Shown piece after piece: positions 1-64,000 of a DNA stretch of 64,000 nucleotides. The DNA is from an uncultured Bacteroidales bacterium (GTDB lineage Bacteria; Bacteroidota; Bacteroidia; Bacteroidales; WCHB1-69), in the NCBI GenBank assembly GCA_947169105.1, contig CAMVOL010000001.1, positions 71,570 through 135,569 of the forward strand. The letters run 5' to 3'. Position numbers and translations under genes: made by a program. How positions within the stretch are numbered: the stretch's first letter is position 1; every line of letters begins with the position of its first letter. The notes under the pieces were generated by a model that ran no database searches, was not told where the DNA came from, and saw nothing but the letters and a program-made list of their open reading frames with translations.

Positions 1-1511
1 TCGGTCTCGAACTTCGCCCCCATCTTGCGGACATTCTCGATTTCGTGCTTCACCACGGTTTCTTTGGGCAGACGGAACGACGGGATGCCATAGACCAGCA
101 CACCGCCCATCTCGTGCAATGCCTCGAAAACCGTGACATCGTACCCTTTGCCCAACAGCTCCTTCGCGCAGGTGATGCCCGCGGGGCCGCTGCCGATAAC
201 CGCCACCTTCTTCCCCTTCTTTGCAACGGGATTGTCGAAGGTGAGGTTGTGTTCACGGGCGTAGTCGCCAACGAAGCGTTCCAGCTTGCCGATGGCGATG
301 GGCTCACCCTTGATGCCGAGCACGCACTGACCTTCGCACTGCTTCTCCTGCGGACAGACACGCCCGCAAACGGCGGGAAGCGCCGAATCACGGTTGATGA
401 TGCGGGCGGCCTCTTCAAAGTTGCCCTGCGCCACCTCACGGACAAAGTCGGGAATGTTGATATTGACGGGACAGCCCTGTACGCAGCGGGGCACCTTGCA
501 ATGCAGGCAGCGTTGCGCCTCCGCCACGGCCTCCTCCGCATTGTAGCCGAGGCAAACCTCCCCAAAGTTGGTGGCACGCACCTTCGGATCCTGCTCACGG
601 ACGGGCACCCTCTTTTTTTTGTCGGGCATCTCTTCGGAAATGCCGCCGACGTGGCAGACGTGACCTTCCGCAACCTCTTCCTGTTCCAGAATTTTGCGTT
701 CTTCCACGTTGTTGTACATCGCCTGACGTTTCATGGCCAAAGCGAAATCCACTTTTGCGCCGTCGAATTCGGGACCATCCACGCAGGTGAACTTGGTCTC
801 GCCGCCGACACTCACGCGGCAGGCGCCGCACATGCCGGTGCCATCGACCATCAGAGAGTTAAGGGAAACGGTGCAGGGGATGTTGAACTCCTTGGCCACC
901 TCGGTGACGAACCGCATCATGATCATCGGGCCGATGGCGATGACCTCGTCGTAGCGGTTGCCGGCGTTGATGAGCTCGCGCAACTTGTCGGTCACGAGGC
1001 CTTTGGTGCCGTAGGAGGCGTCGTCGGTGGTGACGTGCAGGTTGGCGACGGAGCGCAGTTCGTCCTCGAAGATGAGGAGCGATTTCGTACGCACGCCCAC
1101 GATGACGTCGGGGGTGACGCCGTGCTGGTGGAGCCACTTCACCTGCGGATAGATGGGGGCGATGCCGACACCGCCGCCCACGAAGACAAACCGTTTGGCG
1201 CGGCGCTCCTCGTCCGTCAGGTTGACGAACTCGGAGGGACGGCCGAGGGGTCCGGTGATGTCGTGCAGGAACTCTCCCTCCTGCATGGCGGCAAGGTCGC
1301 GGGTCGATTTGCCGATAGCTTTGAACACGATGGTGACGGTGCCTTTTTCGGCATCACTGTCGCTGATGGTCAACGGAATGCGCTCGGCGGTGTCTGTCTT
1401 TTTGACAATCAAAAATTGCCCCGGCAGTGCGGCTTTCGCGATTCTGGGGGCATCAACTAACAATAAATAAGTGTCTTCAGCTAACTCTTGGCGGGAAAGG
1501 ATTTTGAACAT
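1..1511 (-). CDS. Ferredoxin-NADP reductase-like domain fused to glutamate synthase small-chain-like (GltD/SudA/NfnB-type) oxidoreductase, 3' end outside window
   Basis: Own minus-strand translation from ATG at 1511: MFKILSRQELAEDTYLLLVDAPRIAKAALPGQFLIVKK...GPLGRPSEF...FVFVGGGVGIAPIYPQVKWL...CGACRVSVGGETKFTCVDGPEFDG...CLHCKVPRCVQGCPVNINIPDF...VCGRVCPQEKQCEGQC...VAVIGSGPAGITCAKELLGKGYDVTVFEA. Open to the window edge, which is why the ORF track lists only shadow frames. Confidence 0.88.
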   Translation of the reverse strand, partial: MFKILSRQELAEDTYLLLVDAPRIAKAALPGQFLIVKKTDTAERIPLTISDSDAEKGTVTIVFKAIGKSTRDLAAMQEGEFLHDITGPLGRPSEFVNLTDEERRAKRFVFVGGGVGIAPIYPQVKWLHQHGVTPDVIVGVRTKSLLIFEDELRSVANLHVTTDDASYGTKGLVTDKLRELINAGNRYDEVIAIGPMIMMRFVTEVAKEFNIPCTVSLNSLMVDGTGMCGACRVSVGGETKFTCVDGPEFDGAKVDFALAMKRQAMYNNVEERKILEQEEVAEGHVCHVGGISEEMPDKKKRVPVREQDPKVRATNFGEVCLGYNAEEAVAEAQRCLHCKVPRCVQGCPVNINIPDFVREVAQGNFEEAARIINRDSALPAVCGRVCPQEKQCEGQCVLGIKGEPIAIGKLERFVGDYAREHNLTFDNPVAKKGKKVAVIGSGPAGITCAKELLGKGYDVTVFEALHEMGGVLVYGIPSFRLPKETVVKHEIENVRKMGAKFET

Positions 1512-1658
1512 ATCAGTAGATTTTATAATTTTCAAAAATGGAGCGGCAAAGATACAACAAAGTTTTTCAAGTAGAAAGTAAAAAGTAATAAGTAAAAAGT
1601 AATAGGTTGCTTTCACACAGCCCCTCTTCATACCTATCACCTATTACCTGATACAAAG

Positions 1659-1694
1659 AAAAATCCCCCATCTTTTAGGAGACAGGGGATTTTT
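1659..1694 (-). terminator. Rho-independent terminator of the 1809-aa protein gene
   Basis: Perfect AAAAATCCCC...GGGGATTTTT inverted repeat just 3' of the minus-strand stop at 1715, with a T-run on the minus strand. Confidence 0.7.
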
Positions 1695-1714
1695 GACTAT
1701 GAAGGAATAAATGG

Positions 1715-4700
1715 TTATTCAGCGGGCTTGGTGAGCACGCAACGGATGCTGAAGCCATTTGAGAGGTTGCCGGGAACCAGTTCCGTGGAACTACAGGCGG
1801 CACCGAATTCGCAGGCGTGATAGACATACGAGTCTGGCACAGCAATCCAGAAGTAGGCGCTCACGTACATACGCTCATAACGGTCAAGTTCGGCATTATA
1901 GCAACCGCCGGGCAGCAGGTTGAAGCCGCTGGCGTTGGTACCGTTGTCAGGAATCCACAGACCCTGCGACATCAGATCCCGCACTTCAGTAGAGGCCATG
2001 AGCGCTTCCGATTCCGCCGCTGTAGGTATGTGCCATCCATCAGGACAAGCACCCTGTACGGGCGTAGTGCCAGTGCCAGTAACAGTTTCACCGTGCATAG
2101 CCGCTGAGTAGGTGTATAAATAACCGTACTCGGGAACAGCACGGGAGCGGGTACGGGTGGCGGAATAAGTCATCACATCCGGAATTTCGGTACCGTCGCT
2201 GCTATAATGGGTGGACGCAAGGTTCTTGGTGGTCCAGCAGTCGCAGCCGATACGGACAGCGGGATAGGAATTGCCATCACGGTCAGTAACTGTCGGGCAG
2301 GGCTTGTGGGTAATGCTGATGACCTGCTCGGCCGTAACGGTATGGCCGCAAGTATCGACGGCGGTCCAGAGAATCGTATAGTCACCACCCACTGCGAAGA
2401 TGCTGTCGGGAGCGATGGTGTACACATTGTTGTAAACGGTGTCTATAATCGCATCAGTGATAGCGGCATTGGTGAAGACAAACTCCGGCGTGCCAAAGTC
2501 ACGGAGGACGGTGTCGCAACCGTACAGGATGCTATGGCTGATGGGGGCGACGGTCATCGTGGTGTTGCTGTGGGACGTTCCGTCGTTGGCGATGACCGGG
2601 CTGACGGTGAAGCTGGTGTCAATGACAGCCGTACAACCCTTCTGGTCGGTGACAGTCACGGTGATGTTGTAGGTACGGTCGCGGTCGTCGGCGTCAGGAG
2701 TGACGGTGGTTTCCGTAGCATTGACATCCGTAGCGTCGCCGCCCCAGGTAATGACGTTGCCGCCATTACCGCCGGTGGTGGTCATGCTCACCGCGTAGGT
2801 GCCGGTACCCATCAGCGGGCAGGGAGCATTAGGAACAGACACGAACGAAGCAACCAGCGTGTCGGGCTGGTGGATGGTGAAGGTGCTCGTGATGACGTCT
2901 TTCTTCAGGGTGTCGGTCAATTCCACAGAGTAATCGCCCGGTTTCAGGTTGGTAAAGACGTATTGCGTTTCAGAGGTTCTCACCGTGTCGTTCTGGGCAA
3001 GAACCGTGCTGGAAAGCACAATCATATAGGTAGGATCACCACCGATAATCTTCACAGTGTCAGTACCGTTATTTTCGCCGTAGCAGACCACATCAGTGGA
3101 GCTCATGGTCATACCCAGATTCAAACGCCAGACGGCGTACATTGTAACGTTGGCATCTTCGCTGTAGGTTCCGCCAAGCTTATAATTTGTACCTGATTCG
3201 TCCTCAGCGGTGTTCCAGCGGTAGAGGGTGTTGTCGGTCCTGCTGAATGCGGCACCGTCGGAAAGGGTGACATCGACACCGGGATCCTTGCTCTGGTTAG
3301 CGATCTCTCCGGTACCGCCATTGTTATTATAGAATATGGTGAAACCTTCTTTCCAAATGGCATATAAAGTGACATCAGAAGTAAGCTCAAGTTCAGTACC
3401 TACTGAAACATCGTCACCTAACCCGTCGGCTTGGGTGTTCCATCTGTCGAAAGCGGAATCGGGCAGGCAGGTGAATTCGCATGCGGCCACTTCAACAGTA
3501 CGCTCGACATCGGTGCCGTCCTGCCGCACAAAAAGGGTATCCATTGTACCAACAGCTGTGACGTGGTTCTTATCGTAGTAGAGGAACCAAGCTTTGGTCA
3601 CGGTCCATGTGCCGTCGCCATTGTCGAAGGCGGCATAACCGGGAGCACAGGGCTCACCGCTCACATCCTCGCTGTAAGTACCGCCGGAGATGTTGAGGTG
3701 GGTTTCGGGGTCAAAATCATCTATCAGTCCCTTGTAGGTACCATCAGTTATGTTGATAACTGAATTACTGGAAACGGGTCCACCATCGCCATTGTCATTC
3801 AGTTTCAGTTGGAAAACAGTATCGGCTACTATTGTATTTCCAGAGAAATTATACGTAGGATTATATACCGCATTGGCAATATATACACCAACATTTTCGG
3901 CATCGAATGTGTTATCCTTGATTGTAAAAGTAGCTAAAGGAGATTTCCCCTGATCACCACCACCTGAAATGAAAAGGGCTTGGGTCACATTTTCTGTAGC
4001 TGTACAGTTGGAAATTTCCAAAGCCTCGTATCCGACAGCAGTTGGGCAGACACCGACACCGGTAAAGAATGCGAAACCGAAAACGTTTTTGGCGGTACAA
4101 TTATCTAATTTGATATTACGCGAATTGCTGCCCCATGCACCTTTGTATGCATACAAATCGTAGGAGCTACCTGCTCCATCAAAAGTACAGTTAGTAACCG
4201 TAATATTGTGAGAATAAACGTAGTTCCTGCCATTGTTTTTTGGAAAATAGGGAGCATCAGCGGGAGCCTTGTTGGTAGGTGTTACAATAAATCCATTGGT
4301 GAGTTGGGCAGAAGTAGAGAAACTATAAAAGCCATCTGCGTGATATTTAAAGCTAAGATTTTTAATATCCAATGTCTCAGTGCCGCAATCTCTTGCCTCA
4401 CCGTCAATGATAATCTGCCCGAAGATGGTGTCGTTATGACCATCGATAGTCAGATTGAGGCCAGCCTTTTGGACGATGAGCACCCATTCTGTGGTATTTT
4501 GCACCAAGTCAATGGTCACGTCGCCAGTCAGGTTGGCTTTGGCATCGTTCACAGCGGCCTGGAGACTGGGATAAACATTGTCACCAATCTTCGCCACAAT
4601 GTTCCACTGGGCGTAGAGGGTGGTGTCGGAAGAGATCGTCATGGTAGCGCCCGGCGCGTAGGTGTCGCCCGTACCGTCGGCCTTAGTGTTCCAGTTAGAG

Positions 4701-7144
4701 AAAGCCACATTCCATGTAAACTCGTTGTCTTTAACGGTGAAGCTGCTGCCCGGAAGAGGTGTAGCATAGCTCGGCGCCATCTCACCGTCACCGCCGTTGG
4801 CGTTGTAAGTCACCACATATTGCTTCAGCACGGTCCAGCCGGCGGGATAGCCAGCCACATCCTTGTAGCAGCCGTAGCCGGTGGCACACTTGCTTTTGAT
4901 ATTGGTGGAGTCGGCCGCATCGTCAGCGCCGCCAAGGTTGGTGAACGTACCGCCCGTAATGCTGAAGGCGGTGTGGTCATCGTTGCTGGGCCAACCATTT
5001 TCAAATTTTCCCTTGTAGAAGCCACTGGCAATGTTGACCGTGCTACCCTCTGGATTTTTGCCATATTGAATACAAAAGTCTTCCCCGTCAAAATAGTTGT
5101 CGGCAAGATTGAAGGTTCTTCCGTTAATCTCCCTGAGTCGGATAGCAAGGTCTTGAGCCCCCACAATGGTGTCGTTCGTAATGGTGACAGGGCCTTCTCC
5201 TCCACTAACTGTAATTCCTTCCTGCACGTCACTGGCTTTGACATTGGTAATGGTAAGGGAGGTTTGTACAGAATACATCCCGACTGGTGTGAAGACATGA
5301 GTCGCTGTCAGGTGGTCAAGGGTGACATTATAGGGTGTTCCCGCACCATTGGGTGCATAAATGGCACGGATGGGATAGTTAGCACTCCTGTCTATACCGT
5401 CAAATGTGCAATACTGGATGGTGACATTGTGCGCGTAGTTATTATTATTTCCGAGATACTTACTCTGCTGGTTGGGGAAATAAATGAAAGCCTTTTGATC
5501 ATTCAAAGTAGTAGTGGCACCAGCCATAAGGGGAGCAAATCCGGCAGCATCGTATTTGAAATTGATATTCTGGATGGTCAAAGTTTCGGTATAAGTATGA
5601 TGGCTCATACCGTCAATCAGGATCTGTCCCAGCATGGTGTTGTCCTGACCGTCGATAGTGAGGTTAAGGCTAGCTTTCTGTTTTACCAGCGCCCATTCGG
5701 TGACGGTGTCCAAAATCTTGATGGTGATGTCGCCGGTCATTTCGTAGGCGGCGTCCACAGCGGCCTGGAGGGTGGGGTAGTCAGTGGAGCCGATTCGGGC
5801 CACCACTTTCCATTTGGCGTAGAGGACGGTGTCGGAGGTGATGGTCATAGTGGCGCCGGGGTAGATGTCGGTGCCGGAGCCGTCAGCTTTCGTATTCCAG
5901 CATTTGAAATCATAGCCACTGGAGTGGGTGAACCAGTTGTTGGCCACGGGGGTGTAGGTTTGTGCGGAGGTCGGGATGAAATAGATGACACTATCGAGGC
6001 CAGCGCCGCCATTGGCATCAAAAGTGAGCCAGTTCATCTTGAGAACCGTGCAGTAGTCCGGATCTGGATTCTCGTCAATGGCCATATAACCAGGGGCGCA
6101 ATATCCCTGCACGGTAGCCACAGGACGGTCGTAAGTGCCACCAGTGAGGACAAAATTCTGATTTTCAGCCGTGCCGGTTGCCTTGTCCAATGGACCTTTG
6201 TAATTACCACTACTAATATAAGCTGTAGCAACAGCTGCATTATTCTTTAACACGATTCCTTCTCCTGCTGTAAATGTATTGTCAGCAAAGTATGCCGTTT
6301 TATTGACTCCACCCTTCTGAATCCTAATGGCATAACCGGCCGGAGTGCTAACTGTATTGTTTTTTATGACAAAAATAATATTATTTGCCCCCTCCGAAAT
6401 ACTAATACCATTGTGTGTATCCTCAGTGTAAGTGCAGTTAAGGATAATAATGGCGGTATCTGAACCATAGTATTTTTGTGGAGTTCCAAATTGAGCAAAA
6501 GAGTGTCCACCTTTTATTGTCAGATTTTCCAAGGTTATACCGTAAGGTGATGCGAATGAGTTGGAAGTTCTAATTGCTGTGAGGTTCGGGTTGACACTAT
6601 ACGATGGCATAGTAAAGGTACAATTTCGCACCGTAATCTTGCTCGGATGGTTGCTGGGGCTACTCGTAATAGTTATCCCGTGTTCCCTCCACCAGCTTCC
6701 ATCTTTGCTAGGATCCCAAAAAGGGTTTTCTTTATCAAAACGGCAGTCGGGGACAAACAACATAGCATCGCCTGGCTTGAGTTCGTACCCACTTGCAGGA
6801 TCATAAGAAATGTTGAGGTTTTCAACAGTCAATGATGATTGTCCATTCTGAACGTCCATGCCCATAACAACAATCTGTCCCTCCAACGCGTGGTTATTTC
6901 CATTAATGGTAATGTACAGATTGTTCTTTTCACGTACCACGGCGTAGTCGCCATTAATGTCTTGCACAATCTCGATGGTGATGTCGCCGGTCATTTCGTA
7001 CGCCGCGTCCACGGCAGCCTGTAACGTGGTGTACTCGTCACTGCCGATTTTAGCCACAGCAGTCTGGGCGATCGTCTGTCCGAGGCAGACCAAACATACG
7101 GCAATGAGCAAAAATCCTTTTCTCAATTTGTCAATAATTTCCAT
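1715..7144 (-). CDS. Large secreted protein: three ~400-aa parallel-beta/pectate-lyase-like modules, Listeria-Bacteroides (InlB B-type) repeats, SprB-like repeat, C-terminal FISUMP (Fib_succ_major) domain
   Basis: Signal peptide MEIIDKLRKGFLLIAVCLVCLGQTIAQ; repeated AKIGxxxYxxLQAAVxxA; FDANGG...YPGATMTITSDTVLYAKW repeats; C-term DRDGNSYPAVRIGCDCWTTKNL...CPDGWHIPTAAESEAL...GFNLLPGG...GFSIRCV. Confidence 0.85.
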   Translation of the reverse strand: MEIIDKLRKGFLLIAVCLVCLGQTIAQTAVAKIGSDEYTTLQAAVDAAYEMTGDITIEIVQDINGDYAVVREKNNLYITINGNNHALEGQIVVMGMDVQNGQSSLTVENLNISYDPASGYELKPGDAMLFVPDCRFDKENPFWDPSKDGSWWREHGITITSSPSNHPSKITVRNCTFTMPSYSVNPNLTAIRTSNSFASPYGITLENLTIKGGHSFAQFGTPQKYYGSDTAIIILNCTYTEDTHNGISISEGANNIIFVIKNNTVSTPAGYAIRIQKGGVNKTAYFADNTFTAGEGIVLKNNAAVATAYISSGNYKGPLDKATGTAENQNFVLTGGTYDRPVATVQGYCAPGYMAIDENPDPDYCTVLKMNWLTFDANGGAGLDSVIYFIPTSAQTYTPVANNWFTHSSGYDFKCWNTKADGSGTDIYPGATMTITSDTVLYAKWKVVARIGSTDYPTLQAAVDAAYEMTGDITIKILDTVTEWALVKQKASLNLTIDGQDNTMLGQILIDGMSHHTYTETLTIQNINFKYDAAGFAPLMAGATTTLNDQKAFIYFPNQQSKYLGNNNNYAHNVTIQYCTFDGIDRSANYPIRAIYAPNGAGTPYNVTLDHLTATHVFTPVGMYSVQTSLTITNVKASDVQEGITVSGGEGPVTITNDTIVGAQDLAIRLREINGRTFNLADNYFDGEDFCIQYGKNPEGSTVNIASGFYKGKFENGWPSNDDHTAFSITGGTFTNLGGADDAADSTNIKSKCATGYGCYKDVAGYPAGWTVLKQYVVTYNANGGDGEMAPSYATPLPGSSFTVKDNEFTWNVAFSNWNTKADGTGDTYAPGATMTISSDTTLYAQWNIVAKIGDNVYPSLQAAVNDAKANLTGDVTIDLVQNTTEWVLIVQKAGLNLTIDGHNDTIFGQIIIDGEARDCGTETLDIKNLSFKYHADGFYSFSTSAQLTNGFIVTPTNKAPADAPYFPKNNGRNYVYSHNITVTNCTFDGAGSSYDLYAYKGAWGSNSRNIKLDNCTAKNVFGFAFFTGVGVCPTAVGYEALEISNCTATENVTQALFISGGGDQGKSPLATFTIKDNTFDAENVGVYIANAVYNPTYNFSGNTIVADTVFQLKLNDNGDGGPVSSNSVINITDGTYKGLIDDFDPETHLNISGGTYSEDVSGEPCAPGYAAFDNGDGTWTVTKAWFLYYDKNHVTAVGTMDTLFVRQDGTDVERTVEVAACEFTCLPDSAFDRWNTQADGLGDDVSVGTELELTSDVTLYAIWKEGFTIFYNNNGGTGEIANQSKDPGVDVTLSDGAAFSRTDNTLYRWNTAEDESGTNYKLGGTYSEDANVTMYAVWRLNLGMTMSSTDVVCYGENNGTDTVKIIGGDPTYMIVLSSTVLAQNDTVRTSETQYVFTNLKPGDYSVELTDTLKKDVITSTFTIHQPDTLVASFVSVPNAPCPLMGTGTYAVSMTTTGGNGGNVITWGGDATDVNATETTVTPDADDRDRTYNITVTVTDQKGCTAVIDTSFTVSPVIANDGTSHSNTTMTVAPISHSILYGCDTVLRDFGTPEFVFTNAAITDAIIDTVYNNVYTIAPDSIFAVGGDYTILWTAVDTCGHTVTAEQVISITHKPCPTVTDRDGNSYPAVRIGCDCWTTKNLASTHYSSDGTEIPDVMTYSATRTRSRAVPEYGYLYTYSAAMHGETVTGTGTTPVQGACPDGWHIPTAAESEALMASTEVRDLMSQGLWIPDNGTNASGFNLLPGGCYNAELDRYERMYVSAYFWIAVPDSYVYHACEFGAACSSTELVPGNLSNGFSIRCVLTKPAE

Positions 7145-7598
7145 AGTATTTAAAATTTAATTGATTTTTACAAAACAATACGCAAAAAGAGTGCAAAATT
7201 GGGTACAATATGCACAAAAGGCTGTGAAATCAGAGTTGAATTAGGGCTTTTCAACAGGGCTTAAAATAAGTAAATAACTGAAATACCAGTAGTTACGAGC
7301 TTTATGAGTAAAAATAGCGTGCAAAAGTACATTTTTTTTCGTTAAATCACAAATTTTGTTACAAATTTTATCGACAAAAAGAGGTTTAAAAGTGGTAATA
7401 GGTGACAAGTAATAGGTAATAGGTATTAGGTATTAGGTGATAGTGGGTGCTGATTTTTTATTCGTTAATTTTAAAACAATGTATTTGTCCGAAAATTTTC
7501 CTATAAATTTCATAATTTACCTATACTATTTTTCTATCTTATTGTTTTATAGTAATATAAAATTTCATTATACTATATAAAAAATTGTTTTTATAGTG

Positions 7599-7606
7599 TA
7601 TCTTTG
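7599..7606 (+). promoter_or_regulatory. Bacteroidota -7 box TATCTTTG upstream of the coiled-coil/nuclease-like gene
   Basis: TATCTTTG matches TAnnTTTG, in a very AT-rich intergenic region 5' of the 7775 CDS. Confidence 0.6.
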
Positions 7607-7635
7607 CAGCCGCAAAACGTAGGGAAGGGGAGGAG

Positions 7636-7731
7636 ATTCCGCCCGCTCACTGCGTTCGTGGCGGAATGGTGCGATGCTCCCGCTGTGATGAAAAGGAGGA
7701 GGTTCCGTTTGAAGCAAAGCTTCAAACGGAA
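7636..7731 (+). repeat. Two tandem hairpins in the 5' leader of the 7775 CDS
   Basis: ATTCCGCC...GGCGGAAT (7636-7667) followed by TTCCGTTTGAAGC-AAA-GCTTCAAACGGAA (7703-7731, perfect 13-bp stem); flanks GGAGRTTCCG and CGGAATGGTG are shared. Confidence 0.7.
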
Positions 7732-7774
7732 TGGTGTGGTGACAAGTATTGACAAAGGGAAAATAAGGATAATT

Positions 7775-8545
7775 ATGGAAACATCAGATGAAAGAAGAAA
7801 CGGAAGTGCGGGCACGGAGAGTGTCACTTTCGAGGAGATCAGACAGATGCAGCGGAACAATGAGCTGCGGGCGGAACGTGACCGGATTGAACAACAGCGC
7901 AGGTCGGAAGAGTTAGACCGGAGAATGGCTGAAACCGCCCAATTTATGAAAGAACAGTGGAAAGAGGCCAGGGAGTTCATAGCGGAACTCAGAGAAAGCA
8001 ACAAGGAACTCAGAGAAAGCAACAAGGAACTCAGAGAAAGACAAATGGAAACCTCCAGACACATAGAGGAAACGAACCGACAGATGAAGGAGACGGACCG
8101 GAAGTTCAAGCAGATGTACAACCAGTTCACCACACAATGGGGGCATGTGCTGGAGGAGGTGACGAAGCCTTCGGCCCTCAAGCTGTTCAAGGAAATCGGT
8201 ATCGACATCGACCACATCTTCCAGGAGTCGATGCACCGGAAAGAGGAAGACCGTGAGATGGAGGCCGACATCATCCTCGTCAACACCACCGCCGTTGTCG
8301 TGGTCGAGGTCAAGACCACCCTGCGCACAGATGACGTGGACTACTTCCTCAAAAAGATGGGGGAGTTCAAGCGGCTCTTCAAGGAGTTCAAGGACAAGAC
8401 CGTCTATGTGGCCGTGGCCGCCATCAAGTTCAACAACAGTAGCGACATCTACGCCAAGAAAAACGGCATTTTCGTCCTCCGCTCCAACAGCGACCACATC
8501 TACAAACTGGAGAACATCCCCGAAGAGAAAAGACGGAAGTTCTGA
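7775..8545 (+). CDS. Coiled-coil protein with C-terminal PD-(D/E)XK nuclease-like core (DUF3782-like)
   Basis: In-frame ATG at 7775; METSDERRNGSAGTESVTFEEIRQMQRNNELRAERDRIEQQRR...ELRESNKELRESNKELRERQ...MEADIILVNTTAVVVVEVKTTLRTDDVDYFLKKM (D...ExK pattern). Confidence 0.65.
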   Translation: METSDERRNGSAGTESVTFEEIRQMQRNNELRAERDRIEQQRRSEELDRRMAETAQFMKEQWKEAREFIAELRESNKELRESNKELRERQMETSRHIEETNRQMKETDRKFKQMYNQFTTQWGHVLEEVTKPSALKLFKEIGIDIDHIFQESMHRKEEDREMEADIILVNTTAVVVVEVKTTLRTDDVDYFLKKMGEFKRLFKEFKDKTVYVAVAAIKFNNSSDIYAKKNGIFVLRSNSDHIYKLENIPEEKRRKF

Positions 8546-8641
8546 AAAGGAATACCTATTACCTGTTACCCTTGTACGAACCCACCCGTTAGCTGCCATA
8601 CTATGACAGCTCTACTTTATAAACTTTATAAACTTGATGAA

Positions 8642-9220
8642 CTAAATTCCGTACAGCAGGAATCCCGCCAGGCCGCACAGCAGAATCAGCAGGATGGGGC
8701 TGGTACGGTAAACATAGGAAGCGATGAAGACGGCCCCGAAAAGCGCGATGCTGCAGATCACCTGTATCGGGTCTTCGGCAAACGAGCCGAACGTTTCGGG
8801 CGAGATGAGCAGGAGCGCGGCTGCGGCCACCACCCCCACGATGGCAATGCGCAAAGTGGATAAGATGTTGGCAATATCCTTGTTGTCACGATGCTGCCGC
8901 AGGAAACGGCTCACGGCCAGCAGCAGCAGGAACGGCAGCAACAGCACCGCGAAGGAGGCGAGGAACGAACCGAGCACCGCCCAGCCCGCGCCGTAGCCCG
9001 CATTGATGACGGAAGTGTAGCCCGCGTAGGTTGCCACGTTGATGCCGAGCGGGCCCGGTGTCATCTGGCTCACGGCCACAATGTCGGTGAACTCCTGCGC
9101 CGTCATCCACGCATGGTTCTCCACCACCTCGCTCTGTATCAACGCAATCATGGCATAGCCGCCACCGAAATTGAAAATCCCGATTTTGCAGAAGGTATAG
9201 AAAAGTTCCCAGAAAATCAT
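8642..9220 (-). CDS. chrA: Chromate transporter, short-chain CHR subunit
   Basis: MIFWELFYTFCKIGIFNFGGGYAMIALIQSEVVENHAWMTAQEFTDIVAVSQMTPGPLGINVATYAGY; start by in-frame ATG at 9220. Confidence 0.85.
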   Translation of the reverse strand: MIFWELFYTFCKIGIFNFGGGYAMIALIQSEVVENHAWMTAQEFTDIVAVSQMTPGPLGINVATYAGYTSVINAGYGAGWAVLGSFLASFAVLLLPFLLLLAVSRFLRQHRDNKDIANILSTLRIAIVGVVAAAALLLISPETFGSFAEDPIQVICSIALFGAVFIASYVYRTSPILLILLCGLAGFLLYGI

Positions 9221-9762
9221 GGCTGCGCCTCCTTTCCCAAACGTCCGTACAGGAAGCCTCCGACCGCCGCCGCCACGATGACCAGCACCGGCGAAATCCC
9301 GAAGCACCAGATCAGCACCGCCGCCAACAGCGGAATCCAGAAGTTGCGGCGGCTCACCTTCGCCACCTTCGCCATCTTGAAGACCGGCGCGGCAATGAGC
9401 GCCACCACGGCCGGACGGATGCCCCGGAAGATGCTTTCCACCAAGGGGTTGTCGCGGAACTCACGGAAGAACATGGCGAGGGCGAGGATGAACAGCACCG
9501 GCATCAGCACATTGCCGACCACCGCCGTCACTGCGCCGCGGACGCCCCGAAGCCGGTTGCCGACCTCGGTGGCCATGTTGGCCGCGAAAATACCCGGCAG
9601 CGCCTGCGCCACCGACAGGATGTCCAGAAACTCCTCCTTGCTGAGCCAAGTACGGCGGTCCACCAACTCCTTCTCCATCAGCGGTATCATCGCATAACCG
9701 CCCCCGATGGTGAAGGTGCCAATTTTGAAAAAAGACCAGAATAATTGGGACAGCCGTACCAC
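9217..9762 (-). CDS. chrA: Chromate transporter, short-chain CHR subunit (partner half)
   Basis: MVRLSQLFWSFFKIGTFTIGGGYAMIPLMEKELVDRRTWLSKEEFLDILSVAQALPGIFAANMATEVG; 4-nt ATGA overlap with the next CHR gene. Confidence 0.85.
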   Translation of the reverse strand: MVRLSQLFWSFFKIGTFTIGGGYAMIPLMEKELVDRRTWLSKEEFLDILSVAQALPGIFAANMATEVGNRLRGVRGAVTAVVGNVLMPVLFILALAMFFREFRDNPLVESIFRGIRPAVVALIAAPVFKMAKVAKVSRRNFWIPLLAAVLIWCFGISPVLVIVAAAVGGFLYGRLGKEAQP

Positions 9763-9768
9763 GGAAAA

Positions 9769-10872
9769 CTAACTTTCTTTGGACGAAGGTTCGGTTTCGG
9801 ACTTGGGCTCGTCGTGCAACGGCAGCTGCAACTGCAACGATTTGAACCGCTTCTGACGCTGCTGCCAACGCTCGCGGGCGTACTGCTGCATGTCCGAAAC
9901 CTCGTCGCTTTCGTCGATAATCTCAAAACCGAAGATGGTCTCGATGATGTCCTCCATCGTGAGGATGCCTTGGAAGCAGCCGTACTCGTCAATGATGAGG
10001 GCAATCTGCGACTTCTGCTTCAGCATCGAATCCCAGATGTCGCTGATGGACTTCTCCTCGTTGAAGTAAGGGAGTTCCCGCTTGATTTCACCGAGCTTCA
10101 CCTCGAACTTGTCCTCGGCGAGATTTTCGAGCGCGTCGTCGCGGAGCACGTAGCCGGTGATGTATTCGGGGGATTCAGCATAGACGGGGATGCGGGAGAA
10201 ATGGTCGTACTGGTCGTCGTCGTAATATTCGCGGAGGGTCATGCTTTCGGGCGCGATGGCGGCCACCACGCGGGGGGTCATCACGTCGGAGGCAGTGACA
10301 TTGTCCAACTTGATGATGTTCTGGATCACCTTGTTCTCGTCCTCCTCGATGACGCCTTCCTCCTCCCCTACATTGGCCATGGCCAGCACCTCCTCGCGGC
10401 TTACGACCGCTTCGGGTTCGCCGTGGTCGATAAGGCGGCTCACCCATTCCACCAGCTTTACCAATGGGAACATCAGCACAATGAGGATGCAGATGGACTT
10501 GGAGGTAAAGCCCATCAGACTCCGCCAGTGGGTAGTGCCGATGGTCTTGGGGATGATTTCGGAAAAGATGAGGATGAGCAGTGTCATAATGGCCGACACC
10601 AAGCCGAACCACTGGCTTCCGAAAACGGTGGTGGCCTGCTGACCCACGCCAGCCGCCCCGATAGTGTTGGCTATCGTGTTGAGCGACAGGATGGCGGCCA
10701 ACGGACGCTCCGTTTCAGTTTTGTATTTTTTGAACAAAGTTGCCGTCTTGTCGCCCTCCTCCTCCTTCATCAGGATATAGGACAGCGGCGTGGAAAGCAA
10801 CGAAGATTCAAGGGTGGAACATAAAAAAGAAATGGCCATCGCACCAAACAGGAAAGCCAGGAGAAGTATCAT
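9769..10872 (-). CDS. CNNM/DUF21-CBS domain protein (hemolysin C/CorC-like)
   Basis: MILLLAFLFGAMAISFLCSTLESSLLSTPLSYI...LSLNTIANTIGAAGVG...MTPRVVAAIAPESMTLREYYDDDQYDHFSRIPVY...IIDEYGCFQGILTMEDIIETIFGFEI. Confidence 0.88.
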   Translation of the reverse strand: MILLLAFLFGAMAISFLCSTLESSLLSTPLSYILMKEEEGDKTATLFKKYKTETERPLAAILSLNTIANTIGAAGVGQQATTVFGSQWFGLVSAIMTLLILIFSEIIPKTIGTTHWRSLMGFTSKSICILIVLMFPLVKLVEWVSRLIDHGEPEAVVSREEVLAMANVGEEEGVIEEDENKVIQNIIKLDNVTASDVMTPRVVAAIAPESMTLREYYDDDQYDHFSRIPVYAESPEYITGYVLRDDALENLAEDKFEVKLGEIKRELPYFNEEKSISDIWDSMLKQKSQIALIIDEYGCFQGILTMEDIIETIFGFEIIDESDEVSDMQQYARERWQQRQKRFKSLQLQLPLHDEPKSETEPSSKES

Positions 10873-11044
10873 TGCGAATTGTCAGAAAGGACTTCTAAAT
10901 TCTACATCTGCCGACCTCTGAATCCCGCGAAGTCCGCTAAACGGAACCTGAAAATTCGGCGCGGCAAAAGTACAAAATTTTAAAATTTGAAAGATTCATA
11001 GATTTGAAAGATTTGAAGATGGGAGGTTTTGAAATAAAAAATTG

Positions 11045-11052
11045 TACCTTTG
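11045..11052 (+). promoter_or_regulatory. -7 box TACCTTTG for the queC-queD-queE cluster
   Basis: TACCTTTG (TAnnTTTG) 49 nt upstream of the queC ATG. Confidence 0.6.
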
Positions 11053-11100
11053 CACGTTCGTTTTATGAGCAATAAGTTTTTGTAAATATTTTATAATCAA

Positions 11101-11757
11101 ATGAATAAAAATGCTGTAATCGTGATTTCGGGCGGAATGGACTCCACCACGATGCTCTATGAGTTCCAGAACGAGATCGCCTTGGCCGTCACGTTCGATT
11201 ACGGCTCCACGCAGAATGCCCGTGAAAGGGAGTTTGCCATCATGCACTGCAAACGACTGGGTATCAAACACCTGATTATCCCGCTGGATTTCATGCATCA
11301 GTATTTCAAAAGCAGTCTCTTAGGCTCGCCCGACGACATTCCCGAAGGCAACTACGACGATGAGAACATGAAATCGACGGTGGTGCCGTTCCGCAACGGC
11401 ATCATGCTGGCCATCGCGTGCGGTTTGGCGGAAAGCAACGGTCTAAAGCGGGTGATGATTGCCAACCATGCCGGCGACCACGCCATCTACCCTGACTGCC
11501 GTCCCGCCTTTGTGGAGGCGATGTCGGCGGCGATGCAGAACGGCACGTACGACCACGTTGCGGTCTTTGCGCCTTACACGGGCCTCAGTAAGGCCGACAT
11601 CGCCCGGCGCGGCGCGGCGCTCGGCCTCGACTACAGCGAAACTTACTCCTGCTACAAAGGCCGCGAGAAACACTGCGGCAAGTGCGGCACCTGCCGCGAG
11701 CGCCGCGAAGCCCTCCGCGACGCCGGAATCAACGACCAAACCCCATACGAATCATAA
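11101..11757 (+). CDS. queC: 7-cyano-7-deazaguanine synthase QueC
   Basis: NAVIVISGGMDSTTMLYEF PP-loop and C-terminal SCYKGREKHCGKCGTCRERREAL Zn site. Confidence 0.93.
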   Translation: MNKNAVIVISGGMDSTTMLYEFQNEIALAVTFDYGSTQNAREREFAIMHCKRLGIKHLIIPLDFMHQYFKSSLLGSPDDIPEGNYDDENMKSTVVPFRNGIMLAIACGLAESNGLKRVMIANHAGDHAIYPDCRPAFVEAMSAAMQNGTYDHVAVFAPYTGLSKADIARRGAALGLDYSETYSCYKGREKHCGKCGTCRERREALRDAGINDQTPYES

Positions 11758-11805
11758 TCCCCCATTTTCAATTTTCAATTTTCATTTTTCCATTTTCCAT
11801 TTACA

Positions 11806-12159
11806 ATGTATTACGTCCGCAAAACCCTTGAAATATCCTCCTGCCACCAGCTCTACCTCGATTACGAGAGCAAGTGCGAGAACCTCCACGGCCACAACTG
11901 GAAGGTCAATGTCTATTGCCGTGCCGAAAAGTTGGACAGCAACGGCATGGTGTGCGACTTCACCGAAATTAAGCGGCTGATCCACGGGAAGATAGATCAT
12001 TGCAACCTGAACGAAGTGCTCGATTTCAACCCGACGGCCGAGAACCTGGCCCGCTGGATTGTGGATACGGTGCCCAACTGCTACCGTGCCGACGTGTGGG
12101 AGTCGCGCGACAACAAGGCCTCCTATATTTCCGATGACGCCGCCCAGAATTTCGACTAA
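11806..12159 (+). CDS. queD: 6-carboxytetrahydropterin synthase QueD
   Basis: SSCHQLYLDYESKCENLHGHNWKVNVYCRAEKLDSNGMVCDFTEIK. Confidence 0.92.
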   Translation: MYYVRKTLEISSCHQLYLDYESKCENLHGHNWKVNVYCRAEKLDSNGMVCDFTEIKRLIHGKIDHCNLNEVLDFNPTAENLARWIVDTVPNCYRADVWESRDNKASYISDDAAQNFD

Positions 12160-12160
12160 G

Positions 12161-12751
12161 ATGTACCGCATCAACGAGATATTCTACTCCCTGCAAGGGG
12201 AGGGTTTTCACACGGGAACTCCCTGTGTGTTTGTGCGTTTCAGCGGGTGCAACCTGCGGTGCCACTTCTGCGACACCGACCACCGCGACGGCGCGATGAT
12301 GACGTTGGACGACATCATCGGCGAGGTGAACCGTTATCCGGCGGCCCCGATGGTGGTGCTGACGGGCGGCGAGCCGTCGCTCTTCGTTGACCGGGATTTC
12401 GTGGAGGCTTTGAAGCGGGCCACGGGCAAGCGGGTGACCATCGAGACCAACGGCACCCGTCTGTTGCCCGACAACCTCGACTGGGTGACGCTGTCGCCGA
12501 AGGGTGCGTTCGAGGGGGGCGGTGCGGAGCCGTGCGTGCTCACCCGCTGCGACGAGCTGAAGGTGGTATGGTGCGGGCAGGATTTGGCACAGTACCGGCA
12601 CATTGCGGCGGCGCACCGTTTCCTGCAGCCCTGTTACAGCGAGGATGAGGCCCGGAACCGCGCCAACCGTGCCGACTGCGTGGCGACGGTGCTACAGAAC
12701 CCGGAGTGGCGGCTCTCGCTGCAGGTACACCGGGTGGTGGGGATAAGGTGA
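12161..12751 (+). CDS. queE: 7-carboxy-7-deazaguanine synthase QueE (radical SAM)
   Basis: MYRINEIFYSLQGEGFHTGTPCVFVRFSGCNLRCHFCDTDH, CxxxxxxCxxC-type radical SAM motif; MVVLTGGEPSL. Confidence 0.93.
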   Translation: MYRINEIFYSLQGEGFHTGTPCVFVRFSGCNLRCHFCDTDHRDGAMMTLDDIIGEVNRYPAAPMVVLTGGEPSLFVDRDFVEALKRATGKRVTIETNGTRLLPDNLDWVTLSPKGAFEGGGAEPCVLTRCDELKVVWCGQDLAQYRHIAAAHRFLQPCYSEDEARNRANRADCVATVLQNPEWRLSLQVHRVVGIR

Positions 12752-12782
12752 GGATATAAAGATTAAGCAAATAAATAATAAT

Positions 12783-14840
12783 TTGATAAACAGATACTTC
12801 TACAAATCATCACTTTCTGATTTTGTCAATGAATCATCGGATAAAATCTTTGGCAAAATGTCGCGTGCCGATGAGATGGATACGTCTTCCACACAGAAAT
12901 ATGCATGGGAACAAGAAATCCAAATCATGAAACGTGTGTTGCAGCCGTATGAGAATGAGTGTGCTGAGATTTTATTTGAATATACTATTCCTCGATTGGG
13001 CAAACGTATTGACGTAGTTGTGTTGTTGCAAGAACGAGTATTTGTTATTGAATTTAAGGCAGGTGAAAATGAGTTCATCCATCAGGATGTTGACCAAGTT
13101 TTGGATTATGCTCTTGATTTGAAAAACTTCCATCAAGGGAGTGTTGACCGTTATATTATTCCGATTCTTGTAGCAACAGAAAGTGATGCTTATTCCACGT
13201 TATGTCAATTATCGCATTATGATGACGGCGTTTATGAACCTCTTTTGACAAACGCCGAACATCTTGCAGACATCTTTTCTATGGTTTTGGAAGAAACCCT
13301 TCCTGTAATATCTTATTCTATATCGATTAGTGACTGGGCTCGAAGCCGTTATGCGCCTACCCCCACAATTATTGAAGCAGCACGTTCTCTTTATCTTAAT
13401 CATAGTGTAGAAAATATCACGCGCCATGATGCTGAAGGAGAGCAATTAAAGCGTACAACTCAATATGTTCAAAAAGTGATCCACGAAACAAAGTCGCGTG
13501 GAGGTAAAAGCATTTGCTTTGTTACAGGTGTTCCTGGAGCCGGCAAAACATTGGTTGGATTAAATGTCGCTGTGCAACAGGAAACAGATGAGGATCTGGC
13601 CGTTTATCTATCAGGAAATGGTCCTTTAGTTGCTGTCCTGACGGAGGCTCTCACGCGTGACAAGCAAGCACGGGAGAAATCTCTTGGAAACAGAATTACA
13701 AAGAAAGAAGCTGAAAGGGAGGTAAAGCGTTTCATACAAATCATTCATCGCTACCGTGACAACATGTTAGGGAAAATTCGTGTTGTAAATGGTGAATTGC
13801 AAATAGATCCACATAAAGAATTGCAGGATAAGAAAGCTGGTTATGGCGAAGTGGAAAATATTGCCATTTTTGATGAAGCACAACGTTCATGGGATAATGA
13901 ACACATTGCTTCATGGCTAAAAAGGAAGAAAGGTTTTGACGCTTTCCCAATGTCGGAGGGTGAATTCCTGATTTGGTCGCTTGACCAGCGGAAAGATTGG
14001 GCTGTTATCGTTTGTCTTGTTGGAGGAGGTCAAGAAATCAATACTGGCGAGGCAGGTATTGGCGAATGGATTCGTGCTCTGAATGAGACATTTCCACATT
14101 GGCAGGTATATATTTCTAACCAACTGACAGCAAAGGAATATGCCGAAGGTAAGGTAAAAGATTTATTGGAGAACAACCCACACGTTACCTATTCAGAAGA
14201 CTTGCATCTTGCTGTTTCGATGCGCAGTTTTCGCGCTGAAAGTTTATCCAACATGGTGCATTATCTATTGGATGGCGATGTTGAAAAAGTTCGTCAGACA
14301 TATGCTGCAATATCAGATCGTTATCCTATTGTTCTGACTCGTGATTTAGATAAAGCTAAAGCGTGGTTAAAACATCACGCACGCGGCAAAGAACGATATG
14401 GCATGGTTGTTTCTTCGAAGGCATATCGCCTGAAACCACTTGCAATAGATGTCCGTTGTAAACCTAATACAGTGCATTGGTTTTTGGACGACATTAACGA
14501 TGTTCGTTCCTCTCTGTTTTTGGAAGACGCCGCAAGTGAATTTGATATACAAGGTTTGGAGTTGGATTGGACTTGCCTTATTTGGGATGGAGATTTGCGG
14601 TATAATGGGAAAGGTTGGGACTTTTTTGAGTTTAATGGAGGGAATAAATGGAATCGAATAAATAAGAGCGAACGAAAATCCTATCAGTTGAACGCTTATC
14701 GTGTCCTGCTTACACGCGCACGTCAAGGTATGGTCATCTGTGTGCCAAAAGGAAGTGCTGAAGACCATACAAGATTGCCACAATTTTATGATGGCACTTT
14801 TGAATACTTAAAATCATTAGGTTTGGAAATACTTGAATAA
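12783..14840 (+). CDS. DUF2075-type P-loop helicase-like protein with N-terminal PD-(D/E)XK/NERD-like nuclease domain (candidate defence gene)
   Basis: Probable TTG start; RIDVVVLLQERVFVIEFKAG (D...ExK), Walker A VTGVPGAGKTLVGLN, Walker B NIAIFDEAQRSWD, C-terminal LLTRARQGMVICVPKG. Confidence 0.8.
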   Translation: MINRYFYKSSLSDFVNESSDKIFGKMSRADEMDTSSTQKYAWEQEIQIMKRVLQPYENECAEILFEYTIPRLGKRIDVVVLLQERVFVIEFKAGENEFIHQDVDQVLDYALDLKNFHQGSVDRYIIPILVATESDAYSTLCQLSHYDDGVYEPLLTNAEHLADIFSMVLEETLPVISYSISISDWARSRYAPTPTIIEAARSLYLNHSVENITRHDAEGEQLKRTTQYVQKVIHETKSRGGKSICFVTGVPGAGKTLVGLNVAVQQETDEDLAVYLSGNGPLVAVLTEALTRDKQAREKSLGNRITKKEAEREVKRFIQIIHRYRDNMLGKIRVVNGELQIDPHKELQDKKAGYGEVENIAIFDEAQRSWDNEHIASWLKRKKGFDAFPMSEGEFLIWSLDQRKDWAVIVCLVGGGQEINTGEAGIGEWIRALNETFPHWQVYISNQLTAKEYAEGKVKDLLENNPHVTYSEDLHLAVSMRSFRAESLSNMVHYLLDGDVEKVRQTYAAISDRYPIVLTRDLDKAKAWLKHHARGKERYGMVVSSKAYRLKPLAIDVRCKPNTVHWFLDDINDVRSSLFLEDAASEFDIQGLELDWTCLIWDGDLRYNGKGWDFFEFNGGNKWNRINKSERKSYQLNAYRVLLTRARQGMVICVPKGSAEDHTRLPQFYDGTFEYLKSLGLEILE

Positions 14841-14850
14841 TATTGATATT

Positions 14851-15108
14851 ATGCCCCACACCCTCTACAAAACCCAAGGAACCTGCTCGCAACTGATTGA
14901 TGTGACCGTTGATGACGACGGCGTCATCCAGCAGGTCTTCTTTTATGGCGGCTGCCACGGCAACCTGCAAGGCATCTGCCGTCTGGTGACCGGCCAGAAG
15001 GTCGATGATGTCATCCAAAAGCTCAACGGCATTCGCTGCGGCGATAAAGCCACCTCCTGCCCCGACCAGCTCTGTCGGGCATTGGAACAATTGAAAAGAA
15101 ATTCATAG
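14851..15108 (+). CDS. TSCPD domain protein
   Basis: MPHTLYKTQGTCSQLIDVTVDDDGVIQQVFFYGGCHGNLQGI...GDKATSCPDQLCRAL. Confidence 0.8.
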   Translation: MPHTLYKTQGTCSQLIDVTVDDDGVIQQVFFYGGCHGNLQGICRLVTGQKVDDVIQKLNGIRCGDKATSCPDQLCRALEQLKRNS

Positions 15109-15153
15109 ACATATTTATCGTTTCATCCATCCCAATGGTTTGAAAATAATATG

Positions 15154-15161
15154 TATTTTTG
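15154..15161 (+). promoter_or_regulatory. -7 box TATTTTTG upstream of the Schlafen-family ORF
   Basis: TAnnTTTG match ~80 nt upstream of the ORF start at 15243. Confidence 0.45.
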
Positions 15162-15242
15162 CTGGTGATTTTATAGTTGCGGAATGGTGAGCTTGAGGTT
15201 GAATTAACAAGTTGAATAGATAATTGATAATGAAGATTATTT

Positions 15243-15845
15243 ATGGAAGGTAATATTGACATACTTGTCAAGGAGCTATGCAAATTGCCCAAAGAAACAG
15301 GGTGGGTGGAGTTCAAGCACAACAATGACGATCCGAAAATGATTGGCGAAGACCTTAGTGCTCTTGCCAACAGTGCTACTTTGAAAGACAGGGATTTTGC
15401 CTATATGATATGGGGAGTGAATGACTCCACTCATAATATTGTCGGGACTTCTGTTCGCTTGGCTTTGCAAAAAAAAGGACAAGAGGAATTGGGACGCGGG
15501 TGGGACAGAATGGTTATTGCTTGCGAAATGCAGTTTCTTCCAGCACCAAGAATCGAGATTTTCGAGGAATCGACCAAAGTTACATTGTTCTCTGAGATGG
15601 AGTACAAAAACATTCCCGCTGATGACAAGTTGTGGTCGTGTTATCTTCATTCTTGTCTGATGTTTGTTCAAGGTGATGCTTTAACTAACACCTCTTTGCG
15701 TGATAGGTTTGGACTCAAAGAATCATCGGCTGGCAGTGTTTCAAGGCTTATCAAAGAAGCCGTTGAAACACATAGAATAAAGCCTATTGATCCCAATACA
15801 GCTAAAAGATATATGCGATATGTTCCTGTATGGGCGTCTGTTTAA
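15243..15845 (+). pseudogene. Internally deleted AlbA_2/Schlafen-family ATP-binding (RecG-like) protein: N-terminus joined to C-terminus
   Basis: N-term LCKLPKETGWVEFKHNNDDPKMIGEDLSALANSATLKDRDFAYMIWGVND...KKGQEEL runs directly into the family C-terminus GRGWDRMVIACEMQFLPAPRIE...DDKLWSCYLHSCLMFVQGDALTNTSLRDRFGL...SRLIKEAVETHRIKPIDP...RYMRYVPVWA. Confidence 0.65.
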
Positions 15846-15981
15846 TTTGCTGGTAATTTGCCAAAGCGGGAAAAATGAACTCTTTGTGAGATATAACAAT
15901 TTAATAATCAATGTGATATGTTTTAGTATTTAATTTGCTGGTAATTTACCAGAGATACGAAACCCTTAAAAAATAGCCATC

Positions 15982-16137
15982 ATGTCCCTCCTCCGTGTCA
16001 TCCTCGCCATCATCTTCCCACCGCTGGCCGTTCTCGACTGCGGCTGCGGGTCCATCCTTATCGTCACCATCCTCACCTTGTGCGGGTGGGTGCCTGGCAT
16101 CATCGCCGCCCTAATCATACTGAACAAGAACGAATGA
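15982..16137 (+). CDS. YqaE/Pmp3 (UPF0057) small membrane protein, 51 aa
   Basis: Own translation: MSLLRVILAIIFPPLAVLDCGCGSILIVTILTLCGWVPGIIAALIILNKNE; below the ORF-track size cut-off. Confidence 0.88.
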   Translation: MSLLRVILAIIFPPLAVLDCGCGSILIVTILTLCGWVPGIIAALIILNKNE

Positions 16138-16151
16138 TTTCCAGTACCATC

Positions 16152-17084
16152 ATGAAGAAAATTGCCATCTTGATTATTGCCGCCCTGCTGTTTGCGGCAT
16201 GCAACAACAGTGAAACACAGCTTAAGGAACGTGCGGCCGAATTGTGCAAATACATCCCTGACCACGAACTGCTGGAACAGTCCAAAGACTACATGACCGC
16301 CGATTTTTATGCCGTCCTGGACACCCTATTCCACCAACTGCCGGAATTTGAGGCCATGGACCATGAATGGCTCTACTACTTCGTGACAGGCAACGGCGGC
16401 ACCATCGCGGATTATGAGGTGGTCGGCGTGGAGAAAGCCGATGATACCCACGCGGTTGCGACTATCAAGGTGCGTCAAAAATGGGAAGATGGCTCGTTCG
16501 ACGAAACGTCTGACATTGAGGAACATAAACTATATATGGAGAAAGTGGACGGCCAATGGCTGATGTCGGACTTCGACGGACACAAACAGGACTGCATCCA
16601 CCACATCGCCATCAACCGCCGTGAACAAGCCCTGCGTAATGCCATCAGCGACTATCTGGCCAAAGAGATAGGTTCACAATATTCCAAGGGAGACCTCTGT
16701 GTCCCGGTTTTGATGATGGTGGCTGAAGAGGATAGTGAAACAGCAACCTCATCCGTCTGGGGCGACTTCTGGATTTTCAACTACCGAATTGCCGATGACA
16801 CACTCAAGACCGTCGCCGGCGGCAACCACTCCGGCCGTATGACCATACGTAAGATGGAAGGCACACCGTATGTAGCCGAATTTGAGCAGACGGTGGACGG
16901 GGCCGGCAACGAGGCCAGCGCCAAACGCATCTTCGGCCCGCATTACGATGTTTACCAAAATATGCACGCAAACGAGAATGTCCGCGAAGCCGTCCGAAAA
17001 GAGCAACTGAAGGAGTATATCCGTTGGCACGGTCTCAACGTCCGTTATTATCAGGACTTTGGTTGGGAGGCCGTGAAGTTGTAA
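16152..17084 (+). CDS. Lipoprotein of unknown function
   Basis: MKKIAILIIAALLFAACNNSE lipobox; 15 nt after the Pmp3 stop. Confidence 0.65.
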   Translation: MKKIAILIIAALLFAACNNSETQLKERAAELCKYIPDHELLEQSKDYMTADFYAVLDTLFHQLPEFEAMDHEWLYYFVTGNGGTIADYEVVGVEKADDTHAVATIKVRQKWEDGSFDETSDIEEHKLYMEKVDGQWLMSDFDGHKQDCIHHIAINRREQALRNAISDYLAKEIGSQYSKGDLCVPVLMMVAEEDSETATSSVWGDFWIFNYRIADDTLKTVAGGNHSGRMTIRKMEGTPYVAEFEQTVDGAGNEASAKRIFGPHYDVYQNMHANENVREAVRKEQLKEYIRWHGLNVRYYQDFGWEAVKL

Positions 17085-17157
17085 TACATAAAACAACCTT
17101 GTCTCCTCTTTTGCACTTTTTTAATGCAGATTGGGAATTTATAATATTGCATTCAAA

Positions 17158-17574
17158 ATGAAACAGATAGAAGTTGTTGCCGCCATCATTGTCGATTCTC
17201 AGAACCGCATCTTTGCCACCCAACGGGGAAGCGGCGACTGGAAGGACTGGTGGGAGTTCCCCGGCGGTAAAATTGAACCCGGCGAAACGCCCGAACAAGC
17301 CCTGAAGCGCGAAATCTGGGAGGAACTGGAAACCCGCATCACTGTCGGCGAACGGGTACATACCGTAGAGTGGGACTACCCCAAGTTTCATTTGACGATG
17401 CATTGTTACCTCTGCACCATCGAGAGCGGCTCGCTCACCCTGCTGGAGCATGAGGCCGCCCGCTGGCTCGCCCCCGACGAACTCAACTCCGTGCAGTGGC
17501 TGCCGGCAGACTGGGAAGTGATTGAAATGCTGAAAAAAAAGATCTTTGCCACCGATAATTCCGCCATCCAATGA
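17158..17574 (+). CDS. NUDIX hydrolase (MutT-like)
   Basis: MKQIEVVAAIIVDSQNRIFATQRGSGDWKDWWEFPGGKIEPGETPEQALKREIWEELE, Nudix box GX5EX7REUXEEXGU-like. Confidence 0.88.
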   Translation: MKQIEVVAAIIVDSQNRIFATQRGSGDWKDWWEFPGGKIEPGETPEQALKREIWEELETRITVGERVHTVEWDYPKFHLTMHCYLCTIESGSLTLLEHEAARWLAPDELNSVQWLPADWEVIEMLKKKIFATDNSAIQ

Positions 17575-18251
17575 TGAAAACCATTACCCCTATCGCCCAT
17601 ATCCGCAGCGAGTTCCCGACCAAGTTCGGGATTCCGCGGCAGAGCGGCCTCGTTCCGGAGCTGCGGGCCGACATCGTCTTCGAGCCGGAGTTCGCCGTAC
17701 CGGAGGCCGTGCGCGGGCTTGCCGACTTTTCGCACCTGTGGCTGATATGGGGCTTTTCCGCCGCCGAGCGGGAGGGATGGTCGCCGACGGTGCGCCCGCC
17801 ACGCTTGGGCGGCAACACCCGGATGGGGGTCTTCGCCACCCGCTCGCCCTTCCGTCCCAACGGACTGGGACTCTCGTCGGTGCGTATCGAAGCGGTGGAG
17901 ACGGTGGACGGCGTGCCAGTGGTGCGTGTGTCGGGCGCCGACCTGATGAATGGCACGCCGATTTACGACATCAAGCCGTACCTCACCACCACCGACTGCC
18001 ACCCCGAGGCGCACGACGGCTTTGTGGGCGAGTACGGCAGCTACGGCGTCACGGTGGTACTGCCCGACGAACTCGCACCCGAAATGCCCGCATCGGAGCG
18101 GGAGGCACTGCGGGGAGTGCTGGCACAGGACCCGCGTCCGGCGTTCCACAACGACCCTGCACGAGTCTATGGTTTCCCCTTCGGAGACTACGAGGTCCGG
18201 TTCCGCGTGGAGAACGACATTCTAATAGTGATTTCCGTGGAAAAACGGTAG
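17571..18251 (+). CDS. trmO: tRNA (t6A37) N6-methyltransferase TrmO (TsaA/YaeB family)
   Basis: MMKTITPIAHIRSEFPTKFGIPRQSGLVPELRADIVFEPEF...GNTRMGVFATRSPFRPNGLGLSSV. Confidence 0.9.
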   Translation: MMKTITPIAHIRSEFPTKFGIPRQSGLVPELRADIVFEPEFAVPEAVRGLADFSHLWLIWGFSAAEREGWSPTVRPPRLGGNTRMGVFATRSPFRPNGLGLSSVRIEAVETVDGVPVVRVSGADLMNGTPIYDIKPYLTTTDCHPEAHDGFVGEYGSYGVTVVLPDELAPEMPASEREALRGVLAQDPRPAFHNDPARVYGFPFGDYEVRFRVENDILIVISVEKR

Positions 18252-18259
18252 TAGAAAAT

Positions 18260-18388
18260 TTCCCCTTCTTCAAAAAGAAGGGGTGCGCGCAGCGCAGGGT
18301 AGTTGTATAGATATTCCATAATACCTTGTGATAAAAATTTTTTTCTACTACCCCGGCCTACGGCCACCCCTTCTACATAGAAGGGGAA
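18260..18388. repeat. ~129-bp imperfect palindromic element (MITE/REP-like)
   Basis: Left arm TTCCCCTTCTTCAAAAAGAAGGGGTG...GGGTAGT, right arm ACTACCCC...CACCCCTTCTACATAGAAGGGGAA, inverse complements with local sub-hairpins in each arm. Confidence 0.7.
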
Positions 18389-18400
18389 TATAAAAGAAAC

Positions 18401-18422
18401 CCCGCCTCTTGTGGAGGCAGGG
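18401..18422 (-). terminator. rpsT terminator
   Basis: On the minus strand CCCTGCCTC-CACAA-GAGGCGGGG stem with a U-G wobble that would be an A-C mismatch on the plus strand; followed by a T-rich stretch. Confidence 0.6.
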
Positions 18423-18449
18423 CTCTTCGGTCATTATGAAAACAAAAAA

Positions 18450-18701
18450 TTACAGGTTGTTGATCTTGTGCATCAAACCTGATTTGAGGTTAGCGGCTTT
18501 GTTCTTGTGGATGATACCTTTCTTTGCCAGTTTGTCAATCAAAGAAACCACGCTCGGAAGTTTCGCAGTAGCTTCTGCCTTGTTCTCCATCAAACGGATG
18601 TCTCTCAAAGCATTGCGCATGGTTTTGGCATAATAACGGTTTGCAAGTCTCTTGCTGTTGTTGGATCTGATTCTCTTAATGGATGACTTATGATTTGCCA
18701 T
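18450..18701 (-). CDS. rpsT: 30S ribosomal protein S20
   Basis: [35 protein letters not shown]...[20 protein letters not shown]. Confidence 0.95.
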
Positions 18702-18867
18702 TTCTCTAACGTTTCTTTATGTTTTTACTCTACTTTTACTTTCAAATTTTAGGGCTGCAAAAATACTACTTTTTTTTAATTTAAAAATATTCTTTGAAAA
18801 AAAATGAAAAAAAACGTAAAATGCTGAAAATCTCTATGAAAATTACGTACTTTTGCGCTCTCAATGA

Positions 18868-19869
18868 TTGAAAAGCCACACTTATAACGATACCGCAACT
18901 ACTCTATTTGGAAAGAAAGTGATTCGATTTTACCAACATAATGAGGTTGACAAGGCAAAATGGAACCGGTGCGTGGAGTCATCCCCTGCGGCTACCATCT
19001 TTGCAGACTACGACTTTCTTTCCGTGGTGAATCCGGAATGGGCTGCGCTGGTTTTGGACGATTATGCCGCCGTGATGTCCCTCCCCTGGCGGCAAAAGTA
19101 TGGTTTCAAATACATTTATAATCCTTTCTATTGTTCCCGTTTTGGTGTCTTTTCAGATGGATCCGTATCGTTGGAGCTTGCACAGGCATTCCTAAAAAAA
19201 ATTCCTAAATCATTCGTTTCCATTGATTTGGACCTTAACGAATGTATTCCTGATACTTTTGCCATCCCGGAAGGAAATCTGAAGATTTCCCATACTCTTC
19301 CACTTCAAGAACCGTACGAAGTGCTTCGGTGCGGTTTTTCCAGCAATCATAAAAGAAATATCCGTCTGGCGCAGAGTTTTAATACAAAATTGGATACAGC
19401 ATTGGACGCGTCTGAAGTCATCGCACTCTTTCAGGGAAGCCACCGCGGTCAGGAGAAGTCGGTGCGGATTCAGGAGACAGATTACCGTATTTTTTTGAAA
19501 ATGTGCGATTTTGCCCGCAAGCGGGAGGCTTTGGAAGTATGGGGAGCCCGCGATCCCGACGGAACGCTTTTGGCGGGTGCCGTCTTTTTGCACGACCACC
19601 AGCGGCTTTGGTTCTGGGCTTCCGGCCGCAATGAAGATTTCGCCGACCGCCGGGCCATGTTCTTCCTGATGGATGAATACATTCGAAAATACGCAGGACA
19701 GCCTGTCACCCTTGACTTCAACGGTTCCCGCACCGAAAGTGTCGCCCGTTTCTATGCAGGCTTCGGCGCGGAACGTTATACCTATTCCGCACTCAATTTC
19801 TGCAACAACAAACTGTTGGCCTTGCCTGTAAGATTTTATAAATTATTGAAAAACAATATTTTAAAATAG
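18868..19869 (+). CDS. GNAT/FemAB-like acetyltransferase
   Basis: Asn-rich domain ending LDFNGSRTESVARFYAGFGAERYTY; SSNHKRNIRLAQ; probable TTG start. Confidence 0.6.
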   Translation: MKSHTYNDTATTLFGKKVIRFYQHNEVDKAKWNRCVESSPAATIFADYDFLSVVNPEWAALVLDDYAAVMSLPWRQKYGFKYIYNPFYCSRFGVFSDGSVSLELAQAFLKKIPKSFVSIDLDLNECIPDTFAIPEGNLKISHTLPLQEPYEVLRCGFSSNHKRNIRLAQSFNTKLDTALDASEVIALFQGSHRGQEKSVRIQETDYRIFLKMCDFARKREALEVWGARDPDGTLLAGAVFLHDHQRLWFWASGRNEDFADRRAMFFLMDEYIRKYAGQPVTLDFNGSRTESVARFYAGFGAERYTYSALNFCNNKLLALPVRFYKLLKNNILK

Positions 19870-19875
19870 GTAATT

Positions 19876-20544
19876 ATGAAAAAAATCAGAAATTTAGGGT
19901 TGGAGAACACGGTTTTCAACCAGTACATCGCCGAAATCCGCGACGAGAGAATCCAAAAGGACCCGATTCGCTTCCGCCGCAACTTGGAACGGCTTGGGGA
20001 AATCTTCGCCTATGAAATCAGCAAAACCTTCTCCTACCATCCGGTGGATGTGACGACCCCGCTGGGTGTCAAAACAATACAGCTGATGGACGAACAGCCC
20101 ATCCTCGCCACCATCCTCCGCGCCGGCCTCCCGCTGCACCAAGGGATGCTCAACATCTTCGACCACGCCGACAATGCCTTCATCTCCGCCTTCCGCAAGC
20201 ATTATATGGACGGCACCTTCGACATCCAAATCGACTATATGTCGGCGCCTGATATGGACGACCGCATCCTCATCATCTGCGATCCGATGCTTGCCAGCGG
20301 CCAGTCGATGGTGTGTGCCTACAACGAGATTATGAAACAGGGGCATCCCAAGTACATCCACATCGTGTCTGTCATCGCCAGCACCCAAGGGGTGGAGTAC
20401 CTGCGCAGAAACCTACCCGACATCGACTGCACCATCTGGCTTGGTGCCGTGGATGACGAACTCACCGTGCAGTCGTACATCGTGCCCGGCCTCGGCGACG
20501 CCGGCGACCTCGCCTACGGTTGTAAAAACGACTTGATCCTATAA
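19876..20544 (+). CDS. upp: Uracil phosphoribosyltransferase
   Basis: ILRAGLPLHQGMLNIF; RILIICDPMLASGQSMVCAYNEI; GLGDAGDLAYG. Confidence 0.92.
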   Translation: MKKIRNLGLENTVFNQYIAEIRDERIQKDPIRFRRNLERLGEIFAYEISKTFSYHPVDVTTPLGVKTIQLMDEQPILATILRAGLPLHQGMLNIFDHADNAFISAFRKHYMDGTFDIQIDYMSAPDMDDRILIICDPMLASGQSMVCAYNEIMKQGHPKYIHIVSVIASTQGVEYLRRNLPDIDCTIWLGAVDDELTVQSYIVPGLGDAGDLAYGCKNDLIL

Positions 20545-20565
20545 TTTCTTACTTTATAGAGAATT

Positions 20566-21363
20566 ATGCGTTTGGACAAACTTCTCGTCACCCGCGAATT
20601 CTTCACGTCCCGCGAGCGAGCCCAAGACGCCATCGTCCAGAAAACCGTCTCTGTGGACGGGAAAATTGTCGATAAGCCCTCGAAGGAGGTGGCGGAAGAC
20701 GCGGCCATCGAAGTCATTGACATCTTCAATAAGTACGTGAGCCGCGGCGGACTGAAATTGGAAAAAGCCATCGGGGACTTCGGCCTCGACTTTTCCGGAA
20801 AGACCGTCCTTGATGTGGGCAGTTCCACCGGCGGCTTCACCGACTGCGCCCTGAAGCATGGGGCCGCTTTCGTCACCGCCGTGGATGTGGGCACCGGCCA
20901 GCTGCACCCTTCGCTGCAAGGCCTCCCACAGGTGCAGTCCATCGAGAACCGCGACTTCCGCGAACTCACTACGGAGGAGGTCGGCGGGCGCCGGTACGAC
21001 TTCATCGTCTCCGACGTGTCGTTCATCTCGCTCAGTTACCTCATCCCCTACTTCGCGCCGTTCCTCAAGGACGACGGGCAGTGCGTGCTCCTAATCAAAC
21101 CGCAGTTTGAAGCGGGCGCGTCGTTCCTCAACAAAAGCGGCATCGTCACCGATGAAAAGGGTTACAAGATTGCCATCCAGCGTGTTACACAGGAAGCCGT
21201 CATCCACGGGCTCTATCTGAACCAAATCAACATCTCCACCCTTTTCGAAAAAGTCAAAAACGTGGAGTTCATCTCCCTCTTTTCGCACACCGACATCCGC
21301 TATCGCCTCGACTACAACGCCCTTTTCAAAACGGTGAAAGAGGTGAAGAAGGGGTTGAAGTGA
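20566..21363 (+). CDS. tlyA: TlyA-family rRNA methyltransferase (S4 + FtsJ-like)
   Basis: MRLDKLLVTREFFTSRERAQDAIVQKTVSVDGKIVDKPSKEV; KTVLDVGSSTGGFTDCALKHGAAFVTAVDVGTGQL. Confidence 0.92.
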   Translation: MRLDKLLVTREFFTSRERAQDAIVQKTVSVDGKIVDKPSKEVAEDAAIEVIDIFNKYVSRGGLKLEKAIGDFGLDFSGKTVLDVGSSTGGFTDCALKHGAAFVTAVDVGTGQLHPSLQGLPQVQSIENRDFRELTTEEVGGRRYDFIVSDVSFISLSYLIPYFAPFLKDDGQCVLLIKPQFEAGASFLNKSGIVTDEKGYKIAIQRVTQEAVIHGLYLNQINISTLFEKVKNVEFISLFSHTDIRYRLDYNALFKTVKEVKKGLK

Positions 21364-21377
21364 AAAAGCAAGCAATG

Positions 21378-21456
21378 AAAAAAAGCGAGACGCAAGTCCC
21401 GCTTTAAATGTTTTCACAACGGAATAATCCTTATTGTGAATCGCTTCAATTTTTGT
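21378..21456 (-). ncRNA. Candidate type II CRISPR tracrRNA (orphan)
   Basis: Minus-strand RNA CACAAAAAUUGAAGCGAUUCACAAUAAGGAUUAUUCCGUUGUGAAAACAUUUAAAGCGGGACUUGCGUCUCGCUUUUUUU. Anti-repeat-like 5' part; nexus AAUAAGGAUUAUUCCGUUGUGA comparable to S. pyogenes tracrRNA AAUAAGGCUAGUCCGUUAUCA; CACAA/UUGUG outer stem; AAAGCGGGAC-UUGC-GUCUCGCUUU terminator + U7. Confidence 0.8.
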
Positions 21457-21460
21457 GCGG

Positions 21461-21468
21461 CAAAAGTA
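21461..21468 (-). promoter_or_regulatory. -7 box TACTTTTG for the tracrRNA-like transcript
   Basis: Plus-strand CAAAAGTA = minus-strand TACTTTTG (TAnnTTTG), ending 5 nt before the proposed RNA 5' end. Confidence 0.65.
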
Positions 21469-21527
21469 CACTAAAAATTTAATATAAAATTTTAATAAAC
21501 AAACTGTAAAAAAGAAAATATTTATAG

Positions 21528-21535
21528 TATCTTTG
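21528..21535 (+). promoter_or_regulatory. -7 box TATCTTTG for the cas9 remnant
   Basis: TATCTTTGCGGTC, TAnnTTTG match 63 nt upstream of the cas9-like ATG. Confidence 0.6.
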
Positions 21536-21597
21536 CGGTCGTTAATAAAAGAGAAGAAACGCCATTAAATAATTTATAATCAGATTTATATATTCTT

Positions 21598-21720
21598 ATG
21601 AGAAGGATATCATGTCTTGACTTAGGCACCAACAGCATCGGCTGGGCGATGGTGAATGCGAAAGAAAATGGCGACCACATCACCTTTGAAATATATCGAA
21701 CAAATTGTCTCTGTCGGTGA
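21598..21720 (+). pseudogene. cas9: Truncated cas9 (N-terminal RuvC-I motif only)
   Basis: Own translation ATG at 21598 to TGA at 21720: MRRISCLDLGTNSIGWAMVNAKENGDHITFEIYRTNCLCR*. LDLGTNSIGWA is the Cas9 RuvC-I signature; no Cas9-like sequence follows. Confidence 0.85.
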
Positions 21721-21748
21721 ATACTAACGACATCAAAAAATCAGAACT

Positions 21749-22579
21749 ATGAACGACATCAAACTATTTCAGAACAAGAAAATCCGTTCAGTATGGAACG
21801 ATGAAGAAGAGCAATGGTATTTTTCCGTTGTGGACGTTGTGGAAGCATTGACGGACAGCAATGATCCAAAACAGTATATCAAACGAATGCGTTCGCGTGA
21901 TGAAAGTTTGAATTCCTACTGGGGTACAATTTGTACCCCCCTTGAAATGATTGCACTTGATGGAAAACGTCGCAAGGTGCAGTCTGCTAACGCCAAAGGT
22001 CTTTTCCGCATCATACAGTCGATTCCCTCCCCAAAAGCAGAACCCTTCAAACTGTGGCTGGCCACAGTGGGATATGAACGCATCCAAGAAATAGAGAACC
22101 CCGAACTGGCACAAGAACGGATGAAAGAACTCTATGAAAAGAAAGGCTACCCAAAGGATTGGATTGACAAACGGCTGCGCGGCATCGCCATCCGCCAGAA
22201 CCTGACAGATGAATGGAAAAAACGTGGAATTACATCTGAATCGGATTATGCTATACTCACAGCAGAAATCTCAAAAGCCACCTTCGGAATGACACCTTCT
22301 GAATACAAAGATTTCAAAGGTTTGACTAAAAAGAGCCAAAACCTGCGTGACCACATGGATGATTTGGAACTGATTTTCACCATGCTCGGAGAACGTGTCA
22401 CCACCGAAATCTCAGAAAAAGAAGAGCCCGAAACCTTTGCTGAAAGCAAAAAGATAGCCCACCGCGGTGGCGGTGTGGCTGGAAAAGCTCGTGAGGCAAC
22501 GGAAAAGGAATTAGGGCGCAGCGTGTCAACCCCGAAGAACTTTCTGCCCAATAAAAAGAAGAAGGAAATCGAAGCTTAA
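21749..22579 (+). CDS. BRO-N domain / DinD-like protein (phage antirepressor-related)
   Basis: MNDIKLFQNKKIRSVWNDEEEQWYFSVVDVVEALTDSNDPKQYIKRMRSRD...LFRIIQSIPSPKAEPFKLWLATVGYERIQE. Confidence 0.82.
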   Translation: MNDIKLFQNKKIRSVWNDEEEQWYFSVVDVVEALTDSNDPKQYIKRMRSRDESLNSYWGTICTPLEMIALDGKRRKVQSANAKGLFRIIQSIPSPKAEPFKLWLATVGYERIQEIENPELAQERMKELYEKKGYPKDWIDKRLRGIAIRQNLTDEWKKRGITSESDYAILTAEISKATFGMTPSEYKDFKGLTKKSQNLRDHMDDLELIFTMLGERVTTEISEKEEPETFAESKKIAHRGGGVAGKAREATEKELGRSVSTPKNFLPNKKKKEIEA

Positions 22580-23997
22580 AATCTGAAATAAATAAACGGA
22601 TTCAGTCCGCCAGCCAAAAGCGAACCGCCACACAAAATGTACAGCAGCACCGCCAACACTGTGCCCCCTATAAGCACACGTTTGGTCGGATTATCCGTAT
22701 ATATCTTGTACTGAATATTTTCCATCTTTTTGAAATAGCCCATAAAAGAAAAAATGACCGCAAGTGCAAAGACGAACCAGAAACGGCGGTCACAATAGAA
22801 TTCGTCGTAACGCCCGTCGAACGCAAACATTTTCCTGAGGAAGGAAAAGGCATACGCCATACTTTCGGCACGGAAAAACACCCACCCAATCATCGCCACG
22901 AAAAAAGTGAGCACAACGGATGGCAACTTCCCTATTTTCGACAACACTTTCAGCATCCCTATCTTGTCCAAAACGAGGAAAAGGCCGTGGTATAATCCCC
23001 AAATAATGAACGTCCATGCGGCACCGTGCCATAAACCGGAAATAAAAAAGGCGAAACAAAGGTTGAAGTACATCCGCGGAACAGGAACGCGGTTGCCTCC
23101 CATCGGAATGTACAGATAATCCTTGATCCACGAACTGAGCGTGATGTGCCAACGCCGCCAGAACTCCGTGATACTCTGCGAGATGTATGGAAAGTTGAAG
23201 TTTTCAGGGAAACGGAATCCCAGCATCTGCCCCAAACCCAACGCCATATCCGAATAGCCGGAAAAGTCGAAATAAATTTGGAACGTGTAGGCTAACGTCG
23301 CCACCCACGCCGTCGCCGACGACATATAATCAGGCGAGACGGCAAAAACGGCATCCACATATTCCGCCAATACATTAGCAATCAGTACCTTTTTCGCCAA
23401 GCCTACCATGAATCGGAAGAATCCGTTCACCCGCCGCGCATACGTGTCGGTTGCCTGCCGGTCCGTAAGCTGCAAGGCAATCTCCTTGTAACGCACAATC
23501 GGGCCGGCAATCAACTGCGGAAACATCAGGATGTAGAGTATCATATCCGTCAGTTTTCGCTGCGGCTCCACCGTCCCCCGATAAACATCCACCATATACG
23601 AAATCTTCTGAAAGGTGATGAACGAAATCCCAATAGGAAGCGCAACATCCGCCCAATCAAAAGGTTGTGCTCCAAAATAGGCATACAACGCCCGCACATT
23701 CCCCACAAAAAAATTGGCATACTTGAAATAAAGTAACAGCCCGATATTCAAAACGAGAGAAAGAGCAAGCCACCCTTTTTTTGTTTTATCCTCTGTTTTC
23801 TTAATTTTCTTTGCAAGGAAAAAATCAATGATTACCGAAACAACCACCACCAGAATAAAACGCGGCTCCCCCCACGAATAGAAAAGCAAACTTGCTAACA
23901 GAAGAATGTAATTCTTTATTTTATAAGGAGATAGCCAATAGATTATCAGCAATATCGGCAGAAAGACAAACAGAAAAACAGGAGAACTGAAAACCAC
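22576..23997 (-). CDS. MBOAT-family O-acyltransferase (AlgI/DltB-like)
   Basis: VFSSPVFLFVFLPILLIIYWLSP...YFDFSGYSDMALGLGQMLGFRFPENFNFPYISQSITEFWRRWHITLSSWIKDYLYIPMGGNR...FFISGLWHGAAWTFIIWGLYHG. Proposed GTG start at 23997. Confidence 0.92.
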   Translation of the reverse strand: MVFSSPVFLFVFLPILLIIYWLSPYKIKNYILLLASLLFYSWGEPRFILVVVVSVIIDFFLAKKIKKTEDKTKKGWLALSLVLNIGLLLYFKYANFFVGNVRALYAYFGAQPFDWADVALPIGISFITFQKISYMVDVYRGTVEPQRKLTDMILYILMFPQLIAGPIVRYKEIALQLTDRQATDTYARRVNGFFRFMVGLAKKVLIANVLAEYVDAVFAVSPDYMSSATAWVATLAYTFQIYFDFSGYSDMALGLGQMLGFRFPENFNFPYISQSITEFWRRWHITLSSWIKDYLYIPMGGNRVPVPRMYFNLCFAFFISGLWHGAAWTFIIWGLYHGLFLVLDKIGMLKVLSKIGKLPSVVLTFFVAMIGWVFFRAESMAYAFSFLRKMFAFDGRYDEFYCDRRFWFVFALAVIFSFMGYFKKMENIQYKIYTDNPTKRVLIGGTVLAVLLYILCGGSLLAGGLNPFIYFRF

Positions 23998-24001
23998 GGC
24001 A

Positions 24002-27000
24002 CTATCTTTTGACCACTTTGACCACTTGCCGCGAAAGTCCATCTGCCGATTGGATATGCAGCAGATATATTCCCGACGTAAAATCTTCTATATCAACATA
24101 AAACTTGTCTTCTACGACTTGGAACCGGCGCAATTCCCGTCCCGATAGGTCGAAAAGGCGGCACAACATCGGTCCGTTCTCCCCTCCCCTATCCAATTCT
24201 ACCGTAATGGCCGAAGACGTAGGATTCGGATAAATCTTAACATAAAGATTTTCAGTAATATATTCAACAACACCCGTATTGATGGCCGTCACTTCAATCG
24301 GCACGGTTACGGTATTGCCTTCCTCTACTGTTGCGATGAGATTCGCCCGATAGATACCGTCGGGCATTCCCGCCAAATTCACCGTAAGATTGAGATTGCG
24401 CGATGCCAGTGCATTCAAACTCCCGCTCTGACAATCAAGAGTAGCCCAACCTATGGGATTGTTATTCTCGTTAATTATCTGATTTTCAAAAAGAAGATAG
24501 ATAGGTGTTACTGATTCGTACTGTAATGTCACCTCTTCCGGTTCCGCGCCGCACGTCAGAGCCACCGCTGCCGGTGTAATCCGCAACTGCGGTTCGGCCT
24601 CATTCTCCAACGGCAGGCATACCTCGTCAATCCACACACAGTCCCCGTTTCCGTTTACCGAGTAGTCCTTGGCATACTGCCACATCAGCGTGTGTCCGCC
24701 CGCCGTCACATCGTAATACACATACGTCCAATCGTGCAACCCCGACCAACGGTCCACCTTCTGTCCGTCAATGTAAAAATTGAGCCAATCGTAATTGTTT
24801 TCGGTGGATGTCTTATAGAAAAACGACACCTGTCCAGAGCGTAGTGCCGTGAAATTCAATACCATAGCCGAGGACTGGTCATGTGTAATCACCCCCGATT
24901 TCATCGAATAGCTGCCCGTGACAGAAACGTCCGAGACCCGCACCCAGTCCGCAGAGTCACCCATTTCGTAGGTTTCGGGAAGACCGTCATCGAAGCCCTC
25001 GCAGTTCACATCGCCCACCAAAGGTACCGACAGCGTGCGGTAGAACGTCGCCCCAACCGTAACATCAATAAGGGCGTCCACCACCTGTAGCGACGAAAAA
25101 GTGGCGGTAGGACGAAAGACAAAGGTCGCCAGATAGGACGTATTGGCATCCAACAGATAGCAGTCATCGCGAGAATCCAGAAGCAGAATGTCCGGTTCAT
25201 TAAAATGGAGATGGAACTGCACATCCGTGGCTTGCAGATTGCTGCGGTTGACGAAGGTAACATACAGCGTATCCGTTTCGTCCGGATCCAGCCGGCGGTT
25301 GTTCCCATCGCTGATGGAAAAATTCTGTATTTCAATCTGGTACGAATAGACGGGGAAAGATAACACACTGGTCTGCGGATAACGGTCATTGGTGATGGTC
25401 ACGGCAAAATCCAGAATGGTAAGGTGCGGTGTGTTCTCATCCACCCGAAAGCGGATGGCACGGTTGAGCGTATAGGCGTTCCCCCCGCTGATATAGCCAA
25501 AATATTCCTCATTATCCATCATCTGCACATGTCCATTACCTATAGAAAACGTGATATTGCAGTCGTTATAGGGCAAAGAGTCCATATTCCTCACGGTGAA
25601 TGAAAGCTCCACTTCCTCGCCAGGGTTAATGATGTCATCCTCTCCGGCAGAAATCTGCAAGTCGGTGATTGCGAGCATATTGTCATACTCGCAGTTGAGC
25701 AGCAACACCGTATCGTGCCGTTGGTCGTTATTGTCGAAACAGGTGACGGAAACGGGCCTGCCTGTAAAAGCTTCGGTGGAGGTGCCGGCCAGAACACCGC
25801 TGCGGCTGAGCGTCAGAAAGTCCGGCTTGTAGGGCGGAATGAAACGGAAGCAACGGTTGGTGACAGCTACTGCCGCTTTTTCGGAAGCATCCGTCCTTTG
25901 GAAAATCCTGGAATCCCCGCGCGAAACGGCAGAAATGGCATCACTGCCATTGTAATTCATTGTCCCATAGTAGTATTCAATCATACCATCCGGATACAAT
26001 TTCACGGCAAAATTCACCGCACTGCTGGCATTATTCGTCTGTTTCGCCTGCACAAAGATGGAAACAACCTCCGGTTCTGACTTCACTTTGAGGTTGGAAA
26101 CCGTGAGGTCGGTACGGAAAGGGGCTATCATCTCCGTATTTAGAACCTGATAATCAGTATTTTGCAAAAAAGGCCAGTTATAGGTATTATTACGGAAGGT
26201 GATGTATCCGTCGGCGTAGATGCAAATCTGATTATAATCATTCCCATAAAATGGGAACGAAAACGGAAGTGTCACCGTAGCATAGCCCGTATTGGCATTG
26301 GAGAGAGCCACATCATTTCCATCCACATTAGGATAAGCGGATGTAAATTCCTCTATTTCAAATTCTTTCGTAAACTCAAAACGATAGGGTTCCTTGCCGC
26401 CCGAAACCGGGATCTGATAGGAGTACTCCTGAAACGCGGTCATCATGGGCGGATTGGGGGACATCTGCGGACGGCTGAAATCTACGGAAGCGACCAGCGA
26501 CAAGAAGGTGGTATCGTTATTGGCAATAGGGACATTGGTCTGCGTGCAAGCGATTTCTGTTGGCAGAAATCCCTGATAGTCCATCAAGGAGAAGGATACG
26601 ACTTGTCCATTGGAAACATCATCGGGGTCGTTCTCCACCACCTCGAAGAAGAATTTGGCAGGTTGGCCGGGAGTGAGGAACTCCAACAGACGGCTGACAT
26701 CGAGGCCCAATTCAAGCGAGCGGCCCGTGTCGGTGCTGTCGCCCTGCATATAGTGTTCGCCGCCCTGAAAGTTGAAGACGGCCCACTCGATGGTGTGGTC
26801 GGGGCGTTGGGCGTTCACGTTGGCAGCTACGCCGGCCATCAGTTTGATGCGTCCGCGGCAGGTGTGCGAAACCGTCGCCTTGTAGGTGAGGCGCGGCGAC
26901 ACCTCGTCCTTCACATCCACCACATAGACACAGCTGTTCCAGATGCCGCCCTGCGCCGGCAGTTCCGCTAATTTGCGGTACGGGAGATAGCTGTAGCCGG

Positions 27001-27937
27001 CATTGGCGAAATCGGTGCCGAAGGAGTTGCAGAAAATCACCGCACCTACTTCCCAATCGTGGATGTCAATGACCCCGTCGTGGTTCAAGTCCACATCGTT
27101 GGTGTAACGCCCGTCACCGTTGTAATCCCAGCAGATGGAGTCGTCGTACCCGACGATGGTCTGCCCATGGTTCACGTTGTTTTGAAAATTCGGGACAATC
27201 CACATACCGGCGTGCGGTGTACCTTCGGGAATCTGATGCAGCATTTCGTGCCCGTTGGGGACGTGCGTGGAGTAGAAATTGGCTAAGCCGCCGTACGCGT
27301 CTCCACGCAAGTGGTTGTGAAGCCAGTGCTTCAGGGTGAGGATGCCCTCCTCTGTATCGGTGGGGATGGCATAAAATTCCACAATGCGGTTACGCATCGC
27401 CTGATAATAGAGATTGTAACCTGATGCCCAATAAGTAGGGCCGCCGAAATTATAGGAGCCGCCCCATTGTGCCACGGTGGGCGTTCCGGCGGTACGGATC
27501 ACCTGCCACGTGTCCATAAAGCTCACGCCACGATTGGTGCCGCCGTTACAGAAGTTCCACGCAAAATGCGAAGGGTAACGTCTTGTGTTGTTGTTATTTT
27601 CGAGGCCGCGCCGACAATTTATCTCGTACGAAAAAGTGTAAACGATACTGGAAGACTGTCCGCACTCCAACGCCGACTGGTGATAAATAGGGGTCATAAA
27701 CGGCAGGGTGGAGTTGTCCACGGCAGCGGGGAGGTCTCGTGTCCTTTGGATGGCGTCCAACTTGAGGACGGGGCAGCCACGTAGCAATGCCTCATCAGCG
27801 GGCGACAATAGTGTACCCATCTGCGCATACTGACGGTCAATTTCGGAAACCGGCTGCGCCCACCCCATCAGGACATAGGCGCATAGAATGAAACAAGACA
27901 GAAACTTCTTCACGTGCAAATCCTTAATGATAGTCAT
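24002..27937 (-). CDS. Secreted papain-like (C1-fold) cysteine protease with T9SS type A sorting domain
   Basis: YHQSALECGQSSSIVYTFSYE (Cys), NHGQTIVGYDDS (His), AVIFCNSFG (Asn); C-term IYPNPTSSAITVELDRG...SGIYLLHIQSADGLSRQVVKVVKR. Confidence 0.7.
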   Translation of the reverse strand: MTIIKDLHVKKFLSCFILCAYVLMGWAQPVSEIDRQYAQMGTLLSPADEALLRGCPVLKLDAIQRTRDLPAAVDNSTLPFMTPIYHQSALECGQSSSIVYTFSYEINCRRGLENNNNTRRYPSHFAWNFCNGGTNRGVSFMDTWQVIRTAGTPTVAQWGGSYNFGGPTYWASGYNLYYQAMRNRIVEFYAIPTDTEEGILTLKHWLHNHLRGDAYGGLANFYSTHVPNGHEMLHQIPEGTPHAGMWIVPNFQNNVNHGQTIVGYDDSICWDYNGDGRYTNDVDLNHDGVIDIHDWEVGAVIFCNSFGTDFANAGYSYLPYRKLAELPAQGGIWNSCVYVVDVKDEVSPRLTYKATVSHTCRGRIKLMAGVAANVNAQRPDHTIEWAVFNFQGGEHYMQGDSTDTGRSLELGLDVSRLLEFLTPGQPAKFFFEVVENDPDDVSNGQVVSFSLMDYQGFLPTEIACTQTNVPIANNDTTFLSLVASVDFSRPQMSPNPPMMTAFQEYSYQIPVSGGKEPYRFEFTKEFEIEEFTSAYPNVDGNDVALSNANTGYATVTLPFSFPFYGNDYNQICIYADGYITFRNNTYNWPFLQNTDYQVLNTEMIAPFRTDLTVSNLKVKSEPEVVSIFVQAKQTNNASSAVNFAVKLYPDGMIEYYYGTMNYNGSDAISAVSRGDSRIFQRTDASEKAAVAVTNRCFRFIPPYKPDFLTLSRSGVLAGTSTEAFTGRPVSVTCFDNNDQRHDTVLLLNCEYDNMLAITDLQISAGEDDIINPGEEVELSFTVRNMDSLPYNDCNITFSIGNGHVQMMDNEEYFGYISGGNAYTLNRAIRFRVDENTPHLTILDFAVTITNDRYPQTSVLSFPVYSYQIEIQNFSISDGNNRRLDPDETDTLYVTFVNRSNLQATDVQFHLHFNEPDILLLDSRDDCYLLDANTSYLATFVFRPTATFSSLQVVDALIDVTVGATFYRTLSVPLVGDVNCEGFDDGLPETYEMGDSADWVRVSDVSVTGSYSMKSGVITHDQSSAMVLNFTALRSGQVSFFYKTSTENNYDWLNFYIDGQKVDRWSGLHDWTYVYYDVTAGGHTLMWQYAKDYSVNGNGDCVWIDEVCLPLENEAEPQLRITPAAVALTCGAEPEEVTLQYESVTPIYLLFENQIINENNNPIGWATLDCQSGSLNALASRNLNLTVNLAGMPDGIYRANLIATVEEGNTVTVPIEVTAINTGVVEYITENLYVKIYPNPTSSAITVELDRGGENGPMLCRLFDLSGRELRRFQVVEDKFYVDIEDFTSGIYLLHIQSADGLSRQVVKVVKR

Positions 27938-28012
27938 CCCAGCCCCACTTTCCCAAAACAAGGGGCAAAAGTACAACTAAATCGGATTGCCGCAACGTTT
28001 CAGGCAAGAAAT

Positions 28013-28714
28013 TTATCGGACCACATTCAACTTTTTGGTGACGACGCTCTTTCCGTCGGAAATCCGCACGACATAGAGACCTGCCGACAGTGCCGACACA
28101 TCCAGCTGCTGGCTTTCACAAGCCCTTTCGATAACGGAAATCTGTTTGCCCGACAGGTCGAAAAGTTGCACGCGGGCGTTTTCCGCACCGGCGAGGATGA
28201 CGGAAGCGGAGGCGGGGTTCGGGAACAATGATACGGAAGGCACATCGTCGTCACCGACAGACACCGTGCGCGTGACATCAATACAAGCCTTGTTGTTAGC
28301 AGGATTCGGATCGGTGGAGTGGCCTGCAATCCGCACTTCATAACAAAGGTTGCACTCTGTCAGGCCATGCTGGCTCATCGTGGCAGCAGTCCAAATTGGT
28401 TGCAAAAGATCCACAGTGACATCTTCACCGGCAACGACCGAATGCAGCTCCGTACCCATCAGTATCACGGATGTGACGTGTAATCCTTCATTATATGTGA
28501 CGTCAAAGATGACCGAATCAGTGGCTGCCACAGCATCGGGACCATTGTTTTTCAGCTTCACCCTCGGTTGCAGATCCTGCGAAGGTCTTAACACAAGACT
28601 ACTGATTGTATTGCCGTCGCTATCGACAAAACCGACAATCTCAAAATCCACCGTCTGTGCGGATGCGGCCAACAAAGCCGCCATCAGAATAAAAAAAGCA
28701 TAGAATTTCTTCAT
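28013..28714 (-). CDS. Small secreted T9SS sorting-domain protein
   Basis: MKKFYAFFILMAALLAASAQ signal; SLFPNPASASVILAGAENARVQLFDLSGKQ...SAGLYVVRISDGKSVVTKKLNVVR. Confidence 0.8.
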   Translation of the reverse strand: MKKFYAFFILMAALLAASAQTVDFEIVGFVDSDGNTISSLVLRPSQDLQPRVKLKNNGPDAVAATDSVIFDVTYNEGLHVTSVILMGTELHSVVAGEDVTVDLLQPIWTAATMSQHGLTECNLCYEVRIAGHSTDPNPANNKACIDVTRTVSVGDDDVPSVSLFPNPASASVILAGAENARVQLFDLSGKQISVIERACESQQLDVSALSAGLYVVRISDGKSVVTKKLNVVR

Positions 28715-28731
28715 AACAACAATATATCTAT

Positions 28732-29496
28732 TTATGAATTAATACAATAGCAATATATATCCACCGAGGTATCCTTCTGCCATTTCGCCAAGATGGAAAC
28801 CCTGCTCTTATACGTTGCAATCTCCATCACGCCCAAACTGTTGGGAATCAGGTAGGGTTCCGGATCCGACTCATACGTGCGATGCAGGTGCGTGATGACA
28901 AGGGTGCCAATCTTCGCAGTGAAACGCCCGTCATGCACCTTCTCCTCAAACAATGACACAGGGATATTGGTCAATACATTATTATAGGCATCAATATAGA
29001 TGACATGGCCCGCAATCATATTTTTGTTTTCTATATAATTAGCGGTAAATGGAATACGTGTTTGAATCGCATATTCTGACGTATGTTCCTGCCATGTGCC
29101 GTCGAAGCACCATTCGGCCAGCTGTATCATTTTTTGGAGGAAATCGCCCCCCTCACCGGCATACTGCCGCGCTACACCATCGGAAATCCCGTAGGAAAGC
29201 AGGGAAAAGACACCTGTATCCTCACCGATGAAGTAGTGTCCGTCAAGGAACAGCACCACTGGATTTGCCAAAAGGAAAGCGGAAGCGCCTGTCAGGAGGA
29301 AATGGACGGTGCCTTCGGGAAAAGAGCGGAACGCATTGCGTAGAAGGAACGCCGTCTGGTTCACATTCCCGATTTCAATGGTATGTGTGACATCCACAAC
29401 ATTTCCATCGGGAAATCGGGAAAAAAGCTGTCCTTTGAACATTCCCACATAGGGTTCCTGTAATGTCCAGTCACTGGTGAGCGTAATCAGTTTCAT
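28732..29496 (-). CDS. SAM hydrolase / SAM-dependent halogenase-fold protein (DUF62 family)
   Basis: MKLITLTSDWTLQEPYVGMFKGQLFSRFPDGNVVDVTHTIEIGNVNQTAFLLRNAFRSFPEGTVHFLL; GHVIYIDAYNNVLTNI. Confidence 0.82.
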   Translation of the reverse strand: MKLITLTSDWTLQEPYVGMFKGQLFSRFPDGNVVDVTHTIEIGNVNQTAFLLRNAFRSFPEGTVHFLLTGASAFLLANPVVLFLDGHYFIGEDTGVFSLLSYGISDGVARQYAGEGGDFLQKMIQLAEWCFDGTWQEHTSEYAIQTRIPFTANYIENKNMIAGHVIYIDAYNNVLTNIPVSLFEEKVHDGRFTAKIGTLVITHLHRTYESDPEPYLIPNSLGVMEIATYKSRVSILAKWQKDTSVDIYCYCINS

Positions 29497-29507
29497 TTTA
29501 TGACCTT

Positions 29508-30785
29508 TTAAAAACCAAGTGCTTTATAAATCTCTTCATGTACAAGCAAACGCAACCGACTTTGTGACAAACGGTTCGGTTCCATATCGGGATACACACG
29601 GTTGGAAAGGAACACGTAGATGAGATCGGCATCGGGGTCGCACCAGAAGACCGTGCCCGTGAATCCCTGATGCCCGTATGTCTTCCTTCCTGCTTGCGCC
29701 GGCAGCACCGGATTGGGTGCAGGGAACGACGGGGTGTCGAAACCGAGGCCACGCCGCTGGCATCCATGTATCGGATAAGTACTGGTGAATTGCTGTACTG
29801 TTTTTTCTGAAAGATACGTGTGCCCTTCATAAACCCCACCCTGCATCAGCATCGTGAGGAGTACACTGACCTCTTTTGCGGTGGAAAAAAGACCTGCATT
29901 GCCACCATTGCCGCCGAAAAGCGCCGCCGTCTGATCGTGGACATATCCTTTCAGCACCTGCTTACGGAAATAACGGTCATTTTCAGTGGGAGCGATATTG
30001 CCATCAAGAATAAAATCCAACGGATGAAAACCTGTCCGGAGCAGTCCCATTGGACGGTAGAAGTGCTCAGCGACAAACTCCTCCATCGGATACCGGATAA
30101 TGCTTTCCACAATCTCTTTCAATAGAAAGAAGCCCAAGTCACTATAAACATACTTCTTCGGGCCGACGGAGCAGGTGGCTATTTTGTGCCTGATGCTGTC
30201 GGGGTAATCGGCTCGGAGGAAAATATTCTCAGCCACCTTTATCGGGAAGCGGTCGCTTTCAGTAGTATGCAGAACCGTTGTATCCCACAAATCCTTTCCG
30301 CTGATTTTCCGATAAAACGGAACGAAGGCGGAAAGTCCTGAGGTATGGGTAAGCAGTTCGGTGAGGGTCAGTGTGGCGACGGCGGTGCCGGACGTGTAAG
30401 GGAGGTACTGTCCCACACGGTCAGTGAGGTGCAGACGGCCGTCGTCATAGAGCTTCATCACGGCGAGGGTGGTGGCGAGCGGCTTGGTCATGGAAGCCAC
30501 GTCATAAACGGTGGCATCATTCACCACATCCACAGAGTCATACGTAAGATAGCCATAATTCTTGGAGAAGACCAATGAATCGGCATGAAAAGCCAGAATC
30601 TGACAGCCTGGAAGGATCTTTTTGGCGATACAGCCATTCACCATCGAATCTATCCGATGGGAATAATGGGCTGGCAGAAAATCGACAGAAGCCTTTGTAT
30701 TTTCTGCATTATTTTGGGCAAAAGATGCAGAAAAAGAAAGGGAAAAGAGGACAACAACAAGCAGAATTTTCAGAAAAAACCTCAT
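29508..30785 (-). CDS. Serine hydrolase, beta-lactamase (class C)/PBP-like
   Basis: Signal peptide; VYDVASMTKPLATTLAVMKLYDDGRLHLTDRVGQYLP (SxxK), YSDLGFFLL (YxN-like), YGHQGFTGTVFWCDPD. Confidence 0.88.
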   Translation of the reverse strand: MRFFLKILLVVVLFSLSFSASFAQNNAENTKASVDFLPAHYSHRIDSMVNGCIAKKILPGCQILAFHADSLVFSKNYGYLTYDSVDVVNDATVYDVASMTKPLATTLAVMKLYDDGRLHLTDRVGQYLPYTSGTAVATLTLTELLTHTSGLSAFVPFYRKISGKDLWDTTVLHTTESDRFPIKVAENIFLRADYPDSIRHKIATCSVGPKKYVYSDLGFFLLKEIVESIIRYPMEEFVAEHFYRPMGLLRTGFHPLDFILDGNIAPTENDRYFRKQVLKGYVHDQTAALFGGNGGNAGLFSTAKEVSVLLTMLMQGGVYEGHTYLSEKTVQQFTSTYPIHGCQRRGLGFDTPSFPAPNPVLPAQAGRKTYGHQGFTGTVFWCDPDADLIYVFLSNRVYPDMEPNRLSQSRLRLLVHEEIYKALGF

Positions 30786-30884
30786 TTTGAAAGACTTCTG
30801 GCAAAAACGGGCAAAAATAAAGAATAGGAGCGGAACCGTTTGAAAAAACAGAAAAAAAATGCTAACAAATCAATGTAAAAAAAA

Positions 30885-30913
30885 GTAGAGCCGCCAAAAT
30901 ATGACGGCTCTAC
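30885..30913 (-). terminator. Terminator of the giant repeat protein gene
   Basis: Minus strand GTAGAGCCGTCATATTTTGGCGGCTCTAC followed by T8; 9-bp perfect stem extendable to 12 with a G-U pair. Confidence 0.75.
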
Positions 30914-30935
30914 ATAGATTTTCAATAACAATTGA

Positions 30936-33900
30936 CTATCTGACAATCACCACGCGTTTGGTGACGATAGCATCCTTGTTGCGTACGGTGACCATATAGA
31001 CACCCTGAGCATAGTCGCCCGTCTCCATTCTGACGACCGGTGTGGTGTGCGTATCCTCAATGTCAAGGTTGACAGTACGGAGGACTGCGCCGCCGGTGCT
31101 AGAGAGGGTAACAGAGGTCTGACCCTCGAAGCCGTTCAACTCAACCGTGATGTAGTCACGTGCGGGGTTCGGATAGACATTAGCCGTAGCCTCAACCTCG
31201 CGGTTAGAGTTATAGGTGACTGCACCGCCGATAGACGGAGTGGAAGGCATTGCCATAGACGCGCCACCTTCAACGTGGAAGATGATTTCCAAAGTGTTGG
31301 CGAATTCACCAACAACTGTGGAGTTCTTACCACCCGCTTCAGACTCAGGAGTGATACATCCATAGAATGAGTGGAAGCCAGAGGATTGACCGCCGGTACG
31401 ACGGAGCAACTTAACCACAATCTTATAGTCACCACCCTGCAAGAAGTTCTGGATCTTGATGGTGTTGGCACGGCCGCCCTGATAGAAGGTGCCATGATCA
31501 TCATCATCATACGTACCATAAGAGCTCAAGCAAGGAATGTTATACGTAGGTGTCAGCCAGCAGAGTTTGAAGTAGTTATAGCTGAATCCTTCATGGTTAT
31601 CCGGACCATAGAACGACGGGATGTCCACCGTATTGCTGTTAGCCACAGTATAGTTGTCAGCAGGCGGATAGAAGGCCATCACACGGTTGTCAAGATAGGT
31701 GCGGTACAACGGGTTGAAGTAGTCAGTAACGTTGCCCATCAGCTCGTAGGTGTCACCCACCTTATGGTACAGCTCGTATTGGATAGAAACCTTAATATTG
31801 TCACTGCAGTTCATACAGTTCTTGTCAACGAAGATTTCCCAACCCACATTGGTACTTGACATCGTGAAGTTATCCTGGATGGTATCTCTCGGCAAAGCAT
31901 TGGAGATATCGGCCTGTGCCTCGCTGAGTCTGCGGACTCTGAAGAACGGGATATCTTCCACACGCAGATACATCACATAGACACTGTCGCAACCATAAGC
32001 GGTATGTAAGGAATCATACAGCGTGTAGGTGGAGTCAGGACCAGTGAAGACAGAGGCAGGAATATGCTTACGATGGACAAGGTTAGCATCATACCAGTCG
32101 TAACCGGCACCGCCTGTCGTAACTGTAGTGAAGCACACGCGTCCAGTCTGCTCCATGAGGTAGGTGCGGTGGACTGTAATCAGATCGGATGTGTCACCCT
32201 TCACGCAACCGATGGTATCAATAGCGTAAAGACTAATGTAATAGCTACCTGTGTCAAGCGGCTGCAAAGCGGCATACGTAGCGCTATGCTCATTAAAGAG
32301 TGTATCAAGCAGCGCATGCGAATCGTCAAACAAGATTGCAAAGACATCGTAACCAGCTTCACCACCTGCGACAGAAATAGATATTGTATCAGACAGATTA
32401 TCACAAGTATCTCTCGGATAGATAGGCGTAATCACCAGAGCGGGACGGTCATTCACCCGAATCGTATCGGTCGCCTGACATCCATTGGAATCCGTAACAG
32501 TAACGTGATAGAAGCCTGCCGGAATCGTATCGAAGGTGTGAGTCAAACTGCTGACGGTATCGGTGTAATCCACCACATCACAGAAGTAGATGTAATCGGC
32601 GACACCGTTCAAGACTTCCACAGTAATCGTACCGTTATTGTCACCATTACATATCGGTTTAGTGGCATAGATCGTATCAATCTCAATCTTGGCAGGAACG
32701 GTAATAGTGAAGGCCACTGTATCCGTATTGCCACAAGCATCGCCAAAGACGACCTTCACGATGGTATCGCTGAAGTTGGTAATGGCATGGCCTGCTGACG
32801 GCTGCGAGAAGTAGGTTTCGTTGAACCCACTCCAGTTATCCACATAGTGCGCAGTAATCGTGTCATGGAGATTCGGCACAAGGAATTCGCAAGGATTGGC
32901 CGTACGCTGGGCGGGATATGTCCGCACCGTGTCATTCAACCACGGAGAGATCGTATCGGCAAGTCTGAAGAACTCGTGGATAGCGACTGACCTATTGCCG
33001 CAACTATCAGCCGCATAGTATTCGCGGAAGACATAGCTGCCATCGCACACATTGTTCAACGTGACAGTGTCAGCAAAGACGGAATCAATCACATTCACCA
33101 ACTTGCAGTCCGAAATATTGGCACCATGTGCATTCAGGGAATCAACCAATGTGTAGGCCGCAGGCACTGTATAGGTGCTGTCCAATCCGATGTACAGGGT
33201 CAGCGTATCAAGCGTGTTGTCCGTAACCTTCGGAGCCATGGTGTCATAGACATCATAATACTGGTGGAATTCGGTATGGTTGCCACAGCTGTCATAAACC
33301 GTGTAAGTACGGTGCAGACGCATCGGGCAGAAGAAGCTCACCGTATCAATGTCGGTGACATCAAGTTCCTTCACAAGGTTGCAGTCGGAAATAGTGACAT
33401 CAGTGTGACCATTCACATCATCCGTAGTATTGAAAGCAGCCGGGAGTGTGGAGCTAAATGTGCAATCTTCAGCAAGATAGACAGTGTCTAACTTGAGCGT
33501 ACCCGTCACCTTCGGGGCAATCGTGTCAAGCACATAGATAGTGTCGTTGAAAGCAGTCTTTCTGCCGCAGGAATCCTGAGCATTATAGACCACATACACA
33601 GCCTTGCCACAAAGAGCACCCGTAATCGGAACGGTATCAACCGAGACCAATTCGAGCGAGTCTTTCAGGTTGCAGTCGGTGATACTGGTGCGCATATTAT
33701 CATCCGTGATGCTGCTGATAGTGGGGAAGAGTCTGTGAGTGAAACTGCACTCATCAACATCTGACATATAGACCGTATCCGGTGTAAGGACAGCAGTGAT
33801 GGTCGGTGCCGAGGTGTCATGTACCTCAATGGTCTGCACGAACTCGTTGGAAACAAGACCGCAGCTGTCATAGACCACATAGTATCTGTGAACCGTACGG

Positions 33901-36900
33901 ACACACATGACATCGGAAGAATCCTGATGGACCAGTTCAACTCTTGAACCAGGGCCGACATTGCAATCTTCGACCTCGAAATGTACGTCGTATGCCTTCA
34001 CATCGGCAACAGTGTGGAAGGAATCAACAGCAACGCCCCAGCAGTCACCAGCCACATCGTTCATATAAGTGACGAGAGTGTCAAGTAAAACGGGGGTTGC
34101 CTTCGGGGCCACCGTGTCAAGAATATGGATGATCTGATAGATGGTGTCAGAGAGTTTTTCGCTGCAAGCATCCTTCACTTGATACTTGACTGTGAAAATT
34201 GTGGTGCAGTTATCGCGCACAGAGACAGAGTCAAGAAGGACCAGTTTGTCGGCTTCATCCCATGCGGGGTGACAATCCGTCATCACGATGCCGGAGTCGA
34301 TAGCCTCCTGCGGAGTGGCCCACTTCTTCAGTTCCGGATTAGAGCAGTCGCTCTCATAGTACTGGAACGTAATCTTCGGAGCCGTGTCAACCGTGACATA
34401 CGGAGGCAGCGTATCCATCACACGGATGGCAAGTTTCACCGTATCATACGACATGTTGTTGCAGAGGTCGGCCACCGTATATTTATAGGTATAGACTGTG
34501 TCGCAACCATCAACAGTGATTTCCGGCCCATAGTAGCTGACATTGCAGGTATTGTCAATGTTGCAATCCTGATAGACATCAGCGCCCTGCCAAGTCGTCA
34601 TGTCACCGTAATTGGCGAACAAGACATTCACAGAGGTGATATCATAAGCACAGCTATTATCCGTGTAAATGGTGTCGCCACGAAGCTCCGTCATCAGCTT
34701 GGTAGGAGCAATCGTATCAAGAACCAGAATTCTCTGATAAATGGTGTCGGACCATTTGTTACCGCAGGAATCCTTCACTGCATACTTCACCGTAACGAAG
34801 GTGGCGCAGGTGAGGTCGGCGGTATCATTGGCATCATAGCGCATCATATTGGCGGCATCCTCCCACTTGGCGTTGCAGTCGCTCATTTCCACACCATGAT
34901 CAATGGCAACCTGCGGAGTAGTCCAATAAGTGGCCGTCAGGTCGGGGAACACGCAATTGTGAGCCGTGAAATAAACCGTATCCGCGAGCGTGGCGGTGTC
35001 GTGCTCAATCTTCGGAGCAAGAGTATCCATAACCACGAGGGTCAGACGGATGGTGTCGGACATATTTCCGCAAGAGTCAGCCACCGTGTATCTGTAATGG
35101 ATTTCGTATTCGCAACCGCTACCGACAATCGTGCTGTCATACATTGTCACGTTGTTCGTCTCACCGAGGTTGCAATCCGTAACCACGTCAGCACCCTGCC
35201 AAGTAGTAAGTTGTGTGTAGTGCGTGAAGTGGACATTCGGCACAACATAGTCGCAATCATCGTTGGTGTAAACGGTGTCGGAAGTCAGGTTGGCGACATC
35301 CAGTTTCGGAGCAATCGTGTCTTTCACAATCAGACGGACAGTGAAGTAGGCAGCGTATTCGCGACCCGTACCACAATCCTTGGTTACTTTGTACTTTTCA
35401 ACAAGCACCTTGCCGGGGCAGACATTCTCATCTTGCTCTTCAGTCTCTTCAACAAAGGTAATCACATAGTCGTGGCAAGAGGTAATGGTGAATCCTGCAT
35501 AGTTACTCTGGAGATAGGTGTAATCCGTAAGCTCGGTATTCTTATCGGGCATATCGGAATAAGTATTACACAGTTCGGTTTGATGAATGGTGTCATACAA
35601 CACGGTGGGCGAAATGACCGGTGTAATCGTATCCAGATAAATTATCGTATGTGTGAAGGTGGTGTCGTTTCCGCAAGCATCAGAAATACGATAGGTTCTC
35701 ACCTCAACAGAATCGCAAGTAGCGGTCTTGGTGGTGACAACACTGATCAGGCTGAGTCTGGCGGCATCATCCTTCACAGAAGGATCTTTGGTGAAGCAAC
35801 GATCCTTCGGCTGGGCCTTAGCACTGGCGTTGGGCGTATAGGCCTCCAATTCTGTAATCGTTTTGAAGGTATCCACAGCCTCCTTCGCACAATCTGAGGT
35901 CATATACATCGTATCCTCAATATTGAAGACGAAAGGCGGAGTCGTATCACGGATGACGATCTCCTGTGTGAGGGTATCCTCATTGTTACAAGCATCCACA
36001 AAGATATATTCAACATTGTATATCTTTTCACAAAGAGCATCCGACACAAGAGTTTTGTTGGCGATACGGAAGGTCTTGATATAACCGCATTCTTCAATGT
36101 CAGTAATACCGGCATTAATACGATGCATATTATGGTCATTACCTTCAATGTCGTTATGGTTGATTACATCGGTAATAAAATTGTCGCTGGTGGCTTTGTC
36201 ATTCATAGACTTGCTCCACAATTTAATTTGCGGTTCTGTCCAGTCGGCATCATTTCCGAAGTAAAGTGTGTCATTCACCAGATTGTCATAGGGATCCGTC
36301 GTGGTGACCACTGGAGCCGTAGTGTCAATAATGGTCCACTTGGCAGTCATAATATCACTCAAGTTGCCACAATTATCTTCAGCCCTCCATGTGACGGTAT
36401 AGAATCCTGTGCTACCACACTTCGGTGTGAACGAGATACCATTCGTTATAGTATCGGCAAGGTGCGTAAGACGATCACATGTATCATACGCATTAGGAGC
36501 CACACGCATCACCCATTCATAGAAGGCAGCTTCACTATGGTCGCAAGCATCCACAACGGTATCTTGCGGCATTTCAGCAAAGACAGGTCCTTGATTATCA
36601 ATGATACGGAAACCTTCTTCAGCGGGCTGTCTATTACCGCAATCATCAATCGCCTCCCATTTGAAATGATAGAGACCATCACATCTGGACATAGATCCAA
36701 GAGTATCCCAAGCATCCAGCAAATGGCCATCGGCATCCATGTGGAGTTTCAGAGCGGCTGTATCGAACAATTCATATTCGCCTGAAGTCATATTTCTGTA
36801 ATAGATGAGGATTGAATCCGTGGGACCGCCACAGGCATCTTCGGCTGTTACACTATAGACCCATGCGAACAAGGAATCCAGATTGCCTTTTCCGTCACAT

Positions 36901-39900
36901 ATAGCAAGACCCGTCTGACGAGGTGCATAGATAATCGGCGGTTCAATATCTTCAATAATAATAGTATGAGAAGCTGTATCCTGCATGCAACTATCGGTAA
37001 TGACCACATAATGGGTATAAGTACCTGTTCTGCCACAGCCTGGAATCGTATCAAGCCAGTTCTTAACGAAATAGGCTTGTCCTTCACAATCATCAGTGTA
37101 TGTGAACTGAGCCAGCGATCTTGCCACAAGCGTATCAAGAATTCCTTCGGAAGTACACTGCTCAAGAATGACAGAAGGAGCGCGATCTATAAATTCGGGT
37201 TTGATGGAGTCATAGATGCTGAACGTGGCGTATGCCGTATCCGCATTCTGGCAAGCATCCGTAATAATGAAGGAGTAGTAGTACGTCTTTGTAGCGCTGT
37301 TACAACCACGGACAGTTGAATCAAGCGTCATAACAATACTGTCACGAGTCAATGTAGTGCAGTTATCCCACACGGTAGCATAAGCCTTATCTCTCTCGTA
37401 ATCGGCACGGTCGCCTGCATTACTGGGATCACAAGGTGTTGTAAAGCTTTCCGGCATATGAGTAAATCTCGGTTTGATGCTATCCAACACCTGAATGGTC
37501 TGGAGGGAGTCGGAGAGGGAAACATTACCACAGGCATCCACTACTCTCCAGTAACGGGAGATGGTATAGGTGGAGCCACAGCCATTGACGACCTCATCGC
37601 GGTAGGTAATCACCAATTCATCAACAGGCGTGCAGTTGTCAGCAAGGTTCTTGGGTGCACCAACGGTATTGGTGTCCGTGATCACCGTACAGGTCTCACT
37701 CAGATAGAGAATGGTATCGGCCGGACGCTCATACGTCGGACGCATAGTATCCTGTACATAAATCACATGCTTCACTTCCGCACTGGTGCGTCCGCAGCTG
37801 TCGGTCACGCTGTAGGTTCTGACCACCTCAATGGGGCAGGTACCCGTCACCACTTCATCAAAGTTGAGCGTGAGGGCGGCGGTATCTGTACAGTTGTCAT
37901 AAACGGTGAGGCCGGCGGCCTTCAAATCGGCAATGGTGAGCAACGTATCTCCAGCTGCTGCTGCTGCACAACCGTCCACATAAAGAGTGTCGAGTATGCC
38001 AAAGAGGACAGGATCCACCGTATCGGCAATCCTGAACGTGATGTCGCCGGTTGCCACACAATTGGAGTCATCCGTCACCGTAAAGACGATGTTGAAGAGA
38101 GTGTCACAGCTGACGTTGGCTTCAACATAGCGGAAGGTGTCGGTGACAATACTCACATCCGAAGTGGTCTTTAGCACCTCATTGTTGAACTTCCATTCAA
38201 ACTCATAATTGGTTCTGCCACCTTCCACTGTAGCATTGAAAGCGTAAGTGTGGAGGCGCGGGCAGGTGTCAGCGACAGGAACTTCAATGGAAACCACCTT
38301 AAGCGTATCAGGCTGCTTGATGGTATCGGAAAGGACCGTGTCAGGAGCGCAATTGTTAGCATCTGTAACATACATAGTATAGATACCGTCAATACCATAG
38401 GGGATTTTTCTTCCCGTGACAGAGTCGGTATTCACCGTATCACCGGCCGTGTTCACCCAAGCGTAGTGGTACGGATAGGTACCACCCGTAACGCCAGTGA
38501 CGGCAAGGTTACCCAGGGAATCGCCGAAACATTTCACGTGATTGAGGACGGTCACACCTTCCAGCTTGAGAGAATCGGGCTGGGTCAGCGTAACGGTCTT
38601 GACATCTTTACAATGATTGCTGTCTTCAACGGTGATGACATATTCACCAGCCTTCAGATTCGTCATTTCAACAATGGTATCGAGTGCGGAAGGATGGAGA
38701 ACCAGCGGTGACGGCGACAATGTATCCGTCACGCTATTGAAGGTATGGGCAATCGTCATGCTATAAGGAGCCGTACCCTGCGACACACGGTATGTAATGG
38801 CACCGTTTTCGGAACCGTAACAGGTAAGATTCACAGAATCAGTGATAACCAGTGTGAGCACATTCGGGGAAGCTACATCGGCGGTGTCGGGTGCATAAAT
38901 CTGGCAGCCGTTGGTGTCGGTGACGGTGATGTTCCACTTGCCCTTGACAAGGCCCGTGAAGTCGAACGCCACCTGATCGGCAGTACCGTGCAAGGAATCA
39001 ACGATGCTGGTGTTCTCAACACTCTGAATACGGACATCGTAGGGAGGATTACCATTTTTCACCACAATACGGATAGCACCGTTGGCATCACCGGCGCATT
39101 CGACCGTCTTGGTCACTTTGATGGTGTCAAACGCAAGTTGCTCAACAGGCAGGTTCACGTCAATAGCGACCGTGTCGGCATTGCCGCAAAGGTCATGAAC
39201 AATGATGCGGACGATCGTGTCGGTGGTCACAAGCTGACCAGCGGCAGGAACCTGAATGGTATCGGCGATGGTATCGCAGCCGTCCGTAACGGTGATGAAG
39301 CTCCTCAAATCGGGGAGGACATATTCGCAATTCGCATAAGACGGAGCAGAAACCGTATCATTTATTGTTTTGCTGACATGGGGTTTCACCGTGTCATTCA
39401 CAAAGAACGTGAGTTCGATGGTGTTTTCCAACGCACAACCGTTGGTGTCAAGCAAATTGTCGATACCGACAGTATATGTTCTTCCGCAATCACCCGGCAA
39501 AGTGAACCGGAGGGTGTCGGAAGACTTGTCAGCATTATAAGTTGCCGTGCCGGCGTAACCGGTCCAATGAATGTTCTTGTAATTCGGCTGTCCACCTGTG
39601 ACCGTTGCCACCACCATGTGTTCGAGGTCGGTGGGGCAGAACATAAGGCTGTCGGTGACAACATCGTTGTCCAAGGAAGCCCATTCCACATGCGGAAGGG
39701 TATGAACCGGAAGGTTCACCCTGATGGTGTCGGAAGCAGTGTTTCCGCAACTATCGATGACAGTAACCACGACAATGGTATCGGTAGTCACGTGCTGACC
39801 AGCGGCGGGCACCTGTATAGTGTCACTGATAATACAATTGTCGCTGGCAACAATGTAGCCTCTCACATCAGGAATGATATATTCGCAGTTGGCGTAAGCG

Positions 39901-41687
39901 GGAGCGGAAACCGTATCGCCCATTTTGGTAATGGTCGGAGCGACTGTATCAATCACATTGAACGTGATTTTGACAGAATCTTTCAGCACACATCCGTGAG
40001 CATCCACGGCATAGTTGATTCCCGTGGTGTAGGATTTGTTGCAGGTGGCGGCCAGTGTGAAGCTGAGGGTATCCGAAGACTTGTCGGCATTGTAAGTCTT
40101 CGTGCCTTCGGTGCTGCCGAAACCGATCCATCGGACGCTGTCATAGGGAACTTGTCCGCCGCTGATGGTAGCGACAAGGACGTGGGAGAGGTCGCTGGGG
40201 CAGAAAGTGCTATCAACAGCGGCATCCCCGTCGAGGGAAGCCCAAGCAACGCTGGGGCGGGGGAAGACAACGATATGGACGGTATCGCTATTGGCGGAAC
40301 AACGGATGGTGTCCACTGTCGGATACTGTGCATGGAGATGGTTCTCTACCACAGAGACCCAGTAGGAACCGGTATCCGTAAGAGAGACGTCGGTCACATC
40401 GTAAACAACGGTATCGAGGTGCATGTTGATACCGTCGTGGAACCATGTCCGCGCATCATATCTGTTATCCAAGGTAATTTTCAATGCGGAGTTCTCGCAG
40501 ATTGAATCGTCCGCAGCCGTCAGGGTCGGGTTCGGGGAGGCGAACACCTTCGCATAGACGGTCAGTGTGTCGGAACTCACGCAGCCCGAGGCTGAATTAT
40601 AGCCCAAGACTTTAAAGGTTGTATTGGCATTAATATGATGGGTAAATGCGACTCCGGCATCCAATGTGTCAAGCACGGCGGAAGTTCCGTCAAGCCAGAT
40701 GCTCTTGTCGGCGGCGGTCAGGGTCACTTTGATGGAGACCTCCCCGCTGTCGCAGAGGGCGAGGGTGCTGTGCAAAGTGTCAAGCACCGGGACAGAAGGA
40801 TCCTCGAAGAAGACGCGGAAGCGCACAATGCTGTCAATGGCAGTGCCACAAGAAGAGCTTCCCATATAGAACACGGAATCGTAACCGGGGGTACCCGCAG
40901 TATCGGTAGTGGTGAGGAACGTGACGGGAGGATTACCAATCACGAGAGAGTCACCCAAGCATCTGTAGTAGTCACGTACATCATCACCCCCAATGCCATG
41001 AAGGGTATCGGAAGCGACAATTGCTTCAAAATGGCTACCATGTCCACCAATATATTTGTTTTCCATGTGAGGAATTTTGAACTGGGTCTTTTCCGTACCA
41101 CCAGTACGCGTCGCGATAGAGAAGACGAACTGGTAGTCGCCATCCACCTTCACATTATATACGAGACGATGGGAGGTATAGGCAGGGTTCTTGAACCATC
41201 TCACATTAAAATAATCGAGATAGGTAGGGTTCGTTTGACCTTGCGGAGTGATACCGAAATGGCCGAGCCGCTCGCACGGCTGCCCCAGATCAATATATCC
41301 TGTCGGGGTATAAGCGCCCGGGTAACTGCCATGTCCGTCACCGTTATTGCAATAATCGCTGGTGTAAGGGCTACCCCACCATTGCTCCGTCATTCCCAAG
41401 TCATAGCGGGACTCTAACTTAAACTCCTTGAAGTAGTAGGAGAGAGAATCATCCGGAATGACGCTGCCGTTGTACAGGACCTGCCATTCAATGGAAATCC
41501 TGGCGTCATCGGAAAGTCCGAGAGCATCAAAGCATCCACCTGCGCTGATGTTGATGGTGTCGTACTGTCCTACCACCACCGCCGGCATATTGGCGGGGTC
41601 GAGTACCAAAGCCGACTGGGCTTTCAGGCCCACACTGAGCACAGCCAAAAGCACACTCAAAAAGCAAAAAGATAAAACTTTTTTCAT
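30936..41687 (-). CDS. Giant secreted repeat protein (~3580 aa): HYR/Ig-like modules, SprB repeats, T9SS sorting domain
   Basis: Signal peptide MKKVLSFCFLSVLLAVLSVGLKAQ (in-frame ATG 41687); dozens of D(T/S)xxP...DSCGN...VxDTxxP modules; SprB-like VECAGDANGAIRI, LTCYGSENGAITY, VKCFGDSLGNLAV, PICNGDNNGTITV; C-term YPNPARDYITVEL...GVYMVTVRNKDAIVTKRVVIVR. Confidence 0.9.
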   Translation of the reverse strand: MKKVLSFCFLSVLLAVLSVGLKAQSALVLDPANMPAVVVGQYDTINISAGGCFDALGLSDDARISIEWQVLYNGSVIPDDSLSYYFKEFKLESRYDLGMTEQWWGSPYTSDYCNNGDGHGSYPGAYTPTGYIDLGQPCERLGHFGITPQGQTNPTYLDYFNVRWFKNPAYTSHRLVYNVKVDGDYQFVFSIATRTGGTEKTQFKIPHMENKYIGGHGSHFEAIVASDTLHGIGGDDVRDYYRCLGDSLVIGNPPVTFLTTTDTAGTPGYDSVFYMGSSSCGTAIDSIVRFRVFFEDPSVPVLDTLHSTLALCDSGEVSIKVTLTAADKSIWLDGTSAVLDTLDAGVAFTHHINANTTFKVLGYNSASGCVSSDTLTVYAKVFASPNPTLTAADDSICENSALKITLDNRYDARTWFHDGINMHLDTVVYDVTDVSLTDTGSYWVSVVENHLHAQYPTVDTIRCSANSDTVHIVVFPRPSVAWASLDGDAAVDSTFCPSDLSHVLVATISGGQVPYDSVRWIGFGSTEGTKTYNADKSSDTLSFTLAATCNKSYTTGINYAVDAHGCVLKDSVKITFNVIDTVAPTITKMGDTVSAPAYANCEYIIPDVRGYIVASDNCIISDTIQVPAAGQHVTTDTIVVVTVIDSCGNTASDTIRVNLPVHTLPHVEWASLDNDVVTDSLMFCPTDLEHMVVATVTGGQPNYKNIHWTGYAGTATYNADKSSDTLRFTLPGDCGRTYTVGIDNLLDTNGCALENTIELTFFVNDTVKPHVSKTINDTVSAPSYANCEYVLPDLRSFITVTDGCDTIADTIQVPAAGQLVTTDTIVRIIVHDLCGNADTVAIDVNLPVEQLAFDTIKVTKTVECAGDANGAIRIVVKNGNPPYDVRIQSVENTSIVDSLHGTADQVAFDFTGLVKGKWNITVTDTNGCQIYAPDTADVASPNVLTLVITDSVNLTCYGSENGAITYRVSQGTAPYSMTIAHTFNSVTDTLSPSPLVLHPSALDTIVEMTNLKAGEYVITVEDSNHCKDVKTVTLTQPDSLKLEGVTVLNHVKCFGDSLGNLAVTGVTGGTYPYHYAWVNTAGDTVNTDSVTGRKIPYGIDGIYTMYVTDANNCAPDTVLSDTIKQPDTLKVVSIEVPVADTCPRLHTYAFNATVEGGRTNYEFEWKFNNEVLKTTSDVSIVTDTFRYVEANVSCDTLFNIVFTVTDDSNCVATGDITFRIADTVDPVLFGILDTLYVDGCAAAAAGDTLLTIADLKAAGLTVYDNCTDTAALTLNFDEVVTGTCPIEVVRTYSVTDSCGRTSAEVKHVIYVQDTMRPTYERPADTILYLSETCTVITDTNTVGAPKNLADNCTPVDELVITYRDEVVNGCGSTYTISRYWRVVDACGNVSLSDSLQTIQVLDSIKPRFTHMPESFTTPCDPSNAGDRADYERDKAYATVWDNCTTLTRDSIVMTLDSTVRGCNSATKTYYYSFIITDACQNADTAYATFSIYDSIKPEFIDRAPSVILEQCTSEGILDTLVARSLAQFTYTDDCEGQAYFVKNWLDTIPGCGRTGTYTHYVVITDSCMQDTASHTIIIEDIEPPIIYAPRQTGLAICDGKGNLDSLFAWVYSVTAEDACGGPTDSILIYYRNMTSGEYELFDTAALKLHMDADGHLLDAWDTLGSMSRCDGLYHFKWEAIDDCGNRQPAEEGFRIIDNQGPVFAEMPQDTVVDACDHSEAAFYEWVMRVAPNAYDTCDRLTHLADTITNGISFTPKCGSTGFYTVTWRAEDNCGNLSDIMTAKWTIIDTTAPVVTTTDPYDNLVNDTLYFGNDADWTEPQIKLWSKSMNDKATSDNFITDVINHNDIEGNDHNMHRINAGITDIEECGYIKTFRIANKTLVSDALCEKIYNVEYIFVDACNNEDTLTQEIVIRDTTPPFVFNIEDTMYMTSDCAKEAVDTFKTITELEAYTPNASAKAQPKDRCFTKDPSVKDDAARLSLISVVTTKTATCDSVEVRTYRISDACGNDTTFTHTIIYLDTITPVISPTVLYDTIHQTELCNTYSDMPDKNTELTDYTYLQSNYAGFTITSCHDYVITFVEETEEQDENVCPGKVLVEKYKVTKDCGTGREYAAYFTVRLIVKDTIAPKLDVANLTSDTVYTNDDCDYVVPNVHFTHYTQLTTWQGADVVTDCNLGETNNVTMYDSTIVGSGCEYEIHYRYTVADSCGNMSDTIRLTLVVMDTLAPKIEHDTATLADTVYFTAHNCVFPDLTATYWTTPQVAIDHGVEMSDCNAKWEDAANMMRYDANDTADLTCATFVTVKYAVKDSCGNKWSDTIYQRILVLDTIAPTKLMTELRGDTIYTDNSCAYDITSVNVLFANYGDMTTWQGADVYQDCNIDNTCNVSYYGPEITVDGCDTVYTYKYTVADLCNNMSYDTVKLAIRVMDTLPPYVTVDTAPKITFQYYESDCSNPELKKWATPQEAIDSGIVMTDCHPAWDEADKLVLLDSVSVRDNCTTIFTVKYQVKDACSEKLSDTIYQIIHILDTVAPKATPVLLDTLVTYMNDVAGDCWGVAVDSFHTVADVKAYDVHFEVEDCNVGPGSRVELVHQDSSDVMCVRTVHRYYVVYDSCGLVSNEFVQTIEVHDTSAPTITAVLTPDTVYMSDVDECSFTHRLFPTISSITDDNMRTSITDCNLKDSLELVSVDTVPITGALCGKAVYVVYNAQDSCGRKTAFNDTIYVLDTIAPKVTGTLKLDTVYLAEDCTFSSTLPAAFNTTDDVNGHTDVTISDCNLVKELDVTDIDTVSFFCPMRLHRTYTVYDSCGNHTEFHQYYDVYDTMAPKVTDNTLDTLTLYIGLDSTYTVPAAYTLVDSLNAHGANISDCKLVNVIDSVFADTVTLNNVCDGSYVFREYYAADSCGNRSVAIHEFFRLADTISPWLNDTVRTYPAQRTANPCEFLVPNLHDTITAHYVDNWSGFNETYFSQPSAGHAITNFSDTIVKVVFGDACGNTDTVAFTITVPAKIEIDTIYATKPICNGDNNGTITVEVLNGVADYIYFCDVVDYTDTVSSLTHTFDTIPAGFYHVTVTDSNGCQATDTIRVNDRPALVITPIYPRDTCDNLSDTISISVAGGEAGYDVFAILFDDSHALLDTLFNEHSATYAALQPLDTGSYYISLYAIDTIGCVKGDTSDLITVHRTYLMEQTGRVCFTTVTTGGAGYDWYDANLVHRKHIPASVFTGPDSTYTLYDSLHTAYGCDSVYVMYLRVEDIPFFRVRRLSEAQADISNALPRDTIQDNFTMSSTNVGWEIFVDKNCMNCSDNIKVSIQYELYHKVGDTYELMGNVTDYFNPLYRTYLDNRVMAFYPPADNYTVANSNTVDIPSFYGPDNHEGFSYNYFKLCWLTPTYNIPCLSSYGTYDDDDHGTFYQGGRANTIKIQNFLQGGDYKIVVKLLRRTGGQSSGFHSFYGCITPESEAGGKNSTVVGEFANTLEIIFHVEGGASMAMPSTPSIGGAVTYNSNREVEATANVYPNPARDYITVELNGFEGQTSVTLSSTGGAVLRTVNLDIEDTHTTPVVRMETGDYAQGVYMVTVRNKDAIVTKRVVIVR

Positions 41688-41977
41688 AATTAGGAGATTT
41701 ATTTTTTTATTATTTATTTTCAATCCGTTTATTTTCAATAAGTTACAATTTTATTTGTCTAACATAGCTTACTTTTTCCAATTCTGCAAAAATACAATAT
41801 TTTTTTTATCCATCAACGCTTTTAATTTTTGTTCACGTTTTTTTTTGCCACAATAAAAAATCCCTATTGCCCATTTGACGCGTTTATGCTTCAAAATGAG
41901 CACAATAAGACACTCGAAAAGAGAAATTCCTTTCGTATTTCAACAAAAGCAAGTGGAAAAAAACACTTTTGGCAGGT

Positions 41978-42805
41978 CTATCCGACGATCAACGTGTAGA
42001 GAACGCCAGCCGGCACCGCCATCAGCACGGAGTCGAAACGGTCGAGCACTCCCCCGTGTCCGGGCAGGATATTGCCGGAATCTTTCACTCCGCAAGCCCT
42101 TTTGATCATAGACTCCGCAAGATCGCCGAGCGTGCCGAAAAGGACCACCACCACAGCGAAACCGACCCATTGCAAGATATTCCATTGCACATCAGCAAAA
42201 TAGCCGATATATCCGAATGCCACTGAAGCCACCACTGTCAGCACGAAGGCGATGACGAAGCCTTCCACCGTCTTTTTGGGGGAGATGCGCTCGCACAGCT
42301 TGTGCCGTCCGAAAAGACTGCCGGCGCAGTAGGCCAGCGTGTCATCAAGCCAGATGAGAATGAACAGGGCCAGGAGCAACGGAACAGAGTCCTTAATCAT
42401 CGTATCCATCAGCATCACAGGGAAGGCAATCCAGAACAGCGGCACGAGGCAGAGCGAAAGTGGGCGCAACGGGGAGTCTCCTCCATTTTTCTGAAAAAGC
42501 ACGACTGCAGAAAGGACGGGAAAGAACATCAACAGAATCGCCACAAGGAACTTCGGTTCCAGATACGAAACAAGAGCAGGAAGAATCACCACGGAGATGA
42601 CCGTCACAAAGGTCAATAGGGTCGGAATACGGGAGGTGATGATACCTGTCATTCTCAGGAATTCCCGCGTACCCTGTATAGCGACTAGCGTTATCAGCAT
42701 ATAAAAGGGGACAATGGTTGTAGGATACAGCAGGATAGATGCCACCACTACTACAACAAAAAGTATTCCCGTGACTGCTCTCAACGCCAGATTCTTCATA
42801 TACAA
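41978..42805 (-). CDS. cdsA: Phosphatidate cytidylyltransferase
   Basis: LCERISPKKTVEGFVIAFVLTVVASVAFGYIG...GTLGDLAESMIKRACGVKDSGNILPGHGGVLDRFDSVLMAVP. Confidence 0.95.
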   Translation of the reverse strand: MYMKNLALRAVTGILFVVVVVASILLYPTTIVPFYMLITLVAIQGTREFLRMTGIITSRIPTLLTFVTVISVVILPALVSYLEPKFLVAILLMFFPVLSAVVLFQKNGGDSPLRPLSLCLVPLFWIAFPVMLMDTMIKDSVPLLLALFILIWLDDTLAYCAGSLFGRHKLCERISPKKTVEGFVIAFVLTVVASVAFGYIGYFADVQWNILQWVGFAVVVVLFGTLGDLAESMIKRACGVKDSGNILPGHGGVLDRFDSVLMAVPAGVLYTLIVG

Positions 42806-42844
42806 TAATATTATATATACTATAATTTATTAATTAAGTATCCC

Positions 42845-43555
42845 CTATTTTTCGACAATCATCATCATCATCACGCGCGGTTTGGAGACTGTAGGCTCCT
42901 CCCCTTCCTCAAAGGGAACGGGACGGAGGATTTCCATCATGTTGAATTTCAAGTTCAAGTCATCGGGACGGTTTTCCTGCGGCACGGTGGTCGTCATTCT
43001 TCCCGTCAGATCCTTGAGGTCATTGACGAGGCTGGCGTTGCCGGAGAGGACGATGATGTTGCGGGCGAGGCCGGCTATTGACGGGTAGAGCATGTGCTGT
43101 CCCCGTTGCGACAGAACCACATGGCCGGTGCGGGCAATCAGGTGTTCGGCATATACGATGACCGCGTCGGCCTGCTCCGCTTCGGGGAGCGTTTCCATAA
43201 AGTCAATATGGAACTGCCGCAAGATATTGGACAAGTGAGCGGAGGCGTTCAGCACGCGCGTCCAACGGCCCGCCTCCACGGCGAATTTGATCTGGTTATA
43301 GATTTCGCCCAGACGTTGCGACACATAGTTCTGGTCGGACATCCGCGCACGCTCCACCTCAAATTCGTAGAGGAGCCCGCCCGCGTCGGTGAACTCCTTC
43401 TTGAAATTCTGATACGAATCTTCCAGCGGATCGAACACCTTGTCCTTCCGGTCAATATTGGGAAGCTGGGCTTCGCTTTTGGTGGTTAGAGCCGCACGGA
43501 TATTATTGCAAATATCGTTCTTGCAGTGGGTGTTTTTCACTTCGATGGAGGCCAT
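42845..43555 (-). CDS. LUD (LutC/DUF162)-like protein
   Basis: Position between cdsA and ftsH and DAVIVYAEHLIARTGHVVLSQRGQHMLYPSIAGLARNIIVLSGNASLVNDLKDL. Confidence 0.55.
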   Translation of the reverse strand: MASIEVKNTHCKNDICNNIRAALTTKSEAQLPNIDRKDKVFDPLEDSYQNFKKEFTDAGGLLYEFEVERARMSDQNYVSQRLGEIYNQIKFAVEAGRWTRVLNASAHLSNILRQFHIDFMETLPEAEQADAVIVYAEHLIARTGHVVLSQRGQHMLYPSIAGLARNIIVLSGNASLVNDLKDLTGRMTTTVPQENRPDDLNLKFNMMEILRPVPFEEGEEPTVSKPRVMMMMIVEK

Positions 43556-43566
43556 ATCTATAAAGG

Positions 43567-45576
<2,010 letters not shown>

Positions 45577-45582
45577 AAAAAA

Positions 45583-45963
45583 TCAAAGATGTTTAATGTC
45601 CGCGTCATTCCATAACGTTTCGAGCTGGTAAAATGTTCGCGCTTCGGGCTGGAAAACATGCACAATGGTGTCGAAATAGTCGAGCAGGACCCATTCGCCA
45701 TTGGCAAGGCCCTCCACGGCGGTCGGCTTGATGCCGGCCTCCCGCTTGGTCATCTCCTGCACATAGTCGCAGAGCGTTTCTACGTGCGTGCGCGAAGTGC
45801 CCGTCGCAATGACGAACGTATCGAAATAAACGTGGTTGATTTTTTTCAAGTCGATGATGGTGACATCCACGCCGCCTTTTTCAAGCAAAGCCTGCACAAT
45901 CAGTTCACTGATATCACCTGTGAAGAGGTTCTCCTTCTTCGTTACTACCTTTCTTTTTGCCAT
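45583..45963 (-). CDS. rsfS: Ribosome silencing factor RsfS
   Basis: ALLEKGGVDVTIIDLKKINHVYFDTFVIATGTSRTHVETLCDYV...NGEWVLLDYFDTIVHVFQPEARTFYQLETLW. Confidence 0.93.
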   Translation of the reverse strand: MAKRKVVTKKENLFTGDISELIVQALLEKGGVDVTIIDLKKINHVYFDTFVIATGTSRTHVETLCDYVQEMTKREAGIKPTAVEGLANGEWVLLDYFDTIVHVFQPEARTFYQLETLWNDADIKHL

Positions 45964-46222
45964 TTAATACCTATTAAAAATTAAAGGTGCAAAAATACAA
46001 CAAAGTTTGTCAAGTTCATCAAGTTGAAAGTTGGAAAGTTCATCAAGTTTATAAAGTTCATCAAGTAGAGTTGTGGTGTACCGCGCCTCCATTTTCAAAT
46101 AATATGTTTTTTTGAAAAAGGGTGTCGGTGGTTTCGGAAAATCGTGTAAATTTGCCGCTGTTTTTTTGGAAAAAATCAATCAAGGAAAAAATATCATCAA
46201 AGTTTAATTTAATCTACTAAAA

Positions 46223-47881
46223 ATGAAACATTTATTACAAGTTCTGGCTGTGGTTGCCCTTTTCCTCACGGGTTACACGGCAAAAGCGCAGATGAGCTAC
46301 GGCGGCGAGCCTTATTCCTTCAAGAACACGATTTCCCAAGTGGTGCCCACCATTGAAATTGAAGCATTGGATGCAGAAGCCCTTTTGGCAGAGGACGCTG
46401 CCATTCCCGGCAAGGACCACCCTTTGCGCATCGGTGTGACGAAAGAGGTCAATTACAGCATGGAGAACTCCGGGCGTATGGACATGCTTCCTGACGGCGG
46501 GCGCGTGTGGCGTATTGCTTTCCACATGGAGGATGCCACTTTCACTTCCATGAACTTCTCCAAGTTCAATATTCCCGATGGAGCTGAACTTTATCTCTAT
46601 ACTCCTGACAGAGAATATGTTATCGGAAAATTCATCAACAAGAACCAGATGGAGGACGGCACATTCTACCCGCAGGAAATGCCCGGTGAGGACATCGTAG
46701 TGGAGTATTACGAACCCGCCAATGTTGCTTTCAATGGCGAATTGGTCATCAACCAGATTTCCCAAGGTTATTACGATTTCTTCCATATCAAAGCCATTGA
46801 AGGCCAGATCGGCAACGCCGAAGGCACTTGCCACCCCAACGCCATCTGCTACGATGCCACTTGGCACGCACAGATCAACTCCGTGGTTTGCTACACAATG
46901 ACTTCTGGCATGTCAGTTTATATGTGCTCTGGCGCCATGGTCAACAACACGAGTAACGATAATACGCAATACCTGCTTTCCGCCAACCACTGTTACGAAA
47001 GCGGAACTTGGAAGTTCTATTTTGGTTATCAGGCCACCTCTTGCAGTGGCAGTAACGGCAGTGTCTTAAAAACTGCCACAGGTTATGAATTGAAAGCAAA
47101 AGATGACGGGAACAGTAGTTCTGACTTTATGTTGGTGAAAATCACTGGTACTATCAATCCTTCCTACGATGTTTATCTTGCCGGTTGGAACTGCACGAAC
47201 GCCAACCCCACCAACCCCACCTCCTGCGCCGCCATTCATCACCCCGGCGGTGACATCAAGAAATTCAGCATTCCGCAGACCTTGCGCAACGGTGCGCAAG
47301 TTTACAGCAATATGGGTAAATTCTGGGTCACCACGTGGGCACTCTCTACCGGCACTACGGAACAGGGCTCTTCTGGCTCCCCCCTCTTCAACAAGGACAA
47401 ACTCATTGTGGGCCAGCTCTATTCCGGTAGCAGCAGCTGTACTGCATACGACCAGTACCATGTAGGCCCCAGCGGCGAGGACTTCTACGGCAAGCTATCC
47501 AACTCTTGGACCAATAACAACAACAGCAGCAATGCCAAGAAGCTGAAACCGTGGTTAGATCCTGCTAATACTGGTGCAACCACCCTTCAGGGACGTTGGA
47601 TGAACGGTGCTCCGAGCGGCATCCAAGCCAATAGTTCCGCTGCCAACCTGAATGTCTATCCGAACCCGACCACCGGCATGGTGACCATCAGTGGCAGCTT
47701 CAACGCAGGCGATGGCGTATGCAATGTCTATGACATGATGGGCAACCTTGTCACCTCCAAGTCGGTCAACCTCAACACGGAGACCACGCTGAACTTCAGC
47801 AACCTCACTTCTGGCATGTATATGCTGGAGATTTCTGACAACAGCAACGTCTATCGTTCCAAAATCCTCATCAACCGATAA
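46223..47881 (+). CDS. Lysyl-endopeptidase-like trypsin-fold protease with T9SS sorting domain
   Basis: YLLSANHCYESG (His), SSDFMLVKITG (Asp), TEQGSSGSPLFNKDKLIVGQLYSGSSSC (Ser); VYPNPTTGMVTISG...SGMYMLEISDNSNVYRSKILINR. Confidence 0.87.
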   Translation: MKHLLQVLAVVALFLTGYTAKAQMSYGGEPYSFKNTISQVVPTIEIEALDAEALLAEDAAIPGKDHPLRIGVTKEVNYSMENSGRMDMLPDGGRVWRIAFHMEDATFTSMNFSKFNIPDGAELYLYTPDREYVIGKFINKNQMEDGTFYPQEMPGEDIVVEYYEPANVAFNGELVINQISQGYYDFFHIKAIEGQIGNAEGTCHPNAICYDATWHAQINSVVCYTMTSGMSVYMCSGAMVNNTSNDNTQYLLSANHCYESGTWKFYFGYQATSCSGSNGSVLKTATGYELKAKDDGNSSSDFMLVKITGTINPSYDVYLAGWNCTNANPTNPTSCAAIHHPGGDIKKFSIPQTLRNGAQVYSNMGKFWVTTWALSTGTTEQGSSGSPLFNKDKLIVGQLYSGSSSCTAYDQYHVGPSGEDFYGKLSNSWTNNNNSSNAKKLKPWLDPANTGATTLQGRWMNGAPSGIQANSSAANLNVYPNPTTGMVTISGSFNAGDGVCNVYDMMGNLVTSKSVNLNTETTLNFSNLTSGMYMLEISDNSNVYRSKILINR

Positions 47882-48498
47882 TGAACCCGAAGGAAATCGT
47901 CGTATCGACGGCGTACCTTCCCACCATAGAATACTTCGCTTTTATTGCCAAAAGCGAAGTATTTTTTATGGAGGACGCCGAAACCTATCAGAAACAGTCG
48001 TACCGGAACCGTGCCTACATTATGACGGCGGGCGGGGTGCAGACGCTGATTCTGCCCACACGGCACGAAACCCAGCGCAGTTGCATCCGTGATGTCCGCA
48101 TCGACTACAAGTGCCCGTGGCAGCTGAAACACTGGCGCGCCATCGAATCAGCCTATAGCGGAACTCCTTATTTCCTCTATTTTAGGGACTTCATCTATCC
48201 TTTTTTTGAAAAAAAATACGAGTTCCTTTTTGACTACAACTTGGAACTGACGGAAGTTCTGCTCCAACTTTTCAAGATAAAAAAAGTCCCCGCTTTCACG
48301 GAGACCTTCGAAAAAGAATATCACGAACGATTGGATTTACGGAATCTGATTCATCCCAAGAAAGAACCTCTGCTTCAGAAAACACCTTATCATCAAGTAT
48401 TTGACGACCGTTTCCCTTTCATTGGGAATTTGTCGGTCATCGACCTGTTGTTCAATGCAGGCCCTGACCTTGCTTACCTGCTTAATCTGCATTCGTAG
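47881..48498 (+). CDS. WbqC-like family protein
   Basis: YLPTIEYFAFIAKSEVFFMEDAETYQKQSYRNRAYIMTAGGVQTLILPTR; ATG overlaps the protease stop (TAATG). Confidence 0.85.
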   Translation: MNPKEIVVSTAYLPTIEYFAFIAKSEVFFMEDAETYQKQSYRNRAYIMTAGGVQTLILPTRHETQRSCIRDVRIDYKCPWQLKHWRAIESAYSGTPYFLYFRDFIYPFFEKKYEFLFDYNLELTEVLLQLFKIKKVPAFTETFEKEYHERLDLRNLIHPKKEPLLQKTPYHQVFDDRFPFIGNLSVIDLLFNAGPDLAYLLNLHS

Positions 48499-50068
48499 CG
48501 TCCAATCCGAAGAAGACCGACTGGGTGGTATAGGCGGGCTGGACGGTTTTCAGCATGGCGGGGGTCTGAACATCCACGATGCGGGAGGTCTGGACGGCGC
48601 TCTGCCATGCCGGACGGTTCACCAATTCGTCAAATTTCTGATCGTCGTCGTAGTCAGTTTCGCCGTTGTCAGTTACGGTGATACTGGAGGCGGGCACCGT
48701 TTTGGCGGCCTGACGGGGCTGCGGAGCGAGGGCGGGCTGGATAACGGTAATCTGGCCATCCTCATGTTCGGCAACGAGCTTCGGGGAGACATGCTCCTCC
48801 TGCGGCACATTCGACTGCTGGAAGAACGGGGTCTGGAAGAGGTCGGCATCTTCCTTTGCCTCGGGAGTTTCGGTCTCTTCCGTAACGATGTCAGCCACGT
48901 TATCAGCCACGGGCTGTCCCGTCTCCACTTGGTCGGTGACGGGGTCGAGCACCTCACCTGACGACACAGCGTCGAAAAGGGAGGGTTCTGACGTTGCGGG
49001 CTCCGGCTGCGGGGTCACAACGGGAATCACGATGTCTTCCTTCTCTTTCTGACTGCCAACTGCTTCCGGAAGTTTCGGCGTAAGGGTGTTGGAGTTGTAT
49101 TTGGTGATGATGACCGAAAGTTTGAGTTTGTCACCGAGGCCTTTGTCGGCGGCGTGTCCCCAAATGACATGGGTATCTTCGTTCTGGTATTTGTCGAACT
49201 CTTCGGAAAGTTTGAACAGCTCGTCCACCGTAAGTTCCTGATCCTCACCGTACCGGATGAAGAAGAGGAAGTTCTGTGCATCGGTGATGTGGTTGTCATC
49301 AATGAGGTTGCAGGTCATGGCCTTACTGATGACCTCCTCAATGCGGTTTTCGCCGCTGGCTTCGGCGAGGCCGAGCATGGCTTCACCACTGCCTTTGAGG
49401 ATGGAGACAACATCGTTGAAGTCCACATTCTGATAACCGGAGACGGTGATCAGCTCGGCGATGCACTTGACGGCGTTTTTGAGGACGTCGTCGGCATGGG
49501 CGAGCGCGGCGGGAAGGGTTTCGCGGCGGTAGGTTTCCATCACCTTCTGGTTCTGGATGACGATGAGGGAATCGACGTACTTGCGGAGTTCGGCGATACC
49601 TTCGTCGGCCTTCTGCCAGCACCGTTTCTGTTCGAGCTTGTATGGATAGGTGACGACAGCGATGGTGAGGATGCCCATATCGCGGGCGATGCGGGCGACG
49701 ACGGGTGAAGCGCCCGTGCCTGTACCCTTGCCCATACCTGCGGTGATGAACAGCATCTTGGTGTCCTCGCCAATCATCTGGCGGATTTCCGCTTCGGACT
49801 CTTCGGCCAGCTGGCGGGCGATGACAGGGTCGGAGCCGGCTCCCAAGCCGGATTTCCCGAATTTCAGGGTAGCGGAAACTTTGTTCTCCTGCAACGCCTG
49901 TTCGTCGGTGTTGCAAAGGAAGAAGTCCACGCCCACGATGCCGTCCTCGTACATGTGCTGCACAGCATTGCCGCCGGCACCGCCGACACCCACGACCTTG
50001 ATAATCGAAGGTTTCTTCACTTCTCCGTAGCTCGTTGTCTCAAATGTCAATTCGTCAATATCGTTCAT
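48482..50068 (-). CDS. ftsZ: Cell division protein FtsZ
   Basis: IIKVVGVGGAGGNAVQHMYEDGIVGVDFFLCNTDEQAL...FITAGMGKGTGTGASPVVARIARDMGILTIAVVTYP...VDFNDVVSILKGSGEAMLG. Confidence 0.95.
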   Translation of the reverse strand: MNDIDELTFETTSYGEVKKPSIIKVVGVGGAGGNAVQHMYEDGIVGVDFFLCNTDEQALQENKVSATLKFGKSGLGAGSDPVIARQLAEESEAEIRQMIGEDTKMLFITAGMGKGTGTGASPVVARIARDMGILTIAVVTYPYKLEQKRCWQKADEGIAELRKYVDSLIVIQNQKVMETYRRETLPAALAHADDVLKNAVKCIAELITVSGYQNVDFNDVVSILKGSGEAMLGLAEASGENRIEEVISKAMTCNLIDDNHITDAQNFLFFIRYGEDQELTVDELFKLSEEFDKYQNEDTHVIWGHAADKGLGDKLKLSVIITKYNSNTLTPKLPEAVGSQKEKEDIVIPVVTPQPEPATSEPSLFDAVSSGEVLDPVTDQVETGQPVADNVADIVTEETETPEAKEDADLFQTPFFQQSNVPQEEHVSPKLVAEHEDGQITVIQPALAPQPRQAAKTVPASSITVTDNGETDYDDDQKFDELVNRPAWQSAVQTSRIVDVQTPAMLKTVQPAYTTQSVFFGLDATNAD

Positions 50069-50121
50069 AGTTTTGTCTTGATTCTGCTATATATAATAAT
50101 ATTGTATTTCAAAAAATCAGT

Positions 50122-51498
50122 TTAGTCCACGCCGTCCTCTCCGTTATTGTCAGTGAGGCTGCTCATAATGTTGCTGGCGAGGTTGGCGAGGCCTTTGCCG
50201 ACACCGGCGAAGAATCTGCGGGAGCGGGAGACTTCGTCGCTGCCGATGATGTCGTCATCTTCTTCATCCTCCTCCTGTGTAGGTGTAGTGGTGCGGGGGG
50301 AATAGGGCATACCGTCCTTTTTGCAGCCGTATGCAAGGAGGCCAAGTGACGTAGAATAGATGGGGTCTTTCAGTGAAGCATCAAGGGTCTGGGTGAAGCC
50401 CATGCCGGGGATGCCGATGCGGACACGTTTCTGGAAGATGAATTCGGCAAGGCTCTTGATGCCGGCAAGGCGGCCGCCGCCGCCAGTGATGACCACACGC
50501 ATCAGGTTGCCCATAAAGCCCGACTTCTCAATTTCCGCCCGCACCACCTCCAGAATGTCGCGTTTGACACGGGCGTTGATGACGAGGGCAAGGTCACGGG
50601 CATTGATTTTCACCGTCTGTCCGAAATAAGCGGAGTTGTTCAGATTAATGAAATGGTTGGCATCCGCATCTTCCGGGGTACAGGAGCCGTGCTGTATCTT
50701 GAGGTTCTCCGCCTCCTCGTAAGTCATGCCGAGCGACTGTATGTCCTTGGTGATGACCTCGCCGCCGACGGGGATGACACGGATATAGACAGGCACGCCG
50801 GCGCGATAGATGATCAGGTCGGTGGTGCCGCCGCCGATGTCAATGAGAGCGACGCCTTCGCGTTTCTCCTCTTCGGTAAGGCAGGAGATGGCGGAGGCGA
50901 GGGGTTCGAGCATAAGCCGCTTCATCGTGAGGCCGCTATCCTTGACGCTCTTGATAATTTTCTTGATTTCGAGGTCGTCGCCGATGATCAGCTGGTAGGT
51001 GGCGGTAACATTCTGGCCGACCATACCGACGGGACGGAGGGTCTCGGTGCCGTCCACCAGATAGCTTTGGGGGATGACGGCGATGACTTTTCCGTTATTG
51101 ACGACATAGTTCTCCATATCGGCGGTCATTTTGGCGATCTCGTCTTCGCGGATGATGACGTCGTGCCCGTTGGGGCGGGTGATGGTATGGGTGCAGCTGA
51201 TGCTTTTGATGTGACGGCCCGCGATGCCCACATACACGTCATTGACGGGGAGGCCGGTGGCTTCTTCCACCTCCTGTTTGGCCTTGGTGATGCCGTCAAT
51301 GGTATCTTGAAGGTTGATGACCAGACCGTACTGCACGCCGGTGGAGGGGGCTTTGCCATAGCCGCACAAATCCACCTTGCCGTCATCGCAGAGGTAGCCC
51401 ATCGTCACAACGATTTTGGTAGTTCCGATGTCAAGTCCTACGGACATTTTGGGGTCTCTGCATACTTCCGGTTCTGGTTGGATTTGTCTCTTTTTCAT
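50122..51498 (-). CDS. ftsA: Cell division protein FtsA
   Basis: SVGLDIGTTKIVVTMGYL...GRHIKSISC...VALIDIGGGTTDLIIYRAGVPVYIRVIPVGGEVITKDI. Confidence 0.95.
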   Translation of the reverse strand: MKKRQIQPEPEVCRDPKMSVGLDIGTTKIVVTMGYLCDDGKVDLCGYGKAPSTGVQYGLVINLQDTIDGITKAKQEVEEATGLPVNDVYVGIAGRHIKSISCTHTITRPNGHDVIIREDEIAKMTADMENYVVNNGKVIAVIPQSYLVDGTETLRPVGMVGQNVTATYQLIIGDDLEIKKIIKSVKDSGLTMKRLMLEPLASAISCLTEEEKREGVALIDIGGGTTDLIIYRAGVPVYIRVIPVGGEVITKDIQSLGMTYEEAENLKIQHGSCTPEDADANHFINLNNSAYFGQTVKINARDLALVINARVKRDILEVVRAEIEKSGFMGNLMRVVITGGGGRLAGIKSLAEFIFQKRVRIGIPGMGFTQTLDASLKDPIYSTSLGLLAYGCKKDGMPYSPRTTTPTQEEDEEDDDIIGSDEVSRSRRFFAGVGKGLANLASNIMSSLTDNNGEDGVD

Positions 51499-51500
51499 TG

Positions 51501-52283
51501 CTACAATGTGTTGGTGATATTCTTACGGGTGGCGAAGACACGGTTCTTGAAGCGGATATCCACTTTTGCGTAGGTGTCGGCGGGCATATAGATGAGCGCT
51601 TTGTCATAGACGATATGAAGCTGGCGCAGTTTTGGTCCGATGTTATCGGCATGTCCGAAGAGGACGGTGTGCCGGAAGAGGGGGTTGTAGGCTTCGATTT
51701 CGGTGTCGTCGTTCACATAGAGTTGGGTGAGTTGGTGCGAGAAGGTGGTGTCGGCTTCAATGGCAAGGGCGATGCGATAGGCGTCGTTGAGGGCGCGGTC
51801 CTTAAGGTCACGCACATTCTTTCCTTGCATGTAGGGGGTGCGGACGTTCCCGTTGAGCACGGTCAGATGGGAGCGGACGCGGCTGTTGTCGGGGAGCATC
51901 TCCCCCTTGTGCCCGATGAAATAGGGCAATCCGTTGGCGGGATAGACGGCGAGGAGGGGGCTCTTGACGCGGATGTCCATCACAAGGGTGCTGCCGACGG
52001 GCGTGAGGGTGAGCAGGGAGTCGAACCAGACGTTGGAGCGGAGGGCGTTCTCCACTTCGGAGCGGCGCAGCTGGCCTGGTGCGGAACCGACCATCTGAAG
52101 GCCGTGGCTGTTGATGATGGCAAGCACCTCCTGTGGGGTAAGCAGCGTGTCCGACCCCGGGTATTCGAGCCGTACCTCCACCCTTTCGCAAGTCTTCGGG
52201 CGAAGGCACACGATGGCAATCACCACACCTGCGGTAACGGCAATGAGAAGGAATAGAAGGAGGATACCTTTCAGTTTCATCAA
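51501..52283 (-). CDS. ftsQ: Cell division protein FtsQ
   Basis: Single N-terminal TM, ALRSNVWFDSLLTLTPVGSTLVMDIRVKSPLLAVYPANGLPYFIGHKGEMLPDNSRV; directly upstream of ftsA-ftsZ. Confidence 0.85.
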   Translation of the reverse strand: MMKLKGILLLFLLIAVTAGVVIAIVCLRPKTCERVEVRLEYPGSDTLLTPQEVLAIINSHGLQMVGSAPGQLRRSEVENALRSNVWFDSLLTLTPVGSTLVMDIRVKSPLLAVYPANGLPYFIGHKGEMLPDNSRVRSHLTVLNGNVRTPYMQGKNVRDLKDRALNDAYRIALAIEADTTFSHQLTQLYVNDDTEIEAYNPLFRHTVLFGHADNIGPKLRQLHIVYDKALIYMPADTYAKVDIRFKNRVFATRKNITNTL

Positions 52284-52736
52284 TGGTTAATAAATGGTTC
52301 TTTTTCAGTTAGTTGCAAGAGGTCGCCTGAGTTATGGGGTGAACAACAAAAGGGCGAAAGTTTATTCGTCAGCAAGTTGTGCAAAGATACGGTACTTCTC
52401 CAAAACAGGCGTTTTTTTATCGAAATATAACAAACACTTTTCTGTTAATATCTTCAACCCTTAAAATCTGCAATATTTATTTAAAAATCAATCATATATA
52501 TATACAAGAACTGATATAACAGCACACTTATTCCCTTCCAAAATAGGATTTATCCCTGAAAAAGCACTCCTTTCTGCCAAAATGCAGTCGTTTTTTTTCA
52601 AAAAAAAGAGCAACAAAAGCCGATGCAATCCACCCTGCAGCCCTTTTCCCCACACTTGAAAATGCCCTATATTTGCAGAGATACAAGAGCTTATAAAAAA
52701 ATATTCAGAAGACTGTGGCAGATTAAAAAAAAGTTG

Positions 52737-52744
52737 TACTTTTG
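52737..52744 (+). promoter_or_regulatory. -7 box TACTTTTG of rpsF operon
   Basis: GTTGTACTTTTGCACCCC, TAnnTTTG match 49 nt upstream of rpsF ATG. Confidence 0.65.
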
Positions 52745-52792
52745 CACCCCCAAAATTTACCATTAAATTATAAACCAAAAAAAAGCAAAACT

Positions 52793-53203
52793 ATGTTGAA
52801 TCATTACGAAACCGTTTTCATTATGACTCCCGTTTTGTCTGATGAACAGATGAAGGAAACGGTTAAAAAGTTCGAGGACACGCTCCTCGAGAAAGGGGCA
52901 GAGATCGTTCACCAGGAGAACTGGGGACTGCGCCAACTGGCTTATCCGATTGCCAAAAAAACGTCTGGTTTCTACCACTTGATTGAATTCAAGGCCGAAC
53001 CGAGCGTTGTGAAAGAGTATGAACTTCAGTACCGTCGTGACGAGCGCGTGATGCGCTACCTCACCGTCCTGATGGACAAGCACGCCATCGCCTACAGCGA
53101 GAAACGTCGCAACCTGAGAAAAGAGAAGGAAGCTGCACCTGCCGTGGTGGAAGAAGCCCCCGCAGCCGCAGAGACCGAAACCGTTAATGAAGTTAATGAA
53201 TAA
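52793..53203 (+). CDS. rpsF: 30S ribosomal protein S6
   Basis: [68 protein letters not shown]. Confidence 0.96.
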
Positions 53204-53217
53204 GGAGGAATCAAGTT

Positions 53218-53493
53218 ATGGCACAACAATCTGACATTAAATATCTGACCCCCATCGCGGTTGACATCAGAAAAAAGAAATATTGCCGTTTCAAAAAGAG
53301 CGGTATCAAGTACATCGACTATAAGGACGCCGAATTCCTCAAGAAATTCGTCAACGAGCAGGGACGCATCCTTCCCCGCCGCCTTACCGGTACTTCATTA
53401 AAATATCAGAAAAAAGTGGCACAGGCAGTAAAAAGAGCGAGACATCTTGCTTTACTCCCGTTCGTGACCGACAATTTGAAATCTAACAACTAA
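53218..53493 (+). CDS. rpsR: 30S ribosomal protein S18
   Basis: [63 protein letters not shown]. Confidence 0.97.
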
Positions 53494-53508
53494 AAGGAGG
53501 GAATCACA

Positions 53509-53964
53509 ATGGAAGTTATTTTAAAACAAGACGTTCAGAATTTGGGTTATGCCGACGACCTCGTAAAGGTGAAAGACGGCTATGCAAGAAACTATCTTAT
53601 TCCCAATCTTTTAGCCATTCCGGCTACGCCCGCTAACAAGAAAATGCTGGCTGAAACCATCAAACAACGTGCTTTCAAAGCCGAAAAGCTCCGTAAAGAA
53701 GCCGAATTCATGGCCGGTAAGATCGAAGGCCTTTCCGTCAAGATTGCCGCCAAGACTTCCGACAAGGGCACCATCTTCGGTTCGGTCACCAATGCCGACG
53801 TCGCCGAAGCCCTTATGGCTCAGCACGAAATCGAAATCGACCGCCGCAAGATCACCCTCAGCGACGACCACATCAAGGAACTGGGCAACTACACCGCCCA
53901 AGTTAACCTCCACAAAGACTTCAAAGTCTCCCTCAACATCGAGGTCGTGGCCGCCGAAGAGTAG
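53509..53964 (+). CDS. rplI: 50S ribosomal protein L9
   Basis: MEVILKQDVQNLGYADDLVKVKDGYARNYLIPNLLAIPAT. Confidence 0.97.
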   Translation: MEVILKQDVQNLGYADDLVKVKDGYARNYLIPNLLAIPATPANKKMLAETIKQRAFKAEKLRKEAEFMAGKIEGLSVKIAAKTSDKGTIFGSVTNADVAEALMAQHEIEIDRRKITLSDDHIKELGNYTAQVNLHKDFKVSLNIEVVAAEE

Positions 53965-53988
53965 TCTTCCGCGAAAATTTCAAAACAT

Positions 53989-54022
53989 GAAACGGGACGC
54001 AGAAATGTGCCCCGTTTTTTTA
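53989..54022 (+). terminator. rplI operon terminator
   Basis: AAACGGG...CCCGTTT stem followed by T7 just after rplI. Confidence 0.65.
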
Positions 54023-54077
54023 TTGGAAAAAAATGTCTATTTTTGCCGCATTATTCACCCCTTTAATTTTAATGCGT

Positions 54078-55862
54078 ATGAAAAAAGTTCTATTTCTTTT
54101 CTGCTTGGCAGTCACCTGCGTGATGCTACAGGCACAGACGGTTGTCTATTCCGACAACTTCGACAGCTACACGGCAGGACAGCAACTCTGTTCGCAGAAC
54201 AACACCAACTGGACCACATGGAGCAATACGCCCGGCTCTGCCGAAGATGCAGTCATTTCCACCGAGCAGGCCAGTAGCGGCAGTAACTCCCTGAAAGTCA
54301 CAGGGACGAACGACATCATCTATCGTTTTTCCAACCAGACTTCCGGTGTATTTGACATTGAATTCAACTACTATGTCCCCTCCTCAGGAAGCGGTGCCTA
54401 CTTCAACCTGCAGCACTACTACAACCCGGGCGTGGAGTGGGCTTTCGAGAGCTTCCTCTATAACAGCGGCACCGGCTACGTCAAAATCAATGGTGCCAAC
54501 ACCAACTTCTCCTTCCCGAGCAACGCATGGTTCCCCATCAAGATCCATGTCGATCTGGACAATAACTCGGCCAGTCTTACGGTGAACAACACGGATGTCC
54601 TCACGTGGACATTCAGCAACACCGCCGATAATGCAAGCGGTATTTGCCAGCTGGGCTCCGTCAACTTCTACGCCGGTGCACCGAACAACGCCAGCGGCAC
54701 CTACTATGTGGACGATTTCGTCTTCACGGAAATCAGCGCGGCCAACGACGGAAGTTTCGTCTTCTCGCCAGAAGGCGACATCACTGTGAACGTCGCCCCC
54801 AACGTTCCCAGTACCAGCACCTACACCCTCAATCTGAGCAACCCTGGCGGCACGCCCGTCAACTACCGCATTGTGCCCGTCTATGACGTGGACGGCGGCA
54901 GTGTTGCACAGGAGGTGAGCACGCTCACCCGCGCCGGTGAAGTGACTGAAAATGGTATCCTCTTCGGCAGCACCTTCGTTGCCGCCGCCATCGGATTCCC
55001 CGCCTCCGACCTCATCAGCCAAAATCTTATCGGCATGACACTGCGCACCATTCACGTCACCTTGTCGAACGTCGATCTGATGCTCAACCCCAAAATCCAG
55101 ATTTACGATATGAACGGGATCCTCGTGGACGGCCCGGGCGAAGTGATCTATGAACAATCTTTCACCCCTGTTGAAGGCGAAAACGTTGTTTCCCTCAACA
55201 CACCCTACGTGCTCGACGGCCGCGACCTCTGGTTCGGTGTCTATTTCGAGCAGACGGAGGAGACCGCCGCGTCCGACATCCGTCCCGTCGTCGGCTGTGA
55301 TGATGCAACCAGCCCCCATCAATATGGAAACTGGTGCAAGACCTCCGTAGCTTGGGGACATCTCAACGACGGAGCTTCCTCTACCTTAACATACAACTGG
55401 GCCATTTCTGGCTATGTGGATGGTGACGGCATCATCCCGTGGATGAGCATCGCACCCACTGCACAAGGAACCATTGCCGCCAATGGTTCGGCACAGGCCA
55501 ACATCACTTTCAACATCGAACACCCCGAGCTCCCCTATTCCGGCAAACTGTACGTCTATTCCAATGACCTCAACAACGATCTTAATATCCTTAACGTCAC
55601 AGTAGTGGTAACAGATGGTGTGGAAGAGAACGAGGCCATCCGCATCAGCATCTATCCGAACCCTGCCACCGACGTGCTGAACATCGCTTCCGAAAGCATC
55701 AGCCGCGTGGAAGTCTTCAACATGGCCGGACAACGCATCTGGGAAGGCCAGTACAGCGAGAACGAAATCTCCATCGCCACCAGCAACTGGGCACCCGGCA
55801 CCTATATGGTGAAAGTGACCGCCCAAGGTACCGCCAAGGTGGAGAAGGTCCTCGTCAGATAA
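54078..55862 (+). CDS. Secreted T9SS sorting-domain protein with jelly-roll/adhesin-like N-terminus
   Basis: MKKVLFLFCLAVTCVMLQAQTVVYSDNFDSYTAGQQL...ISIYPNPATDVLNIASESISRVEVFNMAGQ...PGTYMVKVTAQGTAKVEKVLVR. Confidence 0.85.
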   Translation: MKKVLFLFCLAVTCVMLQAQTVVYSDNFDSYTAGQQLCSQNNTNWTTWSNTPGSAEDAVISTEQASSGSNSLKVTGTNDIIYRFSNQTSGVFDIEFNYYVPSSGSGAYFNLQHYYNPGVEWAFESFLYNSGTGYVKINGANTNFSFPSNAWFPIKIHVDLDNNSASLTVNNTDVLTWTFSNTADNASGICQLGSVNFYAGAPNNASGTYYVDDFVFTEISAANDGSFVFSPEGDITVNVAPNVPSTSTYTLNLSNPGGTPVNYRIVPVYDVDGGSVAQEVSTLTRAGEVTENGILFGSTFVAAAIGFPASDLISQNLIGMTLRTIHVTLSNVDLMLNPKIQIYDMNGILVDGPGEVIYEQSFTPVEGENVVSLNTPYVLDGRDLWFGVYFEQTEETAASDIRPVVGCDDATSPHQYGNWCKTSVAWGHLNDGASSTLTYNWAISGYVDGDGIIPWMSIAPTAQGTIAANGSAQANITFNIEHPELPYSGKLYVYSNDLNNDLNILNVTVVVTDGVEENEAIRISIYPNPATDVLNIASESISRVEVFNMAGQRIWEGQYSENEISIATSNWAPGTYMVKVTAQGTAKVEKVLVR

Positions 55863-55878
55863 CCAATATTTCCGATAC

Positions 55879-55908
55879 AAAAAAGGCACGGTCAACCGTG
55901 CCTTTTTT
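55879..55908 (+). terminator. Bidirectional-type hairpin terminator
   Basis: AAAAAAGGCACGG-TCAA-CCGTGCCTTTTTTT immediately 3' of the 54078 CDS. Confidence 0.8.
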
Positions 55909-55957
55909 TGTGTGAAAATTTCGTACCTTTGCAGCCTTATTTTTAAAACTGAAAACA

Positions 55958-56206
55958 ATGGAAAATCCGACTTTAGAAGAGAAAGTGAAAGCAATTATCG
56001 ACCAGCTCCGCCCCTACCTTCAGGCCGACGGCGGCGACATTGAGTTCGTGGAACTTACCGCCAACAATATCGTGCTGGTGCGCCTTCAGGGTGCGTGCGG
56101 CTCCTGCCCCCACGCCAAAATGACGCTGAAACAGGGCGTTGAGTCCGTCATCAGAGAACATCTTCCCGAAATTCAGGGCGTTCAGGATGTCAATTTAGGT
56201 TTCTAA
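55958..56206 (+). CDS. NifU-like C-terminal domain Fe-S scaffold protein
   Basis: LRPYLQADGGDIEFVELTANNIVLVRLQGACGSCPHAKMTLKQGVESVIREHLPEI. Confidence 0.92.
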   Translation: MENPTLEEKVKAIIDQLRPYLQADGGDIEFVELTANNIVLVRLQGACGSCPHAKMTLKQGVESVIREHLPEIQGVQDVNLGF

Positions 56207-56216
56207 AAACAATATT

Positions 56217-57311
56217 ATGGGTTTAAAATGTGGTATTATCGGTCTTACCAACTGCGGTAAGACGACGATGTTCAATTGCATATCGAACACCAAGGCGGCC
56301 ATCACAGACTTCGCCTACAGCACCAACAAATCCAACATCGGCGTGTGCAATGTGCCCGATGAACGTTTGGCCAACATCAACACCTTCATCCAAGCTGACA
56401 AGCTGATATACGCCACCGTCGATGTGGTGGACGTGCCCGGCTTGGCCAAAGGTGCGAGCGAGGGCGAAGGTATCGGCAATGCTTTCTTGGCCGACATCCG
56501 CCAGTGCGACGCACTCATCCATGTGCTGCGCTGCTTCGACAACCCGAACCTCCCCCACGTGGAAGGTTCCGTTGATCCCGTACGCGACATCGAAATCGTG
56601 GAGTTTGAACTGCAGGTCAAGGACTTGGAACAGATCAACCGCAAAATTCAGAAGGTGGAGAAAGCGGCCAAGGTGGGCGACAAGAACGCCAAACGTGACT
56701 TGGAGGTCCTGCTGAAGTACAAGGCCCATCTCGAAAACTTCCAGAACGTCCGCACGCTCGAAGCCACCGAAGACGAAAAAGCCGTCGTAGCCGACATGAT
56801 GCTGCTGACCGACAAGCCCGTCCTGTTTGTCTGCAACGTCAACGACAACGCTCTGGAGAACAACCACTACGTCGATGCCGTCCGTGAGGCACTGAAGGGA
56901 CAAGATTGCGAAATTCTCGTCATCGCCGGAAAGCTCGAGTCGGAAATCGCCGAACTGGAGGACGAAGCCGACCGTATGGCGTTCTTGGAGGATGTAGGTC
57001 TTACCGAACCTGGTGTCAACAAAGTGATCCGCGCCGCCTATAAGTTACTGAATCTCATTTCGTTCTTCACCGTTGGTGGAAAAGAGAACCGAGCTTGGAC
57101 CATCCGTGAGGGCATGACCGCCCCGCAAGCCGCCGGCGTTATCCACAGCGACTTGGAACGCGGCTTCATCCGCGCTGAAGTCATCAAATACGAAGACCTC
57201 AAGACCCTCGGCTCCGAACTCAAGTGCAAGGAGGCCGGCAAGCTGTCGGTGGAAGGCAAAAACTACGTCGTACAAGACGGTGACATCCTCCACATCCGCT
57301 TCAACGTCTAA
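56217..57311 (+). CDS. ychF: Redox-regulated GTPase/ATPase YchF
   Basis: MGLKCGIIGLTNCGKTTMFNCISN...VDVVDVPGLAKGASEGEGIGNAFLADIRQCDALIHVLRCF. Confidence 0.95.
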   Translation: MGLKCGIIGLTNCGKTTMFNCISNTKAAITDFAYSTNKSNIGVCNVPDERLANINTFIQADKLIYATVDVVDVPGLAKGASEGEGIGNAFLADIRQCDALIHVLRCFDNPNLPHVEGSVDPVRDIEIVEFELQVKDLEQINRKIQKVEKAAKVGDKNAKRDLEVLLKYKAHLENFQNVRTLEATEDEKAVVADMMLLTDKPVLFVCNVNDNALENNHYVDAVREALKGQDCEILVIAGKLESEIAELEDEADRMAFLEDVGLTEPGVNKVIRAAYKLLNLISFFTVGGKENRAWTIREGMTAPQAAGVIHSDLERGFIRAEVIKYEDLKTLGSELKCKEAGKLSVEGKNYVVQDGDILHIRFNV

Positions 57312-57321
57312 AACCGATTTC

Positions 57322-58755
57322 ATGAAGATCTCCCAGAAACAGGTCCAGAGCCAGCAGCAACAGCAGCGGATGACCGCCAGCCAGCGGCAGACGATGGTCG
57401 CCCGCATTCTGGGGTCGGATATGGACCTCCGGGAAATCGTATCAAGGGAAACGGAAGAGAATCCCGCCTTGGAGCTGGAAGAGAACGACCCGACAGAAGT
57501 CCAGAACAACATTTCCCTTGACGACCTTCGTCCAAAGGAAGACAACGAATTATTAGCCAATACTTTGGAGGAGAACGACAACTGGGAACCCCGTCGCTAC
57601 GACGAGCGCACCTCGCCTGCCGAAAACACCTCGTACGAGCGTAAAAGCACCTCTTCCCACTCCTTTTACAGCGACCTACTTCGTCAGCTGGATGAAATGA
57701 GTTTGTCGGAAAAGGACAAGAAAATTGCCATTTATATCATTGGCAATCTGGAAACTACGGGGTATTTGCAACGGTCGCTGCGTGATTTGGCCGACGACCT
57801 GCTCATCACCTACGGGGAACGGGTAAGCAAAGAGGAAATGGAGCGGGTGCTGCTCACGGTGGTACAGCAGCTAGAACCCGCCGGCGTGGGAGCCCGCAAT
57901 CTGGCGGAATGTCTCGCCATCCAACTGAAACTACAGCTTTCACAAGACAACAACACTTTGATTTCCAAAGCCTTGCATATCATAGAAAACAACTTTGAGG
58001 ATTTTTCCAAAAAACAGTTTGACCAGCTGATGCGCAAGGAAGGTCTGACGAAAAGCGAGTTTACCGAGGTGTTGGAAATCATCCGGCGGCTCACTCCCCA
58101 CCCCGGCCCCGGCGAAGGCACCCAATACATCAATCCCGACTTTTTGGTGGAGATTGAAGACGGCAAGCTGAAGCTGTCGCTTGTCAACGAGTACCGTCCG
58201 AAGCTGCGCGTGAGCAAGGAGTACAACGACCTCTACAACCACTATAAGAACGCCAAGCAGACCGCCGCCGCCAACCAGTATAAGGAGCTAATAGACAAAG
58301 CGAACAACTTCATTGAAATACTTCCGGAAATCCATCAGACATTATACAACGTAATGGCCGTCATCCTCGTCATTCAGGAAAAATTCTTCATGACGGGCGA
58401 CTCCAAGCTGCTGCAACCAATGATTCTGAAGGACATCGCCGACCGCCTCAACTTGGATGAATCCACTGTATCGCGTTGCACCTCACACCGTTACGTCCAA
58501 ACCCCGTACGGGATATTCCTGCTAAAAGACCTCTTTTCCGAAGCCACCAACAAGGAAGACGGCGTGGCCGCCACGGCTCTTCGGGAACATATCCGTGAAA
58601 TCATTGACAGAGAGGACAAACGCCACCCCCTCACGGACGAAAAAATCGTGGAAATGCTTACCAACCAAGGATTCCATATCTCGCGCCGCACCGTCGCCAA
58701 GTACCGCGACCAGCTCGGCATCTCCGCAACATCCGTGAGGAAAGTTAAAAATTAA
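57322..58755 (+). CDS. rpoN: RNA polymerase sigma-54 factor
   Basis: MKISQKQVQSQQQQQRMTASQRQTMVARILGSDMDLREIVSRETEENPALEL; LNLDESTVSRCTSHRYVQTPYGIFLLKDLF; ISRRTVAKYRDQLGI (RpoN box ARRTVAKYR-like). Confidence 0.96.
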   Translation: MKISQKQVQSQQQQQRMTASQRQTMVARILGSDMDLREIVSRETEENPALELEENDPTEVQNNISLDDLRPKEDNELLANTLEENDNWEPRRYDERTSPAENTSYERKSTSSHSFYSDLLRQLDEMSLSEKDKKIAIYIIGNLETTGYLQRSLRDLADDLLITYGERVSKEEMERVLLTVVQQLEPAGVGARNLAECLAIQLKLQLSQDNNTLISKALHIIENNFEDFSKKQFDQLMRKEGLTKSEFTEVLEIIRRLTPHPGPGEGTQYINPDFLVEIEDGKLKLSLVNEYRPKLRVSKEYNDLYNHYKNAKQTAAANQYKELIDKANNFIEILPEIHQTLYNVMAVILVIQEKFFMTGDSKLLQPMILKDIADRLNLDESTVSRCTSHRYVQTPYGIFLLKDLFSEATNKEDGVAATALREHIREIIDREDKRHPLTDEKIVEMLTNQGFHISRRTVAKYRDQLGISATSVRKVKN

Positions 58756-58834
58756 AAGTTAAGAAGTTGAGAACTGAAAACTGAAAATTGAAAACTGAAA
58801 ACTATCCCCTGTCCCCTGAAACCTAAAACCTAAA

Positions 58835-59560
58835 ATGTGGTTACAACGAACTGATTTACTGATAGGTACAGAAGCACTAAACCGGCTTCGGACGTTGCAT
58901 GTGTTGGTGGTGGGATTAGGCGGTGTGGGGGCGTATGCGGCGGAGATGCTGTGCCGGGCGGGAGTCGGTGAAATGACCATCGTGGATGCGGATTGTGTGG
59001 AGGAGACGAACCTCAACCGGCAGCTGCTGGCGCTGACCACAACGATTGGACGGCCCAAGGCGGAAGTGATGGCGGAGCGCCTGCTGCAAATCAATCCAGA
59101 AATCAAATTGCACTGCGTACACGAGTTCATCCGCGACGAGCGGACGGTGGAGCTGTTGCAGCAGGCGCCCTACGGTTATGTGGTCGATGCCATTGACTCC
59201 ATCTCCCCGAAAGTGTTCCTGCTGTACCACGCTTTACAACGCAATCTGAAGGTGGTGTCGGCAATGGGTGCGGGTGGCAAGATGGACCCGACGCAGGTGC
59301 GGGTGGCGCCCATCGAGAAGACGTACCAGTGCCGCCTCGCGCACACCATCCGCAAGCGGCTGCACAAGATGGAGATCCGTAGCGGCTTCACGGCGGTGTT
59401 CTCTCCGGAGCCCGTGCGCGAGGGCAGCGTCCGCATCGACGCGGATCCGGAAATCAACAAATTATCGACGGTCGGCACCATCTCGTATATGCCGGCGGTG
59501 TTCGGCTGCATCTGCGCCTCAGTGGTGATACGGGATGTGGTGGACGGAAAAACCTGGTAA
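58835..59560 (+). CDS. tcdA: tRNA threonylcarbamoyladenosine dehydratase TcdA (ThiF family)
   Basis: LHVLVVGLGGVGAYAAEMLCRAGVGEMTIVDADCVEETNLNRQLLAL...VVSAMGAGGKMDPTQVRVA. Confidence 0.9.
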   Translation: MWLQRTDLLIGTEALNRLRTLHVLVVGLGGVGAYAAEMLCRAGVGEMTIVDADCVEETNLNRQLLALTTTIGRPKAEVMAERLLQINPEIKLHCVHEFIRDERTVELLQQAPYGYVVDAIDSISPKVFLLYHALQRNLKVVSAMGAGGKMDPTQVRVAPIEKTYQCRLAHTIRKRLHKMEIRSGFTAVFSPEPVREGSVRIDADPEINKLSTVGTISYMPAVFGCICASVVIRDVVDGKTW

Positions 59561-59568
59561 CTAATCCT

Positions 59569-60054
59569 TTACACCATCAGGTCGGCGACGGTCATGCCGA
59601 CGAGGTCGATAAGGTGCTGCGGGTTGAGCTTAAACTGCAGCCCGCGGACGCCGGCACTGACATAGATGTAGTCGAACAGCTGGCACGTCTCGTGGATGAA
59701 GGTGGGGAAGGGCTTTTTCATTCCCACGGGTGAGCAGCCGCCGCGGACATAACCCGTGAGTGGGAGCAGCTCCTTCATTGGGATGAGGTCGCAGCTCTTG
59801 TTACCAGTCACCTTGGCGGTCTTCTTCAAATCCACCTCATCGTTGCCCGGAATCACACAGACAAAATATCCCGTTTTGTCGCCTTTCAGTACCAACGTCT
59901 TGAAAACCTGATTGATGTCTTCACCAAGCTGGTCGGCGATATGCTGTGCGCCGAGGTCATTTTCATCCACCTCGTACGGAATCAATTCGTAGGGCACCTT
60001 CTTCTGGTCGAGGATGCGGCAGGCGTTGGTCTTATTGATTTTCTCTTTCGGCAT
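59569..60054 (-). CDS. ybaK: Cys-tRNA(Pro)/Cys-tRNA(Cys) deacylase (YbaK/EbsC)
   Basis: NKTNACRILDQKKVPYELIPYEVDENDLGAQHIADQLGEDINQVFKTLVLKGDKTGYFVCVIPGNDEVDLKK...GYVRGGCSPVGMKKPFPTFI. Confidence 0.92.
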   Translation of the reverse strand: MPKEKINKTNACRILDQKKVPYELIPYEVDENDLGAQHIADQLGEDINQVFKTLVLKGDKTGYFVCVIPGNDEVDLKKTAKVTGNKSCDLIPMKELLPLTGYVRGGCSPVGMKKPFPTFIHETCQLFDYIYVSAGVRGLQFKLNPQHLIDLVGMTVADLMV

Positions 60055-60118
60055 AAGGCTGTGGATTTTCAAGGGCGCAAAGATAGGGAAAATTTCAGCA
60101 TCAGCCTCCTTTGGGAAG

Positions 60119-60153
60119 ATTATACAAAAATGCGTTACGCAGATTTGTATAAT
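60119..60153. promoter_or_regulatory. 35-bp operator-like palindrome
   Basis: ATTATACAAA-aa-TGCGT-t-ACGCA-ga-TTTGTATAAT: 10-bp and 5-bp perfect half-sites with a single central base. Confidence 0.6.
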
Positions 60154-60165
60154 TGAAGCTTTTAT

Positions 60166-60173
60166 TATTTTTG
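60166..60173 (+). promoter_or_regulatory. -7 box TATTTTTG
   Basis: TAnnTTTG match directly downstream of the palindrome and upstream of the ATPase remnant. Confidence 0.5.
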
Positions 60174-60186
60174 CAACCGAAATGGT

Positions 60187-60282
60187 TTGTCCGCACTACA
60201 GGAGAAGGACATTGTCACAAGCAGCAACGGACAGTATCATATTTACGACTACTTCCTATTTTATTGGCTAAACAAAAAGTAA
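60187..60282 (+). pseudogene. 3'-terminal remnant of an AAA-ATPase (archaeal-ATPase-like/DUF4143-type) gene
   Basis: Own translation LSALQEKDIVTSSNGQYHIYDYFLFYWLNKK*, resembling the C-terminal (LxEKDxIxxxNGxYxVYDxFFxxWL) segment of these ATPases; no in-frame start. Confidence 0.6.
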
Positions 60283-60300
60283 AAACAAAATAATTTCATT

Positions 60301-61059
60301 ATGAGTAATTTCAATGCAAAACAAGTGAAGGACCAGGTGGTTCAGTGGATCCGCGACTGGTTTGAAGAAAACGGAAAAGGCTGCAACGCTGTCATCGGCA
60401 TTTCGGGCGGCAAGGACAGCAGTGTGGTGGCCGCGCTGTGTGCGGAAGCCCTCGGCACCGACCGTGTCATCGGCGTGACCATGCCCAACGGGGTGCAGCC
60501 AGACATTGCTGACAGCCAGCAACTTATCTACCACCTCGGCATCCGCCACTGCAACGTCAATATCCACAGCACCTACAACGCGCTGATGGCCGTCGTGGAG
60601 GAGCAGCTCGCCACTCTGGATGCGGAGGTCAGCCGGCAGACCGTCATCAATATGCCGCCGCGCCTGCGTATGACCACCCTCTACGCCATCTCACAGTCGA
60701 TGAACGGCCGCGTGGCCAACACCTGCAACCTTTCAGAGGACTGGGTCGGCTACAGCACCCGCTACGGCGATGCCGCTGGTGACTTTTCGCCCCTGGGCGG
60801 CCTTACGGTGCGCGAGGTCATCGCCATCGGCAAGGAACTGGGACTGCCCACCAGTCTGGTGGAGAAAACCCCATCCGACGGTCTTACTGGCAAAAGCGAT
60901 GAAGACAACCTCGGCTTCACCTACGCCGTCCTCGACCACTACATCCGCACTGGCGAATGCCCCGACCCCAAGGTGAAAGCCCTCATTGATGACAAGCACG
61001 CAAAGAATCTCTTCAAATTGAAGCCGATTCCGCATTTTGAATATAAGGCGGATAAATAA
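60301..61059 (+). CDS. nadE: NAD(+) synthase
   Basis: CNAVIGISGGKDSSVVAALCAEALG; NTCNLSEDWVGYSTRYGDAAGDFSPLGGLTVREV. Confidence 0.93.
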   Translation: MSNFNAKQVKDQVVQWIRDWFEENGKGCNAVIGISGGKDSSVVAALCAEALGTDRVIGVTMPNGVQPDIADSQQLIYHLGIRHCNVNIHSTYNALMAVVEEQLATLDAEVSRQTVINMPPRLRMTTLYAISQSMNGRVANTCNLSEDWVGYSTRYGDAAGDFSPLGGLTVREVIAIGKELGLPTSLVEKTPSDGLTGKSDEDNLGFTYAVLDHYIRTGECPDPKVKALIDDKHAKNLFKLKPIPHFEYKADK

Positions 61060-61078
61060 GAAGTAGTATTACAGTAAT

Positions 61079-62296
61079 TTACGGTAAGTACAAATTTGCA
61101 TCGCCATAGCTGAGAAACCGGTAATTTTCGTCCAAAGCATGGCGGTACAATTTGTGCCATTCATTCCCCAGATAGGCGGATACTAACAGCAGCAACGTGC
61201 TTTTCGGCTGGTGGAAATTGGTGATGATACCCTTCATCATCTTGAAACGGTACGACGGCGCAATCATCAGCTGCGTGGAAGCAGTGATGTATTCCAAATC
61301 ATTGTTCTCAAGATAGTTATAAATCGACTGTAACGACTCCTCCGCCGCCATTCCGGCAATGCGGGCATCTTCGTAGTATTCCCACTGCTGCACGTGGAAG
61401 GGATTAGACAGCCCCAGTTTCAACTTGGCCCCAATGATGAAGATAGACTCCAAACTGCGGGTCACCGTGGTGCCGACACAGATGATTTTCTTGTCAATAT
61501 TCTGTAAAAGATGATGGATCAGCTCCTTGTGGATGACAATCTGCTCATCATGCATAAAATGCTCGCCGATACTGTCGGCCGTCACGGGCTTGAACGTACC
61601 CGCCCCAACGTGCAGGGTGACATACTCGCACGCAATACCCTGCTCCTTAATGCGTTGCATCAACGGTTTGGAAAAATGGAGTCCTGCCGTCGGCGCGGCG
61701 ACGGAACCGTCGTAATGGGCATAGACGGTCTGATAGCGAACCTCATCCGCCTTTTCGGCCGTACGTTTGATGTAGGGCGGCAGCGGCATTTTGCCGTACG
61801 CTTCTACCCATTCGGCGAAGGAAACTGGCTCATTCCAAGAGAAATGCACCAAAAAGGCATTTTCCACCGGCTCGCCCTTTTCCGCCGTAACCGTCACTTC
61901 CGTCTCCCCGACAGGAACAGAAAAGGTAATCGGGTGCTTGAACCGCTTGGCATTCCCGATAAAGCACTTCCACGTGACAGTACCTGTTTCGGCCAACGCC
62001 TGCGTCAGCTCGGAAGTGGGCAAAACCGGTTCCAAGCAGAAAATCTCAATGGAGGCCCCCGTCGGATTCTGCACTAACAAACGGGCGTGAATCACTCGGG
62101 AATCATTGAAAACCAGCATCATATCCGAATCCAAAAATTCGGGAAGCCGGTCAAATGTGCTGTCGGTAATGGTATCGGTACTTTTTTTATATACCAGCAA
62201 TTTGGAGGAATCGCGGACATCTTTCGGGAAGAAGGCGATACGCTCGTTGGGCAAATCGTAGTTAAAGTCCTCTATTCGAATCTCTTTGGGGCTCAT
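61079..62296 (-). CDS. queA: S-adenosylmethionine:tRNA ribosyltransferase-isomerase QueA
   Basis: YDLPNERIAFFPKDVRDSSKLLVY...YVTLHVGAGTFKPVTADSIGEHFMHDEQIVI...NFHQPKSTLLLLVSAYLG. Confidence 0.95.
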   Translation of the reverse strand: MSPKEIRIEDFNYDLPNERIAFFPKDVRDSSKLLVYKKSTDTITDSTFDRLPEFLDSDMMLVFNDSRVIHARLLVQNPTGASIEIFCLEPVLPTSELTQALAETGTVTWKCFIGNAKRFKHPITFSVPVGETEVTVTAEKGEPVENAFLVHFSWNEPVSFAEWVEAYGKMPLPPYIKRTAEKADEVRYQTVYAHYDGSVAAPTAGLHFSKPLMQRIKEQGIACEYVTLHVGAGTFKPVTADSIGEHFMHDEQIVIHKELIHHLLQNIDKKIICVGTTVTRSLESIFIIGAKLKLGLSNPFHVQQWEYYEDARIAGMAAEESLQSIYNYLENNDLEYITASTQLMIAPSYRFKMMKGIITNFHQPKSTLLLLVSAYLGNEWHKLYRHALDENYRFLSYGDANLYLP

Positions 62297-63660
62297 TCCA
62301 GATCCAGATGCTTAATGGAATTCTTGTCGAGTTTGATCTCACCCCAAATCTGTTTGGTGATCTTAAGTGCCTCTTGGGGAGTGAGTTTGTCGGTCTGTTC
62401 GAGGATACGCTGCACAAAGACACACTGGCGGATATCGGCCTTGTCGTTGACCACGGCTTCGGCCAGCGCCTTGCAGGTCTGGTAGCCGCAGATACGGCAA
62501 TCCACCTTCGGGAGGTCATTGGTGATTTCAAACACCTTCTTCATCTTTCGCATGGCAATGGCGACATTGTCGTCCAGCTTGTCCATTGAGCGCGGCTGCA
62601 CCTCGCCCACCGTCATATTTTCACGAAGATACTCCTTGAAATTCAATAGGTTATTTTCATCGGGAGTGATATCGTTGGTGTGCTGTTCAGCGCGTTTCTT
62701 CTGCCGTTCCGCAATAAGGAAGCGGTTGCCGGCACATAGGATGCCACCGGCGCAGCTCTCGTCGCAGGCGCGGAGTTCGAGGAAGTCGATGTCGTCAATA
62801 TCCTCGTTTTCCAATTTCTCGAGGAAGTCAGAAACGTTGTGTACCTCATCGATGGCGAGGTTGCGTCCGACGGGCACGTCACGGACTTCGCCGCCCGTCA
62901 GCGACCAGTAGAGGCTGTTCTGGGAAATTGGGTGGAAGTCGAACTCATCCTCACGCAACGTGTAAAGCCCCTGTTTGATAACACGGAACACCTTGTTATA
63001 CAGGTAGTTCATATTGATAACGCCATCCACGATGGACTTATCTTCACCGACGGGACTTTTCACGGCGGCGATTTTGGCGGCGCAGGGGGCGACATAGAAG
63101 ATGCCGATATCCTCGGGTGCGTTGCCGCGTTCCACCAAAACCTTGCGGATATAAGTAGCCGTCATGTCCAACGGCGGCTTGGTGAGCAGCAGGTTCGGCA
63201 CGAGCGACGGAAATTTTACCTGGATAAGGCGCACGATGGCGGGGCAGAACGTGGAGATGATGGGGCCGTCGTGGGGTTCCTGAATGCGCTCGTTGATGAC
63301 CTCCTTCAGCACGTCCACGCTCTTTTCAACTTCGTAAACGTATTTGAAACCAAGATGATAGATGGCGGAGAGGATGGCGCGTTGGCTTACCTTTTCCGGA
63401 AATTGTGCGCTGAAAATGGAGGGAATCAGGATGACGGGACACTTGAAATTGTAGATGGTCTCGAAGTCGTCCTGTTCGATATAGATGGCATTCATCGGGC
63501 ATGTCAGGTAGCACATGCCGCAGTCGATGCACCGGTTGGGATCGAGGATGGGGTGTCCGTCCTCCACGTGGATGGCGCAAACAGGGCAGACGCTGGTGCA
63601 GTGCGAGCAGCCGATGCAAAGGTCGTGCTTGAACTTCAGTGCGTGGTGGATGTATTCCAT
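62293..63660 (-). CDS. [FeFe]-hydrogenase-like protein: 2x[4Fe-4S] ferredoxin + divergent hydrogenase large-chain domain + 4Fe-4S (ARC-type) domain
   Basis: CIGCSHCTSVCPVCAIHV...CIDCGMCYLTCPMNAIYI; STFCPAIVRLI, VAPCAAKIAAVKSP, RACDESCAGGILCAGN; DCRICGYQTCKALAEAVV. Confidence 0.85.
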   Translation of the reverse strand: MEYIHHALKFKHDLCIGCSHCTSVCPVCAIHVEDGHPILDPNRCIDCGMCYLTCPMNAIYIEQDDFETIYNFKCPVILIPSIFSAQFPEKVSQRAILSAIYHLGFKYVYEVEKSVDVLKEVINERIQEPHDGPIISTFCPAIVRLIQVKFPSLVPNLLLTKPPLDMTATYIRKVLVERGNAPEDIGIFYVAPCAAKIAAVKSPVGEDKSIVDGVINMNYLYNKVFRVIKQGLYTLREDEFDFHPISQNSLYWSLTGGEVRDVPVGRNLAIDEVHNVSDFLEKLENEDIDDIDFLELRACDESCAGGILCAGNRFLIAERQKKRAEQHTNDITPDENNLLNFKEYLRENMTVGEVQPRSMDKLDDNVAIAMRKMKKVFEITNDLPKVDCRICGYQTCKALAEAVVNDKADIRQCVFVQRILEQTDKLTPQEALKITKQIWGEIKLDKNSIKHLDLE

Positions 63661-63663
63661 AGC

Positions 63664-63999
63664 TTAAAAATAGTTGATGATTTCGACAGTGGTGCCTTTG
63701 CCCACAACGGAGGTGACGTTCAGTTTGTCGGCGTTGCTTTGCATATTGGGGAGTCCCATACCTGCGCCGAAGCCCATTTCGCGCACTTGCGGCGAAGCGG
63801 TGGAGTAGCCTTTCTGCATAGCTTTGGCAATGTCGGGGATGCCGGGACCTTCGTCCACGAGCTTGATGCAGACGTGGTCTTCCTCCAAATCGACGTAAAT
63901 CACGCCGCGGTAGGCGTGGGCCACGATGTTGACTTCGGCTTCGTACAGCGCGACGACGGTGCGCTTCACGATGCCCATATCGACACCCAACTGTTTCAT
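63664..63999 (-). CDS. Anti-sigma-factor-like ATP-binding (GHKL) protein, 5' end possibly outside window
   Basis: YEAEVNIVAHAYRGVIYVDLEEDHVCIKLVDEGPGIPDIAKAMQKGYSTASPQVREMGFGAGMGLPNMQSNADKL. Confidence 0.85.
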   Translation of the reverse strand: MKQLGVDMGIVKRTVVALYEAEVNIVAHAYRGVIYVDLEEDHVCIKLVDEGPGIPDIAKAMQKGYSTASPQVREMGFGAGMGLPNMQSNADKLNVTSVVGKGTTVEIINYF

Positions 64000-64000
64000 C

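Follow-up and report, generated by a model that had tools for sequence, protein, structure and literature searches.

We find that the window, i.e. the whole stretch of 64,000 nt analysed here (GCA_947169105.1, contig CAMVOL010000001.1, positions 71,570 to 135,569), is best explained, as a whole, as carrying the relic of a type II-C CRISPR-Cas locus reduced by deletions, in which a BRO-N gene of the PDC-S13 family, likely encoding a DNA-binding protein, has persisted. We give this reading a probability of roughly 0.85. The anatomy of the locus, the ancestral gene order, the absence of cas1 and of any other cas9, and the constraint on BRO-N were observed directly. The truncated cas9 is real, and as gene decay it is ordinary. 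Decayed CRISPR loci are common, and the interest of this one lies in the recurrent embedding of BRO-N and in a palindrome placed in its reading frame, the relic itself being ordinary. The window nevertheless offers a natural knockout, in which the embedded gene, intact and constrained, has outlasted the machinery.

The host genome (G000) is a gut-type Bacteroidales draft in 80 contigs, 95.9% complete. The locus is flanked on the left by tlyA, encoding an rRNA methyltransferase (20566..21363, plus strand; TIGR00478, E 2e-62), and on the right by a convergent MBOAT acyltransferase gene (22576..24042, minus strand), syntenic with the relative G005. Between them lie a tracrRNA gene divergent from cas9 (21374..21458, minus strand), the putative promoter TAGTATCTTTG (21525..21535, plus strand), a 5′ and a 3′ remnant of cas9 (21598..21688 and 21689..21727, plus strand), and an intact BRO-N/DinD-like gene of 276 aa (21749..22579, plus strand; PF02498, E 4e-12). 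The -7 promoter consensus of Bacteroidota is TAnnTTTG; TAGTATCTTTG fits it, and is a candidate promoter of cas9, now of BRO-N. As stated in an earlier note on this DNA, a 40-aa ORF (MRRISCLDLGTNSIGWAMVNAKENGDHITFEIYRTNCLCR and a stop, 21598..21720, plus strand) is followed after 28 nt by the BRO-N ORF, and the region upstream of cas9 is intact.

The 40-aa ORF was created by a deletion. Its leading residues had been recognised as Cas9, and they are indeed its N-terminus: in an alignment, 13 relatives with an intact cas9 read MKKILGLDLGTNSIGWAVV. The 5′ remnant runs from the start codon to about codon 30 and fits, up to ∼21688, a G101-type Cas9 (VNADENGKPVSIERMG versus VNAKENGDHITFEI). From ∼21689, the end of cas9 follows, shifted to the +1 frame with respect to the stub (KYIEQIVSVGEY and a stop), intact Cas9s of the same group terminating in NHIGQIVSVGEY and a stop. 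Its last part, QIVSVGEY with the stop codon (21701-21727), shares 21 to 24 of 27 nt with each of seven relatives. The tail of the ORF, previously judged not convincingly Cas9, is thus G101-type Cas9 followed by the cas9 end read out of frame. Alignment with the cas9 genes of relatives places the junction at ∼21689-21700, within the interval 21675-21720 proposed before. What remains of cas9 is ∼30 codons at the 5′ side and ∼12 codons at the 3′ side. Because both ends are present, the loss was internal to cas9; it amounts to ∼4.2 kb, as estimated from the cas9 genes that are intact, which are about 1410-1480 codons long. The truncation claimed earlier is therefore correct as to the 5′ stub, and incomplete in that the 3′ end of cas9 is also present, out of frame before BRO-N. 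The N-terminal stub is of the G101 type and the C-terminal remnant of the G002 type, and no relative was found carrying a cas9 that could be the exact ancestor of the window stub.

Relatives were located by searching with the window DNA, and their loci were then read. An operon made of a divergent tracrRNA, cas9, BRO-N, cas1 and cas2 was found in G002, G005, G012, G024, G053, G055, G063 and others, with a CRISPR array of 47-49-nt repeats in several of the intact loci. Over 104 genomes of the family, BRO-N lies immediately upstream of cas1 in 17 of 29 full-length type II cas1 loci (one of these BRO-N copies is frameshifted, in G020, and one degraded, in G094). From the BRO-N side of the same survey, 16 of the 19 copies with at least 75% identity adjoin cas1, the exceptions being the window, G043 and G102. 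As relatives carry BRO-N between cas9 and cas1, it already stood beside cas9 when the deletion occurred. The same BRO-N accompanies Cas9s that are merely ∼25-30% identical to one another, which indicates that the effector and the BRO-N/adaptation modules have recombined. Order-wide, a type II cas1 with BRO-N alongside is rare, being found among 393 genomes in G055 (a family member) and G448 only, so that the association of BRO-N with II-C is lineage-restricted; the two closest other copies of this survey lie after a Cas9 (G374) and after a Cas12a (G260). Compared to Bacteroidales type II-C loci, the window shares the divergent tracrRNA, the 5′ and 3′ ends of cas9 and the gene positions of the operon, and lacks the cas9 core, cas1, cas2 and the array, while its relatives carry the extra BRO-N between cas9 and cas1. 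In one locus (L185, genome G035), a more distant BRO-N (45%) is found across the tracrRNA from cas9.

Decay has not touched the whole relic equally. When residues identical across all other relatives are counted as invariant, 5 of 19 are changed in the cas9 stub versus 0 of 145 in the BRO-N of the window (Fisher p ∼1e-5, or 2.3e-5 with a smaller denominator). Pairwise omega for BRO-N is 0.015-0.056 where dS is estimable; dS being saturated, the timing of the cas9 loss with respect to the BRO-N branch is uncertain. By these sequence comparisons the stub is decayed and BRO-N is still under purifying selection. As CRISPR is gone and BRO-N is nonetheless intact and constrained, this gene probably acts on its own. 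The putative cas9 promoter would now lie ∼215 nt upstream of BRO-N, which is therefore probably still transcribed.

BRO-N contains a Bro-N domain (PF02498) and, among defence models, is best matched by the PADLOC profile PDLC04920 (PDC-S13), over residues 2-272 (E 5e-122). PDCs are mostly untested candidates, found by their embedding within other defence systems (PMC12988326, PMC11811056). The window copy matches the guilt-by-embedding candidate PDC-S13 (PMC12988326) over its full length, and the copies of its relatives are embedded in defence operons, between cas9 and cas1 or between cas12a and cas4. It departs from PDC-S13 as described in that it survives alone after decay of the operon, and in that its clade is linked with class 2 CRISPR. 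In a literature search that had the guilt-by-embedding preprint outside its scope, we found no paper tying BRO-N to class 2 CRISPR and none assigning a function to PDC-S13. A weak likeness to E. coli DinD (PRK11525) was seen in the C-terminal half, over residues 141-226; identification as DinD was rejected, with a score of 20.6 bits against a curated NCBIfam cut-off of 242.

Sampled copies with at least ∼72% identity adjoin Cas9 (II-C), Cas12a (V-A) or cas1 and belong to one clade, the window, G043 and G102 being the only ones without such a neighbour. The nearest copies from outside the family were read in contigs of species-level genomes. BRO-N lies between cas9 and cas1 in L098, and after Cas12a in L095, L097 and L099 (before cas4 in L097 and L099). 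The latter are type V-A loci of Treponema/Bacteroidales, mostly intact, in which a BRO-N of the same clade stands right after the effector, this effector being Cas12a instead of Cas9. In the Treponema locus L099 (8499-8987), a fragment that appears RhuM-like by eye and a duplicated cas12a 3′ tail are found between cas12a and BRO-N. No cas genes surround the copy of L096 (70-71% identity), and more distant relatives occur beside Cas3g, Cas4, restriction genes and in many unrelated contexts. In a tree of 105 sequences, for which the sampling retained the top 80 out of at least 575 matches, all II-C and V-A copies fall into one 23-member clade, which also includes those of the window, G043 and G102 and is free of unrelated members (support 0.65; 0.92 for the II-C subclade). 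The copies of G043 (L068, 4606-5436) and G102 (L070, 263-1084) are intact and have no adjoining cas9 or cas1, that of G102 being followed directly by a Cas3 HD domain at a contig end. On plasmids the subfamily is sparse.

A sequence search of BRO-N against solved structures found nothing. In the AlphaFold2 model (pLDDT 87.6), an N-terminal segment of mixed strands and helices is predicted to precede a C-terminal half that is helical. Among PDB entries the model has significant matches (Foldseek, probability 1.00, E 2e-5 to 6e-4) only to structures of Deinococcus radiodurans DdrC (7qvb, 8u0g and 7udi), the overlap being partial, with TM 0.35-0.51 and a high rmsd, and sequence similarity undetectable. 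DdrC acts on DNA breaks, which it binds and stabilises, and also compacts DNA. Judging from the predicted fold, the function of BRO-N is most likely the binding of broken or structured DNA.

The BRO-N coding sequence contains a DNA palindrome, GGGTACAATTTGTACCCC (21922..21939), conserved at the nucleotide level across phyla. Codons 59-63 read GGTACAATTTGTACC (window 21923-21937), and the palindrome is perfect in 31 of the 32 genes, from many phyla, that encode the motif GTxC[T/P]. In the proline forms both sides of the palindrome are altered together, giving GGGACAANTTGTCCC. Codon identity is 0.86-0.91 within it, versus 0.32-0.44 expected, and the flanks are at expectation. The 15-mer has six occurrences in 41 whole genomes (∼113 Mb), all of them within a BRO-N gene or fragment, and the reversed 15-mer used as a control does not occur. 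Residues ∼38-80 (window 21860-21990; alignment columns 38-83) exist in at least 4 alternative versions while the rest of the protein is near-invariant, and this swapping suggests cassette exchange; in the other cassette types the half-sites are found in reverse order (TTGTACCCATTTTGGGTACAA). The palindrome looks like an element that acts at the DNA or RNA level, which may serve for self-binding, for exchanging cassettes by recombination or as an mRNA hairpin, and it provides a concrete candidate DNA target.

A break-binding protein encoded between a cutting effector and the spacer integrase might protect or channel the cut ends, or regulate the operon. In intact operons BRO-N would, in this manner, assist or regulate the handling of Cas9 or Cas12a cuts, and in the window it would persist as a stand-alone DNA-binding gene of defence or repair. 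One may go further and propose that class 2 CRISPR-Cas systems, both II-C and V-A, have a dedicated accessory where effector and adaptation genes meet, namely a monophyletic clade of PDC-S13 proteins with BRO-N and a DdrC-like helical domain. Such an accessory would bind effector-made breaks, diversify its recognition segment by recombination at its own palindrome, and outlive the loss of CRISPR as a stand-alone defence gene. This complete scenario is speculative, and we consider it rather unlikely in all its parts. A passenger role is nearly as plausible as a break-binding accessory role, and to it we grant somewhat less than an even chance: BRO-N would be a selfish or independent gene settled between effector and adaptation genes, with no part in CRISPR. 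Such a proposal competes with the functional half of our reading only. It accords with the BRO-N relatives found outside any CRISPR locus in many phyla, with other members embedded in type I-G CRISPR and restriction-modification contexts, with the G043 and G102 copies that have neither cas9 nor cas1 alongside, and with a constraint that continued after the cas loss; it accords less well with the class 2 members being a single clade that spans II-C and V-A and keeps to one operon position, a pattern suggestive of some adaptation to this niche. That the same clade stands between effector and adaptation genes of unrelated Cas9 and Cas12a types suggests that BRO-N is an uncharacterised accessory or passenger of class 2 systems.

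The tracrRNA gene, composed of an anti-repeat, a hairpin and an intrinsic terminator, is kept upstream of cas9 in relatives. This minus-strand region can be aligned with seven other loci, its core being unchanged. The window tracrRNA folds at -24 kcal/mol (z -3.85) into the same shape as that of the intact G002 locus, and its anti-repeat is complementary to the 47-nt repeats of relatives. An Rfam search over the region returned no tracrRNA family, the sole match being one expected by chance (E 1). Several other relics were found in the family. In G006, at a different site, a fragment of BRO-N remains together with a tracrRNA and the start of cas9, which is frameshifted; the cas9 3′ remnant there (LNGQKY-like) differs from that of the window. 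G104 (L075, 1-3602) has lost nearly all of cas9 and kept a tracrRNA and a fragment of BRO-N, and G007 (L034, 7500-7900) has kept a tracrRNA and one repeat-like sequence only. Type II-C loci have therefore decayed repeatedly in the family, the near-complete cas9 losses of G006 and G104 being apparently independent of that in the window. The relic of G104 is directly upstream of a complete Cas12a, and hence adjoins the effector of another CRISPR type. Searching with queries that included the tracr and BRO-N regions favours relics in which these are kept, so that the proportion of such relics is biased upward. It could be argued that what the locus retains as a functional product is the 40-aa peptide or an orphan tracrRNA, given that the tracrRNA core is unchanged and folds well, and that the relics of G006, G007 and G104 keep theirs. 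We judge this improbable, since the stub no longer has all of its conserved residues and runs out of frame at its end, no Cas9 is left for the tracrRNA to bind, and relics found in part through the tracr region carry an ascertainment bias. If BRO-N is the surviving product, as we favour, the 40-aa ORF would be a meaningless leader ahead of it, whose expression from the putative promoter is possible, and the tracrRNA may persist as a transcript without a partner.

Loss of the cas operon, also suggested earlier, is borne out by the rest of the genome. Beyond the two end stubs it contains no other cas9, no Cas12a and no Cas1 of any type (protein and PF01867 profile searches, with control genomes positive), and the family repeat GTTGTGAATNGCTTTCAAA is absent with up to 2 mismatches allowed. 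A match to the tracr region at C10:21314-21349, considered as an array, was rejected, as it is a promoter-like stretch preceding an unrelated gene. Among the components of a functional type II-C system, a complete Cas9 with RuvC and HNH, cas1/cas2 (as judged by Cas1) and an array are missing, and the tracrRNA is present; the locus is now incapable of target cutting or spacer acquisition. At the right breakpoint (22576..22579), where cas1, cas2 and the array were lost, the BRO-N stop abuts the MBOAT stop and, unlike in G005, no cas1 start follows BRO-N. In G005, tlyA, a vanX-like gene, the MBOAT gene and a large surface protein gene come in the same order with no cas remnant, so that the CRISPR locus probably entered the tlyA-MBOAT interval and later decayed inside it. 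The ancestral II-C locus (tracrRNA, cas9, BRO-N, cas1, cas2 and array) would thus have stood between tlyA and the MBOAT gene; one deletion would have taken the ∼4.2 kb from within cas9 and a second loss cas1, cas2 and the array, starting exactly at the BRO-N stop codon, presumably in this order. A draft assembly of 80 contigs might also have joined the ends of a live cas9 locus by mistake, which we hold to be very improbable: synteny with G005 holds on either side of the locus, G006 and G104 have remnants of a similar kind, and the replacement of 5 of the 19 invariant stub residues is unexpected for a fresh mis-join.

Hardly any credit is left to the proposal of the earlier note that the cas operon gave way to BRO-N through recombination with a phage or mobile element, for although BRO-N domains are common in phage antirepressors and weak matches to Ant PHROGs exist, intact relatives have the same gene between cas9 and cas1, the cas9 3′ end sits between the stub and BRO-N, and phage records hold almost no member of the subfamily (4 of 50,697, at an identity of at most ∼51%). 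Annotation of BRO-N as a phage antirepressor (Ant/BRO) was likewise rejected, the best PHROG being of unknown function and the phage records so few. A second BRO-N gene, 47% identical, lies in another context of the same genome (G000:C35:9618-10406, L083). Elsewhere in the window, a 685-aa ORF (12783-14840) looks by eye like a nuclease-helicase (DUF2075-like), and is possibly another defence gene.
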